A DNA stretch of 64,000 bases from Vibrio fluvialis (lineage in GTDB: Bacteria > Pseudomonadota > Gammaproteobacteria > Enterobacterales > Vibrionaceae): NCBI RefSeq assembly GCF_900460245.1, contig NZ_UHIP01000002.1, positions 434,001 to 498,000 of the forward strand, in the 5' to 3' direction. Shown here piece after piece: positions 1-64,000 of this stretch; positions within the stretch are counted from its first letter, which is position 1; every line of letters begins with the position of its first letter. Position numbers and translations under genes: made by a program. The notes beneath the pieces are model-generated. The model had not been told where the DNA came from, did not search any database, and saw nothing but the letters and a program-made list of their open reading frames with translations.

Positions 1-55
1 ATGTTAGTAACATTGTGTTCCTAACTGTTCCCGGCACATTAAATGAGCACACGAA

Positions 56-78
56 GTTTGTCAACTTTTGTGACAAAC
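56..78. promoter_or_regulatory. Palindromic operator upstream of nrtR
   Basis: Perfect 8-bp inverted repeat, GTTTGTCA and TGACAAAC, with a 7-bp spacer. It lies about 300 bp upstream of the nrtR start. A second copy of the left arm occurs at 186-193 with a degenerate right arm, so two sites of the same design flank the likely promoter region. NrtR proteins bind palindromes in NAD-metabolism promoters, so self-binding or control of a divergent gene off the left edge is the natural inference. No known NrtR motif was compared. Confidence 0.5.
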
Positions 79-185
79 CTAACATTAGCGAAACTCCCGC
101 GCATCGACAGTGGATATTCATGCGAAACAATGAGATTACAAGCTTTTATCCGTGGTTTCAGCCAACATTCTCTGCATAAAATTTA

Positions 186-208
186 GTTTGTCACATTTTG
201 TTATTTAC
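186..208. promoter_or_regulatory. Second, degenerate copy of the same operator
   Basis: The left arm GTTTGTCA is identical to the 56-63 arm. The spacer is again 7 bp, and the right arm TTATTTAC matches TGACAAAC at 4 of 8 positions. It is supporting evidence for a two-site regulatory region in front of nrtR rather than a convincing site alone. Confidence 0.3.
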
Positions 209-375
209 ATTTGACCCAAACAGATCGCTTGCCTAGAATGAGCCCATTATTCGTCATGAAATACGCAAGCCATAACCTGAAGTCGCCCAGGAGCAATAGA
301 CCGCTCCTGCCCCTCAACGCACCTCTTGTTGATGTGTCGCTGCCGGGGAAAAGCCACTTCAAGCGGGAAGAAACT

Positions 376-1092
376 ATGATCGTCACCATTGATATGATTT
401 GCCTTCGCCTGGCACCAACGGGAATCCAGACCCTGCTGGTGAAGCGAAGTAATCCTAATCGGCCAGATTGCGGCAAGTGGGCCGTTCCGGGCGGTTTGGT
501 GTACGACGAGGACATGACGGCCAGCGGCGGCGAGCCTGCCGACGAAGATTTCGATTCCGCGCGACGCCGGATTTGTCGCCAGAAGGTGCATACCTACCCA
601 AACTTCATCAGCGATCCGCTGGTCGACGGCAATCCCAAACGAGATCCCGATGGCTGGAGCGTGAGCATCTCACACTACGCGCTGCTCAACCCTTCCAACG
701 TGCAGCAGATCGAAGATTTCGGTATCGACAACCGTCGAGCTGGCTGGTTTGATCTCGATCCGCTGCTCAACGGCGAAATGGAACTTGCCTTTGACCACGT
801 GGCGCAGATTCAGCATGCGTGGAAAAAGCTGCGCGCAGCGGTGGAATACACCTCGGTCGTGTTGTTTTCGCTGGAACAAGAGTTTCTGGTCGCAGACATC
901 ATTGAGGCCTACGCCAAGTTCGGGGTCGAAGTGAACCGCATGACCGTCAAACGTCGCCTGATTGATACAGGCGTGATTGTCAGCGCCAATAAGATCGCGG
1001 CCTCGAGCAAAGGTAAGGGCGGTAAACCCGCCACCGTCTATCGCCTGCCCAGCAATGAAGTGACCTACTTCCAGACCTGTCTGCGCGGCTGA
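376..1092 (+). CDS. nrtR: NrtR-like Nudix-related transcriptional regulator
   Basis: The 238-residue protein has an N-terminal Nudix-fold half beginning MIVTIDMICLRL and running through WAVPGGLVYDED to about residue 140, then a C-terminal winged-helix half. The Nudix catalytic box is degenerate: the expected REUXEE core is replaced by DFDSARRRICRQKV. This is what NrtR family regulators of NAD metabolism show, since they bind ADP-ribose but do not hydrolyse it. The open frame extends upstream to a TTG at 211, but family proteins start at MIV, and GGGAAG precedes ATG 376. Usual Vibrio neighbours are NAD-salvage genes, which may lie off the left edge; that is an inference. Confidence 0.8.
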   Translation: MIVTIDMICLRLAPTGIQTLLVKRSNPNRPDCGKWAVPGGLVYDEDMTASGGEPADEDFDSARRRICRQKVHTYPNFISDPLVDGNPKRDPDGWSVSISHYALLNPSNVQQIEDFGIDNRRAGWFDLDPLLNGEMELAFDHVAQIQHAWKKLRAAVEYTSVVLFSLEQEFLVADIIEAYAKFGVEVNRMTVKRRLIDTGVIVSANKIAASSKGKGGKPATVYRLPSNEVTYFQTCLRG

Positions 1093-1245
1093 TACCACCT
1101 ATTTCCCTCACGCAACCGCTTGCAGTCGTCAGGCGGCTCTGATTATTATGTCAGCAATGACGACACGCGCTTAATCAAGCCCATTCCGGACTGTGCCACG
1201 TCTCTGCTCTGCTTATCTCAACTTCACGAGCGTACAACACAAGTG

Positions 1246-2535
1246 ATGAACCCAACGATTGCTGCAACTGGTGGTTGGCTGCTGATGGCAAGCCTGCTGC
1301 TGTCTCTGAGTGCACAGCTGACCCATCAACTGAGCGGTTTCTGGGCGGGTATTCCTATTTGGATCGCCGCAGGGTTATTCCTGCCCGCCGTCAAACCCGC
1401 GCAAAAGAAACAGATATTGCTGTTGTTTGGTCTGGGGGCGGCCGGGCTGATTTATGGCGCGCTCAAGGGCAGTGACAACCACTATGTGCTGAAGGCGATC
1501 GAAGCCAACCAAAACGTGATCACCATGCTGATCGGGGTAGGTTTTCTGCGTATTTTTGCGGTAGAGAGTGTCCGTACCGGAGAGCGTCTGCCTCAAGGCA
1601 AACGCGCATTGGTCCGCACGCTGTTTGGCGCACACTTATTTGGTGCCGTGCTGAACATGTCGTCGGTGATCATCGTCGGCGATAAGTTGTCATCAAAAGA
1701 TAAACTGTCCACCACACAAGGGTTGGTGCTCTTGAGAGCGTTTGCCACCTGCGCTTTCTGGTCGCCATTCTTTGCCTCAATGGGTTTAACCCTCATCAGT
1801 GCACCGGGCGCGCAGCTTGGCACGTTAGTGATGTATGGTTTGCCGGTCAGTCTGGTGGCGCTATCGCTCAGTGCGTGGCAGATCACCCGCCGTCCGGATG
1901 CCGAGCGCATGAGTGGTTATCCTATCTCTTTTTCTTCGCTGTGGATGCCGGGATTGCTGGCTCTGGTAGTCATCTCTGGTCATGAGTTGTATCCACATAT
2001 CAGCGTGTTATCGCTGGTTACCATGACCGCGATTCTCTTTACTGCCAGTTGGTTGGTGGTGAAAAAGGGCAAACTGGGGCTGCACAGCGCGCGCAATCAC
2101 ATCACTTCCGGTGTGGCGGGGTCTGCCGGGGAAGTGGTGCTGTTTGCGGCAGCGGCCATGCTGGCCTCTGGTGTGGCATCGGCACTGGCGGCGACGCAGA
2201 TTCAACTGGCACCGGCGCATTTCGGCGCGCTGGAAGCGAGCCTGACTCTGGTGGTGTTGGCAGTACTGGCCATGAGTGGCATGCACCCGGTCACCAGCGT
2301 GGTGCTGGCGGGGAGTGTGCTCTCACCGACCGTCAGCGATCCGGATTTACTTGGCATGACACTGCTGATGGGCTGGTCTCTGGGCATTACGCTGTCGCCG
2401 TTTTCCGGCGTTCAGCTCAGTATTCAATCGCGCTACGACATCAGTGCCAAGGCGTTGCTGAGCGCCAACTGGCGCTATATTCTGGTGATGTATCTGGTAT
2501 GCAGCAGCGTGTTGTGGTTCTACACGCACAGATAA
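1246..2535 (+). CDS. Polytopic inner-membrane protein, transporter-like
   Basis: The 429-residue protein is almost wholly hydrophobic, with about 11 to 12 predicted membrane spans such as those around WLLMASLLLSLSAQL and VVLAVLAMSGMHPV. Its spacing of helices and paired re-entrant-looking Ala/Gly-rich stretches recall the ion-transporter superfamily, but I do not recognise the family or substrate. The frame is open to a TTG at 1120, but those 42 residues are hydrophilic and unlike a membrane N-terminus, so the GTG/ATG pair at 1243/1246 is preferred. No strong Shine-Dalgarno is visible. It lies 153 bp after nrtR on the same strand and could share its transcript. Confidence 0.6.
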   Translation: MNPTIAATGGWLLMASLLLSLSAQLTHQLSGFWAGIPIWIAAGLFLPAVKPAQKKQILLLFGLGAAGLIYGALKGSDNHYVLKAIEANQNVITMLIGVGFLRIFAVESVRTGERLPQGKRALVRTLFGAHLFGAVLNMSSVIIVGDKLSSKDKLSTTQGLVLLRAFATCAFWSPFFASMGLTLISAPGAQLGTLVMYGLPVSLVALSLSAWQITRRPDAERMSGYPISFSSLWMPGLLALVVISGHELYPHISVLSLVTMTAILFTASWLVVKKGKLGLHSARNHITSGVAGSAGEVVLFAAAAMLASGVASALAATQIQLAPAHFGALEASLTLVVLAVLAMSGMHPVTSVVLAGSVLSPTVSDPDLLGMTLLMGWSLGITLSPFSGVQLSIQSRYDISAKALLSANWRYILVMYLVCSSVLWFYTHR

Positions 2536-2538
2536 CAA

Positions 2539-2562
2539 AATCCCCGCCATTTGGCGGGGATT
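2539..2562. terminator. Bidirectional terminator between transporter and hlyA
   Basis: Perfect 10-bp stem, AATCCCCGCC with GGCGGGGATT, and a 4-base loop. It sits between two convergent genes. On the minus strand it is followed by TTTTGTT, so it terminates hlyA best. Confidence 0.85.
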
Positions 2563-2595
2563 GTTCATTCAGAATTGACTGAGTTCAGCTCTCAC

Positions 2596-4818
2596 TTAAT
2601 TCAGCTCCAGTTGCAACCCTTTGACCAACCAGTTGTCGGCCCAGATTTTAACCGCCGTGACCGACTCACCCGCCGGTAAATCAAAACGATCATCATGCAG
2701 ATTGGTGCCATACTGTTTTGACCCGACGGTATGCACGCTGCCATCAAGGTACGTAAACGTCAGTGCCAGCAGTTGCTGTCCGCCGTAGTTAAAATCGCCC
2801 GAAGTAGCGACCACCGATTGCACCTGACGCAGGTCAATCTGGCTCAGCGATCCGCCGCTGCCACCGACCATCAGCCCTTCTGCGGTGCCGAGTGCATCGA
2901 TCGCCGCCCCCGAGCGCACAAACAGGGTTCCCTCAGCACTCAACGGTTGTGAGTTGAGCTGACCCACCGCCAGCCCCAATACCGGCGAAGTTTGTTGCTG
3001 GTTAAACACATCGGTGTACGCGGTGATGGTGCGCAGGCTGACGCTTTCACTGGCGGAGGCATACAAGCCCAGTGCGCCCGTTGCCGTATCGTGCCCCAGC
3101 GTTTCGCCACTGTAGACGTTAGTCAGCTCATCACTGTCCTCTTTCCACTCCCAGCGTTGACTCAGGCTCTGATTACACGCTTGCAGCGCATCCAACGCAT
3201 TGCCGTCCAGACAGCGCTTGGTGTCGAGCGCACTCACATAACGACCCAGTTGGTCGTAGATGAACGACTGACTCGCGGTTTGGTTGTCACACGTGCTGGC
3301 CGTCAACGTGCCGTCAGCTTGCACCGTAACACAGCGATCATTAAAGCTGGCCAATTGCAGATTCACCGGGCGACCACCGGTAAATACCGGATGATCCCAA
3401 TCCACGGTAAAACTGGCGGATTTGGTCACGCGGCGACGCGGCGTGTCTTCAAAACCGTGATACGACTGATGCGCGCCGACGACATAGTAGTGTTTGTACG
3501 CACCGTTGTAGAGCGGGCGAATATTGACCGAAGAATCAATCACAAACTCGGTCGAACCGCTCTCGCTTGGTGACGCTTTGTAAATCACGTCCATTTTCGG
3601 CACGAAGCTGGCGTAGCCGATCGGATTGATGCGGTTCACATCCACCGGATAGGTATTGACCCACAGCGCATCGGTGGAGCGGTTAAGCAGCGACTCCGCG
3701 GTGGCATACTGCTGACGCGCCCAGCTAAAGCTGATGTTCTGCGCGTTTTTAGTGGAGCGTTCAATACGGTAATCCTGAGTATTAAACGTCAGCCAACGGC
3801 TCTGCGAGTAACTCGCGCGCGCTTCCAGCTTGCCTTTCGGCCCTTTGCTGTCGGCTTCCACGCCACCTGACACGCCCAGCTCAAACCCGGACACTTCTTT
3901 GCGCTCAAAATTGGCGTTGACGTTGCTGGCCGGAAACGTTTTGAGGACCTGCGCTTTGTTGTTGGAGGCATTGAAGGCGAAGCGATAATCCTGCGCAATC
4001 GCATCGGTCGACCATTCGCGGAAATAGGCATCCAACGTCACGTAATCGGCACCGAACTGGCGGTAACTCAGCTGATCGTTGAGATGAATACCCGCCCCAG
4101 TGCTGTCATCATCCAAACTGATGCGGACAATTTTCGCATCCGGTGTCGCCGAGCCAACAATGCCATATTGCAGCGAACGTTCTAGATTGACGCGATAAAT
4201 CAGGGAGATGTTGGCGTCGTGACAGAATGAGCGGCGCCCTTTGTCACTCTTCCATAACCAGGAATTATCAAAGGTACACTCTTCGTCGCTGATCGCGCGG
4301 TTGACGTTAATGTAGAACGCCACATGCGGCAGTGTATTGGCTTCACCACCACTGACGCGCTGAGTGTCCGACAGCGATCGGCGCACTCGCTTGGCGGCCG
4401 GCGCTTCCAGCAAAGCGGGATTCACGTCATCCGCCGCATCAAACGGCGTAAACAGCAGTTCCCCTTTATGTTCGGTCACTAAGACGAACAGGCTCGAAAA
4501 GCTCATGCCATATTGCTGACGAAACTGAGCCTGCATCACTGCGCGCTCTTCGCTATTTTCGATCTGACTGAAATCTATCAAAATACGTTGTTTCTCTTGC
4601 ACAACGAATTGACGTAATTGCGCCAGAGTTGGCATATCGGTATCGTTTGCCTGCCAATATTGCGCGTTATAATAATTGACCTGACTCGAATCAGAAACCT
4701 GACTTAAAATAGATACCGCTGCGCCTACAGGGTCGTGAATATCGGCAAATACATTGCCACTCGCAGAGAGTGAACATAACGCCAACGTTGTTGCTGCATA
4801 AGAATTTAGTTTTAGCAT
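2596..4818 (-). CDS. hlyA: Pore-forming cytolysin (hemolysin), HlyA/VCC family
   Basis: At 740 residues it is essentially the length of V. cholerae cytolysin (741). A signal peptide (MLKLNSYAAT to about residue 25) directs export. A chaperone-like pro-region follows to about residue 150, with a basic, protease-prone segment AAKRVRRSLSDT. The leukocidin-like cytolysin domain contains the glycine/serine-rich membrane stem (GVSGGVEADSKGPKG). The C-terminus carries a beta-trefoil lectin segment (CVTVQADGTLTASTC) and a beta-prism-like segment (FVRSGAAIDALG to the end). The product is a secreted protoxin that is proteolytically activated and forms heptameric beta-barrel pores in host membranes. ATG 4818 has AAGGA six bases upstream. 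V. fluvialis homologues are called VFH. Confidence 0.95.
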   Translation of the reverse strand: MLKLNSYAATTLALCSLSASGNVFADIHDPVGAAVSILSQVSDSSQVNYYNAQYWQANDTDMPTLAQLRQFVVQEKQRILIDFSQIENSEERAVMQAQFRQQYGMSFSSLFVLVTEHKGELLFTPFDAADDVNPALLEAPAAKRVRRSLSDTQRVSGGEANTLPHVAFYINVNRAISDEECTFDNSWLWKSDKGRRSFCHDANISLIYRVNLERSLQYGIVGSATPDAKIVRISLDDDSTGAGIHLNDQLSYRQFGADYVTLDAYFREWSTDAIAQDYRFAFNASNNKAQVLKTFPASNVNANFERKEVSGFELGVSGGVEADSKGPKGKLEARASYSQSRWLTFNTQDYRIERSTKNAQNISFSWARQQYATAESLLNRSTDALWVNTYPVDVNRINPIGYASFVPKMDVIYKASPSESGSTEFVIDSSVNIRPLYNGAYKHYYVVGAHQSYHGFEDTPRRRVTKSASFTVDWDHPVFTGGRPVNLQLASFNDRCVTVQADGTLTASTCDNQTASQSFIYDQLGRYVSALDTKRCLDGNALDALQACNQSLSQRWEWKEDSDELTNVYSGETLGHDTATGALGLYASASESVSLRTITAYTDVFNQQQTSPVLGLAVGQLNSQPLSAEGTLFVRSGAAIDALGTAEGLMVGGSGGSLSQIDLRQVQSVVATSGDFNYGGQQLLALTFTYLDGSVHTVGSKQYGTNLHDDRFDLPAGESVTAVKIWADNWLVKGLQLELN

Positions 4819-5141
4819 AGGTGTCCTTTATTATTTTCATTCTACTTAACGAAATAACGTCAGGTGGAATGGTTTATTATTTACAGGCTTTCCCCTTGTC
4901 GACAGACAATAGGAAACCGCTCCAAGCCACTCAGAACAGAGGGCTAGATTTTATTATTTAATTGGTTAGTAAACTTACTCGTCGAGTGAGTACACGTTAG
5001 CGCCACAACCGCAGAAAGGCTGTTCAGGTCTACAAAGATGGGGTAAATCTGGTGACGCTAAGGTGATCAATATAAGGAAGTGCACGACAAATAAAGCTTA
5101 TTAACAAAAAGCATCGCACAAGATCACGCTTTGTAGGCGAT

Positions 5142-5159
5142 TTAAACAGATTTGTTTAA
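5142..5159. repeat. Inverted repeat upstream of hlyA
   Basis: Perfect 7-bp arms, TTAAACA and TGTTTAA, with a 4-bp spacer, about 325 bp upstream of the hlyA start. It is a possible regulator site. No matching known motif is recognised. Confidence 0.35.
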
Positions 5160-5354
5160 CATGCTAACAATGAAAATAAATATTTAATCAAAATTTAATT
5201 TAGTTATTATTGTTTTATCATTTTCTTATTTTTATTCGACTAATTTAGAAACAATTAAATTACTCAGCTTACTTTCATTATTGTTAATATTTCCTCATCC
5301 ATATCTTTCCCATAAAAAATAAACGTTGAGTTTCTATCCGAATAAATGAATTCC

Positions 5355-5370
5355 GGTGACTGAATTCACA
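5355..5370. promoter_or_regulatory. CRP-like site upstream of tlh
   Basis: GGTGA, six bases, then TCACA; on the minus strand this reads TGTGA-N6-TCACC, matching the CRP core at nine of ten positions. Its centre is about 190 bp upstream of the tlh start codon. Confidence 0.45.
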
Positions 5371-5554
5371 TTCAGACATGATCTTACTTCCAAGCTCAAC
5401 GGTTTATGCTTTCAATTGCATTGGCGGTATGAATATATTCCGCACTGAACACCTCCGACCAGAAAGTCAGTGGCTAACTTCCCTTTTTCGTTGCGCGGAC
5501 GAGTGCGTCCAAAACGGAGTCGGGAAAACAACGTAGACAATAAGAAGAGACACT

Positions 5555-6811
5555 ATGACATTAAAACTCTCCCTGCTGATCGCGAGCCTGAGCGCCGTGT
5601 CTCCAGCAGTCTTGGCAAACGACGTCAATCCAGCGCCACTCATCGCGCCGTCCGAAGCGGATTCCGCGCAGACGCTGGGCAGTCAGACGTACACCTATGT
5701 TCGCTGCTGGTATCGTCCGGCTGCGACGCATAATGATCCTTACACCACCTGGGAGTGGGCGAAGAACGCGGACGGCAGTGATTTCACCATTGATGGCTAT
5801 TGGTGGTCATCGGTGAGTTACAAAAACATGTTCTATACCGATACTCAGCCCGATACCATCATGCAGCGCTGTGCAGAGACGTTGGGGTTAACCCACGATA
5901 CTGCCGATATCACCTATGCCGCGGCCGATACCCGTTTTTCCTACAACCACACCATCTGGAGCAACGATGTCGCCAACGCGCCGAGCAAAATCAACAAGGT
6001 GATCGCCTTTGGTGACAGCCTGTCAGACACGGGCAACATTTTTAACGCCTCGCAATGGCGCTTCCCGAACCCGAACTCCTGGTTTGTCGGCCACTTTTCC
6101 AACGGATTTGTCTGGACCGAGTATCTGGCGCAAGGTTTGGGGCTACCCCTCTACAACTGGGCCGTGGGCGGCGCGGCGGGGCGCAATCAATACTGGGCGC
6201 TGACTGGCGTGAATGAACAGGTCAGTTCGTACCTGACCTACATGGAGATGGCGCCGAATTACCGTGCGGAGAACACGCTGTTTACACTCGAATTCGGTCT
6301 GAATGATTTTATGAACTACGACCGTTCGCTGGCAGACGTCAAAGCAGATTACAGCTCAGCGCTGATTCGTCTGGTGGAAGCCGGGGCGAAAAATCTGGTG
6401 CTGTTGACGCTGCCGGATGCCACGCGCGCGCCGCAGTTCCAATATTCAACGCAGGAACACATCGACGAGGTGCGCGCCAAAGTGATTGGCATGAACGCGT
6501 TCATTCGTGAGCAGGCACGTTACTTCCAGATGCAGGGCATCAACATTTCGCTGTTTGACGCCTACACGCTGTTTGATCAGATGATCGCCGACCCAGCCGC
6601 GCACGGCTTTGATAATGCCAGCGCGCCATGTCTTGATATTCAGCGCAGCTCTGCGGCGGACTATCTCTACACGCATGCTCTGGCAGCCGAGTGTGCCTCA
6701 TCCGGTTCAGACCGCTTTGTGTTCTGGGATGTGACTCACCCAACCACGGCAACGCATCGCTACATCGCCGACCACATTCTGGCTACCGGTGTTGCGCAGT
6801 TCCCGCGTTAA
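5555..6811 (+). CDS. tlh: Thermolabile hemolysin / lecithin-dependent phospholipase (GDSL)
   Basis: The 418-residue length equals that of V. parahaemolyticus TLH. A signal peptide ends near LANDV (residue 22). An N-terminal accessory domain of about 130 residues precedes a GDSL/SGNH hydrolase domain. The nucleophile Ser155 lies in VIAFGDSLSDTG, block III is LEFGLNDF, and the catalytic Asp392/His395 pair is in DVTHP. It is a secreted phospholipase A2/lysophospholipase that hydrolyses lecithin. ATG 5555 has AAGAAGAGA upstream. It is divergent from hlyA, so two membrane-damaging exotoxins share one regulatory region. It may also be annotated as lecithinase (lec). Confidence 0.95.
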   Translation: MTLKLSLLIASLSAVSPAVLANDVNPAPLIAPSEADSAQTLGSQTYTYVRCWYRPAATHNDPYTTWEWAKNADGSDFTIDGYWWSSVSYKNMFYTDTQPDTIMQRCAETLGLTHDTADITYAAADTRFSYNHTIWSNDVANAPSKINKVIAFGDSLSDTGNIFNASQWRFPNPNSWFVGHFSNGFVWTEYLAQGLGLPLYNWAVGGAAGRNQYWALTGVNEQVSSYLTYMEMAPNYRAENTLFTLEFGLNDFMNYDRSLADVKADYSSALIRLVEAGAKNLVLLTLPDATRAPQFQYSTQEHIDEVRAKVIGMNAFIREQARYFQMQGINISLFDAYTLFDQMIADPAAHGFDNASAPCLDIQRSSAADYLYTHALAAECASSGSDRFVFWDVTHPTTATHRYIADHILATGVAQFPR

Positions 6812-6831
6812 TCACTGCACTGCAATTCGAC

Positions 6832-6861
6832 AGCCCCGAGCGCATCGCTCGGGGCTTTTTT
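6832..6861 (+). terminator. Rho-independent terminator of tlh
   Basis: An 11-bp perfect stem, AGCCCCGAGCG with CGCTCGGGGCT, a 3-base loop and five or more T residues. Confidence 0.95.
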
Positions 6862-6883
6862 AATCTCATCAACAAATAAGCGA

Positions 6884-7642
6884 TTACAGGAACATACCAC
6901 CGGACGCTTCGATGCGCTGACCTTGGATCCATCCGGTATCGCCGACCAGCAATGACGCCATCACGCCGCCGATGTCATCCGGCAACCCCGCGCGACCCAA
7001 CGCGGTATTGGCCGACACCAGTGCATTGATCGCTTCCACATCACGCACCGCGCCACCGCCAAAATCGGTTTCAATCGCGCCCGGCGCGAGAACGTTAACG
7101 CGAATCCCCCGGCTGCCCAGCTCTTTGGCCAGATAACGGGTATAGACTTCAATGGCTCCTTTCATCGCGGCATACACCCCTTTGCCTGGCATGGCAAAAC
7201 GGGTCAGGCCGGTGGACACATTGAGGATGCGGCCACCGTCACGCAGTAATGGAACCAGCGCCTGCGTCAAGAAAAACACACCTTTGAAATGAATATTGCA
7301 CAGGCGATCAAACAGCGCTTCGCTGGCGTCGGTCAGGCTGGCATCCATACCAATGCCGGCATTGTTGACCAGAAAATCGAAATCGTCACGCTGCCAATGT
7401 GTGGCTAAAACCTGCTTCACTTCGGCCACAAACGGCTCAAATTCGCTGATGTTGCCGGTATCAAGCTGAATCGCCACCGCTTTGCGGCCGAGCGCTTCAA
7501 TCGCTGCCACCACTTGCTGCGCCTGCTCGGCCTGACTGTGGTAGGTGAGAATAATATCCACGCCCTGTTTGGCCAGTTTCAGTGCGCCATTTTGGCCCAG
7601 CCCACGGCTGGCGCCGGTGATCAAAGCAATACGAGAATCCAT
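6884..7642 (-). CDS. Short-chain dehydrogenase/reductase (SDR)
   Basis: The 252-residue protein shows the classical SDR layout: the cofactor-binding motif TGASRGLG at residues 9-16, NNAG near residue 90, the catalytic YAAMK (YxxxK) near residue 155, and LAPGAIETDF after it. It probably uses NADP(H), and its nearest named relatives are FabG-like 3-oxoacyl reductases, but the substrate cannot be read from the sequence. AAGGAAA precedes ATG 7642. It is divergent from a LysR regulator (7761-8690), the usual arrangement of a LysR target gene, so that regulator probably controls it. Confidence 0.9.
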   Translation of the reverse strand: MDSRIALITGASRGLGQNGALKLAKQGVDIILTYHSQAEQAQQVVAAIEALGRKAVAIQLDTGNISEFEPFVAEVKQVLATHWQRDDFDFLVNNAGIGMDASLTDASEALFDRLCNIHFKGVFFLTQALVPLLRDGGRILNVSTGLTRFAMPGKGVYAAMKGAIEVYTRYLAKELGSRGIRVNVLAPGAIETDFGGGAVRDVEAINALVSANTALGRAGLPDDIGGVMASLLVGDTGWIQGQRIEASGGMFL

Positions 7643-7730
7643 TGGAGTTTCCTTTTTGGTGTTGGGTTACAGTCAACACAGCTTATTAGCCAACATAAGC
7701 AGGATAAACAGCGACAAATTGATTACACTG

Positions 7731-7745
7731 TTCATTATTTATGAA
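7731..7745. promoter_or_regulatory. Candidate LysR box between SDR and its LysR gene
   Basis: TTCAT, five bases, ATGAA is a perfect 5-bp palindrome of 15 bp in total. It is the size of a LysR recognition box and ends six bases before the LysR ribosome-binding site, which suggests autoregulation. Confidence 0.4.
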
Positions 7746-7760
7746 TAATTGGAGCCATCC

Positions 7761-8690
7761 ATGGATCGCCTGACTGCCATGCACACCTTTGTGCGCGTTG
7801 CGGAGCTTGCCAGCTTCAGCCGCGCCGCCGAAGAGTTAGGACTGCCGAAAGCCAGCGTATCGAATCACATCCAACTGCTTGAAACGCAGGCAGGCGCGCG
7901 CCTTTTGCAGCGCACTACACGCAAAGTGTCGTTAACGCCTGACGGGCGCACCTACTATGAGCGTTGCCTCGATCTGCTGGCTGAATTTGAAGAACTCGAT
8001 ACCTTATTCGTCCAAACAGAGCAGCAGCTCAGCGGGCGCATTCGGGTCGACATGCCAACGGGAATGGCAAAAGGCGTGGTCGTGCCGCATCTGGCCGAAT
8101 TTCTGCAGCAACATCCGGGCGTTCAACTGGAGCTGAGCAGCACCGATCGCCGCGTGGATGTGGTGCGGGAAGGGTTTGATTTTGTGGTTCGTGCCGGGCA
8201 GTTGAGTGATTCAGCGCTGATCGCACGTAAGGTGTGTGACATGGCGGTACGTACCTATGCCAGCCCCGGCTATCTGGCGCGCTATGGCGAGCCGCAAACG
8301 CCGGATGACTTATCGCACCATCAACTGGTGCACTACGCGCAAAATCTCGGCGGTCAGCCGGACGGTTGGGAACACTGGGATGGCGAGCGGTTGCACACCA
8401 TTGACATGGCGGGCGCGCTGACGGTCAACAATGCAGAATCTTACACCGCGGCGTGTTTGGCGGGCATCGGGCTGATTCAAACACCAGAATCGGGCGTGCG
8501 TAAGCTGGTCGCCAGCGGGCAGTTGGTTGAAGTGCTGGCAAACTACACCTGTCAGCCACTGCCTGTGTACCTGCTCTATCCGCATCGCCGACATCTGGCC
8601 AAGCGGGTCCGCGTTTTGATGGACTGGATGACTACATTGATTCAACACAAATTGCAGTCCGTTCATGATGAGCACGTTCATGAAGAGTAA
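7761..8690 (+). CDS. LysR-family transcriptional regulator
   Basis: The 309-residue protein has the LysR winged helix at residues 1-60 (MDRLTAMHTFVRVAELASFSRAAEEL, then KASVSNHI). The periplasmic-binding-like effector domain runs from about residue 90 and contains the CrgA/AaeR-type segments GRIRVDMPTGMAK and FVVRAGQLSDSALIAR. ATG 7761 is preferred over the earlier TTG (7749) because GGAG lies six bases before it. The gene is divergent from the SDR gene and has a 15-bp palindrome in the shared promoter. The inducer is unknown. Confidence 0.9.
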   Translation: MDRLTAMHTFVRVAELASFSRAAEELGLPKASVSNHIQLLETQAGARLLQRTTRKVSLTPDGRTYYERCLDLLAEFEELDTLFVQTEQQLSGRIRVDMPTGMAKGVVVPHLAEFLQQHPGVQLELSSTDRRVDVVREGFDFVVRAGQLSDSALIARKVCDMAVRTYASPGYLARYGEPQTPDDLSHHQLVHYAQNLGGQPDGWEHWDGERLHTIDMAGALTVNNAESYTAACLAGIGLIQTPESGVRKLVASGQLVEVLANYTCQPLPVYLLYPHRRHLAKRVRVLMDWMTTLIQHKLQSVHDEHVHEE

Positions 8691-8753
8691 ACGGGCTGCG
8701 CGGCGCAAACAGCGCTCTGAACCAACCCATCGCCAAGTTGACGAATTGCTGGG

Positions 8754-9839
8754 CTAACGAAGCTGATACTGCTGCGCCAGCTCGCGCTTGCGTTGATAAT
8801 CATTCGTCAGTTGCGTGGCTGATTTGCCGCGATTGGCATAAAACAGGCCGCCATGTTGCGCGATATTATGGTAATCGTTCGCAATCACATCCAATACATA
8901 GTCGATGCGTTTGAGGGTCAGCGGCGTGCACGACTGACCGTGCAAATCGTCTTCGATATCGAGTACATGAGAGCGGAACGCCTCCAGTTGAAACAGATGA
9001 GCTAACGCGTGTTCACTGCTCAGCGCCGTTTGCCAACGCTCAATGATTTGGCGGTAATGCGCCAGCACGTGTGAAGTCGCCTGCTGGGTGTGTAGCCAAT
9101 GCACTTTGCGCTGATAACTCGCCACAGCCCGCTGTTTCAGTTGGCGAAACAGACTCAGTTGCTGGTTCTCGGTCAGTGCGCTTGACAGCAACCAGCCAAA
9201 GAAGAAGCGGGTTTCAAAACGTTCCACCGCATGAAACATCGGGTCTTGCGTGCCGTTGCTATTGAACTCGCACAGCGGATCAAACGGGTACATGTAACCA
9301 AAGTCAAACAGCCACAGCTGACCGTCATTGTCCACCAGCATATTCCCGCCGCACAGATCCCACTCCATCAGACCTTGTGCTTCGCATGCCTCCAGAGTCA
9401 CCAACAGTTGCTCCATCAAATCCGGCGTCAGCGTTTGGATGTGTTGTCCGTCAATCCACGGCGAGAGCAGAATGCCCAACCGATAATCCGCATAGAGCGT
9501 GGGCACAATATGGGCAAAGCGCGGCGCGGTGGCCGGATTTGCTTTCAGTGCCTCAAAATCTCGCCTGCGCTGCACTTCGTTGAGAAACGAATATTGCCCG
9601 TCCAGATTGGCAACTTTGGCCGTGTGGCGGCGTTTTTTCAGGTTGTAATCCCGCCCGTTAACCCGCAGGTGAAACACCTCCGCAGTCAGGCCAGAACCAA
9701 TAACCTCAACCACGTATGGCGAATCGGCGTTTAATGTCGCCAGTTGCTCCGGCGGCAACGGGCAGTGGCTCACGTCACCGACGATCAGCGGTGCGTCACT
9801 TTGATCAAAGTGCTGTTGGGCTTGTTGTCTTGCGTTCAT
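8754..9839 (-). CDS. Protein-kinase-fold phosphotransferase-like protein, unknown substrate
   Basis: The 361-residue protein is not assigned to a named family here. A nucleotide-binding-like beginning (VIGSGLTAEVFHLRVNGRDYNLKKR, with the Lys pair) is followed by MEWDLCGGNMLVDNDGQLWLFDFGYM. That segment has the order of the aminoglycoside/choline kinase catalytic loop (Asp, then Asn five residues on) and the metal-binding DFG. It is therefore probably an ATP-dependent kinase of the APH/choline-kinase type. ATG 9839 is chosen over the longer frame because GAGGT lies just upstream. It lies downstream of the fecBCDE terminator and is probably transcribed separately. Confidence 0.65.
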   Translation of the reverse strand: MNARQQAQQHFDQSDAPLIVGDVSHCPLPPEQLATLNADSPYVVEVIGSGLTAEVFHLRVNGRDYNLKKRRHTAKVANLDGQYSFLNEVQRRRDFEALKANPATAPRFAHIVPTLYADYRLGILLSPWIDGQHIQTLTPDLMEQLLVTLEACEAQGLMEWDLCGGNMLVDNDGQLWLFDFGYMYPFDPLCEFNSNGTQDPMFHAVERFETRFFFGWLLSSALTENQQLSLFRQLKQRAVASYQRKVHWLHTQQATSHVLAHYRQIIERWQTALSSEHALAHLFQLEAFRSHVLDIEDDLHGQSCTPLTLKRIDYVLDVIANDYHNIAQHGGLFYANRGKSATQLTNDYQRKRELAQQYQLR

Positions 9840-9959
9840 GTTCACCTCGTTGATGTCACGCTGCCATTGCAGCGCGATCGGGTGAAAAAAGCATCCTACC
9901 CCCAGCTGAAACCTTGGGCGCAGAAGCAAAGAGGGAGAACTATCATCGGGGCGTAGACA

Positions 9960-10011
9960 AGAAAAATGTTCCCGCTTGGGCGAGGTTCAGGGCCTCAATC
10001 TCAAGCGGGAA
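9960..10011 (-). terminator. Terminator of the fecBCDE operon
   Basis: A 10-bp stem, TTCCCGCTTG (9969-9978) with CAAGCGGGAA (10002-10011), encloses an inner GAGG/CCTC stem. On the minus strand it is followed by CATTTTTC, just past the fecE stop codon. Confidence 0.75.
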
Positions 10012-10032
10012 GTACTGGGGAGTGCACGCAGA

Positions 10033-10800
10033 TCAGCGGACAATGCACATTGGCGTGCCGGCTATCGGATCGCGGTGAATTTCCGCATCCAGTTCAAACA
10101 CGCTGGCGAGCAGTTGCGGCGTCATCACGTCGCTGGGTGCCCCTTCGCCAACAATGCGCCCGCGCTGCATCACAATCAGGTGGTCGCAATAGCGGCACGC
10201 CTGATTGATGTCGTGCAGCACGGTGACAATGGTTTTGCCCTGCTGATTGAGCAGGCGCATCAGCTTCATCAGTTCGACCTGATGGTTAATGTCAAGGTAA
10301 GTCGTCGGTTCGTCAAGCAGCACAAAATCGGTATCTTGCGCCAAAGTCAGGGCCAGCCACACGCGCTGACGCTGACCGCCGGACAAATCCGACACCGCGC
10401 GGTCGGCAAATTCCGCCACGCCTGTCGCCTGCATCGCCTGCTCGACAATGCGCTTGTCCTCGCGAGACAACTGACCCCAGAATCCGGTGTACGGGCTGCG
10501 ACCATACGCCACCGCCTCGCGCACACTCACCCCTTCCGGCGGCTCCTGCGATTGCGGTAACAGCGCCAGTTGCTGCGCCAACAAACGCGACGGAACCTGC
10601 TCGATCGGTTTGCCCTGCCACAACACCTGTCCGCTTTCGGCATGGAGAATGCGTAACAAGGTTTTCAGCAACGTGGATTTGCCACAGCCGTTGGGGCCGA
10701 GCAACGCAGTAATTTTGCCTTCCGGAATGACGACATCCACACCGTTCACGATCGGCCCTTTGCCGTAGCCGACAATCAGATTTTCAGTGGTTAAACGCAT
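10033..10800 (-). CDS. fecE: Iron-chelate ABC transporter ATPase, FecE family
   Basis: The 255-residue ATPase has Walker A GPNGCGKST, the signature LSGGQRQR, Walker B FVLLDEPT followed by TYLDINHQVEL, and the switch His in VLHDINQA. From memory the sequence tracks E. coli FecE closely throughout, including the C-terminal GTPMC(I/L)(V/M)R ending. It energises uptake of a ferric chelate across the inner membrane with FecC/FecD. It is the last gene of a tightly packed four-gene operon, with 3 bp separating it from fecD. The chelate cannot be assumed to be citrate because the neighbouring receptor is not FecA-like. Confidence 0.92.
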   Translation of the reverse strand: MRLTTENLIVGYGKGPIVNGVDVVIPEGKITALLGPNGCGKSTLLKTLLRILHAESGQVLWQGKPIEQVPSRLLAQQLALLPQSQEPPEGVSVREAVAYGRSPYTGFWGQLSREDKRIVEQAMQATGVAEFADRAVSDLSGGQRQRVWLALTLAQDTDFVLLDEPTTYLDINHQVELMKLMRLLNQQGKTIVTVLHDINQACRYCDHLIVMQRGRIVGEGAPSDVMTPQLLASVFELDAEIHRDPIAGTPMCIVR

Positions 10801-10803
10801 GGC

Positions 10804-11766
10804 TTATCTCATTCTCATTAACAGATATAAAAAGTACGGCGCGCCGATGATCGCAGTCAGGATCCCTGCGGGCAGTTCCAGCGGCGGATGGATGATACGC
10901 GCGATTAGATCGGCCACCAGCAGCAATAGAGCGCCGACCAGCATCGCCGTCGGCAGCAGCTGTTGGTGGCGGCCGCCCACCAGTTGCCGCGCCAGATGCG
11001 GTGCGACCAAGCCGAGAAAACTGAGCGGGCCACACACCGCCACCGCCGCTGAGGTCCAGATGACCGCCACCAGCAGTGCGCCCGCGCGGACCCAAGCGAC
11101 CGAAATGCCGAGGCTTGTCGCGCGTTCATCACCCAGCGTGAGCAGATTCAGCGCATGGCTGAGCCACAGCACTATAGGGAGCAGCACCCACCACGGCCAG
11201 AGCAGCGTCAGTTGCGACCAGCCGCGCCCCCACAAACTGCCGGTCAGCCACAGCAACGCATTGTTGATTTCCAGCGGCTGCGTGAGGATCAAAAAGTCAA
11301 TCGCACTGCCGTACAACGCCGCCAGCGCTACACCGGTAATCGCCAGTTTGACCGGCGCGGTTTGGCCACCGCACACCAGCGCCAGCACCACCGCCGAGGC
11401 CAACCCGCCTGCCAGCGCCGCTGCCGGTAACCAATAGACGGAGAGGGTCGGCCACAGCGTCATCAGCGCGACCGCTGCAAGCCCTGCACCATGGCTAACG
11501 CCAAGAATGTCCGGCGAGGCGAGCGGGTTGCGAATCACGCCCTGAATCAACACGCCAGCAGTGGCGAGCATCGCCCCCACCAGCAGTGCAATCCACACGC
11601 GGGGCAGGCGATAGTCGTGAATGGTGAAATAGTGTTCGCTGCCTTGAAACAGGCCATCCCACACCTGCGCTGTACTGAGATTGACCGCGCCCAAGCTCAG
11701 ATTGGCTAAAGCCGCCACCACCAACAGGCACAACAGAATCAGTTGCGTTTTACGGATCGGATTCAT
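10804..11766 (-). CDS. fecD: Iron-chelate ABC transporter permease, FecD family
   Basis: The 320-residue permease of the BtuC/FecCD family has about nine to ten membrane spans. Family landmarks include DYRLPRVWIALLVGAMLATAGVLIQG, RNPLASPDILGVSHGAGLA and the C-terminal PPLELPAGILTAIIGAPYFLYLL. Its ATG at 11766 overlaps the fecC stop codon (TAATG), which fixes the start and implies translational coupling; the longer frame beginning MFPLSGEEK is rejected. It pairs with FecC as the transmembrane heterodimer. Confidence 0.92.
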   Translation of the reverse strand: MNPIRKTQLILLCLLVVAALANLSLGAVNLSTAQVWDGLFQGSEHYFTIHDYRLPRVWIALLVGAMLATAGVLIQGVIRNPLASPDILGVSHGAGLAAVALMTLWPTLSVYWLPAAALAGGLASAVVLALVCGGQTAPVKLAITGVALAALYGSAIDFLILTQPLEINNALLWLTGSLWGRGWSQLTLLWPWWVLLPIVLWLSHALNLLTLGDERATSLGISVAWVRAGALLVAVIWTSAAVAVCGPLSFLGLVAPHLARQLVGGRHQQLLPTAMLVGALLLLVADLIARIIHPPLELPAGILTAIIGAPYFLYLLMRMR

Positions 11767-12764
11767 TACTTTTTCCTCACCAGATAGAGGAAACACGGCG
11801 CGCCAATCAGCGCCAACACTGCCCCTGCGGGTGTTTCAGTAGGAAACACCACCGCGCGGCTGATGATATCGGCGCCGAGCGTGAGCATGGCGCCCAGCAG
11901 CATCACCACCGGCAGCAAAATTCGGTGATCGTAGCCCACCAGAAGGCGAGCCATGTGTGGCACAATCAGCCCCACAAAGGCAATCGCTCCGACCGTGCTG
12001 ACACTGATGCCAACCAACACCAGCACCGCCAGCCCCACCAGCACGCGCAACAGCGTTAGGTTCACGCCCAGGCTTTTCACCCGCTCATCACCCATCGCCA
12101 GTACATTCACTTTCGGAGCCAGCAACATACTGAGCACCAGCGCCAGCGACAGCGGCGGCCAACTCATGTGCCAAGTGCGCCATTCCACATGGGCAAACGA
12201 GCCCGCCAGCCATGCCATCACACTGGCGGCCTGATCTTCCACCAGAATCACGCTGGCTTTGGTCAAAGCACTACACAACGCGGAGATGGCAATCCCCGCC
12301 AGCACCAGTTGCCCGCGTTCAGAGCCCATTTTCCACGCGCCACCGAGCATCATCACCAAGCACCACGCGCTCAGCCCACCAATCATCGCAGCCAGCGGGC
12401 TGCTGAGTGACGATGAAGCGGCAAACACTGTGGTCACCAGCGCCATGCCGAGCGCCGCACCTGCGTTCACTCCAAACAAACTGGGCGATGCCAGCGGGTT
12501 GCGAGTCAGTCCCTGCATCAACGTGCCGGCCGCTGCCAGACTGGCGCCAACCAAAGCCGCATCGAGCACCCGCGGCAGGCGAATATCGCGCACAATCACA
12601 TGCGCAATGACCTGCTCATTCGGCGCCCACAGTGCCGTCAGCGCATCCGCCGCAGACACTGGCACCGCCGAGTAAGCAAACAGCGCGCACCAGGCGACGA
12701 GAAACAGAAACACAACGAGCGTGATCACCACGCCCGTTCGTTGAATCGATGGCCTCAACCTCAT
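11766..12764 (-). CDS. fecC: Iron-chelate ABC transporter permease, FecC family
   Basis: The 332-residue FecCD-type permease contains RDIRLPRVLDAALVGASLAAAG and RNPLASPSLFGVNAGAALG, with the EAA-like coupling region ALGDERVKSLGVN represented as AMGDERVKSLGVN. The start at 12764 overlaps the fecB stop (TGATG), so the 24-residue longer frame is rejected. The order fecB, fecC, fecD, fecE is that of the E. coli operon. No fecI, fecR or fecA homologue lies beside it, so surface signalling by the Fec route is not suggested here. Confidence 0.92.
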   Translation of the reverse strand: MRLRPSIQRTGVVITLVVFLFLVAWCALFAYSAVPVSAADALTALWAPNEQVIAHVIVRDIRLPRVLDAALVGASLAAAGTLMQGLTRNPLASPSLFGVNAGAALGMALVTTVFAASSSLSSPLAAMIGGLSAWCLVMMLGGAWKMGSERGQLVLAGIAISALCSALTKASVILVEDQAASVMAWLAGSFAHVEWRTWHMSWPPLSLALVLSMLLAPKVNVLAMGDERVKSLGVNLTLLRVLVGLAVLVLVGISVSTVGAIAFVGLIVPHMARLLVGYDHRILLPVVMLLGAMLTLGADIISRAVVFPTETPAGAVLALIGAPCFLYLVRKK

Positions 12765-13663
12765 CAGGATTGAACCAACTTCACCAGATCCGCCGCCATG
12801 TATTCCGCGGCCAGAATGCCGCGGCAGCGCGCCCACATGTTGCCATCCACATGCAGCACCTGCTTGGCTCGCACCGCACTAAGCACATTCCAAAGCGGCT
12901 GTTTCTGCCAACGGCTGACAATGCTCTTTTCGGTGTAATCGCCGACCACCAGATAGTTCGGGTTGAGTGCCAACAGTTGCTCTAAACTGATTTGGCGTGA
13001 TGCATTTTCATTTTTCAGCCCAGTTGGTGCAGCCAGTCCCAGCGCATGAATCACGCCACCTGCGTACGATTCGGCCGAGTGCGCATAAAAGTCATTTTCA
13101 CGCGCAACACCAAATTGCACGGTCTGATTGTTCAGGCCAGACAACTGCGCCGCGTAGTGGTCCATCAACTGATGGTGCTGCGCTAAACGCTGCTGCATTT
13201 CGGCCTCTTTACCGATCACTTTGCCGATGATCGCCGCCGATTTCAGGTTATCTTCATAAGTTTCGCGACGTGAAGGCAGTAAGAGCGTCGGCGCAATTTT
13301 CGACAAATCGCGATACACTGCGGAGTGGCGATCAACATCCGCGATGATCAGATCCGGTTTCAGAGACGCAATCACTTCCAGACTCGGTTGAGAGCGTGTG
13401 CCGACCGACTGCCACTGGCCGAGTTTTGCACTCACCGCAGGCAGCAATCGACTTGGGTCGTTGTCATCCGCAATACCCACCGGACTGACATCCACCGCGG
13501 CCAGCGCATCCACAAAAGAAAATTCCAGCGCAACAATGCGCTGAGGCACCTGATTCAAGGTGAATTCTCCGTGACTGTCCGTCACGGTTACGGCAGAGGC
13601 CATAAAACTCAGACAGCCACTGACGAGCACAACGCTGCGCGCAATCCATCGACACCATTTCAT
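12764..13663 (-). CDS. fecB: Periplasmic iron-chelate binding protein, FecB family
   Basis: The 299-residue protein has a signal peptide (about residues 1-24, ending MASA-V) and a class III binding-protein fold. Segments such as VPQRIVALEFSFVDALAAVDVSPVGIADD, KPDLIIADVDRHSAVY and LLLPSRRETYEDNLKSAAIIG match E. coli FecB in memory almost residue for residue. It captures the ferric chelate in the periplasm and delivers it to FecCD. A Fur-like box lies 95 bp upstream, giving the operon its own iron-repressed promoter. AGGTAAAGA precedes the ATG. Confidence 0.92.
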   Translation of the reverse strand: MKWCRWIARSVVLVSGCLSFMASAVTVTDSHGEFTLNQVPQRIVALEFSFVDALAAVDVSPVGIADDNDPSRLLPAVSAKLGQWQSVGTRSQPSLEVIASLKPDLIIADVDRHSAVYRDLSKIAPTLLLPSRRETYEDNLKSAAIIGKVIGKEAEMQQRLAQHHQLMDHYAAQLSGLNNQTVQFGVARENDFYAHSAESYAGGVIHALGLAAPTGLKNENASRQISLEQLLALNPNYLVVGDYTEKSIVSRWQKQPLWNVLSAVRAKQVLHVDGNMWARCRGILAAEYMAADLVKLVQS

Positions 13664-13757
13664 TGTTCTTTACCTATTTGATTGGGAGTTAACATTCATC
13701 GGCCGCATCGCCATCGGTGATTGTAATGATTTAGCTCACAAAATGAATGCAAATTTT

Positions 13758-13776
13758 ATTGAGAATTATTCATATT
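13758..13776 (-). promoter_or_regulatory. Fur box of fecBCDE
   Basis: The 19-bp sequence beginning ATTGAGAATTATTC has a perfect Fur left half (ATTGAGAAT). The right half ATTCATATT is a partial match to ATTCTCAAT. It is positioned about 95-113 bp before the fecB start. Confidence 0.7.
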
Positions 13777-13847
13777 CCATCACTAAACGGACTGAGCCAC
13801 GCTCAAAACGAAACAGATCCAGCGGATGCCGGACCTGATCGTCACAC

Positions 13848-15947
13848 TTAAAAATCGTAGCTCGCCGTGAGGTAGAGACGACGCTGCTCACCCGGGAAGG
13901 AACCGGTTCGGTCGATGAATCCACTCACCGCGTACTTCTTATCAAACAGGTTCTTCACGTTGAGCTGGAACTGCCACTGCTGCCAGCGGGTCTGCCATGA
14001 CGCATCAAACACGGTGAAGGCTTTCACCGTCTGGCCGCTCTGGTTGTACTGTTCACTGACGTGATCGGCACCAAAGCCAACGGACGAGTCGATGGCGGTG
14101 ATGTCATAGCGCGTCCACACGCCCAGCTGGTGATGCGGCGCGTTGGCAAATCGAGTACCGACCGTGCCGCTGATGCCGTCGTACGCTTCTTTCACGCGCG
14201 TGTCGTTGTAGGCGTAGCTCAGATTGGCGCTCCAGTTGTCGGTTAAATCCGCCAGCATGTCGACTTCGACGCCTTGGCTGCGCACTTTGCCGTAGGCTAC
14301 TGAGCGCGTGTCATCGTCCGGATCCGTTTGCAGAATGTTCTCTTTGATGATGTGGTACAGCGCCACATTGACGTTCAGCGCATTATCCAGCCAGTAGGTG
14401 CGCACACCCGTTTCGTACATCAGGCTCTCTTCCGGATCAAACGGGCCACCGTTCGACTCCGCTTGGTCAGACACATCCTGCGGCACAAAACCCGTCGCCA
14501 CGACGGCATACGGATGCCATTGATCGTTGATGCGATACGTAGACCCCAAGCGGTAAGACATGCCAGAACCGGTATAATCGCTCTCGCTGCCCGCTTTGAT
14601 GTCGTTGATTGTGTCCTTGTAACCGTCGATGCGCAGGCCCGACAGCACGTTCCAGCGCTCGGTTACCGCCCACTGATCCTGCACATACGCGCCATAACGC
14701 TGCGAACGCGAATCGGTTTGCTTGGCAAGCGTCAGGTTGTAGCTGGACGTATCCGCGCCATATTCCGGATCAGTCAGACTGATGCCGTCCACATTGGCGC
14801 GATAATAAACATAATCTTCGTCGAGACGGTAATAATCACCACCGATGAGCACGGTATGATCGCCCAATTCCGCCACCAAGTTTGCCGTCACCGACCCAGC
14901 TTTATTATGACGAACCTGATCGCGATATTGACGCTTGCTCCAATCCACCACGCCGTCGCCATCGGTATCCACTAAGCCGTTGGGTTCGTGATACTTCTGC
15001 GTTTCTGTGTTTTCGTAGTAACGCAGCGTCACATCACCGCTTAACCAGTCGTTGAAACTGTGGTCAACGCGCATCTGGTACACCTGCGCTTCTAAGTCCT
15101 GAAAGTCAGAAGCTTCGTTAGCGTTCCAGTCGATGTCAGCCAAGAAGTTGCCGTCATCATCGGTAGGAATACCACGCAGGCGTGCGCCGCCGTAATGCTG
15201 AATGATGTCGGTAAATTGCGCCGTCACCGTAGTGTTATCCGTCATGTCCCACGCGTAGCCCAAATCGATGATTCGGTTGCGCACATCGGTGTTGTTGCGT
15301 GACGGGTTTTCGTGGTCCTGATAAATCGCGACGCGGTAGCGCTGACTTTTGTCGTCGGTTACTGGCCCCGACAGCTCCACACTGCCGCTGACAAAATCCT
15401 GATTGCCGCCCGTCACTGACACGCGGCGTTTGGTGTCGTAGGTCGGTTTTTTGGTCACATAGTTGATCACGCCGCCCGGTTCACCGCTGCCCATCACCGC
15501 CGAAGACGGGCCTTTCAGCACTTCCACCTGCTCAATGTTGAACAGCTGCGGAATGGCGAAACCGTTGAACGGGTCGCCGCGCACGCCATCATAAAGAATC
15601 TGATCTTGGCGAAAACCGCGAAATGTCACGCCAGAGTAGGAATACTGGCTCACGCCACTGATCGAGCGATACAAGTCGGTCACCTGACGCGCGCCTTGGT
15701 CTTCAATCAATTGTTGCGGCAGCACCTGAATCGACTGCGGTGTATCGTCAATCGCCGTGGGAGTTTTGGTGGCTAAGCTCGTTTCTTGCGCGCGGTAGAG
15801 CGACAGTGCGCGGCCGTAAACGGTCACGGTATCGTTGCTGGCGGGCGCCGTGTTGTTTTGCGAAGTGTCATCGGCTGCAAAAGCCTGCGCGGATAAACCG
15901 GCAAGCACAGCCAAAAAGAGTGGATGAGTGTTGGCTCGGGCCTTCAT
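13848..15947 (-). CDS. TonB-dependent ferric-siderophore receptor
   Basis: The 699-residue outer-membrane receptor has a signal peptide ending AQAFA near residue 24. A plug domain follows with TPTAIDDTPQSIQVLPQQLIEDQGA and VEVLKGPSSAVMGSGEPGGVINYVTKKP, then a 22-strand barrel ending in the aromatic YLTASYDF. The layout is that of the FhuA/FpvA/FiuA-like siderophore receptor subfamily. The mature N-terminus (DDTSQNNTAPASNDTVTVYG) goes straight into the TonB-box region, so the N-terminal signalling domain of FecA is absent. It lies upstream of fecBCDE on the same strand, with its own Fur-like box. The ligand is unknown; hydroxamate or ferric citrate are both possible. Confidence 0.92.
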   Translation of the reverse strand: MKARANTHPLFLAVLAGLSAQAFAADDTSQNNTAPASNDTVTVYGRALSLYRAQETSLATKTPTAIDDTPQSIQVLPQQLIEDQGARQVTDLYRSISGVSQYSYSGVTFRGFRQDQILYDGVRGDPFNGFAIPQLFNIEQVEVLKGPSSAVMGSGEPGGVINYVTKKPTYDTKRRVSVTGGNQDFVSGSVELSGPVTDDKSQRYRVAIYQDHENPSRNNTDVRNRIIDLGYAWDMTDNTTVTAQFTDIIQHYGGARLRGIPTDDDGNFLADIDWNANEASDFQDLEAQVYQMRVDHSFNDWLSGDVTLRYYENTETQKYHEPNGLVDTDGDGVVDWSKRQYRDQVRHNKAGSVTANLVAELGDHTVLIGGDYYRLDEDYVYYRANVDGISLTDPEYGADTSSYNLTLAKQTDSRSQRYGAYVQDQWAVTERWNVLSGLRIDGYKDTINDIKAGSESDYTGSGMSYRLGSTYRINDQWHPYAVVATGFVPQDVSDQAESNGGPFDPEESLMYETGVRTYWLDNALNVNVALYHIIKENILQTDPDDDTRSVAYGKVRSQGVEVDMLADLTDNWSANLSYAYNDTRVKEAYDGISGTVGTRFANAPHHQLGVWTRYDITAIDSSVGFGADHVSEQYNQSGQTVKAFTVFDASWQTRWQQWQFQLNVKNLFDKKYAVSGFIDRTGSFPGEQRRLYLTASYDF

Positions 15948-15993
15948 TGTTATTTCTTATGTATGTTGTGTTAGAACAAGGCATCGGAATCTA

Positions 15994-16012
15994 ACTGAGT
16001 TTTATTCTCATT
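15994..16012 (-). promoter_or_regulatory. Fur-like box of the siderophore receptor
   Basis: On the minus strand the 19-mer has a perfect left half AATGAGAAT, and its right half matches 6 of 9 consensus positions. It sits 47-65 bp upstream of the receptor start. Confidence 0.55.
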
Positions 16013-16065
16013 ACAAATAATTTGTCATCATTCGCACTATCTATGGAAATCATCCCAAAAATAAA

Positions 16066-16105
16066 ACTGATCATTATTTATTCAATTTTTTTGAACATGA
16101 TCAGT
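16066..16105. repeat. Nested palindrome before the small secreted protein gene
   Basis: Perfect 9-bp arms ACTGATCAT (16066-16074) and ATGATCAGT (16097-16105) enclose an inner TTCAA/TTGAA pair. A further short palindrome TCACA-A-TGTGA lies at 16122-16132. Together they occupy the promoter region of the gene at 16200. Confidence 0.5.
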
Positions 16106-16199
16106 CAATCTTTGCTATCGATCACAATGTGACTTAGATCTAATATTTATCCCAAGCACTGAGGTGCGAAATAAACAACTACCCAATGAGGAAAAAATT

Positions 16200-16511
16200 A
16201 TGACTAAGTTCGCTTCAATTCTGGCAGCCACAGTACTTTCAACTACATTTGCCGCTGGCGCCATGGCTTCTGACCTACAAATGAACGTGATGACTCGCGA
16301 CAACCTGGCAACCGTATCTTTGACTCAAGACGGTCAGGCACTAGCAAACTATCCTGTTGAAATTCAAGGTCAAAAATACGTAACTGCACAAGACGGTACC
16401 GTGACCATCAAAAACAACGACAACAGCTCTCGCACTGTGAAATTCGTTGCAACCGATGCAGCGGGTAACTCTATCGTGAAAACTGGCTTCGTAAGCCGTG
16501 ACAATGGTTAA
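16200..16511 (+). CDS. Small secreted/periplasmic protein of unknown function
   Basis: The 103-residue protein has a clear signal peptide (MTKFASILAATVLSTTFAAGAMA, cleavage about residue 23). Mature residues GQALANYPVEI, then KYVTAQDGTVTIKNN and KFVATDAAGN, resemble one beta-sandwich of the carboxypeptidase-regulatory or Ig-like type, in which a repeated 'G..L.NYPV.I' strand is followed by a T-DG-V turn. That fold is an inference. ATG 16200 is preferred over the frame start at 16164 because GAGG lies upstream and the signal peptide begins there. It is flanked by nested palindromes upstream and is divergent from the iron receptor, so iron-linked control is possible. Confidence 0.75.
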   Translation: MTKFASILAATVLSTTFAAGAMASDLQMNVMTRDNLATVSLTQDGQALANYPVEIQGQKYVTAQDGTVTIKNNDNSSRTVKFVATDAAGNSIVKTGFVSRDNG

Positions 16512-16676
16512 TTCGCCAAAAATCAGGAACTAACATTCAATGGATTTGAATAAAATTGTGTTCTAACGCGGCAGCTTGTGATTTCACTCTGTCGCGTTTT
16601 CTTTTGTTCCCCGTCACCACCACCTCTCTCTGTGCCATACTGAACGCATCGTTTTCACTGCCGTAGATCACTTTGC

Positions 16677-17420
16677 ATGTCTGAATGCCAGCACGTTATT
16701 ACTGAACTCAAAAAACAACTGAAACTCCATGGCATCCAATATCAGGATATCGCGTACGCTCTGAATCTGAGCGAAGGCTCGGTAAAACGCCTGCTCGCCG
16801 AGGGCAGCCACATCAGTTTGGAACGGCTGGCAACCATCTGTCAGTTGATGGGCATGGAACTCACCGAGCTGTTTCGTCTGGTTGCCGATAAGCAAACGTT
16901 GTTGAGCGCCCTCACTTTTGAACAGGAAAAGCAGCTGGTCAGCGACAAAGCGCTGCTGCTGGTCGCCGTATGCGTGGTCAATGGATACCGGTTCGACGAC
17001 ATGTTGCAGCAATACCAGTTTTCAGAGCCGCAACTGATTCAGAAACTGGCACTGCTTGATCGACTCAAAATCATCGATTTACTACCGGGTAATCGCATTA
17101 AGCTGCGCATTTCGCCCACGTTTGCCTGGATTGCCGGCGGGCCGATTCAACGCTTCTTTCAGCAACAGGTACAGGAAGCGTTTTTTCGCAGCTACTTCTC
17201 CGGCAACGATGAAAAACTGGTGATGGCGACCGGGCTAATGTCACTGCCAAGTAACCAGAAACTTCAGCAACGCATTCAGAAACTGGTGAATGAGTTCTAC
17301 GCCACCTGCCACGATGACCAACCGCTGGCGTTTGAAGACCGCCACGGTACGTCGATGATTGTTGCCATTCGCCGCTGGACCTTTCCGCTGTTTTCCGAGT
17401 TTGAATCCACCACCAAGTAA
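16677..17420 (+). CDS. XRE/Cro-type HTH transcriptional regulator
   Basis: The 247-residue protein has an N-terminal HTH at about residues 8-65 (HGIQYQDIAYALNLSEGSVKRLLAEGSHISLERLATICQ, split here by the recognition helix EGSVKRLLAE). It is followed by a C-terminal region of about 170 residues that I do not recognise, possibly an effector or dimerisation domain (LEQEKQLVSDKALLLV-type helices). It resembles uncharacterised Vibrio regulators rather than phage repressors, and nothing phage-like is nearby. ATG 16677 follows a weak ribosome site. Its targets are unknown. Confidence 0.75.
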   Translation: MSECQHVITELKKQLKLHGIQYQDIAYALNLSEGSVKRLLAEGSHISLERLATICQLMGMELTELFRLVADKQTLLSALTFEQEKQLVSDKALLLVAVCVVNGYRFDDMLQQYQFSEPQLIQKLALLDRLKIIDLLPGNRIKLRISPTFAWIAGGPIQRFFQQQVQEAFFRSYFSGNDEKLVMATGLMSLPSNQKLQQRIQKLVNEFYATCHDDQPLAFEDRHGTSMIVAIRRWTFPLFSEFESTTK

Positions 17421-17546
17421 TCTTTTACGCCCCTTTGAGTTACCTAATGTGCGACCTGACACATCGCGCTTAGTGCATTTTGTGGGTTGCTGCATGCTGT
17501 CGGCCTCAGGAGCGTGGTTGGACCACGTAATGCAAAGGAGGCGACT

Positions 17547-19616
17547 ATGCGAGCCACAAAACCAATTTCCACTCTGTTGTCGATGCTGTTTCTGGCGCTG
17601 CTGACTCTGCTGTTCAGCACCACCAGTTTCGCCAGCGGACTACTCAAACCGATCAACAGTCAGGATCAGGATCTGAAAATCCTGACGCACCATGTCAACG
17701 TCGTGATTGAAGACAGTTACGCCACCACTCAAATCGAACAGGAGTTTTTTAACCCCAACGATCATCAGCTTGAAGCGCTGTATACTTTTCCGGTGCCGCG
17801 TCACGCCGTGGTCGGTGAATTTATCTACTGGATTGATGGCAAACCGGTCATTGCCGAATCGGTGGCCAAAGAAAAAGCGCGCGCCATTTACGAGGATCAA
17901 AAATCTCAAGGGCGCAGCACCGCGCTGACGGAAAAAGACGAGTATCGTCATTTCGAAATGCGCGTGTTTCCTGTCCTGCCGCAACAAAGTGTGAAAATTC
18001 GACTGGTTTACTTACAGGATGCTCTGCTTGACCACGGCGTCGGTCGCTACGTCTATCCGATGGAAGAGGGTGGCGTCGATGAGCAAGCGCAGTCTTTCTG
18101 GCAGCGCAACGATGTGGTTGAGCAGGCTTTCTCTTTCAATCTGGATCTCAAATCGTCCTATCCGGTTGACCGCGTTCGCCTGCCCGCGCATCCACAAGCC
18201 ACGCTGACTCAGCGGGATACATCGCAATGGCAGGCATCACTGACATCGCAGACAACACAACTGGTCTCTGGCGACGAATCCAATGGCAGTACGACCGCTG
18301 TTACCACTGGCTTTAAACTCAATCAGGACGTAGTGTTCTGCTGGCGTCTTCAGGATGGTTTACCCGGCCGAGTCGACATGGTGAGCTATCGCGATCCGAC
18401 TCGCAGTGAGCGTGGGACCTTTAAACTAACGTTTACCCCCGGCGATGATTTGGCGGCCGTCACACAGGGACGCGATTGGGTCTTCGTGCTGGACAAATCA
18501 GGATCGATGCGCGGCAAGTTCGCCACGCTGGTTGAAGGAGTGCGCATGGGGCTGAACAAACTGCCCGCCAGTGACCGCTTTCGTATTGTGCTGTTTAACA
18601 GCAATGCGTATGAGCTGACCAACGGCTATCTCAGTGCCTCACCAGACAATATTCAACGTGTGATGGATCAACTGGCCAACATTCAACCCGATCAAGGTAC
18701 CAATCTCTATGAGGGTCTGGACACTGGCCTGCGCCAGCTCGATAGAGACCGCGCCACCGGGTTGGTGCTGGTCACCGACGGCGTGGCAAACGTAGGGTTG
18801 ACGGCGAAAAAAGAGTTTCTTGATCTGATTCGCCGCTTCGATGTGCGTCTCTACACCTTTATTCTCGGCAACAGCGCCAACCTGCCGCTGCTTGAACCGA
18901 TGACTCAGGTCTCAGGCGGATTTTCTGCAGCAGTTTCCAACGCAGACGATCTGATGGGACACCTGATGAACATCGGCAGCAAACTTACCCACCAGGCGTA
19001 TCGTGACATTGAACTCGATATCGATGGCGTCAAGGTGGCCGACCTGACGCCGCAACAGTTCATCAGCCTGTATCGCGGCGAACAATTGGCGGTGTTTGGC
19101 CACTATTTCCAACCCGGTGAAGCCAAAGTTACGCTGAAGATAAAAGTTGACGGTGAAACGCGCCGCTATCACACCACCGTTACGCTGCCAGCGCAGGCTG
19201 ATAGGAATCCGGAACTGGAACGTCTGTGGGCCTTTTCCGCCATTCGTGATCTTGAAAACCAGATGGATTATCTGGAAAGCAAAGATGCCGACAGCGAACA
19301 GGCGATTGAGTCACTGGCGTTGGAATACGGCTTGCTGACCGATTACACCTCGCTGATTGTGACCGAAGAGGGTGTGCTGGAAGGCATGGGGTTCAGCCGC
19401 AACAATCAGCAACGGGTCGAACGCGAACAACAAGCGCGTGAACAGCGCCAGCAGCAAATCGCGCTGCGCCCAACCCGCGTCGACAACAGCCAGCCGATGT
19501 TCAATAGTCCATCACCAAGTCACAGTCGCGGCAGTGGTGGCGGTAGCCTCAACTTGTGGCTGGTTAGCCTGCTGCTCGGTTGCGCGGTTTGGCGACACCG
19601 TTCACGCCGTTCCTAA
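17547..19616 (+). CDS. VIT and vWA domain protein with GlyGly-CTERM tail
   Basis: The 689-residue protein has a signal peptide (to about residue 30, TSFASG). A VIT domain follows (DLKILTHHVNVVIEDSYATTQIEQEFFNPNDHQLEALYTFPVP), then a von Willebrand A domain with the MIDAS DKSGS near residue 315, the Thr in DQGTNLYEG and the Asp in LVTDGVAN. The C-terminus is SRGSGGGSLNLWLV, a hydrophobic helix and WRHRSRRS, the tripartite GlyGly-CTERM signal read by rhombosortase. The protein is therefore probably processed at the membrane and passed to the type II secretion system or cell surface. ATG 17547 has AAAGGAGG five bases upstream. The related 'marine sortase target' group ends in LPXTG; this one does not, and no sortase gene is adjacent. 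Confidence 0.85.
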   Translation: MRATKPISTLLSMLFLALLTLLFSTTSFASGLLKPINSQDQDLKILTHHVNVVIEDSYATTQIEQEFFNPNDHQLEALYTFPVPRHAVVGEFIYWIDGKPVIAESVAKEKARAIYEDQKSQGRSTALTEKDEYRHFEMRVFPVLPQQSVKIRLVYLQDALLDHGVGRYVYPMEEGGVDEQAQSFWQRNDVVEQAFSFNLDLKSSYPVDRVRLPAHPQATLTQRDTSQWQASLTSQTTQLVSGDESNGSTTAVTTGFKLNQDVVFCWRLQDGLPGRVDMVSYRDPTRSERGTFKLTFTPGDDLAAVTQGRDWVFVLDKSGSMRGKFATLVEGVRMGLNKLPASDRFRIVLFNSNAYELTNGYLSASPDNIQRVMDQLANIQPDQGTNLYEGLDTGLRQLDRDRATGLVLVTDGVANVGLTAKKEFLDLIRRFDVRLYTFILGNSANLPLLEPMTQVSGGFSAAVSNADDLMGHLMNIGSKLTHQAYRDIELDIDGVKVADLTPQQFISLYRGEQLAVFGHYFQPGEAKVTLKIKVDGETRRYHTTVTLPAQADRNPELERLWAFSAIRDLENQMDYLESKDADSEQAIESLALEYGLLTDYTSLIVTEEGVLEGMGFSRNNQQRVEREQQAREQRQQQIALRPTRVDNSQPMFNSPSPSHSRGSGGGSLNLWLVSLLLGCAVWRHRSRRS

Positions 19617-19625
19617 ATAGAAACC

Positions 19626-19650
19626 AGATGGCTCGCAATGAGCCATCTTT
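19626..19650 (+). terminator. Terminator after the VIT/vWA gene
   Basis: A 9-bp perfect stem, AGATGGCTC with GAGCCATCT, and a 5-base loop, but only a short T run. Confidence 0.55.
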
Positions 19651-19714
19651 GCAATTTGGCCACAGATGAGTAGATTAGCAGTTAGAGCACTCACTCCAAT
19701 CGTTCAGGAGTTCC

Positions 19715-20338
19715 ATGAAAATTATCATCCTCCACGGTCTGTATATGCACGGTTTTGTAATGCAGCCACTGGGGCAACGTTTGAGCAAACTGGGCTACGA
19801 TACCGAAGTACTGAGCTACAACACCGTGGCGATCAAAGACGAAAAGGTGTTTCGTACCATTGACGAAGCGTTGGCTGCAGACCAGCCGAATGTGTTGGTC
19901 GGCCACAGCCTCGGCGGTTTAATGATCAAACACTATCTGGCATCACGCCACCCGAGTGCAGCGCAAATCTCCCATGTTGTGACCATCGGCTCACCGCTCA
20001 AAGGCGCGTCGATCGTGGGAAAAATTCAGCAAATGGGTTTCGGCGCACTACTGGGGAATTCCACCCAATTCGGTCTGGAAACTCATGAGGACGAATGGCA
20101 GTTTGACCAGAAACTGGGCAGCATTGCCGGCACCGTTGCCTTTGGCATGCGCCGGGTATTAATGGGCAACCAGCTGATGTCGGATGGCACAGTGACGGTC
20201 GATGAAACCAAAATCGCCGGCATGACGGATCATCTGGAAACGCGCACCACGCACACCAGCATGATTTATAGCACTTATGTTGCCCGCCAAATTGACCATT
20301 TCATTCGCCATGATCAGTTCGAACATCAGGCCACCTGA
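19715..20338 (+). CDS. Alpha/beta hydrolase (small esterase/lipase-like)
   Basis: The 207-residue protein begins MKIIILHGLYMHG, an oxyanion-hole HG motif at the N-terminus, and has the nucleophile elbow GHSLGG near residue 70. ThrIleGlySerProLeuKG (TIGSPLKG) follows, and a C-terminal catalytic His is probably in RTTHTSMIYS. It matches the PGAP1/lipase-like hydrolases of about 200 residues found in gammaproteobacteria. It has no signal peptide, so it acts in the cytoplasm or on the inner face. CAGGAG precedes ATG 19715. The substrate is unknown. Confidence 0.85.
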   Translation: MKIIILHGLYMHGFVMQPLGQRLSKLGYDTEVLSYNTVAIKDEKVFRTIDEALAADQPNVLVGHSLGGLMIKHYLASRHPSAAQISHVVTIGSPLKGASIVGKIQQMGFGALLGNSTQFGLETHEDEWQFDQKLGSIAGTVAFGMRRVLMGNQLMSDGTVTVDETKIAGMTDHLETRTTHTSMIYSTYVARQIDHFIRHDQFEHQAT

Positions 20339-20342
20339 GCCC

Positions 20343-20395
20343 AAAACGAAAAAGCCCGAGTAAGCGCGCATGGAAACAGGGAACGCTTACTCGGG
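20343..20395 (-). terminator. Terminator of the chemoreceptor gene (minus strand)
   Basis: A 12-bp stem, CCCGAGTAAGCG (20355-20366) with CGCTTACTCGGG (20384-20395). On the minus strand it is followed by CTTTTTCGTTTT, so it ends the chemoreceptor transcript and also separates it from the convergent hydrolase. Confidence 0.85.
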
Positions 20396-20427
20396 AACCA
20401 GGTGAATAAGTGGATAAAAGTCGGGAA

Positions 20428-22053
20428 TTAGACGCTAAAAGCACCGATATACTGTTTTAAATGTTCAGTTTGTGTTTGTAGCGCATGATAAGTCTGCGTG
20501 GTGTCGCTCGCTGTGGATTCAATCTCCTGCGACGAATCGGCAATGGCATCAATGCTGTCGCGAACATGGCTCGACAACTCTTGCTGAGACTGTGCTAATG
20601 CGGCAATCCGGCTGTCCATTTCTGCAATGGCTTCTGACGCATGCACAATGTGGTGATACGCCTCGCCCGCCTCTTCGACCTGCTGCAGATTCTCGCCAAT
20701 TTGAGACTGGCATTGCGCCATCATCCCTTGGGCACTGGACGCCTGTGTTTGCAGGTTGTTGATGATGCCACCAATTTCATCAATGCTGCTTTGGGTTTGC
20801 TGCGCCAACTCTCGGACCTGATCCGCCACCACCGCAAAACCGCGCCCTGCCTCTCCAGCGCGTGCTGCCTCAATCGCGGCATTGAGCGCCAGCAGGTTGG
20901 TCTGTTTGGTGATGTTGCTGATGACATCCGAAATCAAGCCGATGTCGGCGCTGCGCTGATACAGCGCATCGATGACCTGCCCGGTATCGCCAATCAGTTG
21001 CGACATAGTCTGAGTGCGCGCAATCGAACTGACGATGCTCTGCTCGCCAATTTGCGCTTGTTGTTTGGCCTGTGCGCTTTTCTGCGACGCTTGTTCGGTC
21101 ACCGCATCGATGTGCTGGGTGTTATCCACCAGCTCACGGGAGGCCCTCACAATCTGACCGATTTCCAGCTTCTGCGCGTCGACACTTTGCTGTGTGTGCG
21201 CCACTTTGGCGGCCAGTTCTTCAGAGGCAAGATCCAAGGAGTGCACACTCTCTTTCACCGTCAGGATCAACTGGGTCAGATTGTTCTGCATCTGCATAAA
21301 GGCTTGTGCCGCCTGACCAAACTCATCTTGCTTAAACTCTTTGACGGCCAGTGGCGTCTGCAGATTCCCCTGCCCCACAACCGACATATGTGCTTTGAGA
21401 CGATTGAGTGGCAGCAGTACACGGCGAGCCGTAAGATAACCACTCGCGAGCAGCAGCAATACCACCACCACGGCGGATGCGACCGTCCACTGAATGGCAC
21501 GTTCGATCTCCGCCTGCTTGTCATCTTTCAGACGAATCGCTTCCTGCTGTAAGTTATGCTGAAACTCGGTCAGACGCTCAACAATGGTGTTGAACGGCGC
21601 GAGCATCGGTCCGAGCATCTCGCGACGCGCCGCATCAATCTGCCCGGCATCAATCAGGGTCAGATAATGGCGCTGCATCGCGCGATATTCTTCAATGCGG
21701 TGCTCAAAATCAAATACCGCAGACTGAATCTCAGCGCTATCTGCCAGCGATTTCATGCGCTGCAACGTGTTGGCAACCGCCTCATCGTTGAATTCGATTG
21801 TACGTTGAATCGCCTGATGCTCCTGACTGTCGGTGGTGAGGCCGTAATCCAAGGCAAAACGTCGGTAAGTCACCGTGTAATAACGCATATCGGAAATGGT
21901 GGTCAGCAGTTGAACATTACGATCGACCACCATCCCGAATTGCTGTTGCACACGGGTTAAGGTAACAATCAGATAAAAGCTCAGTGCAATAATCGCGGCC
22001 ACAGCCAGTATGGCATTGGCGCGCACGAGGCGAGTGATAGAAAGTGAACGCAT
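20428..22053 (-). CDS. Methyl-accepting chemotaxis protein
   Basis: The 541-residue protein has a first membrane span at about residues 12-32, a periplasmic four-helix-bundle-type sensor ([33 protein letters not shown]), a second span near residues 185-205 and a HAMP segment. The cytoplasmic hairpin carries the signature [26 protein letters not shown]. No CheR/CheB-binding pentapeptide is present at the C-terminus. It senses an unknown ligand and signals to CheA/CheW. The start is ATG 22053; upstream codons run into the terminator of the previous gene. No Shine-Dalgarno is visible before this ATG, which sits at the base of a predicted leader hairpin. Confidence 0.9.
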
Positions 22054-22130
22054 GAAAAGATAGCCCGTCCGGTTGGTGAGTCCATGCGCCACTTTACCCA
22101 ACGCAAGGTAGCAAGGCAGGCTGCTTTTCC
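22054..22130 (-). other. Structured, SD-less 5' leader of the chemoreceptor gene
   Basis: On the minus strand GAAAAG-C-AGCC near the leader start can pair with GGGCT-AT-CTTTTC directly before the ATG. Inside, GTTGG pairs with CCAAC around an AGT/ACT stem. The pre-start region would thus be sequestered. The sequence does not match the c-di-GMP-I (GEMM) core I know, so no riboswitch class is claimed. Confidence 0.35.
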
Positions 22131-22142
22131 CTATTTGATTAA

Positions 22143-22187
22143 TAGATAAAAACAATAACGCCCGCGATTTTAAGTCGCGGGCGTTAT
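22143..22187 (-). terminator. Terminator of the dioxygenase gene
   Basis: A 13-bp perfect stem, ATAACGCCCGCGA with TCGCGGGCGTTAT, with a 7-base loop. On the minus strand it is followed by TGTTTTTATC. Confidence 0.9.
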
Positions 22188-22201
22188 AAACAATGGCCTA
22201 A

Positions 22202-23011
22202 TTACGCAGCGGCCATACCAAAACCGTAGGCATCCAAGGCGAGGATTTCCAGGTCGATGGCCCGGTGCAGCACTTGCCCAATTTCGTCCTCATAGCTGGT
22301 ACCCAGCACACTTGGCAGTGGCAGATAATGATCCGGCGTCGGGTGATTGAAACGAGCGTACGGCCCTTGATCGAGATAATCCAGCAAAGCATCGACATTA
22401 CCCCGCGCCAGTTGCTCGCTGACCCAGTTGGTGAACTGGTTCACCTTGCTGACGCGATTGGGATCCGGCATCGGCGAGAAGATCTCCCGCAGGTTATGGC
22501 TGATGCCACCCGAACCGACAAACAACACGCCTTCTTCACGCAAAGGACGTAACCAGCGGCCAATTTCAAAGTGCGCTACCGCGTCCATCGCGCTGTTGAT
22601 CGACACCTGAATGATCGGCACATCAATATTCGGATACAGATACAGCATCGGGATCCAAGCGCCGTGATCCAGTCCTTGATCTTTATCTAACTTAACCGGA
22701 ATACCCGCATCTTTGAGCATTTTTTCCGCTTTTAACGCCAATTCTGGAGCACCTTGGGCCGGGTATTCGATGTCGTATAACGGTTGCGGAAAGCCGTAAA
22801 AGTCGTGAATCGTGCCCAACGTATGCCCACTGGTGATCACCACCGGACCGCGGCGGTCAAAGTGCGCGGAAAAGATCACGATCGCTTTCGGTTTCGGCAA
22901 TTTCGCCCCCAGTTGTTGAAAGAACTCGGTCGTTTCTGAATGTTCTATCGCCATCATCGGCGAACCGTGGGATAAGAACAGGGCAGGCATGCGTTGTGTT
23001 TGGTTCATCAT
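22202..23011 (-). CDS. Class III extradiol ring-cleavage dioxygenase, DODA/YgiD type
   Basis: The 269-residue protein carries the metal-binding histidines in the order expected of 4,5-DOPA-extradiol-dioxygenase-like proteins: LSHGSPMMA near residue 15, FSAHFDRRGP, and GLDHGAWIPM. It ends with the conserved SGGISHNLREI. Members oxidatively open catechols using a divalent metal. ATG 23011 is chosen because TGGAG lies seven bases upstream. It is divergent from a LysR regulator whose promoter contains a 7-bp-arm palindrome, so induction by an aromatic compound is likely. The natural substrate is unknown. Confidence 0.88.
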   Translation of the reverse strand: MMNQTQRMPALFLSHGSPMMAIEHSETTEFFQQLGAKLPKPKAIVIFSAHFDRRGPVVITSGHTLGTIHDFYGFPQPLYDIEYPAQGAPELALKAEKMLKDAGIPVKLDKDQGLDHGAWIPMLYLYPNIDVPIIQVSINSAMDAVAHFEIGRWLRPLREEGVLFVGSGGISHNLREIFSPMPDPNRVSKVNQFTNWVSEQLARGNVDALLDYLDQGPYARFNHPTPDHYLPLPSVLGTSYEDEIGQVLHRAIDLEILALDAYGFGMAAA

Positions 23012-23095
23012 GGCAATATCTCCAGAAAGCTGTTTCAATCGCCAGTGTCGTCACTGGCTTATCGCTATGTAGACAATATACCTATCCACTAAACT

Positions 23096-23115
23096 ATGAT
23101 AAAACCCGTTATCAT
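23096..23115. promoter_or_regulatory. Candidate LysR operator
   Basis: Perfect 7-bp inverted repeat, ATGATAA and TTATCAT, with a 6-bp spacer, between the divergent dioxygenase and LysR genes. Confidence 0.5.
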
Positions 23116-23144
23116 TGCGTCATTATCAACGGAGCGTTGCTAAT

Positions 23145-24041
23145 ATGGATAAGATCAGCGCCATGCGTGCCTTTACGACAGTGGTGAGCGAAGGCAACTT
23201 TGTCAAAGCCGCCGAACGGCTGGATTTGTCGCCGCAACTGGTGAGCAAATACGTCGCGCAGCTTGAAGAAACACTGAAAGTACGGTTGCTCAATCGTACC
23301 ACGCGTCGGGTCAACCTCACCGAGGCGGGTCAGGCCTATTTCGAGCGCTGCCAGCAGGTGTTGCAAGATATCGACGACATGGAAAATGCGCTGTCGAACT
23401 TGCAGAGTCAGGTGTCGGGTACGCTGCGCGTCAGCGCACCGATGTCGTTTGGTGTGCACCATTTATCCAAACCTGTTGCCCTGTTTCAGGACCGCTATCC
23501 CGACGTAAAGGTTGAATTGCTGCTCACGGACCGGAAAGTGGATTTGCTCGATGAAGGGGTCGACATTGCGCTGCGCATCGGTCACCTGAAAGATTCGGCA
23601 CTGGTCGCCAAAAAAATTACCCCGATTCATTTGTCGATCTGCGCCGCACCACACTACTGGCAGCGGCATGGCAAACCAACCCAGTTTGAAGCGCTGAGCA
23701 AACTCAACTATTTGCGTTTTACCTATTCCGATCCGCGCGCTTGGTTTCGCGACTGGCCCAAACACGTCTCCATTCATGACTTTGCCAGTGATTTTTCCAG
23801 CAACAACGGCGATGTGATCGTCAATGCTGCCATTCTGGGTCGCGGCTACGCCATTCAGCCCACGTTCCTTACTGGCGCAGCTATCAAACGCGGGGAGCTA
23901 GAGGTGTTGTCATCATTTTCATTGGAGCCGCTGGGACTGTATGCGCTGTACAGCCATCGTGAATTTCTCGCCTCTAAAGTGCGCCACTTTATCGATTTTC
24001 TCTCCAGCTACTTTGGTGATGTCCCTTACTGGGACCGCTAG
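23145..24041 (+). CDS. LysR-family transcriptional regulator
   Basis: The 298-residue protein has an N-terminal winged helix (MDKISAMRAFTTVVSEGNFVKAAERL, recognition region SPQLVSKYVAQLE) and an effector domain with GTLRVSAPMSFG and VDIALRIGHLKDSALVAKK, the CrgA-type subgroup. ATG 23145 is used; GGAG lies about ten bases upstream. The divergent dioxygenase gene and the palindrome between them are the likely target and site. Confidence 0.9.
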   Translation: MDKISAMRAFTTVVSEGNFVKAAERLDLSPQLVSKYVAQLEETLKVRLLNRTTRRVNLTEAGQAYFERCQQVLQDIDDMENALSNLQSQVSGTLRVSAPMSFGVHHLSKPVALFQDRYPDVKVELLLTDRKVDLLDEGVDIALRIGHLKDSALVAKKITPIHLSICAAPHYWQRHGKPTQFEALSKLNYLRFTYSDPRAWFRDWPKHVSIHDFASDFSSNNGDVIVNAAILGRGYAIQPTFLTGAAIKRGELEVLSSFSLEPLGLYALYSHREFLASKVRHFIDFLSSYFGDVPYWDR

Positions 24042-24163
24042 TTGTGTCACGGACAGCAGAGTTACTTCGCTCCAACCGTTGCAGTGCAATTGATTGGAAT
24101 TATTTGAAATCAGCGAGTTCAGGGATTATAACTGGACAACACTTCTAGCAATGAACGCCTCTT

Positions 24164-24763
24164 ATGAGAAAGTCTGACATCGTAAAATTCGCCGCTGGCA
24201 CCGCTCTGATCCTGCCCAATATCGCCCTGGCTTACGGTATGGCGCCAATGGGTTCGCCGAATATGATGTATGGGCATCCCTATGTCGGCATGAGCTTTAA
24301 CTTCGCCAATATCGATGCCACGGTTGAAAACAGTAGCGGCAGCCGCCTTTCCTTTAATGTCGATAACAACAGTCTGGCGGGCGTAATGTTAGGTCTGCGT
24401 GTCACGCCCAACGTGGCTTTTGAGCTGCGTGGTTATGGCAATGCGTCTGAAGGCGATTATCAGGGGCAACGTGTATCGGTTGATTATTACTACGGCGCAT
24501 TTACCAAGTTTATTCTGCCGCTGATGCCGTTCTTCGAAACATACGCTCTGATGGGGTTTGGCAACCAAAAGGTAACGGTGCTGGATTACAGTGCGAGCAG
24601 CACTGATATGGCGTATGGTTTGGGCGCGTCGTTTATGTTGGTTCCGCAGGCAGAAATTCAGCTGGAATGGCTGAAGACCTATAACGACAAGTTTGAGGAT
24701 AGTGGCTACAAGGTGGATGTGGATGAGTCCAACATCAACCTCAATATGGTGTTCAACTTTTAG
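24164..24763 (+). CDS. Outer-membrane beta-barrel protein
   Basis: The 199-residue protein has a signal peptide ending near ALA-YG (residue 23). About eight amphipathic beta strands follow, including GHPYVGMSFNFANIDATVEN, LAGVMLGLRVTPNVAFELRGYG and YALMGFGNQKVTVLDY. The terminal Phe in NLNMVFNF is the barrel-assembly signal. It belongs to the OmpA-like/porin-family 8-strand barrels; the ligand is unknown. It stands alone between the LysR gene and a hairpin. Confidence 0.8.
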   Translation: MRKSDIVKFAAGTALILPNIALAYGMAPMGSPNMMYGHPYVGMSFNFANIDATVENSSGSRLSFNVDNNSLAGVMLGLRVTPNVAFELRGYGNASEGDYQGQRVSVDYYYGAFTKFILPLMPFFETYALMGFGNQKVTVLDYSASSTDMAYGLGASFMLVPQAEIQLEWLKTYNDKFEDSGYKVDVDESNINLNMVFNF

Positions 24764-24786
24764 CGCCGACAAACAACCTCTTCTCA

Positions 24787-24817
24787 GTCATGCCGAGCAT
24801 TGCAAACTCGGCATGAC
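24787..24817. terminator. Hairpin between convergent OMP and UPF0251 genes
   Basis: An 11-bp perfect stem, GTCATGCCGAG with CTCGGCATGAC, and a 9-base loop; no T run on either strand. It probably acts as a weak bidirectional terminator or RNA 3' end. Confidence 0.45.
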
Positions 24818-25116
24818 TATTCAGCGTCACTCTCCGCACGACTGTCCGCCATCACCAACGCTTTACCGTGCAACAAACAATCGGACACTTTGCGCCGCGC
24901 GGCCTTGACTAAATTCGCCAGCGTCTGACGGGACACGCCCATTTCCACCGCGGCAACCTGCTGCTGCATGCCTTGATAGTCCACCAGACGCAACGCCTCA
25001 AATTCATCAGCCTGCAACGTGATTTTGTCCAGTTGCGACATCGGAATACCATTGGGTTTAAAGCAGCTTTGCGCCGGTGTACCGCAAATTTGTCGAGGGA
25101 TTTTAGGCCGGGCCAT
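24817..25116 (-). CDS. UPF0251/DUF134 family protein with sigma-like HTH
   Basis: The 99-residue protein begins MARPKIPRQICGTP, and its C-terminal half carries a sigma-70-region-4-type helix-turn-helix (ALRLVDYQGMQQQVAAVEMGVSRQTLANLVKAARRKV). This is the DUF134 (UPF0251) layout, in which conserved cysteines are often present (CGTPAQSCF here). The function is unknown; DNA binding is inferred. ATG 25116 has AAGGAA upstream. It follows the nitroreductase on the same strand with a gap of 95 bp. Confidence 0.8.
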   Translation of the reverse strand: MARPKIPRQICGTPAQSCFKPNGIPMSQLDKITLQADEFEALRLVDYQGMQQQVAAVEMGVSRQTLANLVKAARRKVSDCLLHGKALVMADSRAESDAE

Positions 25117-25211
25117 GAAGGTTCCTTGCATGCCGTTGAGGTAAAGTTGCCTTATTGTGGCGAAATCTGCCGGAAACGCAACGGCGGCGCAGGTGTACGC
25201 CGCCGCTGGCA

Positions 25212-25991
25212 CTATTCGTGATTCATAAAACCCTGTTGATGCAGATAGTTCAGTACGGTTTGCGAAAACTCTAAATGGGACTCACGGGTGTATTTCAGTT
25301 GAGTGTAAATCTGGGCCAGATTGTTCACATCCGACTGCTCAATCATGGCGCGCAGTTCAGGATAGGACATATAGCGCGCCCACCCGGCCTGCTCGCGTTC
25401 GCGGTAGATGGCTTCAATCTCTTCGTCACTGTGATCGTGATACACCTCATGATGCACCAAACCACTGAGCGGCAAGCGATCACGCACGTCCGGTTGCTCT
25501 GCCGGATAACCCAGTGAGTAACCGACCACAGGTACCACACCTTGCGGCAATTTGAGAATTTCGCCAATTTTATCGCAATTGGCCAGCGTCGAACCCATAT
25601 AACATAGCCCCAACCCTTTCGCTTCTGCGGCCAGTGCGACGTTTTGCGACACCAGCGTCGCATCAATCGCTCCAATAATAAAACTCATGAAGTTGTCGAA
25701 ATTCAGCGGCGCATCACTCAGTTCGAGCCATTTGCGCATGCGGCGAAAGTCCGCGCAGAAGGTCAGCAATACTGGCGCGTCCACCACCATGTTCTGTTCC
25801 ATGTGCGGAATATACAAGGCGTCGCGCAGCGCTTTATCCTGAGTGACGATGATGGAATAAGACTGCATGTTGCCAGAAGAAGACGCGCGAATACCGGCTT
25901 GAAGAATCTCCTCCAGCAGCTCTGGAGCGATGGCATCCGGGTGATAACGGCGAATAGAACGGTGGGCATGCAGAGCCTGTAAAACATCCAT
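25212..25991 (-). CDS. Nitroreductase-family oxidoreductase (NfsA-like)
   Basis: The 259-residue FMN-dependent protein starts MDVLQALHAHRSIRRYHPDAIAPELLEEILQAG, and ASSSGNMQSYS supplies the FMN phosphate contacts. A GLCYMGST segment follows, then VVPVVGYSLGYPAEQPDVRDRLPLSGLVHHEVY, as in NADPH-dependent NfsA/Frp types. It reduces nitro compounds or quinones in the cytoplasm. ATG 25991 is preceded by AAGGT. The long upstream frame is rejected because it lacks family sequence. Confidence 0.9.
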   Translation of the reverse strand: MDVLQALHAHRSIRRYHPDAIAPELLEEILQAGIRASSSGNMQSYSIIVTQDKALRDALYIPHMEQNMVVDAPVLLTFCADFRRMRKWLELSDAPLNFDNFMSFIIGAIDATLVSQNVALAAEAKGLGLCYMGSTLANCDKIGEILKLPQGVVPVVGYSLGYPAEQPDVRDRLPLSGLVHHEVYHDHSDEEIEAIYREREQAGWARYMSYPELRAMIEQSDVNNLAQIYTQLKYTRESHLEFSQTVLNYLHQQGFMNHE

Positions 25992-26079
25992 GTGTAGTAC
26001 CTTGATAATACAAACAATAAGCGGCCAGTATCCACCCCGGTTCGCACTGGCACAAGCTGCGTGCTCACAGTTCCATGAA

Positions 26080-26967
26080 TTACAGGTTGGTTTGCGCTTT
26101 ATAGCCGGAGACCAGCCAGTTCTGCAATCTGTCCAGCATCGGGTTATCGCTCTGTTTCGGGAACAGGAAATAGTAGCTGTGGCCGGAGAGCACCGTGTCG
26201 TCAAACGGCATCATCAGCCGCTTCATCGCCAAGTCCTGCTCCGCCAGTGTGACGTCGCCGACAGCAATGCCAAAACCTTGCTGCGCCGCATTCATCGCCT
26301 GATCCAGGGTAGAAAAATGCTGATTGAGTTTGCTGGCCAGCCCGCGTTCACCGTGATGGGTCAGCCACAGCTTCCAGTCACTCTGCTCGGTATTGGCATG
26401 CAGCCAGGTAAATTGAGTGAGCTGTTTCACCGAAAGTTCCCCGCCATAAGTCTGCAGCAGCTCAGGTCGGCAAATTGGCGTCAGGCGCTCTTCAAACAAC
26501 AGATGGCTCATCACCGATGGCAGCTTAGGCGTTTTGCCATAGCTGATCACCGCATCGAACAGGTCAAAGTTAGGGTCAGGATGGTGTTTGATGGTTGAGG
26601 TCAGTTCGACGTCGATATCTGGATGCGCATCCTGAAACGCCATCAGCCGCGGCAGCAACCAAGAGGTCACACAGCTCGGTGCGTTGAGTTTAATGGTCGA
26701 CGGCGTGCTGGAAACATCATCGATGGCCATGCGCAAACGGCGCAGCACATCTTCGGCATGCGGCACAAACTTCACCCCTTGTTGAGTCAGCGACAATCCG
26801 CGCGCATGACGGAAAAACAACTTAACACCCAACAGATCTTCTAACGCCAGAATCTGGCGGCTGATCGCCCCCTGCGTCAGGTTCAGCGCGTCAGCAGCGC
26901 GGGTAAAATTGAGATGTTCTGCGGTGGCAAGAAACGCCTGCAGTGTTTTGGTCGATGGAAGATGCAT
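26080..26967 (-). CDS. LysR-family regulator, GcvA/AmpR-like
   Basis: The 295-residue protein has the GcvA-type N-terminus MHLPSTKTLQAFLATAEHLNFTRAADALNLTQGAISRQI, followed by an effector domain with APSCVTSWLLPRL and FDAVISYGK. An alternative start lies 11 codons upstream (MIKNHSLWATM); neither has a strong ribosome site. It is divergent from the aminotransferase/binding-protein pair (27151-29021), which it probably controls through the palindrome at 26983-26997. Confidence 0.88.
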   Translation of the reverse strand: MHLPSTKTLQAFLATAEHLNFTRAADALNLTQGAISRQILALEDLLGVKLFFRHARGLSLTQQGVKFVPHAEDVLRRLRMAIDDVSSTPSTIKLNAPSCVTSWLLPRLMAFQDAHPDIDVELTSTIKHHPDPNFDLFDAVISYGKTPKLPSVMSHLLFEERLTPICRPELLQTYGGELSVKQLTQFTWLHANTEQSDWKLWLTHHGERGLASKLNQHFSTLDQAMNAAQQGFGIAVGDVTLAEQDLAMKRLMMPFDDTVLSGHSYYFLFPKQSDNPMLDRLQNWLVSGYKAQTNL

Positions 26968-26982
26968 AGTGGCCCACAAGCT

Positions 26983-26997
26983 ATGATTTTTTATCAT
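26983..26997. promoter_or_regulatory. Candidate LysR operator
   Basis: Perfect palindrome ATGAT, five T residues, ATCAT (15 bp). It is 16 bp upstream of the LysR start and in the promoter region shared with the aminotransferase gene. Confidence 0.45.
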
Positions 26998-27150
26998 GGC
27001 TAGTATGTGTTTATTTCGATTCTTTTTACAAACTCTTTTTGTTTGAATAAATCCACTGCTGATGAAATTGAAAATAAACGCACACCAAGTGCAATTATCA
27101 GCATAAAAAATCATTTACTGCGACTAAATAACAGCAGGACGAGGTCACAC

Positions 27151-28224
27151 ATGTCTTCCATTGCATCGACACTGGCACCAGAGGCCATAAAAAAATTAAT
27201 ACCTTATCAATCTGCACGCCGTATCGGTGGTTCCGGTCGCGTGTGGCTTAACGCCAACGAACTCGAAAGCGCGATTCACTACGGAGCTCACGAGCAGAGT
27301 TACAACCGCTATCCGGATTTTCTGCCCCACGACGTCGCCAGTGCTTACCAACGTTATTGCCAGGTCGACACGCCCGTTATGGCCGTGCGCGGCGCGGATG
27401 AAGCGATTGATCTGCTGATCCGCACCTTCTGTCAGCCAGGCAAAGACAAAATCGTCGTCTGCTCACCAACCTATGCAATGTACGAATTCTGTGCAGACGC
27501 TCTCGCCATTGATACTTTGCATGTGCCGCTGCTGGGTGATGATTTTGCGCTCGATACTCAAGGGGTGATTGCCGCCGCCAAAGATGCCAATCTGGTCTTC
27601 CTCTGTTCACCGAACAACCCGACCGGTAACCCGCTGGCCAGCGAGGCGATCATCGAAGTGCTTGAAGGCACCCGCCATGACGCTTTAGTGGTGGTCGACG
27701 AAGCCTACATTGAATTTGAACTCAATCAGAGCGTGGCTTCACTGATTGCCACTTACCCGAATCTGGTTGTGATTCGTACCCTGTCCAAAGCCTTTGGTCT
27801 GGCGGCGGTGCGCTGCGGTTTTATCATCGCCGATGCCAGCGTGATGGAGTACGTCGCCAAACTGATCCCGCCTTATCCGATGCCGGATTCCAGCGCGACC
27901 ATCGTGCTGCAAGCTTTGTCTGAACAAGGGTTGGAGAAGGTTCACCGGGTGACTCAACAACTGATTGATACCCGCGAATGGTTTATCGGTGAACTTCACA
28001 CTCTGGACTTCATCGCCAAGATTTACCCTTCCTCCACCAATTTCGTGTTACTGCGCGCGCGCACAGGTAAAGATCTGTTTGCGTATCTGCTTAAGCACGG
28101 TATTGTGACTCGTAATCAAAGTCATGATCCTGCGCTGAGAGACTGCGTGCGTATCACTATCGGTAGCCTAACGAGCATGCAAGAAGTGGTAGAAGTGCTC
28201 CGTCGTTACCCGTCGCAATCATAG
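27151..28224 (+). CDS. HisC-like class I/II aminotransferase
   Basis: The 357-residue PLP enzyme begins MSSIASTLAPEAIKKLIPYQSARRIGGSGRVWLNANE, as histidinol-phosphate aminotransferases do. CSPNNPTGN, VVDEAYIEF and the PLP-lysine motif TLSKAFGLAAVRCGF follow, with Lys near residue 213. It lies outside any his operon, downstream of a divergent LysR gene and 23 bp before an amino-acid binding protein. It may therefore be a paralogue for import-linked amino-acid catabolism rather than histidine synthesis. GGACGAGG precedes ATG 27151. Confidence 0.85.
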   Translation: MSSIASTLAPEAIKKLIPYQSARRIGGSGRVWLNANELESAIHYGAHEQSYNRYPDFLPHDVASAYQRYCQVDTPVMAVRGADEAIDLLIRTFCQPGKDKIVVCSPTYAMYEFCADALAIDTLHVPLLGDDFALDTQGVIAAAKDANLVFLCSPNNPTGNPLASEAIIEVLEGTRHDALVVVDEAYIEFELNQSVASLIATYPNLVVIRTLSKAFGLAAVRCGFIIADASVMEYVAKLIPPYPMPDSSATIVLQALSEQGLEKVHRVTQQLIDTREWFIGELHTLDFIAKIYPSSTNFVLLRARTGKDLFAYLLKHGIVTRNQSHDPALRDCVRITIGSLTSMQEVVEVLRRYPSQS

Positions 28225-28247
28225 ATGTACAGAAAAGGAATTTGACC

Positions 28248-29021
28248 ATGAAAAAATTTGCTGTTGGTATGGCGTGTGTCGCCACTCTGTTCTGCGCTGC
28301 GGTTTCTGCTAAAGAAGTCCGTCTGGCGTCCGACTTTACCTATCCACCGTTCAACTACAAAAACAGCGCTGGTGAACCGGTTGGCTTTGATATCGAAATC
28401 GCCGATGCGTTGTGTAAAGAAGCCAAACTCGATTGTACCTGGGTCGCTCAGAGCTGGGATGCACTGATCCCTAGCCTGTTGGCCCGTAAATCTGACGTGA
28501 TCATGGCTTCAATGCGCATTACTGACGATCGTAAAAAGAAAGTGCTTTTCACCAACAAATACTACCAAACGCCAGCGCGTTTCGTGACCCGCAAGGACGG
28601 GACCTTCACGCTGGATAAAGCAGGCCTGACCGGCAAAGTGATTGGCGTGCAGCAAGGCACCATTCACGATCGCTACGTGACCGACAAATTTGGTTCAGTG
28701 GCTGAGATCAAACGCTATACCGGTCAGGATGAAGTGTACATCGACATGCAAAACGGTCGTCTGGACGCCACGTTTGGTAACGCGGATCAGCTCTCACTCG
28801 CTTTCCTGGATAAAACCGATGGCCAAGATTTCGAATTCAAGGGTGAAGCGGTGACCGATAAAGCCTACATTGGTGAAGGCACCGCACTGGCACTGCGTAA
28901 ACAGGATCAGGAACTGGCCGCCAAATTCAATCAGGCGATTGAAACCATTCGAGCCAATGGTACTTACGACAAAATCGCAGCGAAATATTTCAGTTTTGAT
29001 ATCTACGGTGAAAACCTGTAA
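28248..29021 (+). CDS. Periplasmic amino-acid binding protein (Arg/Lys/His-type)
   Basis: The 257-residue protein has a signal peptide ending VSA-KEV near residue 21. The SBP_bac_3 fold includes VRLASDFTYPPFNYKNSAGEPVGFDIEIADALC, an ArtJ/HisJ-type start. TDDRKKKVLFTNKYYQTPARFV follows and IAAKYFSFDIYGENL closes it. No permease or ATPase gene is adjacent, so it must use an unlinked transporter or act as a sensor. AAAAGGAA precedes the ATG at 28248; the TTG at 28242 is an upstream alternative. It forms an operon with the aminotransferase. Confidence 0.9.
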   Translation: MKKFAVGMACVATLFCAAVSAKEVRLASDFTYPPFNYKNSAGEPVGFDIEIADALCKEAKLDCTWVAQSWDALIPSLLARKSDVIMASMRITDDRKKKVLFTNKYYQTPARFVTRKDGTFTLDKAGLTGKVIGVQQGTIHDRYVTDKFGSVAEIKRYTGQDEVYIDMQNGRLDATFGNADQLSLAFLDKTDGQDFEFKGEAVTDKAYIGEGTALALRKQDQELAAKFNQAIETIRANGTYDKIAAKYFSFDIYGENL

Positions 29022-29088
29022 GTCCGCATCCAGGGTGAGGGTCAGTTGAACCTTCATCCGAGCCGCATTGAGCTTAACTCCAAGTCTT

Positions 29089-29117
29089 AGCCACGCCATG
29101 CCGCGTGGCTTTTTTTA
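29089..29117 (+). terminator. Terminator of the aminotransferase/binding-protein operon
   Basis: An 8-bp stem, AGCCACGC with GCGTGGCT, a 6-base loop and seven T residues. Confidence 0.92.
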
Positions 29118-29122
29118 TTTTA

Positions 29123-29129
29123 TGCACCA
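29123..29129 (+). promoter_or_regulatory. NtrC-like half-site upstream of the sRNA promoter
   Basis: TGCACCA matches one half of the NtrC consensus; the other half (around ACAGCA) is poor. It lies about 110 bp upstream of the sigma54-like promoter, a normal distance for an enhancer site. It is weak alone. Confidence 0.25.
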
Positions 29130-29234
29130 GATCACAGCAGACTGCCCCAAGTCGAAGCATCTGAAAGATAGAAAAATAATTGTGCGGAAACGGAGAGTCG
29201 ATATAACTCATTGATTTTATTGAATTGAAAAAGT

Positions 29235-29250
29235 TGGCACGCTGCCTGCA
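29235..29250 (+). promoter_or_regulatory. Sigma54-type promoter of a candidate sRNA
   Basis: TGGCACG, four bases, CTGCA, with GG at 29236-29237 and GC at 29248-29249. The 10 bp between the two dinucleotides is the exact spacing RpoN requires. The predicted start is near 29261. The -12 element lies inside a perfect 13-bp inverted repeat (29239-29251 and 29266-29278). A sigma70 alternative with a TATAAC -10 is at 29202-29207. Confidence 0.55.
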
Positions 29251-29260
29251 TTATATAAAT

Positions 29261-29360
29261 TACAAATGCAGGCAGCGTTTGTGCTTCTTTTCAGTGATAT
29301 GGCAGAAATCACTGGTCACTTCATGTTCTTTGACCTCCCTCTGGGAGGTCTTTTTTTTTT
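29261..29360 (+). ncRNA. Candidate small regulatory RNA, about 100 nt
   Basis: The region has no coding frame but is bounded by a sigma54-like promoter and one of the strongest terminators in the window. It contains a single-stranded-looking 5' segment, a stem CAGTGAT (29292-29298) with ATCACTG (29308-29314), a U-rich linker and the terminator stem. That architecture is typical of Hfq-dependent sRNAs. If a sigma70 start near 29214 is used instead, a third 13-bp hairpin is added. It is not Qrr by sequence: I do not find the conserved Qrr target-pairing core. It is not recognised as a known sRNA. Confidence 0.5.
29332..29360 (+). terminator. Strong terminator ending the candidate sRNA
   Basis: An 8-bp stem, GACCTCCC with GGGAGGTC, a 3-base loop and ten T residues. 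No gene precedes it after the operon terminator at 29089. Confidence 0.95.
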
Positions 29361-29524
29361 GCGCCGTTGCAACAGCGTCTGGGCAAAGATACTAGTCGCT
29401 TTCTATTGCGCATGATTTGAGCATCGTCAATTTTTTCGAATTATCTCAACAAAGATGAGTCATTGGTTTCATAACCATTCGCGCGTATGATGCCGTCACT
29501 CTTTTCCCACATTTTGATAACTTT

Positions 29525-30421
29525 ATGTCGAACCGTCATTCTCCTGCAAAGGGCGCATTCTGGATGCTGACCGCTGGTCTTGCGTTTGCTCTGGTCAACA
29601 GCGTGACACAAATTGCCAGTATTCATTTTGGCCTGGCCTCCACCACAGTCGCGTTTATTCAGTACGCGGTCGCTATCGTTGTGATTCTGCCTTATTTGCG
29701 CTCGCTCGGTATTCGCCGTTCACTGCGCACCGCCCATTTTAAATGGCACGTCCTGCGTGTCCTGCTGGCCGTGATTGGGATTCAGTTGTGGCTTTGGGCT
29801 CTCGCGTATCCTGTACCTATCTGGCAAGGTATCGCATTGCTGATGACATCTCCGCTGTTTGCGACACTCGGTTCCGGTCTGATTCTCAAAGAGCGGGTCG
29901 GAACGGCTCGCTGGTGTGCCACGCTGGCCGGATTCATCGGTGCGATGATCATTCTTGAACCGTGGGCTGACGATTTCAGTTGGGCGGCGCTATTACCCGT
30001 TGGAGCTGCGTTGTTCTGGGCCAGCTACTCGTTGATGGTCAAACACCTTTCGGCACAAGATTCACCGTCCACCATGGTGGTTTACCTGCTGCTACTGATC
30101 ACGCCATTCAACCTGCTACTCGCCATTCCGGAATGGCGGACACCGCAAGGCACACAAATTTGGCTGCTACTGCTCGCTGCAGGTGTGATGACAGCGCTGG
30201 CGCAATGGGCCATTGTTAAAGCCTATTCACTGGCTGACGCTTCTTTTGTTCAGCCGTTCGACCACGCCAAACTGCCCTTGAACGTCTTGGCAGGTTGGAT
30301 GGTGTTTGGCTGGGTTCCACCGGGGCGTTTGTGGCTGGGCGCAGCGATCATCATCGCATCGGTCGCGTTTATTACCCATTGGGAAACAAAAAAGACGGCG
30401 CGTGAAATAAAAGCGGCGTAA
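29525..30421 (+). CDS. EamA/DMT-superfamily membrane transporter
   Basis: The 298-residue protein has ten predicted membrane spans arranged as two EamA repeats (residues about 10-145 and 155-290). The first begins GAFWMLTAGLAFALVNSVTQIA and the second WAALLPVGAALFWASYSLMVK. It is a drug/metabolite-transporter type, probably exporting an amino acid or metabolite. No ribosome site is obvious before ATG 29525. It is 40 bp upstream of the glutaredoxin-like gene and possibly co-transcribed with it. Confidence 0.85.
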   Translation: MSNRHSPAKGAFWMLTAGLAFALVNSVTQIASIHFGLASTTVAFIQYAVAIVVILPYLRSLGIRRSLRTAHFKWHVLRVLLAVIGIQLWLWALAYPVPIWQGIALLMTSPLFATLGSGLILKERVGTARWCATLAGFIGAMIILEPWADDFSWAALLPVGAALFWASYSLMVKHLSAQDSPSTMVVYLLLLITPFNLLLAIPEWRTPQGTQIWLLLLAAGVMTALAQWAIVKAYSLADASFVQPFDHAKLPLNVLAGWMVFGWVPPGRLWLGAAIIIASVAFITHWETKKTAREIKAA

Positions 30422-30463
30422 AACCTTTCCTATGCTGTAAGAAAGTGATTCCGAGGAACAATG

Positions 30464-31078
30464 ATGGCAACGCCGATTAAAGTCACCCTATACCGCTGGG
30501 CTGGGCAGTTTGGACCGTTTAAGGTCAACATTCCCTGTGGCGAATGTACGCTCACCAAAGACATACTCAATGATACCTTCAGCAACGAACTGGCGGGTAT
30601 TCCGATTGAGCTGGAAGTCAAAGATTGGCTGAGCCATTGGTGGGAGCCTTTGCGTTACGGAGCTTGGCACGCACCGATTGTTATCGTAGAGGGCAAAGTG
30701 GTCAGTCAGGGTGAAGCACTTAACCGTGGCATGCTTGTGCAGTCCGTGATTCAGGCATGGACACCCAGAGACACGCTCACCGGCAATATTGTCTTTGGCA
30801 AAGCGAGTTGCCCCTACTGCACCAAAGCGAAAAACTTACTGCAGTCGGCGGGTATCGATTACGACTACCGGGATGTCATCAAAGACAGCGCAGCCCTGTA
30901 TCGCATGATCCCAGAAGTGAAAGCCATCATCGGCGAGAAAACACCAGTAACCGTGCCGCAGATATGGCTGGATGGCCAATACATCGGGGGATGTGATGCA
31001 TTGGAGACCTGGTTGGCAGCCAACCCTCACAAGGCCAAGCAAGGCAATGTTGTCAAATTAACTGGCAAAGTTCTGTAA
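30464..31078 (+). CDS. Two-domain glutaredoxin-like protein
   Basis: The 204-residue protein has two thioredoxin-fold halves. The N-terminal half (about 1-100) has a CGEC motif in FKVNIPCGECTLTKD, and the C-terminal half is a monothiol/dithiol glutaredoxin with CPYC in FGKASCPYCTKAKNLL, then TVPQIWLDGQYIGGCDAL for glutathione binding. It probably acts as a thiol-disulfide oxidoreductase in the cytoplasm. An ATG at 30461 directly precedes the one used; GAGGAA serves either. The N-terminal domain sequence is unusual among glutaredoxins and may bind a partner or metal. Confidence 0.85.
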   Translation: MATPIKVTLYRWAGQFGPFKVNIPCGECTLTKDILNDTFSNELAGIPIELEVKDWLSHWWEPLRYGAWHAPIVIVEGKVVSQGEALNRGMLVQSVIQAWTPRDTLTGNIVFGKASCPYCTKAKNLLQSAGIDYDYRDVIKDSAALYRMIPEVKAIIGEKTPVTVPQIWLDGQYIGGCDALETWLAANPHKAKQGNVVKLTGKVL

Positions 31079-31096
31079 TTTAGTTTCAGAAAAGCA

Positions 31097-31129
31097 AAAG
31101 GCCCCAAGAACATTCTTGAGGCCTTTTTT
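31097..31129 (+). terminator. Terminator after the glutaredoxin-like gene
   Basis: The stem AAAAGGCCCCAAGAA pairs with TTCTTGAGGCCTTTTT across a two-base tip, with one mismatch, followed by T residues. Confidence 0.88.
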
Positions 31130-31145
31130 AATTCTTTGAGGCGAA

Positions 31146-31280
31146 TTACTTCGTCATTTTCTTCCACATGGTTTTGATGAAAGATTTTTTCTTAGGCTGG
31201 GCCTTGCCATAAAACGCTTCATGCATCATCTGTTTCGCGATGATTTGACCGACGTACGCAGCACCTAAATCGTTACCCAT
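31146..31280 (-). CDS. Small 44-residue basic protein
   Basis: This short ORF starts at ATG 31280 with AGGAGA eight bases upstream and ends TAA. Translation gives MGNDLGAAYVGQIIAK, then QMMHEAFYGK and a lysine-rich tail (AQPKKKSFIKTMWKKMTK). The helix-prone N-terminal half and strongly basic C-terminus could bind a membrane or nucleic acid. No family is recognised. The ribosome site, clean frame and position between two terminated units make it a good candidate for a real small protein. Confidence 0.55.
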   Translation of the reverse strand: MGNDLGAAYVGQIIAKQMMHEAFYGKAQPKKKSFIKTMWKKMTK

Positions 31281-31389
31281 GACTCTCTCCTACATTTGGT
31301 TGTTTTTTAACTACCTTTTGTAGTTAATATAGCACCAAAATCGGATATAACAAGACATGTGTCACATTTTTACGTAATTTATTTTCAGA

Positions 31390-31740
31390 TTAGCTACGTT
31401 TTGGCTGTTTGTAAGTTTTGCCCGCAGCCTGATAGGTGTCTTTCACTTTCACGTCGAACATCATATCGAAGAACCACGCGACAAATTTCACCACATCGTC
31501 ACCTTCGTTCATGATGTGCTCAACGTACTCTTGCTCAACACCCTGCTCGTCTTCTTGCACAGTGACATGATAAATACGCTGCTCCCCTTCCACATCGGCG
31601 AGAGCAAACTGTCCGGTCAGCGACTGAGCGGCTTCCGCGACATCAGCATCTTCACTGGCGCGCAGAATATCCAACGCTTGGGGTAGGCTCGCTTGCGCAC
31701 ACAGCTGTTTTACTAACGCTTCAAATTCGTTCTGTTGCAT
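31390..31740 (-). CDS. Conserved-looking hypothetical protein, 116 residues
   Basis: The soluble acidic protein begins MQQNEFEALVKQLCAQASLPQALDIL, with acidic middle (EDEQGVEQEYVEHIMNEGDDVVKFVAWFFDMMFDVKV) and basic end (KTYKQPKRS). Two in-frame ATGs lie at 31746 and 31740; AGAGG is seven bases from 31740 but abuts 31746, so 31740 is chosen. I do not recognise the family. It stands as a single gene between the 44-residue ORF and the MFS gene. Confidence 0.65.
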   Translation of the reverse strand: MQQNEFEALVKQLCAQASLPQALDILRASEDADVAEAAQSLTGQFALADVEGEQRIYHVTVQEDEQGVEQEYVEHIMNEGDDVVKFVAWFFDMMFDVKVKDTYQAAGKTYKQPKRS

Positions 31741-31830
31741 GATCATTCCTCTTAGTAGCAGCGGCGGATTATACCCACAACCTGCACCGACTGCACTAGC
31801 GTAACGTCATGATCATCAGTGCAGAAGGGA

Positions 31831-33036
31831 TCAGGTAGACGGCTGAGTTGAGGTTTCTGGTTGGGAAACCGACAGCATCAGTACGAATAGCATGCTGGAG
31901 CTGGTTGCCAGATAGAACCAGCCGAGCGACGACTGCTGCGTCACGCAGTGTTCAACCAAAAAGCCACCCAGCAGCCCGGCAATCAACATCTGAATGGAAC
32001 CCGACAGCGCCGACACCGACCCGGCCTGAGTCTTATGCGGTGCCAGTAACAGCGTGGTAGAGAGCGGGAAGGAAATGCCTTGCGCGACCGTTAACCAGGT
32101 AAACGCCCACACCAAATTGAACACATTAAACGGCGTAATAAGCAGCCAGACGCCCGCAAAAATCATGATGCCGATCGCCGTACCTAGCAACTGACGGCTG
32201 GAAAAACGGCGATGAAAAATATTCACCAGTACGCTTCCCACCAGCAAACCTGCTGACGGAATAATCATAATGCTGCCGTATTCTGCGGCCGTCATGCCCA
32301 GCTGCTTTTGCAGCAGAAATGGCAACACAGACAACGTAACCAGACTGGAGAGATAGCTGATCCAGTTATAGCTCGCACTGCTCAGCACCTGCCAGTTGCG
32401 CAGCAGCGCCCAGTAATTCATCGCCACTTTGGACGGTTCAAAGCGCTTTTTCGCATAGGGCAGGGTTTCCGGCAGAATAAAGTAACCCAGGGTAAAAATG
32501 GCACTGATGTACACCATGACAAAAATGAACACCGCCTGCCAGCTGAAATGATAGGTCATCCAGCCGCCCACAACCGGGGCAACGATCGGCATGATCGACG
32601 CGGTAATGGCGATGTAAGACATCGCTTTGGTCAGATGGTGGCCATCGTAACTGTCTCGCAACACACTGCGCCCCAACACGGACGCACTACCCGCCCCTAA
32701 GCCCTGAAGCAGGCGCCCCATTTCCAGCGAACTGAAGCTGTCGGAAAACGCAACGCATAATATGGTACCCAGCAGGTAAATGCCCTGACCCAGAATAAAA
32801 GTCGGACGTCTCCCTACCGCATCAGACAATGCGCCGTAAAAGAGTTGTGAACCGCCAAAACCCAGCAGGAATAAGGTGACCAGCATCTGGACACTGGCCT
32901 GATCAACCTGCAAATCCTGGCTGATCATGGGGAGCGACGGCAGATAAATGGCAACACCGACCTGGCCGGTGGCGATGATCATCATCGCTAACAGCATTGG
33001 CGTTTTTTTAAAGGAATCTTGTGCTTCTCTGTTCAT
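31831..33036 (-). CDS. MFS multidrug efflux transporter, EmrD/Bcr type
   Basis: The 401-residue protein has 12 predicted spans. The first half carries IYLPSLPMISQDLQV and the MFS motif A region GALSDAVGRRP, followed by LLQGLGAGSASVLGRSVLRD, the motif C-like antiporter signature of the DHA1 drug:H+ family. The start at 33036 (MNREAQDSF) is chosen because the longer frame is not membrane-like. It is divergent from a LysR gene with a 15-bp palindrome between them, the usual layout of an efflux gene and its regulator. Confidence 0.88.
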   Translation of the reverse strand: MNREAQDSFKKTPMLLAMMIIATGQVGVAIYLPSLPMISQDLQVDQASVQMLVTLFLLGFGGSQLFYGALSDAVGRRPTFILGQGIYLLGTILCVAFSDSFSSLEMGRLLQGLGAGSASVLGRSVLRDSYDGHHLTKAMSYIAITASIMPIVAPVVGGWMTYHFSWQAVFIFVMVYISAIFTLGYFILPETLPYAKKRFEPSKVAMNYWALLRNWQVLSSASYNWISYLSSLVTLSVLPFLLQKQLGMTAAEYGSIMIIPSAGLLVGSVLVNIFHRRFSSRQLLGTAIGIMIFAGVWLLITPFNVFNLVWAFTWLTVAQGISFPLSTTLLLAPHKTQAGSVSALSGSIQMLIAGLLGGFLVEHCVTQQSSLGWFYLATSSSMLFVLMLSVSQPETSTQPST

Positions 33037-33094
33037 ACGCGCAGTGTATATTGGTAACCTACGCTTGATAATGTCGCTTTCAGGAAATGAATTA

Positions 33095-33109
33095 GTTCCA
33101 AAGTGGAAC
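33095..33109. promoter_or_regulatory. Candidate LysR operator
   Basis: Perfect 6-bp inverted repeat, GTTCCA and TGGAAC, with a 3-bp spacer, 14 bp before the LysR start and between the divergent MFS and LysR genes. Confidence 0.5.
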
Positions 33110-33123
33110 AAACAGGAGAAGGA

Positions 33124-34017
33124 ATGGACTGGCTACAAAGTGCAAAAACATACATTCGAGTAGTCGAAGAAGGCAGCTTCAACGGCGCAGCACGAAAGCT
33201 CAATACCACGAGCTCGGCGGTCAGCAAGCGAATTCACTGGCTGGAAGAGCGCATCGGTGTTCAGTTATTGAAACGCACAACTCGCTCCGTCACCCAAACA
33301 GAAGCGGGCGTTCTGTTTTATGAAAGAGCCAAAGCACAACTGGAAAGCTGGCAGTCCGTGGTCGACGAGACACGTTCACTTAACCAGAATCCGGCCGGGC
33401 TGCTTAAGATCGGTGCGACCCTTGCGGTAGGTTCGAAATTCCTGATGCAGTATGTCGATGAGTTTCTCCAGCGTTATCCGGACATTCGAATTCAGCTCAC
33501 CACCACCACACCAGGCCAGTTGCCTGAACTGCATCTCGACCTGTTCATCAGCCGTGAAATCGACCAGCTCAATTCACTCAGTTTCAAAGCCACTCCGCTG
33601 TTTGTGCACAAAGCTGGCTTCTATGCCTCGCCACAATACCTGCAGCGCCACGGCACGCCGACCAGTTTGCACGATCTGACTCGCCACAATGTGTTGTGTT
33701 GGGGTGAGCAAACCAGCCGCGAGGTCAAAACCAACAACAATAAGCGCCTGACGCTGTCAGGTAACTTCGCCACCACGAACCCGGAAGCGCTGTTCTACGC
33801 CGGAAAATGCGGCATGGGAATCGTGGTGTCTAACCATGTGATGTTGAAAGAAGATCTCAGACAAGGAACTCTGGTGCGAATTCTGCCGGACGTCACTATC
33901 GATCAAGCGACGGTGTTTGCCTACTACCCGAAACTCGATTACCAGCACACGCGCACGCATCTGTTCCTGAATTTCCTCAAAGAGAAACTGGCTCAATCGC
34001 AGGATGGAGAGATGTAA
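33124..34017 (+). CDS. LysR-family transcriptional regulator
   Basis: The 297-residue protein has an N-terminal HTH (MDWLQSAKTYIRVVEEGSFNGAARKLNTTSSAVSKRIHWLEE) and a C-terminal effector domain with GLLKIGATLAVGSKFLMQY. ATG 33124 is preceded by GGAGAAGG, so the GTG at 33103 is rejected. It probably regulates itself and the divergent efflux gene through the palindrome at 33095-33109. Confidence 0.9.
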   Translation: MDWLQSAKTYIRVVEEGSFNGAARKLNTTSSAVSKRIHWLEERIGVQLLKRTTRSVTQTEAGVLFYERAKAQLESWQSVVDETRSLNQNPAGLLKIGATLAVGSKFLMQYVDEFLQRYPDIRIQLTTTTPGQLPELHLDLFISREIDQLNSLSFKATPLFVHKAGFYASPQYLQRHGTPTSLHDLTRHNVLCWGEQTSREVKTNNNKRLTLSGNFATTNPEALFYAGKCGMGIVVSNHVMLKEDLRQGTLVRILPDVTIDQATVFAYYPKLDYQHTRTHLFLNFLKEKLAQSQDGEM

Positions 34018-34229
34018 CCACGCTCATTTCACATGAGAATGAACAAAAAAGTACCAATGTTAACCTGCAAGTTAACCTCTTGATCAACCTTATTTTTCTA
34101 GAATATACATCTAAAGTCGTACGCCATTCTGGTGGAAAAAAGTGTCAATCTCAACCATAGTGTCTAAGCGCATATCAAGAGATCAATAACTTAGTTCTCT
34201 ACATTATTAAACAACGTGAGTACTGAATT

Positions 34230-36062
34230 ATGACTACAACATCACTGGCTAGAGATGCAGTTAGTCTGGATACGATTTCTGAGCTGATACTGTTGGATGG
34301 TAAGGCTTTGTTAGACAGGGTAACGTATACCCTGCACACCCATTTGGGCTCATTTTGTACCTGTATCATCGAACTGGATAAGTCACACTACAAAGCTCAC
34401 AGTATTTCGTACGCAGCTGAACAACAACTGGTTGACAATGTGTGCTATCAAATGAAGGGCACGCCTTGCGAGCAAGTGTCCAAATCAAAGCAGGAGTACT
34501 GCCTGTTTCCTTCCCAAGTTAGCAAAACGTTCCCCTACGATGACTTTCTGCATGATCATGGCATCGAAGCCTATCTCGGTATCCCTCTGCGCAGTAAAAG
34601 CGGTGAAGTGCTAGGAATATTGATCTCCACCTTCACCACTCCGGTGCGTGATGAAAGTGTGGTGGTGGAATATCACCGCATTCTGGCGCGGATCATTGTT
34701 CACAGCCTGAGAAACAAATGGCTCTCCGAACGTTCAGAAAGCCTGGTCAATCAGCTCAGCTACGAGGTTTCCCACGATAACCTCACCAATCTGATGAACC
34801 GCAACTATCTGTCCGACAAGTTGGAACGTCTGGTAGAAACCAGTAGTGAGCCGTTCACTCTGGCCTATCTCGACATCGATAACTTTAAATCAATCAATGA
34901 CTTATATGGTCACTACATTGGCGACCAAATCATCAAGTTTGTTGCCAATGCTATTTTGCAATGTGTACGCGATGAGAATCTGACCTTTCGTATCGCAGGT
35001 GACGAGTTTGCTTTCATTACGTTTTCCAACGACCCACTCAGCATCTGTCGCAGCATTCTCGACAAACTGGATCAGGGCTACTTTGACCCGTCACACCGCA
35101 TCAAGGTCAGCCTGAGTATCGGTATTGCCAAGAAATCACACGAACCCATTTCCGCGGATCAGTTGATCCTCAATGCCAGTCTGGCGCTCAAAGATTGTAA
35201 GCAGAGCAACAACAGTCACATTCGTTGCTACGATACCCACCTGAGCAGCCAGTATCATCGCCGCACTCAGGTCATCAACGCACTACGCAGCGAGCTGGAT
35301 AAGCTCTCGGTGGCTGATTCTGAAATCTATGTTGTGGTGCAGCCTATCGTGCGCCGCTGCCAGAAAGAGTGGAATTACTTTGAAGTGCTCTCGCGCTGGA
35401 ATAGTGCGACCTTAGGTTTTGTCTCGCCGATGGAGTTTATCGAAGCGGCGGAGCAATCCGGTTTGATCATTGAACTGGGTGAAAAGATTGTTGAGTTGGC
35501 CTGCCAGGCAAAAGCGGAACTTGAACGCCAGTTTGGCTACAAAGTGAAGCTCGGTCTCAACTGCTCGGCACATGAACTGGCGAACTCTACCCGTTACCTC
35601 AACCACTTGATGGCAACCATCACACGCTACCATTTTGAACCGCGTGAATTCACCATTGAGCTGACCGAAACTGTGTTGCTGTCGCAGACCAATGAAGTGA
35701 AATACATCCTCGATAAACTGCGCGAGCTGGGCTTTACGGTGGCGCTGGATGACTTCGGTACTGGCTATTCGAGTTTGAACTACATTCACAGCTACCCGAT
35801 CGATTGCATCAAGATAGACGCAACATTCATTCGCAACATGCTGTGCAATGAAACGGCTGAGCGTGTAGTGTGGTTGATTGTGCAATTGGCGAAGCAGCTC
35901 AATGTCGACCTGATTGCAGAAGGGGTGGAAGATCAGGAGGCGCTCAACAAACTGTATGTGATGGGGTGCGATCAAATTCAGGGCTACTATTTTGCCAAAC
36001 CGGAAGTCCCGACCAAAATTGTTCAGCAATGGCGTTCACTGCAGAGCCCCAAACAGGCATAA
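34230..36062 (+). CDS. GAF-GGDEF-EAL cyclic-di-GMP enzyme
   Basis: The 610-residue cytoplasmic protein has a GAF-like sensor (about residues 15-165, ending GIPLRSKSGEVLGILISTF). A GGDEF domain follows with DNLTNLMNRNYL and RIAGDEFAF (AGDEF instead of GGDEF). The C-terminal EAL domain has the EVL variant (FEVLSRW), Asn in LGLNCSAHE, Glu in ELTETVLL, DDFGTGYSS, KID and AEGVED. All metal and catalytic positions of the EAL domain look kept, so phosphodiesterase activity is likely, while cyclase activity is uncertain. It is monocistronic and ends at a terminator shared with shyC. Confidence 0.9.
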   Translation: MTTTSLARDAVSLDTISELILLDGKALLDRVTYTLHTHLGSFCTCIIELDKSHYKAHSISYAAEQQLVDNVCYQMKGTPCEQVSKSKQEYCLFPSQVSKTFPYDDFLHDHGIEAYLGIPLRSKSGEVLGILISTFTTPVRDESVVVEYHRILARIIVHSLRNKWLSERSESLVNQLSYEVSHDNLTNLMNRNYLSDKLERLVETSSEPFTLAYLDIDNFKSINDLYGHYIGDQIIKFVANAILQCVRDENLTFRIAGDEFAFITFSNDPLSICRSILDKLDQGYFDPSHRIKVSLSIGIAKKSHEPISADQLILNASLALKDCKQSNNSHIRCYDTHLSSQYHRRTQVINALRSELDKLSVADSEIYVVVQPIVRRCQKEWNYFEVLSRWNSATLGFVSPMEFIEAAEQSGLIIELGEKIVELACQAKAELERQFGYKVKLGLNCSAHELANSTRYLNHLMATITRYHFEPREFTIELTETVLLSQTNEVKYILDKLRELGFTVALDDFGTGYSSLNYIHSYPIDCIKIDATFIRNMLCNETAERVVWLIVQLAKQLNVDLIAEGVEDQEALNKLYVMGCDQIQGYYFAKPEVPTKIVQQWRSLQSPKQA

Positions 36063-36064
36063 AA

Positions 36065-36091
36065 AAAGGCCCTGCTCAGCAGGGCCTTTTC
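36065..36091. terminator. Bidirectional terminator between the GGDEF-EAL gene and shyC
   Basis: A 12-bp perfect stem, AAAAGGCCCTGC with GCAGGGCCTTTT, and a 3-base loop, giving T runs on both strands. Confidence 0.95.
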
Positions 36092-36093
36092 GT

Positions 36094-37407
36094 TTAACTT
36101 TCCGGATTGTCAGGTGAGCTGTTTGACGCCAGCAAACTCTCCTGATGAGCCAGCATTTTATCCAGTTCGTTGCGGCGAGAGACAAAACTGGCCATCTCTT
36201 TCTTCGGCACCGAATTGGCCATCGGAATGTTGGCTTTCATCGCATCGACCGGACGACCGCGCACAATCAACTCATAGTGAATATGCGGCCCGGTCACGCG
36301 ACCTGTTGCGCCGGACAAACCGATGCGCTGACCACGTGATACTTTCTGACCTTTACGCACCAGAATCTTGCTCAGGTGCAGATAGCGAGTCATGTAAGTA
36401 CTGCCGTGCTGAATCACCACGTAATTCCCCGCATAAGGGTGGTTACGGGTCATCACAACCACACCATCACCCGTCGACACGACCGGAGTACCAATCGGCG
36501 CAGCAAAATCCGTCCCGTTGTGTGGCGCAATGCGTCCAGTCACAGGGTGATGACGGTTAGGGTCAAAGCCCGAAGACATACGCCACTTCTGCGTGGTTGG
36601 ATAACGCTGGAAGGCACGTTGCAGGCTTTCACCATTTTTGTCGTAATACTGGCCATCTTTGTACAAGTAAGCCGTGACTTCATTGCTACGACTGAAAATC
36701 TTAATCGCCTGAATTTCGCTGTTGCCGGTCATCTTTTCACCGACGAACTGACGCGACAGCACCACTTCAAAACGATCGCCGGCACGAATATCGCGCACGA
36801 AATTAATTTTATCTTTCAGCAGCGAAACGATCTGATCGATATCTGAGCTTCCTAACCCGAGTTGGTTCGCAGACTGAGAGAAACTGCCCTGAATCTCACC
36901 AATCAGCGGATACTCTTTCCACTTACCCGGGATTTTTACATCCTTGAACTCAAAACTGCCATCGTCAGTTCGAGCATACACCGCGCGTTCTACCAGGCTG
37001 AATTCCAACTCCATTTTGGCCAGAGAGTGTCCATCCTGACCTCGCCAAAAACGAAGAATGTTACCCGGTTTTAGGGTATCTAACGCGAGATAGTTTAAAT
37101 CGGTTTCCATTATCTTCATCAGCTCTTGGTAGCTAAAGCCCAACTGATTGAAGATTGTGCTCAGATTATCGCCAGATTTAATCTCATACTCATAATCCGG
37201 ATACGAGCGTCGTGGTTCGGCCGTTTCCGACAGAATCGACTCCACGATTTGCGATTCAGGAATCGACAATTCGATTTTTCGTGGGTAAGACGGATTGCTG
37301 ATTGAGGATGAGATAGCTGCCACTACCAGTAGGGATACACCTACAACTGAGACTTTCTTACGTTTTGAAAGCTCAGAAAATCGCAAATATAGAGACTTGG
37401 GTAGCAC
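36094..37407 (-). CDS. shyC: M23 peptidoglycan endopeptidase, ShyC type
   Basis: The 437-residue protein has an N-terminal membrane anchor (about residues 20-38), a LysM-like segment (YEIKSGDNLSTIFNQLGFSYQELMKIM), a central regulatory domain and a C-terminal LytM/M23 zinc peptidase. Metal ligands are His and Asp in HNGTDFAAP and the last His of HIHYEL. V. cholerae has three such D,D-endopeptidases; the local order and inner-membrane anchor favour ShyC. It cuts peptide cross-links to allow wall growth. The start is GTG 37407, with AGGT seven bases upstream. Confidence 0.85.
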   Translation of the reverse strand: MLPKSLYLRFSELSKRKKVSVVGVSLLVVAAISSSISNPSYPRKIELSIPESQIVESILSETAEPRRSYPDYEYEIKSGDNLSTIFNQLGFSYQELMKIMETDLNYLALDTLKPGNILRFWRGQDGHSLAKMELEFSLVERAVYARTDDGSFEFKDVKIPGKWKEYPLIGEIQGSFSQSANQLGLGSSDIDQIVSLLKDKINFVRDIRAGDRFEVVLSRQFVGEKMTGNSEIQAIKIFSRSNEVTAYLYKDGQYYDKNGESLQRAFQRYPTTQKWRMSSGFDPNRHHPVTGRIAPHNGTDFAAPIGTPVVSTGDGVVVMTRNHPYAGNYVVIQHGSTYMTRYLHLSKILVRKGQKVSRGQRIGLSGATGRVTGPHIHYELIVRGRPVDAMKANIPMANSVPKKEMASFVSRRNELDKMLAHQESLLASNSSPDNPES

Positions 37408-37491
37408 AATCTAACCTGTGGATAATGTTAAAAGAGCCCAAAGAGTAAGACTTTCTTACCAAATTGTCACCTGTGAAGTGTCAAAGAACCA

Positions 37492-37516
37492 TTAAAAAAG
37501 GCACCAAAGTGCCTTT
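37492..37516 (-). terminator. Terminator of the frameshifted gene (minus strand)
   Basis: The stem AAAGGCAC pairs with GTGCCTTT across a CAAA loop; on the minus strand six T residues follow. Confidence 0.85.
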
Positions 37517-37583
37517 GTTTTTATCAGATTTGCTGCATAAGCAAGCACTTATATGGAGATTTAGTGCTTTTCCATGCTTACGC

Positions 37584-37884
37584 TCACTGATAGGTCTTAA
37601 CCAGACAATTATCTTCACCAAACCCATTGGGAATGTACTGATCAGCGTGGGCATCATTGACCCATTGCTCAGCATCCAGCAAATAGCGGAACTGGAATTC
37701 ACCATCTTTTGGCAGGCGGGTTTTGAATTTGAAGGTGCCGGATTTGGCGACTTTCGTCATGGCTTCCGGTTGCCAATCTAAAAAATCGGCGACAATTTCA
37801 ACCTTGGATGCCTCTTGGGGCGCCTCCAGTTCAAATGTCACTTCTACTTCATCTTTAGTTTTAAAAAAAACGCTTATTAATCAT
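37584..37884 (-). CDS. Glycogen-binding/isoamylase-N-like small protein, needs +1 frameshift
   Basis: The downstream frame encodes KTKDEVEVTFELEAPQ, then VEIVADFLDWQPEAMTKVAKSGTFKFKTRLPKDGEFQFRYLLDAEQWVND split across a beta sandwich, as in CBM48/isoamylase early-set domains. Its natural start is ATG 37884, which has GGAG seven bases upstream, but that frame reads only MINKRFF before a UAA. A run of eight T (minus strand, 37870-37863) precedes the stop. One base less, or a +1 ribosome shift at UUU-UAA, joins the frames into 99 residues. A weak GTG (37841) could give an 85-residue product alone. Sequencing error or a fresh pseudogene are alternatives. Confidence 0.65.
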
Positions 37885-38035
37885 GGTAAAACTCCGTTTT
37901 CGTATGAATCATTCAGCTCGGCAGATTATAGAAAACCTGGTGCACATGCTCAATAAAGAACCACATTCTGATTAACAGCGTGTCAATGACAAACAGCCAT
38001 CCCGACGCGTCCAAGCCGCTCCAGCAAGTGCAAAA

Positions 38036-38662
38036 TTATTGTCGAATTAACTGATATTTCTGCGATATCAAAAACATTATAGACACAAATTTTGTGGGTG
38101 GATTTGCAAACGCCTCATTCTCGCCGCGTGTGAGCAGAGAAACGTTAAGCTGAGCGTTGTTTTGCGTAACGGATTGTATCTCCACGCGATCTCCCAACCA
38201 CTGGCTGTCGACCATCACCATACGCAAGCGCAGTTCATCATACTGGAACAGCGCCAGATAGTTCATGACACCGGAACCCTGATTCGATACGCGAATGATG
38301 CCAGCGTAGCCATAACGCTTCTCCTGCCCTTTCAGCGCCAACAAAGAGTGAGTGTCCAGCAGCACTTGTCCGCGCTCGCTGCCGGAATCGTAGTTCCCCA
38401 TCACCCAGCGGTGTTGATCGTCCCAGCGGTCGATCAGCGCAAAACTGGCGGCTTCTGGCACCGGGATGGTCAGCGGAGTCGTCACTTTTAACCCAAACAG
38501 CTGCTCAACAATCGCATCGGCTTGCGCTGACTGAACCGGAAACTTCGCCAGGATCTCTTCATCTGACAGCGAGAAACGGTATACCCCGGCAGCAATCACC
38601 AGTACCAGCAACACGATCGGAGTGAGTAAAATCAGAGGAATGGGTAGCCAGCGTTTTTTCAT
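38036..38662 (-). CDS. Membrane-anchored hypothetical protein
   Basis: The 208-residue protein has one N-terminal span (PIPLILLTPIVLLVLVIAAGV, about residues 7-27) and a soluble periplasmic domain with strands such as RWVMGNYDSGSERGQVLLDT and YLALFQYDELRLRMVMV. No family is recognised. ATG 38662 has a modest upstream GGAAAG. It stands alone between the frameshifted gene and the SulP gene. Confidence 0.7.
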   Translation of the reverse strand: MKKRWLPIPLILLTPIVLLVLVIAAGVYRFSLSDEEILAKFPVQSAQADAIVEQLFGLKVTTPLTIPVPEAASFALIDRWDDQHRWVMGNYDSGSERGQVLLDTHSLLALKGQEKRYGYAGIIRVSNQGSGVMNYLALFQYDELRLRMVMVDSQWLGDRVEIQSVTQNNAQLNVSLLTRGENEAFANPPTKFVSIMFLISQKYQLIRQ

Positions 38663-38981
38663 GTTCTTTCCGTTACAACAACTCTAAATGGCCCGCACTA
38701 TACCCGAATCCGAACCAGATGCAGCCTCAGGTTTGGCAGAATGTGTACCACCCCAGATTTTTCCGCACCAGATTCTGATAAACAAATCATAACAAGAGTA
38801 ACGTATCGGTTATCGATTCGATGAAACCAGGTTAATCAACTGATATTTAAGATAATTACCCTTGATGAATTGCCATGTTTCAGTCACCAGATTAGTGATA
38901 TGGCTCCCACTTTACAGGGACAAAAATGAGCGTAGAATCCACCACGTTTTCATTTCCCTATTTTTAATAAGGTGATCGTTT
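38663..38981. other. Intergenic region upstream of the SulP gene
   Basis: A 319-bp gap between divergent genes. I see no coding frame, hairpin with T run or known operator here; it presumably holds the two promoters. Confidence 0.5.
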
Positions 38982-40658
38982 ATGTTTGCCATCTATGAAT
39001 CCTATAAGGCGGGCTTACTTAAGCCCAAACAGTGGGTCACAAACATCAGTGCAGGATTGATAGTTGGGGTGGTTGCGCTACCGCTGGCGATGGCATTTGC
39101 TATTGCATCGGGCGTTAAACCAGAGCAGGGAATCTACACTGCCATTATCGCCGGTATCATTGTGTCGCTGTTTGGCGGCTCACGCGTTCAGATTGCCGGC
39201 CCGACTGGCGCCTTCATTGTCATTCTGGCAGGTATCGTCGCGCAATATGGTGTCGCCGGGCTGCAAATCGCGACCATGATGGCCGGGGTAATTCTGCTGA
39301 TCCTCGGTGTTGCCAAACTGGGCAGCATCATCCGCTACATTCCTGATCCGGTGATTGTCGGCTTTACCAGTGGTATCGGCGTGATCATTTGGGTAGGCCA
39401 GTGGCAGGAGTTTTTTGGTCTGCCGGCCATTCACGGTGAACATTTTCACCAGAAGCTTATCGCCATTTTCCATGCTTTTCCGCAGTTTGATCTCACCACC
39501 ACTCTGCTGGCGCTGTTTTCACTGGCCTTAGTGATTGGCGGGCCGAAAATTCCCAAACTGAATAAAATTCCCGGGCCGCTGCTCGCGCTGGTCGTCGTGA
39601 CTTCGCTGCAATTTATTATTGGTTTTGACGGTGTTCGCACCATCGGTTCTGCCTTTGGCGGGATTCCACAGGGTTTACCAGAGCTGTCGATTCCTGAGGT
39701 GACTTTCTCACAGATGATTCAGTTGATTGGCCCTGCCTTCGCGATTGCCATGTTGGGCGCGATTGAATCCCTGCTGTCTGCCGTCGTCGCCGATGGTATG
39801 GCGGGCACTAAGCACAATTCCAATCAAGAGCTGGTTGGTCAGGGCCTGGCCAACATCGTTGCACCACTGTTTGGTGGCATCGCCGCCACGGGCGCCATTG
39901 CCCGCACCGCCACCAACATTCGTAACGGCGGTACCAGCCCGATTGCCGGTATCGTGCATGCGGCGACGCTCATCATCATTCTACTGGCATTAGCGCCACT
40001 GGCCGTCAACATTCCGCTAGCGACCCTGAGCGCTATCTTGTTCGTGGTGGCGTGGAACATGAGTGAAGCGCCCCACTTTATTAAGCTGGTAAAACGCGCA
40101 CCAAAAGCTGACGTCGTGATCCTGCTGCTCACCTTTGGTTTGACCGTATTTGCTGACCTTGTGGTGGCGGTCAATATCGGGGTCATCATCGCCACGCTGC
40201 ACTTTGTAAAACGCATGGCATCGAGCGTCGAAGTAAAAGCCAACACCTCACACGAGCTTGGTCGTGAGCTACAAAGCCACAATATTTCACAGTTACCCCG
40301 TGAAATTGCCGTTTATGCGCTGGAAGGCCCTTTCTTCTTTGCGGCCGCAGAAACCTTTGAACGCGTGATGAGCAGTATTCAGGAAACACCTGAAATCCTG
40401 ATCATCCGTTTGAAATGGGTACCATTTATGGATATCACTGGCCTGCAAGCTCTGGAAGAGATCATCGAAAGCTTCCATAAGAAGAATGTTAAAGTGCTGA
40501 TTTCCGGTGCAAATCCTCGTGTTACCCAGAAACTGCGCCGAGCAGGCATTGTGCAGCTGGTCGGTGAATACCATTTCTACGAAGAGTTTGATGCTGCATT
40601 AAGTGACAGCTTGGCCGAGGTAGAGAGTCGCCATGCGGCAACGCCCCAGACCTCATAA
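38982..40658 (+). CDS. SulP-family anion transporter with STAS domain
   Basis: The 558-residue protein has a transmembrane domain of about ten to fourteen spans. It begins with the SulP signature segment PKQWVTNISAGLIVGVVALPLAMAFAIASGV and contains VLAGIVAQYGVAGL-type gates. A C-terminal STAS domain covers about residues 430-540 (LIIRLKWVPFMDITGLQALEEII). SulP proteins move sulfate, bicarbonate or dicarboxylates; the substrate is not readable. ATG 38982 has AAGGTG eight bases upstream. It is a single gene with its own terminator. Confidence 0.92.
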   Translation: MFAIYESYKAGLLKPKQWVTNISAGLIVGVVALPLAMAFAIASGVKPEQGIYTAIIAGIIVSLFGGSRVQIAGPTGAFIVILAGIVAQYGVAGLQIATMMAGVILLILGVAKLGSIIRYIPDPVIVGFTSGIGVIIWVGQWQEFFGLPAIHGEHFHQKLIAIFHAFPQFDLTTTLLALFSLALVIGGPKIPKLNKIPGPLLALVVVTSLQFIIGFDGVRTIGSAFGGIPQGLPELSIPEVTFSQMIQLIGPAFAIAMLGAIESLLSAVVADGMAGTKHNSNQELVGQGLANIVAPLFGGIAATGAIARTATNIRNGGTSPIAGIVHAATLIIILLALAPLAVNIPLATLSAILFVVAWNMSEAPHFIKLVKRAPKADVVILLLTFGLTVFADLVVAVNIGVIIATLHFVKRMASSVEVKANTSHELGRELQSHNISQLPREIAVYALEGPFFFAAAETFERVMSSIQETPEILIIRLKWVPFMDITGLQALEEIIESFHKKNVKVLISGANPRVTQKLRRAGIVQLVGEYHFYEEFDAALSDSLAEVESRHAATPQTS

Positions 40659-40687
40659 CTTTTCACTAAATATCCATAGATAATCGC

Positions 40688-40719
40688 AGCCCTTAAGTTC
40701 ACAACTTAAGGGCTTTTTT
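40688..40719 (+). terminator. Terminator of the SulP gene
   Basis: A 12-bp perfect stem, AGCCCTTAAGTT with AACTTAAGGGCT, a 3-base loop and five T residues. Confidence 0.95.
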
Positions 40720-40865
40720 CTGTCCTTCTTGTCGATAAATCGACCTCTCCTGTCCCCTTGCTTCATAAAACCCTTTAAGTCTGTGCCCAGGATCACACAA
40801 AATACACAAAGCGTTTTAAACAAATAATTAACCAGTGTAACAATGGCAAAACAAATCACTATGAT

Positions 40866-40885
40866 TTGCACATCTCGCAGTGCAA
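40866..40885. promoter_or_regulatory. Palindromic operator upstream of the YjiH-like gene
   Basis: A 6-bp inverted repeat, TTGCAC and GTGCAA, with an 8-bp spacer, about 150 bp before the start codon. The regulator is unknown. The rest of the 316-bp gap (40720-41035) shows nothing else I can name. Confidence 0.35.
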
Positions 40886-41035
40886 TGGAATGAATATTTA
40901 GCCCTTTTTAATGAATAGTATTGCAGACGCATTAAAAAATGGATATTCTTGCACGTATGAGTAAATACGGATGTTTAGTGAATTAATATGCCAGGGATTT
41001 GGATTTAATTGACTAGTGGTAACACGAGAGAAGTA

Positions 41036-42415
41036 ATGCAAGATAACGCTCAAACCTTAGAATCACCGGTAGAGACCCGCTCTTCCGGCAACCTTTGGAT
41101 GTTCCTGATCCCTTCACTGATCGGGGTATTCCTGTTTATGGCACCGATCAGTTACGACGGTTCGCTGACTATTCCAGTCGCCATTCTGGCTAAATCCATT
41201 CAGGCTCTGTTTGGTGACAGTCTGGTTGCTATCGTTACAACCATCATCGCTTTTATGTCGGTTGCCTCCGTTTTGACTAAAGTTTTCAAACCGGCATTCA
41301 TTACCCAAAGCGCGTTCCTCAATGGTCTATTCAACCCAAGCTGGGTTTGGCTGTGTGTACGTGTGATCGGTGGTGCAGCAGTGATCATGACTTTCTTCCA
41401 AATCGGCCCTAAAGCGATTTGGGAAGAAAACACGGGTGGTCTGGTCCTGGAAGGCCTGCTACCAACCCTGTTCTCTGTTTTCATTTTTGCTGGCCTGCTG
41501 CTGCCACTGCTGCTGAACTTCGGTCTACTGGAGCTGATGGGCGCGCTGCTGAGCAAAGTAATGCGTCCGCTGTTTAACCTGCCAGGCCGCAGCGCAATCG
41601 ACTGTGTGGCATCATGGCTGGGTGATGGCAGCGTGGGAATCCTGCTGACCAGTAAACAGTACGAAGAAAAATTTTACACGCAACGTGAAGCGGCTGTCGT
41701 GGGAACCACATTCTCTGCAGTATCTATCACGTTCAGCTTGGTTGTTATTGCTCAGGTTGAGCTGGAACACCTGTTCCTGCCGTTCTACGCAGCCATCTGT
41801 CTGGCAGGCTTTGTTGCAGCGATCATCATTCCTCGCCTGCCACCACTGAGCCTGAAAAAAGACACCTACATCGACGGTAGCAAACCAAACCCGGATCAAG
41901 ATGCGGTACCAGAAGGTCACACCTCATTCTCTTGGGGTATGGAACTGGCGCTAAACAAGGCGAGCAAAGTAAACTGCCTGAAAGCGGTATTCGGTGAAGG
42001 CGTACGTAATGCGGTAGACATGGTGTTCGGCGTGCTGCCTGTGGTTATGGGCCTGGGTACCATGGCGCTGGTTATCGCGGAATACACACCTGTATTCTCT
42101 GTGTTGGGTCAGCCGTTCGTTCCTTACCTGGAACTGTTGGGCGTACCAGAAGCAGTGCAAGCGTCACAAACTATGGTTGTCGGCTTTGCGGATATGTTTA
42201 TTCCAGCCATTCTGGCAGCATCTATCGACAACGAAATGACACGCTTTGTTATCGCTGCGATGTCTGTTACTCAGCTGATTTACATGTCTGAAGTGGGTGC
42301 ACTGATGCTGGGTAGCCGTATTCCGGTTAACATTCTGGAACTGTTCATCATTTTCATTCTGCGTACTCTGATCACACTGCCTGTGATTGTAGGTGTTGCG
42401 CACCTGATTTTCTAA
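41036..42415 (+). CDS. YjiH-family polytopic membrane protein (nucleoside-recognition/Gate domain)
   Basis: The 459-residue protein has about ten to eleven spans. The N-terminal segment SSGNLWMFLIPSLIGVFLFMAPI matches the YjiH start, and the segment LPGRSAIDCVASWLGDGSVGILLTSKQYEEKFYTQREAAVVGTTFSAVSI (read in parts) is the Gate-domain core typical of spore-maturation and nucleoside-transporter relatives. The function is unknown; a transporter role is inferred. ATG 41036 follows GAGAGAAG; the TTG at 41009 is rejected. Confidence 0.85.
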   Translation: MQDNAQTLESPVETRSSGNLWMFLIPSLIGVFLFMAPISYDGSLTIPVAILAKSIQALFGDSLVAIVTTIIAFMSVASVLTKVFKPAFITQSAFLNGLFNPSWVWLCVRVIGGAAVIMTFFQIGPKAIWEENTGGLVLEGLLPTLFSVFIFAGLLLPLLLNFGLLELMGALLSKVMRPLFNLPGRSAIDCVASWLGDGSVGILLTSKQYEEKFYTQREAAVVGTTFSAVSITFSLVVIAQVELEHLFLPFYAAICLAGFVAAIIIPRLPPLSLKKDTYIDGSKPNPDQDAVPEGHTSFSWGMELALNKASKVNCLKAVFGEGVRNAVDMVFGVLPVVMGLGTMALVIAEYTPVFSVLGQPFVPYLELLGVPEAVQASQTMVVGFADMFIPAILAASIDNEMTRFVIAAMSVTQLIYMSEVGALMLGSRIPVNILELFIIFILRTLITLPVIVGVAHLIF

Positions 42416-42438
42416 ATCAGTTATTACCGCTATCAATG

Positions 42439-42465
42439 AAAGGCTCCTGACTGGGAGCCTTTTTT
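42439..42465 (+). terminator. Terminator of the YjiH-like gene
   Basis: The stem AAAGGCTCC pairs with GGAGCCTTT, with a 6-base loop and a T run. Confidence 0.9.
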
Positions 42466-42603
42466 ATATCTAAGTCATCCTAACCAGCCACTTAAACTAA
42501 TCATTTAATCAATAATTCGTTTCATTGCTCAAACTCTCGCCTTATACTGCACAAAGAAACACAACAATAATGAATAATTCATCACCTGCAGAGGAACATC
42601 CTT

Positions 42604-43071
42604 ATGGTGAGACGCTTGTCTATTATCTGGTTGCTGCTGTTTAGCCTGCACGCCGTTGCTGCAGATTTGACCATAAAAGTAGGGGAACAAGCATCACAGA
42701 CGCTGAGCCTTGATCAGCTGCAAACTGTGCTGCCGGTAAACGCGTTTACCACCAAGCTGCCTTGGCTGCCCGAACCCCACACCTACACCGGGTTTACCAT
42801 CACTGATTTACTCGATTACCTCAAGATTAGTCACGCCACGTCCGTCTCTTTGATTGCGTTGAATGATTATGTTGCCAAGATTGAGATGGCAGACTTGCGC
42901 CAATATCAGCCCATCGTGGCGTATTTTATGGATGGTAAGCCCATGCGAGTGCGTGATAAAGGCCCCTTCTGGCTGGTGTATGACCTGACCACGCACCCTG
43001 AAATTGATGAACCTATGCACTACACATTAATGGTCTGGCAGATTAAAGAGATACAGATTCACACGCGATGA
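42604..43071 (+). CDS. Periplasmic molybdopterin-oxidoreductase-fold protein
   Basis: The 155-residue protein has a signal peptide ending AVA-ADL near residue 20. It has the SUOX-type beta fold (YTGFTITDLLDYLKI, then LIALNDYVAKIEMADL, then GKPMRVRDKGPFWLVYDL). The usual cofactor-ligand cysteine is not apparent, so it is probably a binding rather than a catalytic domain. GAGGA precedes ATG 42604. Its last codons overlap the start of the diguanylate cyclase gene (ATGA), so the pair is translated together and the protein may be a periplasmic sensor for it. Confidence 0.8.
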   Translation: MVRRLSIIWLLLFSLHAVAADLTIKVGEQASQTLSLDQLQTVLPVNAFTTKLPWLPEPHTYTGFTITDLLDYLKISHATSVSLIALNDYVAKIEMADLRQYQPIVAYFMDGKPMRVRDKGPFWLVYDLTTHPEIDEPMHYTLMVWQIKEIQIHTR

Positions 43072-44165
43072 TTAAGCCGATACAAAACAAGATGCTCCAT
43101 CCCCTGGTGCATCGTGCCAAGACATTACTGATCCTCGTGTCTGCTGTGCTCGTGGTGGCCAACCTCTACACGCTCAACAGCACGCGCGAGTTGGCGCGCT
43201 CCTATACTGACCGTCAGAATCAGGCCACGTGGTTTCTGTTTCAGCTGACCAAAGAGTTCACGGAAATGATGGCCGAGACGCCTTATGCGCTCAACTCCAA
43301 GAAGAAAATGGAGCATGTGTGGCTCAAATACGAGCTGACCTGGAGCCGCTTTGATGTGATTCTGAATAGCCGTGAAGCCGAGGGCTTTATGGGACTGGAA
43401 GGGACTTATCCGTTTTTTAAAAGTGCATTTGAAGACTTCAAACTGCTCGAACCATTGCTGATGGCGGCTCACGACAAGCCATCCATGGAACGTTTTCTGA
43501 ATAAGTCGCAGGATCTCTATCAGCGCATCATCAGCTACATCAACGAAAACTTTAAGATTCAGAGCCCGATTTATCTACACCAGAAGCAGCAGGCATACAC
43601 CCTGACGCAAATTCAGTTTGTGCTGATGTTTGTGCTGTTTTCGTGCATCGGCTTGGTGAGTTACATACTGCACGCCGAAGCGCGTTTTCATAAACTGCTG
43701 GCGCTGACTGATCCATTAACCGGACTTTCTAACCGTCTGGCGATGTTTGATGCTCTTAAGCGCTATACCGCGCAACAGTCGTTCTCGTTGTTGCTACTTG
43801 ACCTGAACGGCTTCAAAGCCATCAACGACACACTTGGCCATCAGGCAGGGGATTCCGTGTTACGTCAGGTCGCGCATCGTTTGGCGCATATTCCGACGTT
43901 CGATTACTGGGTATTTCGTATGGGCGGTGACGAGTTTGCCATCATTCTCGACAGCGTCGACCCCGATGATCTGGCGGGAATCCAGACGCTGATTGCAGAG
44001 TGTTTTGAAGCAGCTTTTGTGCTGCCGAGTAACGCTCCCTATCCGCTCAGCACCAGTATCGGCGTCAGCCGCTACCCTTACGACGCCATCGACATTAACC
44101 AACTGGTGCACATCGCCGACAAGAACATGTACCAGATGAAGTTCCAACAAAAAAGCCCCTCATAG
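43068..44165 (+). CDS. cdgA: Membrane-bound diguanylate cyclase, CdgA-like
   Basis: The 365-residue protein has two membrane spans (about residues 17-37 and 180-203) flanking a helical periplasmic sensor of about 140 residues, then a GGDEF domain with DPLTGLSNRLAM, DLNGFKAINDTLGHQAGD and an intact RMGGDEFAIIL. It should make cyclic-di-GMP. No RxxD inhibitory site is seen five residues before GGDEF, so product inhibition is not expected. It overlaps the upstream gene by four bases. Gene order matches my memory of V. cholerae cdgA. Confidence 0.9.
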   Translation: MIKPIQNKMLHPLVHRAKTLLILVSAVLVVANLYTLNSTRELARSYTDRQNQATWFLFQLTKEFTEMMAETPYALNSKKKMEHVWLKYELTWSRFDVILNSREAEGFMGLEGTYPFFKSAFEDFKLLEPLLMAAHDKPSMERFLNKSQDLYQRIISYINENFKIQSPIYLHQKQQAYTLTQIQFVLMFVLFSCIGLVSYILHAEARFHKLLALTDPLTGLSNRLAMFDALKRYTAQQSFSLLLLDLNGFKAINDTLGHQAGDSVLRQVAHRLAHIPTFDYWVFRMGGDEFAIILDSVDPDDLAGIQTLIAECFEAAFVLPSNAPYPLSTSIGVSRYPYDAIDINQLVHIADKNMYQMKFQQKSPS

Positions 44166-44173
44166 AGAGGGGC
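44149..44173 (-). terminator. Terminator of the pst operon inside the end of cdgA
   Basis: A 7-bp stem, GCCCCTC with GAGGGGC, and a 5-base loop. On the minus strand six T residues follow. The arm starts within the last codons of cdgA, so the convergent transcripts overlap. Confidence 0.8.
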
Positions 44174-44215
44174 AAAGTTACCATCGCTTTATAGTTATAA
44201 TGAGGTCCTTCTCGC

Positions 44216-44965
44216 TTAACCGAAGTCACCATTTACGTAACCACGTGTACGGTCGTCTTTCGGTTCGTTGAAAATGATCTGGGTATCATTGTGCTCCACC
44301 AGTTCTCCCATCAGGAAGAAAGCAGTGCGGTCTGAAATTCGGCGAGCCTGTTGCATGGAGTGCGTCACGATAACGATCGTGTAGTTCTTCTTCAGCTCTT
44401 CCATCAGCTCTTCAATTTTGTGGGTCGCAATCGGGTCAAGTGCAGACGTCGGTTCATCCATCAGGATGACATCCGGTTCCATCGCGATGGTGCGCGCGAT
44501 ACACAGACGTTGCTGCTGACCACCCGACAAACCGAACGCGTGTGACTTCAGGCGATCTTTCACCTCGTCCCACAGTGCGGCACTGCGCAGTGAACGCTCA
44601 ACCACTTCATCAATGTGTTTCTTGTCTTTCACGCCCTGAGCGCGCAGGCCGTAAGCCACGTTCTCATAGATACTCATCGGGAATGGGTTCGGCTTTTGGA
44701 ATACCATGCCAACTTTGATGCGCAGGTCTGCAACGTCCACGTTGCCATACACATCTTCGCCATCCATGGTCAGTTTGCCGGTAATTTTTACGCCTTCAAT
44801 CAAATCGTTCATGCGGTTCAAGCAACGCAACAACGTCGATTTACCACAGCCAGACGGGCCGATCAGCGCCGTCACCTGACGCGTAGGAATCGGCAGGTTG
44901 ATAGATTTCAGGGCTTGGTTTTCACCGTAAAACAGGTTCAGGTTTTCAATGCTAAATTTGTTCAT
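44216..44965 (-). CDS. pstB: Phosphate ABC transporter ATPase PstB
   Basis: The 249-residue ATPase has Walker [10 protein letters not shown], signature LSGGQQQRL, Walker [12 protein letters not shown] and the switch His in IVTHSMQQA. The start [20 protein letters not shown] and the C-terminus [12 protein letters not shown] are diagnostic of PstB. It energises high-affinity phosphate uptake through PstCA. It is the last gene of pstSCAB; no phoU follows in the window. Confidence 0.97.
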
Positions 44966-45001
44966 TGTCTTAATCTCGTAAAATCTGTCAGTCGTGTTGG
45001 T

Positions 45002-45865
45002 TTAGTAAGTCGCCGTATTGAATCGCTTGGCGATCAATTTGGTAATCATGTTGATGAGCAACACGACGACGATCAGGACGGTAGCCGTACCGTATGCCTG
45101 ATTCCACTCTTCGATAGTGAACAGCTCAGTGGTCAGCTTGTACAGGTGCACGGTCAGCGTACGGCCTGAATCCATCAGGGAGTCAGGAATACGCGCTACC
45201 ATACCCGCGGTCAAAAAGACCGGAGCCGATTCACCGATCACACGACCGATACTGAGAATGACTGAAGTCATAATACCTGGCATTGCGCTTGGCAAAATCA
45301 GACGCCAGATAGTGTAGATTTTTGATGCGCCAAGGCCGTAAGAGCCTTCGCGGTAAGTTTGTGGCACAGCCATCAGCGCTTCTTCTGTGGTACGGATAAT
45401 CACCGGCAGAATCAGAATACTCAGGGTCAGCGCGCCCGACAGAATCGAGAAGCCAAAACCCAGAATCGCCACGAAGAATGTCATACCAAACAGACCAAAG
45501 ATGATCGACGGAATACCCGCCAGCGATTCAGTACAGAAGCGAATCACTTTCACCAGTCGGCTGCCGACTTTGGCATATTCGGTCAGGTAAATCGCGGTCA
45601 TGATGCCGAGTGGCGCTGCCACCGCAATCGATGCGATTACCATGTAGATGGTCGAGATGATCATCGGGAAGATACCGTGTTCATCACCAGTACGCGTGTA
45701 GTTATCCGAAATGAAATGCCAGTCTACGTGCTGCAGGCCATTCGACAGAATGTACCAGATGATCCAGAACAGGAAACCGACCGTCAGCGCTGCCGCCAGC
45801 CAGATGAAGCTGCGCAGCACGTTGTCTTTAAATTCACGAACTTGTTTTAGTTTTGCGCGATCCAT
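45002..45865 (-). CDS. pstA: Phosphate ABC transporter permease PstA
   Basis: The 287-residue inner-membrane permease has six spans and the EAA-type loop EGSYGLGASKIYTIWRLILPSAMPGI, plus FCTESLAGIPSIIFGLFG. It starts six bases after the pstC stop with GAGGT before the ATG, indicating coupled translation. It is the partner of PstC in the phosphate channel. Confidence 0.95.
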   Translation of the reverse strand: MDRAKLKQVREFKDNVLRSFIWLAAALTVGFLFWIIWYILSNGLQHVDWHFISDNYTRTGDEHGIFPMIISTIYMVIASIAVAAPLGIMTAIYLTEYAKVGSRLVKVIRFCTESLAGIPSIIFGLFGMTFFVAILGFGFSILSGALTLSILILPVIIRTTEEALMAVPQTYREGSYGLGASKIYTIWRLILPSAMPGIMTSVILSIGRVIGESAPVFLTAGMVARIPDSLMDSGRTLTVHLYKLTTELFTIEEWNQAYGTATVLIVVVLLINMITKLIAKRFNTATY

Positions 45866-45870
45866 GGTGA

Positions 45871-46803
45871 TTACCTCGCTTTCTCACGGTTCAGGTACAG
45901 CAGTGCCGCGTTCAACATCATGATGAACACCAGAAGCACCACACCAGTCGCGTACAACGCATTTGCGTGCACACCGCTGGCGTACGACATTTCGATCGCA
46001 ATGTTCGCGGTCAGCGTACGCGCTGAGTCCAGAATGCCCTGAGGCATCGCTGGCGCGTTCCCCATCACCATGATGATGGCCATGGTTTCGCCCAATGCAC
46101 GACCGATACCCAGAATCACACCCGTCATAATACCGGAGCGAGCCGCAGGAACGAGCAATTTGAAAATGGTGTAAATGTTTGAAGCGCCGAGCGCCAGTGA
46201 ACCTTCTTTGTAGGTTTTTGGTACCGCGCGAATCGAGGTTTCCGATACGGTAATCACCGTCGGCAGAATCATCACACCCAGTACGATGATCCCTGCGAGA
46301 ATGGTGTTACCCGCCGGAACCTGAAAGATGTTTTGAATCAGTGGCACAATGATGACCAGGCCAAAGAAGCCATAGACCACTGAAGGAATACCCGCCAACA
46401 GTTCCACCGCAGGGCGAATCACATCGGCAACGCGTTTGGGCGCAATTTCAGCAATGAAAATGGCAGTGAGCACGCCAATCGGCACGCCTACGATAACCGC
46501 ACCAAAGGTCGAAACGACAGAAGCGACGATCATCGTCGCTACACCGTACAATGCCGGTGGCAGCCAATCCTGGCCGAGGACAATACCCACAACACCCGCT
46601 TCTTGGAATGCCGGAATACTTTCCCGAATGATGAAATAGGCAATAACGGCTAAGGAAACAATACCGATTACTGCACTGGTTAAAAACAAACCGTGAAAGA
46701 GACGCTCTTTCCAGTCGATACGCTTTTTAGCGCGTAAACCGCGCTTTGATACTTGCGTCTTTGCACCGTTCATAAGCTTGTCACTATTGGTCGCGATGGT
46801 CAT
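45871..46803 (-). CDS. pstC: Phosphate ABC transporter permease PstC
   Basis: The 310-residue permease has an N-terminal cytoplasmic stretch then six spans, the Pst signature VELLAGIPSVVYGFFGL and the EAA-type loop EGSLALGASNIYTIFKLLVPAARSGI. ATGs at 46809 and 46803 are both in frame; GTGAG lies six bases before 46803, which is used. It is separated from pstS by 89 bp containing a strong hairpin. Confidence 0.93.
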   Translation of the reverse strand: MTIATNSDKLMNGAKTQVSKRGLRAKKRIDWKERLFHGLFLTSAVIGIVSLAVIAYFIIRESIPAFQEAGVVGIVLGQDWLPPALYGVATMIVASVVSTFGAVIVGVPIGVLTAIFIAEIAPKRVADVIRPAVELLAGIPSVVYGFFGLVIIVPLIQNIFQVPAGNTILAGIIVLGVMILPTVITVSETSIRAVPKTYKEGSLALGASNIYTIFKLLVPAARSGIMTGVILGIGRALGETMAIIMVMGNAPAMPQGILDSARTLTANIAIEMSYASGVHANALYATGVVLLVFIMMLNAALLYLNREKAR

Positions 46804-46844
46804 GTTCATCTCACTTGTCGAACGAGTCGAGGTGGATTGAAAAC

Positions 46845-46871
46845 GCTCAGCCCTAATCAAGCGGGCTGAGC
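46845..46871 (-). terminator. Intercistronic hairpin between pstS and pstC
   Basis: A perfect 9-bp stem, GCTCAGCCC with GGGCTGAGC, and a 9-base loop. On the minus strand it is followed by GTTTTC, a leaky terminator or RNA-stabilising hairpin that would leave pstS mRNA in excess of pstCAB. Confidence 0.7.
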
Positions 46872-46892
46872 AAACTTATTAAATTTTGTTTC

Positions 46893-47714
46893 TTAGTTCA
46901 CAGAGATGTAGTGGTGAGAAGCAACGATCTTTTGCGCTTCTTCAGACAGCATCCAATCCAGGAACTTCTGAGTTTCAGCAGATGGTTTGCCTTTCTTGTA
47001 AAGAACCAGGAACGGACGTGCTACTTTGTAAGAGCCGTTCTTCACGTTGTCTACAGTTGCATCAGTGCCATCTACTGACAGAGCGTGAACTGAACCGTCT
47101 ACAGTACCCAGAGAGATGTAGCCGATTGAGTATGGGTTAGAAGCAACCATAGTTTTCAGACCGCCGTTACCGTTAGCAACTTGAGCGCGTTGAGAGATTG
47201 CTGATACTTCTTTACCAGAAATTTTCTTTTTCAGTTCCATGATTTCTTCAAATGCACCACGAGTACCTGATGCAGTGTCGCGAGTGATCGCAACGATTGG
47301 CTTGTCTTCACCACCGACTTGTTTCCAGTTAGTGATTTCGCCTTTGTAGATTTCTGAGACTTGTTCAGCTGTCAGACCCTTAACTTTGTTGCTTGGGTGT
47401 ACAACAACTGCGATGCCGTCACGAGCGATAACTTCTTCAACCAGGTTCGATTCTTTCTCAGAGTCTTTCAGACCACGAGAAGACATGCCGATATCTGCGC
47501 TGCCGTTTTTCGCCGCTTTGATACCTGCAGAAGAACCAGGACCTTGAACTTCAATAAACACTTCCGAATTTTTCTTCATGTATGTTTCAGAGAAAACTTC
47601 CATCAGTGGAGTAACACTGCTAGAACCCACTGCAGAGATGGTTTCTTTTGCTGAAACTGGGTTAACTGCCAGAGCGCCTAGAAGAGCGATTGCACCGATT
47701 ACTGTCTTTTTCAT
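46893..47714 (-). CDS. pstS: Periplasmic phosphate-binding protein PstS
   Basis: The 273-residue protein has a signal peptide ending PVSA-KET (about residue 22). The phosphate-site motifs are AVGSSSVTPLMEVF, GPGSSAGIKAA, and ITRDTASGTRGAFEEI, each contributing Ser/Thr/Arg contacts. ATG 47714 has AAGGA seven bases upstream. Four tandem Pho half-sites lie 70-110 bp upstream, so it should be strongly induced by phosphate limitation through PhoB. Confidence 0.96.
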   Translation of the reverse strand: MKKTVIGAIALLGALAVNPVSAKETISAVGSSSVTPLMEVFSETYMKKNSEVFIEVQGPGSSAGIKAAKNGSADIGMSSRGLKDSEKESNLVEEVIARDGIAVVVHPSNKVKGLTAEQVSEIYKGEITNWKQVGGEDKPIVAITRDTASGTRGAFEEIMELKKKISGKEVSAISQRAQVANGNGGLKTMVASNPYSIGYISLGTVDGSVHALSVDGTDATVDNVKNGSYKVARPFLVLYKKGKPSAETQKFLDWMLSEEAQKIVASHHYISVN

Positions 47715-47783
47715 CACAATTTCCTTAAGTGGCTTTATTGCCGTTGTGTTTCACTTGAACGAGGGTCACTTTAGGCCTCGAAT

Positions 47784-47823
47784 ATGACAGTTGTGTTTCA
47801 GTTAATTGAAAAGTCGATGACAG
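47784..47823 (-). promoter_or_regulatory. Two adjacent Pho boxes (four PhoB half-sites)
   Basis: Read on the minus strand, four 7-bp units occur every 11 bp: CTGTCAT, TTTTCAA, CTGAAAC, CTGTCAT. The outer two are perfect, and the 4-bp spacers are standard for PhoB direct repeats. They lie upstream of pstS, as in other pst promoters. Confidence 0.85.
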
Positions 47824-48093
47824 GTTGAAATATTTGCAGCAGGAGAAAATTCTCTGGTTCGTAGATTTTTTTCTTCAAGTTGTTGAACTAACTCAAGATC
47901 ACCAGCGTCATAGTGATAAATCACTCTTTTCAACCACATGAAAAGCATTGATTTTATTTCAAGTAATACCGCTAGAACTGAAAAGAATAAGTCAGATAAA
48001 AATCCGATTGAAATCTGACAGTTAGCGGATATTATCTTCAACCTACTTATAAAAAAGATAATTATTCCCAATTTATTTCAGAAGAGGATCACC
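47824..48093. other. Intergenic remainder between pstS and the chemoreceptor
   Basis: A further 270 bp, AT-rich, between divergent pstS and the MCP gene. One minus-strand ORF (47802-48071) crosses the Pho boxes and is rejected. Only the ribosome site GAAGAGGAT for the chemoreceptor is clear. Confidence 0.5.
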
Positions 48094-49737
48094 ATGCGCC
48101 AGTTACTGAGCGGTTTGTCCATCAAACTGCAGGTTGTAGTACCGGTGTTTATCACCATGCTATTGCTGATTTCAGGGATCAGCTACAGCACATCCACACT
48201 CAAAGACGCGTTCCGCCAGATGTCACAATCCACGGAAACCCTAATCAACCACAAAGATGAACTTACCGAGATCATCGACAACACCTACGCCATGCGCATC
48301 AGCGCTATCTATAGTCTGTTCCAGCCAGAAGAGGTCAAAGTACTGCCTTCTGTTCTGCAGCAACGTCAAAGCGAAAACCTGAAACATCTCGATTCACTGG
48401 CTCGCGTACCCGGCATGACAGCAGAGATTGCCGAACTGCGCCGCGCGATGGAGCGCTACGTCGATTACTCAGTCAACACCATGATTCCGCTGTTAAACAC
48501 CAAGCACAATCAGCAGCAAACCTCGGCCTCGTTTGAAACCGAATACGAGCGCGCCACCGATGTCTACCGTGACGCCGGCCGTGACATGGTGAAAGCGATT
48601 CAGGCGCTGTCTGACAAGCTGAACAATATCGCTCTGGACGATATTCACGCTAATGAAGCGCACAACCACAGCGTCATGGATATGTCGTTGATGGGGCTGA
48701 TTGTCGTGTTACTTTTGGCAGCGGCCAGCAGTTGGCTACTGGCGGGCGTCATCGTAACGCCAATCCGTAAATTGCAGCAGACCGTGCGTGAAGTCGCTCA
48801 CGGCAACCTGCAAATTCAGGCTGAGGAAGAGGGAAACAACGAGATTACCGAACTGGCGCGTGATGTAAACGCCACCGTTTCTCAACTGCGCAAAACCGTG
48901 GATGCCCTGATTCGCATCAGTGTGGATGTTGCGTCAGCCTCAACCGAACTGGCGGCAGTGATGACTCAGTCGAGCGTCAATTCAGATCAGGAAAAGCAGG
49001 AAGTCGAACAAGTTGCTTCTGCAGTTAATCAGCTGGAAATTGCGGCAGGCACCGTCACGGATAACGCGACACGCGCCGACAGTGCAGCCCAGCACGCCAA
49101 CCAACTCGCACAAAACAGCCTGACGATGTTTGAGCAAAGCAACCGCGCCAACGCCTTGATGACCGATAAACTGAGCGATGCAGCCCATGTGGTCACCAGC
49201 CTGAAAGAGCAGTCGGAGCGCATCGGTAAAGTCATTGAAGTGATTCAGGGTATCTCCGAGCAGACCAACCTGCTGGCCCTGAACGCCGCCATTGAAGCGG
49301 CTCGCGCAGGCGAAAGTGGCCGCGGATTTGCGGTGGTCGCCGACGAAGTACGCATGCTGGCAGCGCGTACGCAGGATTCAACGAAAGAGATTCAGGCGAT
49401 CATTGAAGAGCTGCAGGACAAATCCGGTGTGGCAAACGACAGCATGACCTCCAGCCTGAAAATGCTGCAGGATAACCAAGCGTTGGCGGGCAAGGTCAGC
49501 GGGGCGCTGATGGAAATCAACCAGTCGATTGCCGAGTTGAGCGCGGTGAATACGCAAGTTGCCTCGGCTTCGGAAGAGCAGAATCAGGTGACCTCTGACA
49601 TCAACCGCAATCTGGGTAACATCTATGAACTGGTGAGTCAGAACGTCACCGGCATTACTCAATCTGCCGCAGCCGCTCAGGAGCTGTCACAGTTGGCAGA
49701 GCAGCAGAAGCAGCAGCTAAACTACTTCCGCGTGTAA
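48094..49737 (+). CDS. Methyl-accepting chemotaxis protein
   Basis: The 547-residue protein has spans at about residues 14-33 and 200-220 flanking a helical periplasmic sensor, then HAMP ([24 protein letters not shown]). The signalling tip reads [38 protein letters not shown] (read in parts). There is no C-terminal pentapeptide. GAAGAGG precedes ATG 48094. It is divergent from pstS; sensing phosphate is only a possibility from context. Confidence 0.9.
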
Positions 49738-49765
49738 AGCGCTTGCCTCCATTTAGCAGACACAA

Positions 49766-49789
49766 AAAAGCCGCCAACTGGCGGCTTTT
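49766..49789. terminator. Bidirectional terminator, MCP/helicase
   Basis: A 10-bp perfect stem, AAAAGCCGCC with GGCGGCTTTT, and a 4-base loop, with T runs on both strands, between convergent genes. Confidence 0.93.
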
Positions 49790-49800
49790 CTTTATCCGTA

Positions 49801-51129
49801 TTACTCGTCGTCGACTTTCGGCGCCACTTTCTTCTTCGGAATGAAGACGGAATCACCCACGGCCACGTGGTCGTAGAAACCTTTATCGCGTTTAACCGGT
49901 TTCTTCGCAACCTTCTTCGCCTGCGGTTTCGCTTTACTACTTTGCGCTTTAGCCTTGTTCACCGGCTGACGTACTTTCAGACCTTTGAACTTGCCTTCCA
50001 AACCGTCCAGCACATCAAATTTAATGTCTTGCTTCAGGTAGGCTTCCACACGTTTAAAGCTGTCCCAGTCTTTCGGGCCAACCAGAGAAACGGCGTCACC
50101 TTTGTTACCCGCACGACCGGTACGGCCCACACGGTGGACATACTCTTCGGTGTGTTTTGGCATGTCGAAGTTAATCACGTGCGTCACGTTGGCGATATCC
50201 AGACCACGTGATGCCACATCGGTCGTCACCAGAATCTTAAACACCGCACGCTCAAACTGGCTCATGATGGTATTACGCTGCATCTGGTTCAGGTTACCGC
50301 TCAGCGCCACCGCTTTGAGTTTTTTCTCGTTCAGTTTGTTGGTCAAACGTTCGGTATCGTCACGGGTAGCGGTGAAGATGATCACCTGACGGTAATCCGC
50401 ATCATCCAGCACACGCTCCAGTAGCGCTTCTTTATGATCCAAATGGTCACACAGGTAGAAACGTTGCGTAATGTCTTTGTGTTGCTCATTCGCACCACCG
50501 ACCGCAATGTGCTTAGCATCGTTGAGCATCTCATACGCGATGTCGTTGACTTGTGCGTGATCCAGCGTCGCGGAGAACATCAGTGTCTGACGACGACGGT
50601 GTTTCGCGGCGTTGTGAATGTGGCGCAATTGCGGCGCAAAACCAAGATCCAGCATGCGGTCTGCTTCGTCCAGAATCAGAGTTTCCAGACCTTCCAGGAA
50701 CAGAGAACGATGCTCCAGATGGTCAGCCAGACGTCCCGGTGTTGCTACGATGAATTTCGGGCCACGACGCAGTGCTTTTACCTGATCGTTAAAGTTCTCA
50801 CCACCCGTAATGAGGGTCGCGGTGTAGCTCAGGCCAGCCAGCATCGAGCGCAGCTCACCATACACCTGTTTCGCCAGTTCACGGGTCGGAACCAGAATAA
50901 CACCTCGCGGATCACGAGCTGACAACGCTTTGGTCTTCAATGCTTTGTGAAGCATTGGCAGCAGAAAGGCTAGCGTTTTACCCGAACCCGTTTTTGAAGA
51001 AGCCAGAAGATCTTTTCCGGCCATGGCAACAGGAATGGCCTGCTGCTGGATTTCGGTCGCTTTCTTAAAATCAAAATGTGCCAGAGTCTTCAGTAAGCGA
51101 TTATCTAAACCTAATTCTTTGAACTGCAA
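49801..51129 (-). CDS. DEAD-box ATP-dependent RNA helicase (SrmB/RhlE-like)
   Basis: The 442-residue protein contains the Q motif (FKELGLDNRLLKTLAHFDFKKATEIQ), motif I SSKTGSGKT, PTRELA, TPGRL, DEAD in LILDEADRML, SAT, and in domain 2 TDVASRGLDI and HRVGRTGRAG. The tail is lysine-rich (KAKPQAKKVAKKPVKR) and should bind RNA. Homologues start MQFKELGLDN, which makes TTG 51129 the start, supported by GGAGA upstream; the frame's other TTG at 51141 lacks a ribosome site. It is likely active in ribosome assembly or cold-stress RNA remodelling. Confidence 0.92.
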   Translation of the reverse strand: MQFKELGLDNRLLKTLAHFDFKKATEIQQQAIPVAMAGKDLLASSKTGSGKTLAFLLPMLHKALKTKALSARDPRGVILVPTRELAKQVYGELRSMLAGLSYTATLITGGENFNDQVKALRRGPKFIVATPGRLADHLEHRSLFLEGLETLILDEADRMLDLGFAPQLRHIHNAAKHRRRQTLMFSATLDHAQVNDIAYEMLNDAKHIAVGGANEQHKDITQRFYLCDHLDHKEALLERVLDDADYRQVIIFTATRDDTERLTNKLNEKKLKAVALSGNLNQMQRNTIMSQFERAVFKILVTTDVASRGLDIANVTHVINFDMPKHTEEYVHRVGRTGRAGNKGDAVSLVGPKDWDSFKRVEAYLKQDIKFDVLDGLEGKFKGLKVRQPVNKAKAQSSKAKPQAKKVAKKPVKRDKGFYDHVAVGDSVFIPKKKVAPKVDDE

Positions 51130-51455
51130 AGGATTCTCCAATATTGTTGTAGCGCCTTATACCGCAAGGCTAAGGTCAAAATAAAAAACGCAGTATGATA
51201 GCGCGAATAGTGCACAAATAGATAGAGATCACACAAAATAATCGCTACCCGGCGTTGAATGTACATCTGGTAACGACCGATCTACTCTCAGCTTTGAGAG
51301 TAAACTTCAATTAATTGATTACTGGATAAAATTTTGGATTATTTTGACTTTGCTTAAGTAGGCGAAGATTAAAATAGTGTCTACACTTTAAATCGTCACT
51401 ATATGGACAAAAAGGTATAGGGCGTAATTTGATAAATGTAAACAAGGAGTTCAAT
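51130..51455. promoter_or_regulatory. Divergent intergenic region, helicase and lipoprotein
   Basis: A 326-bp AT-rich gap. It contains a perfect 7-bp-arm hairpin ACTCTCA-GCTT-TGAGAGT at 51284-51301 without a T run, and a TTGACT -35-like box near 51344. No coding frame is seen. An operator or RNA element is possible. Confidence 0.4.
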
Positions 51456-51725
51456 ATGAACAAAATGTTAATCGCAGCTGCAGCGTCATCTGTACTTCTA
51501 CTGGCAGGCTGTGCATCAGGTCCAGACGAAGCAACCACAATGAAACTGGATGAACTGAGCAACCAAGTCAGTCAGCTAAGCGATGAAGTGGCTTCTCTGA
51601 AAAGTGACCATGCCGCTGTGATGTCGAAACTGAATGCAACTTCTGATGCAGCAATGGCCGCTCAAGAAGAAGCAGCACGTGCAAACGAGCGCATCGACAA
51701 CATCGCTCAGTCGTACACCAAGTAA
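51456..51725 (+). CDS. lpp: Lpp-like outer-membrane lipoprotein
   Basis: The 89-residue precursor has a lipobox LLLAGC at residue 22 (VLLLAGCASG). The mature part is a heptad-repeat coiled coil (TTMKLDELSNQVSQLSDEVASLKSD, then MAAQEEAARANERID) ending in a C-terminal lysine (IAQSYTK). That is the design of Braun lipoprotein, whose last lysine is linked to peptidoglycan. A strong AAGGAG precedes ATG 51456. It neighbours, convergently, a YkuD L,D-transpeptidase, the enzyme class that makes this link. Confidence 0.85.
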   Translation: MNKMLIAAAASSVLLLAGCASGPDEATTMKLDELSNQVSQLSDEVASLKSDHAAVMSKLNATSDAAMAAQEEAARANERIDNIAQSYTK

Positions 51726-51740
51726 ATCTTGTTGAATTAA

Positions 51741-51770
51741 AAAAGAGTCTGCGAATGCAGACTCTTTTTA
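51741..51770. terminator. Terminator shared by lpp and the L,D-transpeptidase
   Basis: A 13-bp perfect stem, AAAAAGAGTCTGC with GCAGACTCTTTTT, and a GAAT loop; T runs occur on both strands. Confidence 0.95.
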
Positions 51771-51792
51771 TTTGCTCAGAAACCGTAACCAG

Positions 51793-52719
51793 TCAGTCGG
51801 TTTCTGTGGCCGAGAAATCCGGACTGACCACTTCAACGGGCACCCCATTCTGGGCCAGAATCACCGCTCGGGCTTTGGCATCCGATTTATTAAACTCCTG
51901 CATCCACCAGCTCAGTTCAATCGGCAGCGCGAGATCTTTTTTACTGCCATCGCTGCGGGTCAGAGGCTCATGCGCTTCGACAAATACGCTGCGATCCGGC
52001 TCCAGCGCCACTTTAACCGGTTCATCAATGATACGCACTTTTTCGCCGCGCTGTACCTGTTGGAACAGCCATTCAATGTCTTTCGGATCCATACGAATAC
52101 AGCCGGAGCTGACCCGCATCCCGATACCGAAATCTTTGTTGGTTCCGTGAATCAGGTATTCCCCATTGCCATACCCCAAACGCAACGCGTATTCACCCAA
52201 TGGGTTATCCGGCCCCGCAGGCACTACAGCCGGCAGTTCGATACCTTTGGCGAGATACTCTTTGCGAATCGATTGCGGTGGCGTCCAAGTCGGGCTTGGC
52301 CGTTTCTGGCTGATGATGGTTTCCATCTCCGGCGTGTCACGACCAATACGGCCAATCCCAACCGGGAAAATATGCACTTTATGGATTTGTGGTTCAAAGT
52401 AGTACAACCGCAGCTCAGCCAGATTGACGACGATGCCTTCATACGGCACTTTCGGCAGGATGATTTGTGACGGGATCGTCAGCACAAACCCTTCCTGAGG
52501 TAAAAACGGGTCGACGCCTTTATTGGCAGCCATCAACGCCAGAAAGCCGACATCGTAACGTTTGGCAATGTCGGACAGCGTTTCGCCTTTCTCAATCACA
52601 TGATACTGCGTATTGCCGACCATGCTGCTGCCTTCCATCGGGAAGTCATAAGTGGCTGCCCACACATTGGAGGCAAAACTGGCGGCAAGGGCCCCAATCA
52701 CCAATAACTTACGCAACAT
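51793..52719 (-). CDS. ldtA: LysM-YkuD L,D-transpeptidase, LdtA-like
   Basis: The 308-residue protein has a signal peptide ending VWA-ATY near residue 23. A LysM domain follows (YHVIEKGETLSDIAKRYDVGFLALMAANKG), then a YkuD catalytic domain with HGTNKDFGIGMRVSSGCIRMDP, holding the catalytic Cys. It makes 3-3 cross-links and/or attaches Lpp to peptidoglycan. Its start overlaps the last 11 bases of phr, so it is the last gene of the photolyase operon and translationally coupled. The assignment to LdtA is from remembered gene order. Confidence 0.88.
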   Translation of the reverse strand: MLRKLLVIGALAASFASNVWAATYDFPMEGSSMVGNTQYHVIEKGETLSDIAKRYDVGFLALMAANKGVDPFLPQEGFVLTIPSQIILPKVPYEGIVVNLAELRLYYFEPQIHKVHIFPVGIGRIGRDTPEMETIISQKRPSPTWTPPQSIRKEYLAKGIELPAVVPAGPDNPLGEYALRLGYGNGEYLIHGTNKDFGIGMRVSSGCIRMDPKDIEWLFQQVQRGEKVRIIDEPVKVALEPDRSVFVEAHEPLTRSDGSKKDLALPIELSWWMQEFNKSDAKARAVILAQNGVPVEVVSPDFSATETD

Positions 52720-54136
52720 GCTCTACATTATCCTTCGCTTCTTTATACAAGCGTAAGGTTACTTCTCTTTCAGCTTTGTGATCAACTATCGGCTGCGGAT
52801 ATAACAGAGAGTTAACACCGGACCATTTCCACGGAGCATGAATGTGCGCTTCAGGCACATTGGCTAATTCCGGAACCCACTGACGAATGAAGCTGCCGCT
52901 TGGATCGAATTTCTCGCCCTGAGTAATCGGGTTGAAAATACGAAAATAAGGCTGACCGTCACAACCGGTTGATGCACACCACTGCCAGCCACCATTGTTG
53001 GCAGCATAGTCGCCATCAACCAGTTGCTGCATAAAGTAACGTTCACCCCAGCGCCAATCGATATGCAGATCTTTAGTGAGAAAACTCGCCACGATCATGC
53101 GCAGGCGGTTATGCATCCACCCTGTTTGATTGAGTTGGCGCATCGCTGCATCAACAATCGGATAACCGGTTTTACCTTCGCACCAGCGTGAGAATTTAGC
53201 CTCATCCTGCCACCATTCAAGCCGCGCTCCCCACTCAAGGAAGTCTTTGCTCTTTGACAGCTTTGGTTCAAACACCAACAAGTGTTGATAGAACTCACGC
53301 CAGATGAGTTCACTCAGCCAGGTTTGGGCACCTTCCGACAAAACGCCCATCTCAGTTTCAGCATAAACGCGCGCAATACACTGCCGTGGTGACAACGCGC
53401 CGATCGCCAGATACGGAGATAATGCACTGGTCCCCGCTTTGGCCGGAAAATCGCGCTGCTGTTTATAGTCGTCCAGCTGTTCCTGACAAAAGGCGCGCAA
53501 GCGGCGGCGCAGAGTGTCAAAATCCACTGGCCACAATTCGCTGCTGATGCAAGGGTGTGTAAACGGCTGCGCGGCATTCCAGACCAGAGCTTGCAGATCA
53601 TCAGGCAGCGCGTGCTCTGGCGCTGCGCGGCTGGCACGAATAACCGGCGGAGTGAACTGGGTAAGCCAGGCGCGTTTAAACGGAGTGAACACTTTGAAAT
53701 ATTCCCCCTGTTTATTCAGCACACTGCCCGGCGCCATCACGCACTTGTCATTAAACGACTGCCAGTCGATGCCATGCTGCTGCAGACGTTCCGCTGCCAA
53801 CGCATCACGCTTTTGCTCGTTGAGCTCATAATCGCGGTTTGCCAGTACTTGGTTGGCACCTGATGCCACAGCCACTTGCTGCACCGCATCAACCGAATCG
53901 GCAAAGGTCGCCACTTCACGATAGAGCAACGGCACATTAAGCGCAGACAACTCTTCCTGAAGGGCAAACAGGCGACGATAAATCAAGTCAGCCTGAATGG
54001 GTGCCAAATCGTGCTGTTGCCACTGCTGAGGCGTTGCCACAAACAACGCACACACAGGTTCACCGCTGATCAAAGCTTCATTGAGAGCCGCGTTATCCAC
54101 CGCACGCAAATCGCGGCGTAGCCACACCAGTTTCAT
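52709..54136 (-). CDS. phr: Deoxyribodipyrimidine photolyase (class I)
   Basis: The 475-residue protein has an N-terminal antenna-binding Rossmann domain (MKLVWLRRDLRAVDNAALNEAL) and a C-terminal FAD domain with the conserved WMHNRLRMIVASFLTKDLHIDWRWGERYF (read in parts) and GGWQWCASTGCD, typical of class I CPD photolyases. It repairs UV pyrimidine dimers using blue light. It sits 9 bp after the MerR gene and overlaps ldtA, forming one operon whose regulator is probably the MerR protein. Confidence 0.93.
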   Translation of the reverse strand: MKLVWLRRDLRAVDNAALNEALISGEPVCALFVATPQQWQQHDLAPIQADLIYRRLFALQEELSALNVPLLYREVATFADSVDAVQQVAVASGANQVLANRDYELNEQKRDALAAERLQQHGIDWQSFNDKCVMAPGSVLNKQGEYFKVFTPFKRAWLTQFTPPVIRASRAAPEHALPDDLQALVWNAAQPFTHPCISSELWPVDFDTLRRRLRAFCQEQLDDYKQQRDFPAKAGTSALSPYLAIGALSPRQCIARVYAETEMGVLSEGAQTWLSELIWREFYQHLLVFEPKLSKSKDFLEWGARLEWWQDEAKFSRWCEGKTGYPIVDAAMRQLNQTGWMHNRLRMIVASFLTKDLHIDWRWGERYFMQQLVDGDYAANNGGWQWCASTGCDGQPYFRIFNPITQGEKFDPSGSFIRQWVPELANVPEAHIHAPWKWSGVNSLLYPQPIVDHKAEREVTLRLYKEAKDNVEHVA

Positions 54137-54145
54137 TGTCTGCTC

Positions 54146-54946
54146 CTAATCGTTGGCCAGCGTTTGCAGTACATCGGACAAAAATAGCTGGTCTCCAAAC
54201 TGCACTGCCAAACGTTGCTTGGCCTGCCATTGGTTTTCCGCTAAGCCGCGATGTGAGAACAGCGCCACAGCGTTGTAGGCTGCCAATGATTCATGTTCAG
54301 CCAGCCCCGTCATGTCATCGACGCCGTCTAACAATGTAACGTTATAGCCCTGCTCAGCCCACGTGACAGCCCACAGCCAGGCCAGCAGGCTGCCAGATGG
54401 ATCAAAACTCACAGCCAGGCATTTGCCCTTGTGGGCCGCTTTATTTTCCGATTCAAGAATGGTCGAGAGTTTGCTCAGCATGATGCCGTTGAGCAGTCCT
54501 TTCTGTAGCGAACGTAGCGGCCCTTTCACTTTCTCCAAGGCATCAATCACTGGCAGCACAAACTGACGTTCAACGATGTCGAGCGGGTACTCTTTCATCA
54601 CCGTGCCAATTACATTCTCGGCTTTGCCGCGATTGAGTTGTGCCAGCGCACTGAGTAGTGCTTCGCACTCTTCCAACTCAGCGTGCAGTTCAGGTTCGGT
54701 GCCCACCTCAGCCGCATTGCCTTGCAGCAGTTGGCTCACTTTACCAATCGACACCCCTTTAAGCAGCCAGCTTTGGATCTGGCGAATGGTCTGAATGTCG
54801 TGGTCGGTATAAAGGCGATGCCCTTTGGCCGTGCGCTGCGGCTGAACCAAGTTGTAACGTCGCTGCCAGGCGCGCAGTGTAACCGGCTTCACTCCGGTGA
54901 TTTCTGACACTTCGCGAATGGCATACAACTTCTCTTCACAAGCCAT
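54146..54946 (-). CDS. MerR-family regulator of the photolyase operon
   Basis: The 266-residue protein has a MerR winged helix (LYAIREVSEITGVKPVTLRAWQRRYNLVQPQRTAKGHRLYTDHDI, read in parts) and a C-terminal domain of about 180 residues with a helical part and an alpha/beta part (LAVSFDPSGSLLAWLWAVTWAEQGYNVTLLDG). That layout resembles the LitR/CarH type, but I do not see the DxHxxG cobalamin motif, so B12 binding is doubtful. V. cholerae has a homologue linked to blue-light response. Its start overlaps the YbgA-like gene by 11 bp. Confidence 0.85.
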   Translation of the reverse strand: MACEEKLYAIREVSEITGVKPVTLRAWQRRYNLVQPQRTAKGHRLYTDHDIQTIRQIQSWLLKGVSIGKVSQLLQGNAAEVGTEPELHAELEECEALLSALAQLNRGKAENVIGTVMKEYPLDIVERQFVLPVIDALEKVKGPLRSLQKGLLNGIMLSKLSTILESENKAAHKGKCLAVSFDPSGSLLAWLWAVTWAEQGYNVTLLDGVDDMTGLAEHESLAAYNAVALFSHRGLAENQWQAKQRLAVQFGDQLFLSDVLQTLAND

Positions 54947-55889
54947 AACGTAATTTCAACTCCTGAGGATGAGGATCCAGATAGCGCTGCTTACTCAGAT
55001 ACGCATCGGGATACATGGATAAATAGTGTTTGATTAAGGTCAGCGGCGCCAGCAGTGGCAAGGTACCACGTCGGTAATCGTGAATCAGTTGTGCCAGTTC
55101 GGATTTTTGTTCCCGGCTCAGTGAACGCTTGAAATAACCTTGCAGATGCATCAGCACATTGGTGTGATTTCTGCGGCTGGCGCGATAAGTCAGCGCCTGC
55201 ATCAGCCCCAAGCGATACTCGGTAATGAACTCTTCCACAGAGTAGCGACTGACATTGGCGACTAAACGCCCGAGCGATTGATAAGAAAGCGGATGATGCG
55301 CCATCAAGGATAATTTGTAACGGGTATGAAACTCCACCACTTTGCGCGCCGTCGGTTCATCGCCCAGCGTACGGTAGAAGTCGTCGAGACAGAACACACG
55401 AGTAATGAAATTTTCGCGCAGCACAGGATCATGCAAGCGCCCATCTTCTTCAACGGGTAACCAAGGCATCGCCGTGCGCAGTTTTTGGGTGTATAAGCCG
55501 ACTCCCTCTTTTTCCGCGCCATGCTCTTTGTACACTTTGACTTTTTCCATTCCGCATGTCGGTGACTTGGCGCAAACGATATAGCCGCGCAGGTTGAACT
55601 GCTGTAGCTGCGCGACTTTTGCCTCGGAAAACGCCAGCAGCGTATCAGTGTGATCGCGGCTTGCGTCTTTGGTTTCCACCAATGCAATGCGCTCTTCATT
55701 CGAAACAAGGCGAATCGTCGGACGAGGCACTGGTAGCCCCATCTCCACTTCCGGACACACAGAGACAAACTCAAAGTACGGTGCCAGCTCCTCTGTCACA
55801 AACTGACTCCGTTTGTGCCCGGCATCAAAGCGAACTTTCTCACCGACAATACAAGCGCTGACTCCGACACGAATAGCTGTTGATTCCAT
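54936..55889 (-). CDS. DUF523-DUF1722 (YbgA-like) protein
   Basis: The 317-residue protein fuses DUF523 (residues about 1-150: IRVGVSACIVGEKVRFDAGHKRS, FEFVSVCPEVEMGLPVPRPTIRLV, YIVCAKSPTCGM) to DUF1722 (about 190-305: FHTRYKLSLMAHHPLSYQSLGRLVANVS). E. coli ybgA lies beside phr, so a link to photolyase is established by conserved context. Its biochemical role is unknown; the conserved cysteines suggest a metal or Fe-S site. ATG 55889 is used. It heads the operon, with two palindromes just upstream. Confidence 0.88.
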   Translation of the reverse strand: MESTAIRVGVSACIVGEKVRFDAGHKRSQFVTEELAPYFEFVSVCPEVEMGLPVPRPTIRLVSNEERIALVETKDASRDHTDTLLAFSEAKVAQLQQFNLRGYIVCAKSPTCGMEKVKVYKEHGAEKEGVGLYTQKLRTAMPWLPVEEDGRLHDPVLRENFITRVFCLDDFYRTLGDEPTARKVVEFHTRYKLSLMAHHPLSYQSLGRLVANVSRYSVEEFITEYRLGLMQALTYRASRRNHTNVLMHLQGYFKRSLSREQKSELAQLIHDYRRGTLPLLAPLTLIKHYLSMYPDAYLSKQRYLDPHPQELKLRYGL

Positions 55890-55902
55890 ACTGGCCCCCA
55901 AC

Positions 55903-55927
55903 TTATACAAACGAAAACTTTGTATAA
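55903..55927. promoter_or_regulatory. Operator 1 of the ybgA-merR-phr-ldtA operon
   Basis: A perfect 9-bp inverted repeat, TTATACAAA and TTTGTATAA, with a 7-bp spacer, 14 bp before the first start codon. It has the same architecture as operator 2, so both probably bind one protein, most simply the operon's MerR regulator. Confidence 0.75.
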
Positions 55928-55949
55928 CATATAGCACGAGCCATTAATC

Positions 55950-55974
55950 TTGTACAAACTAATTTTTTGTACAA
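55950..55974. promoter_or_regulatory. Operator 2 of the ybgA-merR-phr-ldtA operon
   Basis: A perfect 9-bp inverted repeat, TTGTACAAA and TTTGTACAA, with a 7-bp spacer. One arm overlaps a plausible -35 box (TTGTAC), with TATATG at a suitable distance as -10, so binding would repress transcription. The two operator centres are 47 bp apart. Confidence 0.75.
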
Positions 55975-56204
55975 AAAATTTCAGCGGCCAACTAAACGTT
56001 TACCCGAATCGATTGCTTTACCACTTTCAACACATTTAGTTATCAATAACCACAACCCAGCACGACTAGACTCATTTTGTGACAAACTTCTCAAGGATCG
56101 TTGGGGTAACTGGCTAGTATTGCCGCAACAGATGATTCATCAGTCAACAGAAACCGTAATTTATCTCGGTAACCCATTTGACTGACCTACTTTGGAGAGA
56201 AACG

Positions 56205-56915
56205 ATGGCAACCCCACACATTAACGCACAACCTGGTGATTTCGCTGATACTGTGCTGATGCCAGGTGACCCGCTACGCGCTAAATTCATTGCTGAAACT
56301 TACCTGGAAGACGTAAAGCAGGTATGTGACGTTCGCAATATGTTTGGTTACACAGGCACATACAAAGGCAAAAAAGTGTCTGTGATGGGCCACGGTATGG
56401 GTATCCCATCTTGCAGCATCTACGTACACGAGCTGATTGCAGAATACGGCGTGAAAAACATCATCCGTATCGGTAGCTGTGGCGCTGTACGTGACGACGT
56501 TAAACTGATGGACGTTGTGATCGGCATGGGTGCTTCGACCGATTCCAAAGTAAACCGTATCCGTTTCAGCGGCCACGATTTCGCAGCGATTGCCGACTAT
56601 GACCTGCTGGAAACCGCCGTTAACCAAGCTCGCGCGCACAACGTACCCGTAAAAGTGGGCAACGTGTTCTCCGCTGATCTGTTCTACACTCCAGAACCTG
56701 AAATCTTCGAAAAAATGAAGAATCTGGGCATCCTGGGTGTGGATATGGAAGCCGCTGGCATCTACGGTGTTGCCGCAGATCTTGGTGCACGTGCACTGAC
56801 CATTCTGACGGTTTCTGACCACATTCTGCGTGGCGAGAAACTTAGTTCAGAAGATCGTCAAAAATCATTCCACGATATGATGCAAGTGGCGCTGGAAACC
56901 GCCATCAATATCTAA
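56205..56915 (+). CDS. deoD: Purine nucleoside phosphorylase
   Basis: The 236-residue protein matches DeoD ([88 protein letters not shown], each read in parts). It reversibly splits purine nucleosides with phosphate, in nucleoside salvage. ATG 56205 has GGAGAGAA upstream. Chromosome II of vibrios carries such a second deoD copy; no other nucleoside genes are adjacent. Confidence 0.96.
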
Positions 56916-56982
56916 TTTGACGACTCAACATCCGCAGCCGGGTCACCGACCCGGTTGCCAGAATTACCCCGAGGGGGCGATC

Positions 56983-58452
56983 GTGTCTAACGACCAATTA
57001 CCGGCGGATGCTGATGGTTTACAGCTCAACTTTTGTAAAACATTGGCGTGTGACAACTTTGGCTTGAGTGATGCAGAACGTTATGTTTTGCAGCGTGCGA
57101 ACCCCAAGCGTCCAACGATGGTTTGTCGTGAATGTGGAGCTTTCCCCCCCTTACTTAACAACCGCGAAGTGTTAAACGAGCTGCATCGTCTGCGTCAGTT
57201 ACACAGCGAGGGGTTGCCTGCGTGTCGGAATAACGACTGCGCGAACTTCGGCTTGTCGGTTCATACGCACAAGCATCTCTACCATGCCTTTGGTTACAGT
57301 GGCGATCGTCAACGCTACCGCTGTAAGCAGTGCCAGTCGACTTTCGTTGATAAGTGGTCCGGCGCCAATAAAAAGCTCAGTTTTCAAGAGACCTTGCTCG
57401 GTCTGCTCTTTATGGGCTACTCCGTGCGCGAGATCTGTCGCAAGCTCAGCATCAATCCGAAAACCTTCTATGATCACGTGGATCACATTGCCAGCCGCTG
57501 CCGACGCAAACTGGCGATGATTGATGCGCGCTGGGTGAACCATGCAGATTCGTTCCAGTTTGCCTCCCGTTATATGCCCCTCCAGCCTCGCAGCAACAAC
57601 GGCGTATTGTGGATTGCAACTGGCGATGCGCGCACCGGCTACATTCTTTGTCAGCACGTGAACTACTCTGCGCAGGAAGAACCAGCCGGGAGTGCCGATC
57701 ACAATCCTTACGACTACCCCGCGCGATTTGTCTCGCGTGAGCACTCCGCCGAAGCTAATCTGCCCGTTCCGCCGCCATCACCTGTGCTGCGAGAGCGCAT
57801 CGATCAAAAATACCAGACCATTCTGGCACGAGGTAATGTGGAAGACCCGATGGGCAACCTCACCTCGTTCCATTATCCGTCCAAAGGGGCGCTGATTCGT
57901 CCGCCGTATACCTCCTACGCCCACTATCTGCATGTACTGGATATGTGTGAGAGCGAAAAACGGGTTTCGATTTTCATGCCTCAGGATCCGGTACTGCGCT
58001 CTGCGGCGCTCAGTGTTTGTCTGCCGCGTATCCGCAACAACACCGTGGATCTGATGTACGTGGAAGAGGACAGCGGCTGGAATTCGGAGCTGAATTTCAA
58101 CAAAATCGACATTGTGCTGATGGGATGGTGGCGCGACCGCTGGGCGATTGCCAGCCAGAATCAAGGCGACAAGGGGATCTGTTATCTCGCCGGAAACAAC
58201 GCCGATCCGCAGCAGTGGCTGCAATCGGCTTCCATTCGCCAGATAGAGTTTTACCAACAACGTTTCCAGTTGCTGTTTGAGTCGTTCATCAACGAACCAC
58301 GACGCAAACTGCGTCCGGGTGGCCTACAACCGCTGCTGGATATTTTCCGCGCCTGGCACAACCTTTGTTATCAAGATAAACAAGGATTTACCGCCGCTCA
58401 GAATCTGGGGGTCACCCAGCATCCTTTGACGCTGAAAGAACTTTTATCCTAA
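56983..58452 (+). CDS. Zinc-finger, IS1-like transposase-related chromosomal protein
   Basis: The 489-residue protein has two CxxC-type zinc-finger pairs (CKTLACDNFG/CRECG and CRNNDCANFG/RCKQCQSTF), then a helix-turn-helix-like segment (LGLLFMGYSVREICRKLSINPKTFYDHVD), resembling the InsA/IS1-type N-terminus. A long C-terminal half of about 300 residues follows that I cannot match to a DDE core. No terminal repeats or target duplication are visible, and it sits 67 bp after deoD, so it is probably a domesticated gene. GTG 56983 is preferred for its GAGGGGG ribosome site. Confidence 0.65.
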   Translation: MSNDQLPADADGLQLNFCKTLACDNFGLSDAERYVLQRANPKRPTMVCRECGAFPPLLNNREVLNELHRLRQLHSEGLPACRNNDCANFGLSVHTHKHLYHAFGYSGDRQRYRCKQCQSTFVDKWSGANKKLSFQETLLGLLFMGYSVREICRKLSINPKTFYDHVDHIASRCRRKLAMIDARWVNHADSFQFASRYMPLQPRSNNGVLWIATGDARTGYILCQHVNYSAQEEPAGSADHNPYDYPARFVSREHSAEANLPVPPPSPVLRERIDQKYQTILARGNVEDPMGNLTSFHYPSKGALIRPPYTSYAHYLHVLDMCESEKRVSIFMPQDPVLRSAALSVCLPRIRNNTVDLMYVEEDSGWNSELNFNKIDIVLMGWWRDRWAIASQNQGDKGICYLAGNNADPQQWLQSASIRQIEFYQQRFQLLFESFINEPRRKLRPGGLQPLLDIFRAWHNLCYQDKQGFTAAQNLGVTQHPLTLKELLS

Positions 58453-58613
58453 ACGTTTTGACGATTTGTCTAGTATTAAAATGTGAACTAAGGTCAATAA
58501 ATGCTTAGACGAATTGTAAATAAACTCAATTTATTGCAGTAATGGATGCGAAAAATTAGCAGCTCAATATAATGAGTCTGTCGTTTGGACCGTAACGCCA
58601 AGGATTATGCAGT

Positions 58614-60101
58614 TTGGATAAAAGCCAGTACCTTCTCGAACTCGAAATCGACCAGCTCAGGCATCGCATAGAATCTGAACCGCAGCAAGTCCTGGCGGTG
58701 GCAGAACAATGTCTGAGCCGAGCAACGCAACTCGGGTTTTCAGACGGTATTCTGCAGTCTCTGATCATCATGTCGCGCTGCCTATGGTGCAATATGGATT
58801 ATCGCCGCGGCCTCAAAACCATCAAACAAGCATTCACCTACCAAAACAGCCTCGACACTGACGACTACTTGCCCGAAATTCTTCACGTGCATGCACTGCA
58901 TTTCTGGGGGCAAGCCAAATACTATACTGCTCAACAATTCTGGATTAATGCCCTGGAACAAGCCGCCTTGGTCGATGAAAACGAAATTCTCATCGAGTGT
59001 CTGATTGGTCTGGGCAATGTGTGGCGCATTACTAATGAATACAAGCTTGCGGCATCAACCCACGAGCTCGCCGTTAAAGTCGCCAACAACACCCGCATTC
59101 ACTGGCTGGAAGGCAAAGCGCGCATTCTGTGGGCTTGGGACCTGTACTTGCTGGAGCAATACGTCGACATGCTCACCGTGCTGGATGGTGCCGAAGAAGT
59201 GCTACGCGGCCATTCGGATCGCACATGGCAAGCGGAAGTATGGGATTTTCGTGGCTTGGCGCTGCTGGGTCTCGAACGCTTGGCAGATGCTGAAGACGCC
59301 ACTCAGCGCGCCCACGAACTGGCGGTCAAACACGATCTAGTGTGGATGAAAGCGCACTCTTACATCAGCCGCGCGCGACTGGAGCTGCTGCGCAAAAATC
59401 TCGACAAAGCGAGTGAGCTGCTGCATGCCGCTGAAGTCTCCGCAGAGAAGTTTGACAACGGTGAATTGCTGTCTCAAATCTGCTTTCAGCAATCAAGAGT
59501 GGCCGAAGAGAGCGGGGATTTTAAAAGTGCACTGGAAGCTTTTCGCAAATATCGCAAGTTTTCCATCACCATGCTGCGAGAGCAGACGATTCTGGTCGGT
59601 CGCGACAAAGCTCGCGCCTCGAAACGACAGATGGAGCAGCGGGCGCGCAAACTGATTAACCGGGTGCGCAGCCAACACGAGTACGACCCGGAAAAACATC
59701 TCTCCAACGTGGTGTCCGAAACCTATTGGTGGGAACAGATGATGGAGTTCAAAGCCGAATTGCAACACTCCAGCCATTCGGTGATTGTGATTCAACACCG
59801 CGACCCACATTTTCTCGATGTGTGCACAGAACTGGTTCACTCGTTGTGTGCGCACAACGATTTGCTCTCGCGGATCAGCAGCCAGCGTCTTGGCTTACTA
59901 CTGGCTGAGAAGGATGAGGCATCAGAGCAGGTTTACCAGACTTTGCTGAACATGATCGAAATTTATCCTTGGCAGCGCAAAGAGTTGAGCGGCGAGATGC
60001 CCAATGTCACGCTGCACAGCATTCTCAGTTTCCCGTTTACCCTCGAACAGCTCGAAGAGATGTCATTACAGGAAGAGTCGTATGGAAGTCCTACTCAATA
60101 A
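58614..60101 (+). CDS. TPR protein with degenerate GGDEF-like C-terminus
   Basis: The 495-residue protein has about eight TPR-like helical pairs from residue 1 to 340. The C-terminal part (about 365-480) shows a GGDEF-fold strand-helix pattern (SVIVIQHRDPHFLDVCTELVHSL, then RISSQRLGLLLAEKDE), where the GGDEF sequence should be but is RISSQRLG. It therefore cannot be a cyclase and may act as a pseudo-enzyme or sensor. Its TTG start has AAGGA upstream. Its 3' end overlaps the next gene by 20 bp. Confidence 0.65.
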   Translation: MDKSQYLLELEIDQLRHRIESEPQQVLAVAEQCLSRATQLGFSDGILQSLIIMSRCLWCNMDYRRGLKTIKQAFTYQNSLDTDDYLPEILHVHALHFWGQAKYYTAQQFWINALEQAALVDENEILIECLIGLGNVWRITNEYKLAASTHELAVKVANNTRIHWLEGKARILWAWDLYLLEQYVDMLTVLDGAEEVLRGHSDRTWQAEVWDFRGLALLGLERLADAEDATQRAHELAVKHDLVWMKAHSYISRARLELLRKNLDKASELLHAAEVSAEKFDNGELLSQICFQQSRVAEESGDFKSALEAFRKYRKFSITMLREQTILVGRDKARASKRQMEQRARKLINRVRSQHEYDPEKHLSNVVSETYWWEQMMEFKAELQHSSHSVIVIQHRDPHFLDVCTELVHSLCAHNDLLSRISSQRLGLLLAEKDEASEQVYQTLLNMIEIYPWQRKELSGEMPNVTLHSILSFPFTLEQLEEMSLQEESYGSPTQ

Positions 60102-61662
60102 GATTCAAGATGCCGGGCTGGATGCGACTGCTGTCTCGGGGGATGAGGCGATCAATTTCTGGAATCATGTGCGCCAGCATATTGCGACCACGCCGGAAGA
60201 AAAGGCGCTCAGCCTGACGTTCAGCGCGGAATACCACGCCGAAATGAATCGCCTTCAAGAAAGTATCGACGAGCTCAGTGCGGCACTGAAGTTGTTGTCA
60301 GGTAGTCAGCATATTGAGCTTATCCTATCGCTGAAAAACAGTTTAAGTGATCGTCTGGTCGAGCACGGCGATTACAACGCCGCTCTCAACGAATATGTTT
60401 CTGCCTCCAATCTCGCGGTAGAACATGGTTTCATTGATGACTATGTACTGGCGATTTTAGGTATGGGCAACCTGTGTGATGCCTATGGCGACCGTAACCG
60501 AGCGCTACGCTACTACCAAAAAATCGACAGCATCGACCACGCTATTTCCAGCCGCTCGCTACGTCTGCGCTACAAACTCTATATGTTGGCGTGCTACCTG
60601 CACTTGCGCCGTTTTACGGCCGCCAACGATCTGATCAAGGAGTGTGAAGAGCTGAGTATTCTGGTCAGCGACAAAACGCTGAGCGGTCAAATTCTGCTTT
60701 ATCAGGCAAAACTCTATCGTGAGCAAGGCAAGTTGGCGCAGGCCATCTCGACGCTGAGTAATGTGCAGTACACCCTGGGCAATGTGCATTCGACCTGGTT
60801 GTCGAATATGATCCGGATTGAAAAAGTATATTGCCTTGTAGAGATGGAAAAGCCTCATTTCTCCACTTTCCTTCTGGAGTCAACAGAGAAGCGTCTGCCC
60901 AACTTGGTTGCGCCGATTCTGGAAAAGCGCCTGTATGAAGCGTTCAGTCATGTATGCGAGCGTCAGGGCTTGTATCAAAAAGCGCTGACCTACGAGAAAA
61001 AGGGCTTTCAAATCGAATCCGATTTGATGAAACACATTCCGATTGGAGAGCTGGGCGCCACTCAGTTGCGTCGTCTGTCGCGCTTTGAATTACAGTTAAA
61101 ACTGATCCTCTCAGAGCTGGAAAACCGCGAACTCAAAGAGACCACGGAAAATCAGAAAAACACCGTAGCACAGCTGCAACAGGACGTATTTACCGACCCG
61201 ATGACCCGGCTGCACAACCGACGCTGGCTGGAAGTTAAACTCAAAGACCTGCTGCTTAACGAAGCTTCATTTGCATTTCTGGTTGTCGATATTGACCATT
61301 TTAAATCCATCAACGATGAGCTGAGCCATTTGGTGGGAGACAAAGCCATCGTCAATGTCTCGAATGAAATCGCGAACTACTTCGATTTCCAAGGCACCTC
61401 TTGCATCCGCTTTGGTGGCGAAGAGTTTCTGGTCATTCTGGAAAACGCAACACTGGAAGAAGCCACTAAACATGCGGAAGCGTTTCGCGAGCGCATCTAC
61501 CAGTTTAACTGGCCGGAGATTCTCGGCGAACGCGGCCTGACCGTCAGTATCGGCATTACTTTGCATCGTGACGGTGAGAATACGCAACGCACGTTTTACC
61601 GCGCAGACAAAGCACTTTACCGGGCCAAAGCAAATGGCCGGAACCAAGTCTGCACAGAATAG
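60082..61662 (+). CDS. TPR-GGDEF diguanylate cyclase
   Basis: The 526-residue protein has TPR-like repeats over about residues 25-340, a coiled-coil linker (NRELKETTENQKNTVAQLQQD), and a GGDEF domain with FTDPMTRLHNRRWLEVKL, VDIDHFKSINDELSHLVGDKA and an active-looking FGGEEFLVIL. It has no membrane spans, so it should be a cytoplasmic cyclase. ATG 60082 with AGGAAGAG upstream lies inside the preceding gene, and the longer frame is rejected. It is coupled with the TPR pseudo-GGDEF protein, its probable partner. Confidence 0.88.
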   Translation: MEVLLNKIQDAGLDATAVSGDEAINFWNHVRQHIATTPEEKALSLTFSAEYHAEMNRLQESIDELSAALKLLSGSQHIELILSLKNSLSDRLVEHGDYNAALNEYVSASNLAVEHGFIDDYVLAILGMGNLCDAYGDRNRALRYYQKIDSIDHAISSRSLRLRYKLYMLACYLHLRRFTAANDLIKECEELSILVSDKTLSGQILLYQAKLYREQGKLAQAISTLSNVQYTLGNVHSTWLSNMIRIEKVYCLVEMEKPHFSTFLLESTEKRLPNLVAPILEKRLYEAFSHVCERQGLYQKALTYEKKGFQIESDLMKHIPIGELGATQLRRLSRFELQLKLILSELENRELKETTENQKNTVAQLQQDVFTDPMTRLHNRRWLEVKLKDLLLNEASFAFLVVDIDHFKSINDELSHLVGDKAIVNVSNEIANYFDFQGTSCIRFGGEEFLVILENATLEEATKHAEAFRERIYQFNWPEILGERGLTVSIGITLHRDGENTQRTFYRADKALYRAKANGRNQVCTE

Positions 61663-61865
61663 TCTCACCACTCTGGCGACACGAGGTTGCAGTGCCGCCA
61701 CTTGCATTCCCATTCTTGGATGTGAAGCATGGCCCAAATTAGCGTCATTATTTACGTTATTTGGTCATTTTATTCAGATTAAATCACTAAAACTTGTTTA
61801 ATATAAATAGGTGTTATCTCTCATGATTACGCCCACTTTTCTTACTTGGTTACAAGGACTCTTTC

Positions 61866-62243
61866 ATGTTTTTAGATTATTTTGCCCTCGGGGTATTAAT
61901 CTTCGTTGCCTTGGTTATTTTTTACGGCATTATCGTCATCCACGACATCCCTTATGAAATATCCAAAGAGCGTAACCATCCGCATCAGGATGCGATTCAC
62001 GTTGCGGGCTGGGTCAGCCTTTTCACGCTTCATGTCCTGTGGCCATTTCTCTGGATTTGGGCAACGCTGTGGCGCCCGGATCGCGGCTGGGGTTTTGCCA
62101 AACTACAAGAAGAACAACACGATATTCATCACCGCGTCGATGAACTGATCGACGAAATCGCGGCACTCAAGGCCGAAGTAGCGGCTCTCAAACAGCCTAA
62201 AACCAGCGCGCAACCGTCGGAAAAGAATGAGGAGCACAACTAA
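61866..62243 (+). CDS. yiaW: DUF3302 inner-membrane protein, YiaW-like
   Basis: The 125-residue protein has two N-terminal spans (LDYFALGVLIFVALVIFYGIIV; VSLFTLHVLWPFLWIWATLW) and a C-terminal coiled coil (QEEQHDIHHRVDELIDEIAALKAEVAALK). It is the partner of YiaV-type membrane fusion proteins in many gammaproteobacteria. AAGGA precedes ATG 61866. Its stop overlaps the next start (TAATG). Confidence 0.85.
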   Translation: MFLDYFALGVLIFVALVIFYGIIVIHDIPYEISKERNHPHQDAIHVAGWVSLFTLHVLWPFLWIWATLWRPDRGWGFAKLQEEQHDIHHRVDELIDEIAALKAEVAALKQPKTSAQPSEKNEEHN

Positions 62244-63373
62244 TGGATTTACTACTCATTCTGACCTACACCGCTATCTGTATCGCGATTTTCAAAATCT
62301 TCAAAATTCCGCTCAACAAATGGACGGTGCCGACCGCGGTGCTGGGCGGCGTGGTGCTGATCGGTACGCTGATCCTATTGATGAACTACAACCATCCGTT
62401 TACCTCGATTGGTGGTCAGGTGTACAACACCACACCTATCGTTTCGAGCGTGCGTGGTAAAGTTATCGAAGTCGATGTCGAACCGAACACACCGCTGCAT
62501 AAAGGCGATATTCTGTTCAAACTTGACCCTGTACCGTTTGAAGCCGCAGTCGTTCAGAAGCAAGCGGCGCTGGCGGAAGCGGAGCAAGATGTGCTGAGAC
62601 TGGAGTCTGCATACAAGCAAGCGACGGCATCGACAGTAAAAGCCGAAGCTGAACGCGATAAAGCCAAACGCGAAGCCGCTCGTTACGAGAAAGGCTACAA
62701 GCGCGGCGCATTTACCGCGCAACAGGTCGATACCACGCGTCAGGCTTACAAATCCGCTCAGGCTGCACTGGAAGTCGCTCAGGCTTTGGAAAATGAAGCG
62801 AAACTGGCATTTGAATCTCAGATCGACGGTGAGAACACCACGGTTGCACGTATCCGTGCAGAATTGACACAAGCTCAGTTTAATCTCGATGAGACCGTCG
62901 TTCGCGCGCCGACCGATGGCTACGTCACCCAACTGGCCCTGCGCCCGGGTATGATGGCGGTTCCGCTGCCTCTGGCTCCGGTGATGACCTTTGTGCATAC
63001 CGAAGAGAAGTACTACGTAGGTGCATTCCGCCAGAACTCTCTGCAACGCCTGCATCCGGGTTTTGAAGCAGAATTCCTGTTCCGCGCACTGCCTGGCAGA
63101 GTGTTTAAAGGTGAAGTGGTTGAAGTCATTCCTGCGATTGCAGAAGGCCAGATTCAGGCACGAGGTTCACTGCTTGGTACTCAGGCGCTGAATACTCAGG
63201 GCCGCGTGTTGGTGAAACTGCGCATCACTGATGACATGAGTGAGTTCAACCTGCCACTGGGTACTAATGCCGAAGTGGCGGTATACTCCGATACCTTTGA
63301 GCATGTATCCATCATGCGTAAAGTTTTGATTCGTATGAAGAGCTGGCAAAACTACCTCTATCTGGATCATTAA
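62243..63373 (+). CDS. yiaV: HlyD/EmrA-type membrane fusion protein, YiaV-like
   Basis: The 376-residue protein has two N-terminal spans, a lipoyl-like half (VRGKVIEVDVEPNTPLHKGDILFKLDP), a long coiled coil (about residues 105-205) and a beta-barrel domain. It is the periplasmic adaptor of a pump, forming a pair with the DUF3302 protein. Overlap TAATG proves the start. No ABC or MFS pump gene follows immediately. Confidence 0.88.
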   Translation: MDLLLILTYTAICIAIFKIFKIPLNKWTVPTAVLGGVVLIGTLILLMNYNHPFTSIGGQVYNTTPIVSSVRGKVIEVDVEPNTPLHKGDILFKLDPVPFEAAVVQKQAALAEAEQDVLRLESAYKQATASTVKAEAERDKAKREAARYEKGYKRGAFTAQQVDTTRQAYKSAQAALEVAQALENEAKLAFESQIDGENTTVARIRAELTQAQFNLDETVVRAPTDGYVTQLALRPGMMAVPLPLAPVMTFVHTEEKYYVGAFRQNSLQRLHPGFEAEFLFRALPGRVFKGEVVEVIPAIAEGQIQARGSLLGTQALNTQGRVLVKLRITDDMSEFNLPLGTNAEVAVYSDTFEHVSIMRKVLIRMKSWQNYLYLDH

Positions 63374-63385
63374 TCCTGACTGACA

Positions 63386-63416
63386 AAAAAACCGCCGAAC
63401 TTCGGCGGTTTTTTCT
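63386..63416. terminator. Terminator of yiaWV
   Basis: The stem AAAAAACCGCCGAA pairs with TTCGGCGGTTTTTT, an almost loop-free perfect repeat; the Ts on both strands allow bidirectional use with the following minus-strand gene. Confidence 0.9.
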
Positions 63417-63430
63417 TATCCGTGAGAACG

Positions 63431-64000
63431 TTAGCTCCAGCGCAGCACACGCACTTCGTTACCCTCTTCCGGCTGACGCGGAATGTTCAGCGATAGCACA
63501 AAAGAAACACCCGCCATGCCGGCGCCAATAAAGAATACCGCTGCCGGCGATACCAGCCACAACAACCCAAAGCTGACCGGAATCACGACGGCGGCAATGT
63601 GGTTGATGGTAAAAGCCACACCGGCGGTAGATGCCATGTCAGCCGGATCGGCGATCTTCTGAAAATAGGTTTTCACAGCCAACGCCAGCGCAAAAAACAG
63701 ATGATCAACCACATACAACCCTGCGGCCCAGTGCGCATCGGTAACCAGACCATATCCGACGAACACCAGAATCAGTCCCGTGTACTCAAACAACAGCGCT
63801 TTACGCTCCCCTACCACACCGATAAAACGACCGATACGTTTGGCAAACAGGAAGTTGAATACGTAGTTGATCAGGAATAACAACGTGATATCAGCAGCCG
63901 TATAGCCAAATTTTTCCACCATCAAAAAGCCCGCGAACACGGTAAAAATCTGACGGCGCGCGCCGCTCATGAAAGTCAGCGCGTAATAGAGCCAGTATCG
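63431..64000 (-). CDS. MFS transporter, C-terminal part (runs off the window)
   Basis: The minus-strand frame is open to the last base of the window, giving at least 189 residues. The first visible residues are RYWLYYALTFMSGARRQIFTV, followed by about six spans (ITLLFLINYVFNFLFAKRIGRFIGVVGERKALLFEYTGL, read in parts). The Gly/Arg-rich loop between spans is MFS motif A-like. The true start is outside the window, so the internal Met at 63970 is not the start. Confidence 0.75.
   Translation of the reverse strand, partial: RYWLYYALTFMSGARRQIFTVFAGFLMVEKFGYTAADITLLFLINYVFNFLFAKRIGRFIGVVGERKALLFEYTGLILVFVGYGLVTDAHWAAGLYVVDHLFFALALAVKTYFQKIADPADMASTAGVAFTINHIAAVVIPVSFGLLWLVSPAAVFFIGAGMAGVSFVLSLNIPRQPEEGNEVRVLRWS

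Follow-up and report, generated by a model that had tools for sequence, protein, structure and literature searches.

A Vibrio small RNA gene without a counterpart in the RNA-family library searched, with a sigma54-type promoter and nitrogen shortage as its probable inducer

An sRNA gene of a kind that is missing from the RNA-family library searched is, on well-supported comparative grounds, present in about one quarter of the Vibrio genomes that we examined. It was studied from its copy in the window, by which we mean the whole stretch of 64,000 nucleotides of Vibrio fluvialis DNA that was analyzed, and from the sequence of its promoter region the gene is probably switched on by nitrogen shortage. 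In our view, it is on balance probable that this is a stand-alone gene driven by sigma54 and NtrC, belonging to a Vibrio family absent from Rfam, the RNA of which is likely to act in trans with Hfq. Sequence comparison supports the RNA gene, its sigma54-type promoter, the pairing of hairpin 2 and of the terminator, and the spread in Vibrio. Transcription, the roles of NtrC and Hfq, and pairing in trans are what we infer from these features.

The window genome comprises 4.86 Mb in two contigs. The locus has the order solute-binding protein gene, terminator, two NtrC-like sites, sigma54 element, a start predicted near 29262, three hairpins, a terminator with ten T that ends at 29360, and the EamA gene (Table 1). 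The solute-binding protein located 5' of the sRNA shares 94% protein identity with its V. furnissii counterpart, and the terminator identified behind its gene bears out the sequence-only reading, which had taken this gene to be terminated.

Table 1. Coordinates of the genes and predicted elements at the sRNA locus (positions in the window).
Feature	Position	Strand	Evidence or remark
Upstream gene, family-3 solute-binding protein (Lys/Arg/Orn type)	28242..29021	+	TIGR01096, 249.9 bits, just below the cut-off of 256.35
Terminator of the upstream solute-binding protein gene	29089-29110		
NtrC-like site 1 (putative), TGCACCAGATCACAGCA, centre -131, begins TGCACCA	29123..29139	+	10/14 informative consensus positions
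NtrC-like site 2 (putative), TGCCCCAAGTCGAAGCA, centre -111, begins TGCCCCA	29143..29159	+	10/14 informative consensus positions
sigma54 -24/-12 element, TGGCACGCTGCCTGCA	29235..29250	+	exact; kept in 33/33 aligned copies
14-bp inverted repeat, arms 29239-29252 and 29265-29278	29239..29278	.	perfect; 2/33 copies
Predicted sRNA, type A, ~99 nt	29262..29360	+	conservation, covariance model, covariation
Hairpin 1, nearly invariant 5' module, loop AGGCA	29262..29282	+	fold, conservation
Single-stranded GCTTCTTTT, candidate pairing segment	29283..29291	+	conserved in type A; function inferred
Hairpin 2, GGCAGA at 29301-29306	29292..29314	+	6/7 pairs with two-sided changes somewhere
Pyrimidine-rich unpaired segment 5' of the terminator, possible Hfq contact	29315..29331	+	unpaired in fold; role inferred
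Intrinsic terminator, stem 29332-29350 then ten T	29332..29360	+	6/8 pairs with two-sided changes somewhere
Downstream gene, EamA transporter, commonest downstream neighbour	29525..30421	+	
Glutaredoxin-domain protein, syntenic anchor	30461..31078	+	

We judge the sRNA gene to be real because of its conservation across relatives, which is the decisive evidence. When 227 Vibrio genomes were searched at the DNA level, 73 had a match, many of the matches covering the promoter alone, and the longer matches were aligned as 33 copies from 31 genomes, which are related and hence not independent. In these 33 copies strong identity sets in at ACAAATGC, 13-15 nt downstream of the C in the -12 element, and ends at the terminator, so that the strongly conserved stretch spans the predicted RNA, in line with the product of about 100 nt that had been proposed; upstream of it, the parts that stand out in the aligned copies are the sigma54 element and the distal sites. 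A covariance model (R1), built on nine sequences and with matches accepted at E-values up to 0.01, detected the gene in 48 of the 227 genomes, and the conservation search advised in the sequence-only reading has thus yielded a family. For 31 of the 48 genomes the copies were aligned via hand-picked coordinates, and 17 were assigned by model scores; the loci of these 17 show the 5' module and the -24/-12 element. With ten genomes carrying the divergent type C (see below) the gene is found in 58 of the 227 genomes, and by these searches it is absent from 169. A Vibrionaceae-wide sample of 296 genomes had matches in 44, confined to one of 13 genera.

The gene seems to be truly missing from many Vibrio genomes, though diverged forms could escape our searches. 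A strict sigma54 pattern applied to 20 match-free loci revealed a type C gene in one (L179), the other matches appearing intragenic, and among 20 longer loci the hairpin-1 pattern was found in seven, all preselected as suspects, and in none of the other 13. No copy lies in the stretch taken around the solute-binding protein gene in 33 Vibrio loci (L053-L085), the usual site being perhaps outside that stretch, nor was one present in the viral contigs (exact 18-mer) and phages searched. As regards the literature, no description of this sRNA was present among the matches listed, supplements and most subscription papers being outside the search, and a search for the sRNA sequence itself returned no paper; in the portion of PMC9732341 that was covered, sigma54, RpoN, NtrC and nitrogen are all absent.

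The predicted RNA starts 12-13 nt past the exact -24/-12 element, and RNAs of this family would be expected to begin at ACAAATGC or GCAAATGC. The fold of 29260-29360 has a z-score of -3.65, and none of 200 shuffles was equally stable. Both the internal stem and the strong terminator followed by ten T that had been described from the letters are present, and the long U tail is a trait expected of an Hfq-dependent trans-acting sRNA; the pyrimidine-rich segment preceding the terminator is conserved in most type A copies. An alternative, sigma70-dependent start that would lengthen the RNA gained no backing, since 9-of-12 promoter matches occur at chance number (three between 28000 and 30500, versus 2.8 expected). 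Among 25 type A copies, of which 24 are distinct, 98.9% of the alignment cells pair, in an alignment that was fitted to the structure, which favors pairing; two-sided changes affect 12 of 23 pairs and 60 cells, a value reached in none of 500 shuffles. In hairpin 2 the double changes are plain in the raw sequences, for example CAGTGAT/ATCACTG, CAGTGCT/AGCACTG and TCGTAGT/ACTACGA. Hairpin 1 is almost without variation and shows no double changes, and its pairing is therefore proposed from conservation and folding.

Three structural types can be distinguished. Type A, which includes the window copy, measures 89-108 nt. Type B, of 102-105 nt, keeps the 5' module apart from its first base and an additional base in the loop, and differs in the middle; one of its copies is found in V. 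campbellii LJC015, the record of which is almost without annotation, so that the lack of an annotated sRNA there is uninformative. RNAalifold run on types A and B jointly did not recover hairpin 2, and the types were therefore modeled apart. A model built from type B (R2) matched in 58 of the 227 genomes, comprising all 48 found with R1 and ten further, weak ones, and in six of these ten (G084, G114, G132, G134, G225 and G246) the match lies ~4 kb before the glutaredoxin gene. These six led to type C, which was derived from them with G085, G154, G183 and G237 left out. Type C is longer (153-159 nt) and divergent, with the 5' end ACAAATGCTGGCAGCATTTGCACTT and a longer body, and a DNA search with it gave 11 of 227 genomes, of which ten were counted and one, G004, was left out (25-base match). 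The G004 locus (L275) may hold a further type, in which CAAATGCTGGCAGCATTTGCACTT is found 3' of a TGGTAC...TGC element. In the genome G010 the gene occurs as three copies in tandem (L027:1312-1851), which are nearly identical in the RNA and differ in their promoters, a separate -24/-12 element preceding every one of them.

The sequence-only reading had pointed to a -24/-12 element with exact GG-GC spacing, which we confirm (GG at 29236-37, GC at 29248-49) and find retained in all the aligned copies. The exact match to TGGCACRNNNNYTGCW is the only one in the 64 kb, but three are found when one mismatch is allowed, versus 4.2 expected, and the motif alone therefore proves little. Among 33 further loci, several of them repeats of earlier copies, 32 match the -24/-12 pattern, the exception being L275, where TGGTAC replaces TGGCAC. 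The perfect 13-bp inverted repeat reported over the -12 region is also real and in fact extends to 14 bp, yet it is limited to the window copy and that of G105; in the other 31 of the 33 copies promoter and RNA start match over 4-8 bp at most, which places the repeat outside the conserved mechanism. Perfect repeats of at least 13 bp with loops of 3-30 number three in the window, versus one across five mononucleotide shuffles taken together; the two further ones, each of 13 bp with a short loop, are located at 22155-22187 and 51740-51769. The repeat at 29239-29278 may stem from a local inverted copying event. Type C promoters (L245-L251) have a different repeat around -12, with the sequence CTACTGCTTTAGTAG or one similar to it, about 20 bases 5' of the RNA.

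Judging from sequence, NtrC is the likeliest activator, as suggested by paired TGCACCA-like sites that resemble those of glnA, together with the kept -24/-12 element. The sites were scored against an assumed NtrC consensus of 14 informative positions, taking the two best per copy (maximum summed score, 28). In 27 of the 33 copies these two sites, located near -120 and -100 in most cases, are separated by 18-22 bp, a spacing not kept in six (the middle copy of L027, L030, L032, L046, L049 and L052). Of the 33 copies, 24 reach a summed score of 19 or more out of 28, versus 3.8% of 3000 control stretches, and nine score lower, five at 18 (reached by 8.8% of controls) and four at 17. The region upstream of glnA in the window genome contains TGGTGCA twice and GCACCA twice, plus a sigma54 element. 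Two ammonium-transporter loci taken as a control gave no sigma54 match with the strict pattern, so that one of the two positive controls failed. The putative sites are consistent with the earlier idea of testing ntrC dependence. That these searches find no copy of the gene in 169 of the 227 genomes is odd for a core nitrogen circuit.

The best placed of the other explanations, which we nevertheless consider unlikely, retains the sigma54 sRNA gene but assigns it to another enhancer-binding protein (a LuxO relative, SypG, VpsR or an uncharacterized one) and to a signal other than nitrogen. In many copies the right half of the NtrC-like sites is weak, and the core promoter is close to Qrr promoters, as this explanation would have it, but the TGCACCA/TGGTGCA halves match those before glnA, and the exact LuxO-type TTGCANNNTGCAA, searched in its exact form only, occurs upstream of none of the 33 copies. 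The LuxO-site motif is given as TTGCAWWWTGCAA in PMC10162802.

Under the favored explanation, a sigma54/NtrC-driven RNA acting in trans, phosphorylated NtrC would occupy the two sites near -131 and -111 during nitrogen limitation and would activate sigma54 RNA polymerase at the -24/-12 element, giving an RNA that is predicted to run from about 29262 to the terminator near 29360. This RNA would most likely work in trans, with Hfq, contacting its targets by the near-invariant 5' module (hairpin 1 with its loop, followed by GUGCUUC), and hairpin 2 and the terminator may serve as scaffold and Hfq site. In type C the segment matching GUGCUU sits within a stem, which disfavors simple seed pairing, and most copies of all three types have GGCA in hairpin 1 and again 3' of it, so that a protein or RNA partner is conceivable. 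The RNA could then be a decoy or sponge that binds a protein or another RNA via its GGCA loops instead of silencing mRNAs through a linear seed, an explanation that we regard as rather improbable. The recurrence of GGCA has exceptions that speak against it, namely L048 and L251, without the hairpin 1 copy, and L042, without the second. It would be in keeping with the target searches, which produced no mRNA target either by seed complement or at porins, but the search for mRNA targets was shallow. The seed complement AAGAAGCAC occurs 72 times in the genome, versus 29 for the reversed control, and one of the 72 is the opposite strand of the sRNA gene itself. Target prediction from the 5' segment, which had also been advised, gave no convincing start-site target among the 30 of the 72 loci that were read, most being intragenic, nor among porin leaders; three of the 30 presumably correspond to 16S rRNA, which they resemble. 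The sRNA segment GUGCUUCUU is exactly complementary to AAGAAGCAC at L193, L199 and L207, probably by chance.

An OmpU-like porin is the nearest upstream gene in 25 of the 33 copies (the three G010 copies being each counted), and a porin precedes the sRNA gene in all seven type C loci. The sRNA might repress the neighboring OmpU-like porin by pairing near its start, which we deem quite improbable. When the start region was compared with the segment following hairpin 1 in 20 loci, the pairing energy was better than that of shuffled leaders in all 14 type A loci (mean z of about -1.0), but worse in six of six type B loci, giving a mean z of -0.55 over the 20, a weak and type-dependent pairing that does not establish the porin as a target. 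In addition, the pairing site differs among loci, and in the window the solute-binding protein takes the upstream place, the nearest porin relatives of this genome being located elsewhere (38% and 39%). Many Vibrio porin leaders (in L004-L052, L164-L168 and L224) contain a hairpin, for example GAGC-loop-GCTC, about 30-45 bases 5' of the start codon, and similar leader hairpins precede porins also in genomes without the sRNA.

In the window the EamA gene lies on the same strand as the sRNA gene and begins 164 bp past the sRNA terminator, but a cis-acting leader or attenuator is very unlikely because the nearest downstream gene varies (EamA in 13 of the 33 copies, glutaredoxin in ten, a hypothetical protein on the other strand in eight, and others in two). 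Just as unlikely is a small-protein gene or dual-function RNA: contrary to the earlier statement that there is no open frame, the ATG in hairpin 1 opens a frame of 49 codons (29266-29415) in the window, and some frame exists in 40 of the 40 copies translated, but the window frame extends beyond the terminator and is unconserved in relatives, in which the lengths range from 8 to 71 aa, the frame shifts between groups and some frames overrun the terminator, and the ATG lies within a stem behind a leader of 4 nt.

Returning to the sigma54/NtrC-driven RNA, we tentatively propose that it represents a second sigma54 sRNA system of Vibrio beside Qrr, one that would report nitrogen shortage via NtrC, and in which a near-invariant 5' module is combined with at least three different scaffolds, the contact element being selected and not the body. 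If this is true, nitrogen status would be tied by an RNA to surface or metabolic remodeling, from a gene that is usually porin-adjacent and that is present as three tandem genes in one species. The near-identical core promoter with a different probable activator implies that one promoter type could serve both quorum sensing and nitrogen control. A direct test could build on a defined RNA, an inducing condition that is clear and V. campbellii as a named host; the three structural types point to the functional segment, and the sRNA could become a new Rfam family.

Several known systems share some of these features. GlmY/GlmZ and CrcZ are sigma54-linked sRNAs, and some such RNAs titrate a protein; the RNA described here is like them in its sigma54 link, whereas the window reaches the gathering threshold of no Rfam family, Qrr (RF00378) included. 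In PMC8092317, EsrF of E. coli O157 is described as an sRNA in the glnALG operon that is repressed by NtrC. The likeness lies in the control of an sRNA by NtrC, which here is putative, and the two are set apart by description, not by sequence, since in our case activation and a sigma54 promoter are predicted. With the NtrC-sigma54 regulon, as represented by glnA, the gene has in common TGCACCA-type half-sites and a sigma54 element, but its product is an RNA, its sites are farther from +1 or otherwise arranged, and NtrC binding is putative. The sigma54-dependent sRNAs usually named for Vibrio are the Qrr RNAs, which the sequence-only reading had considered dissimilar, rightly so by the Rfam scans: Qrr was named at nine of nine promoter-only loci, and five family loci had no match. 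The new RNA differs from Qrr in sequence, in genomic site and in being without exact LuxO sites here, while the two are alike in a near-identical -24/-12 element, a length of ~100 nt, a terminator, and tandem or multiple copies in some genomes.
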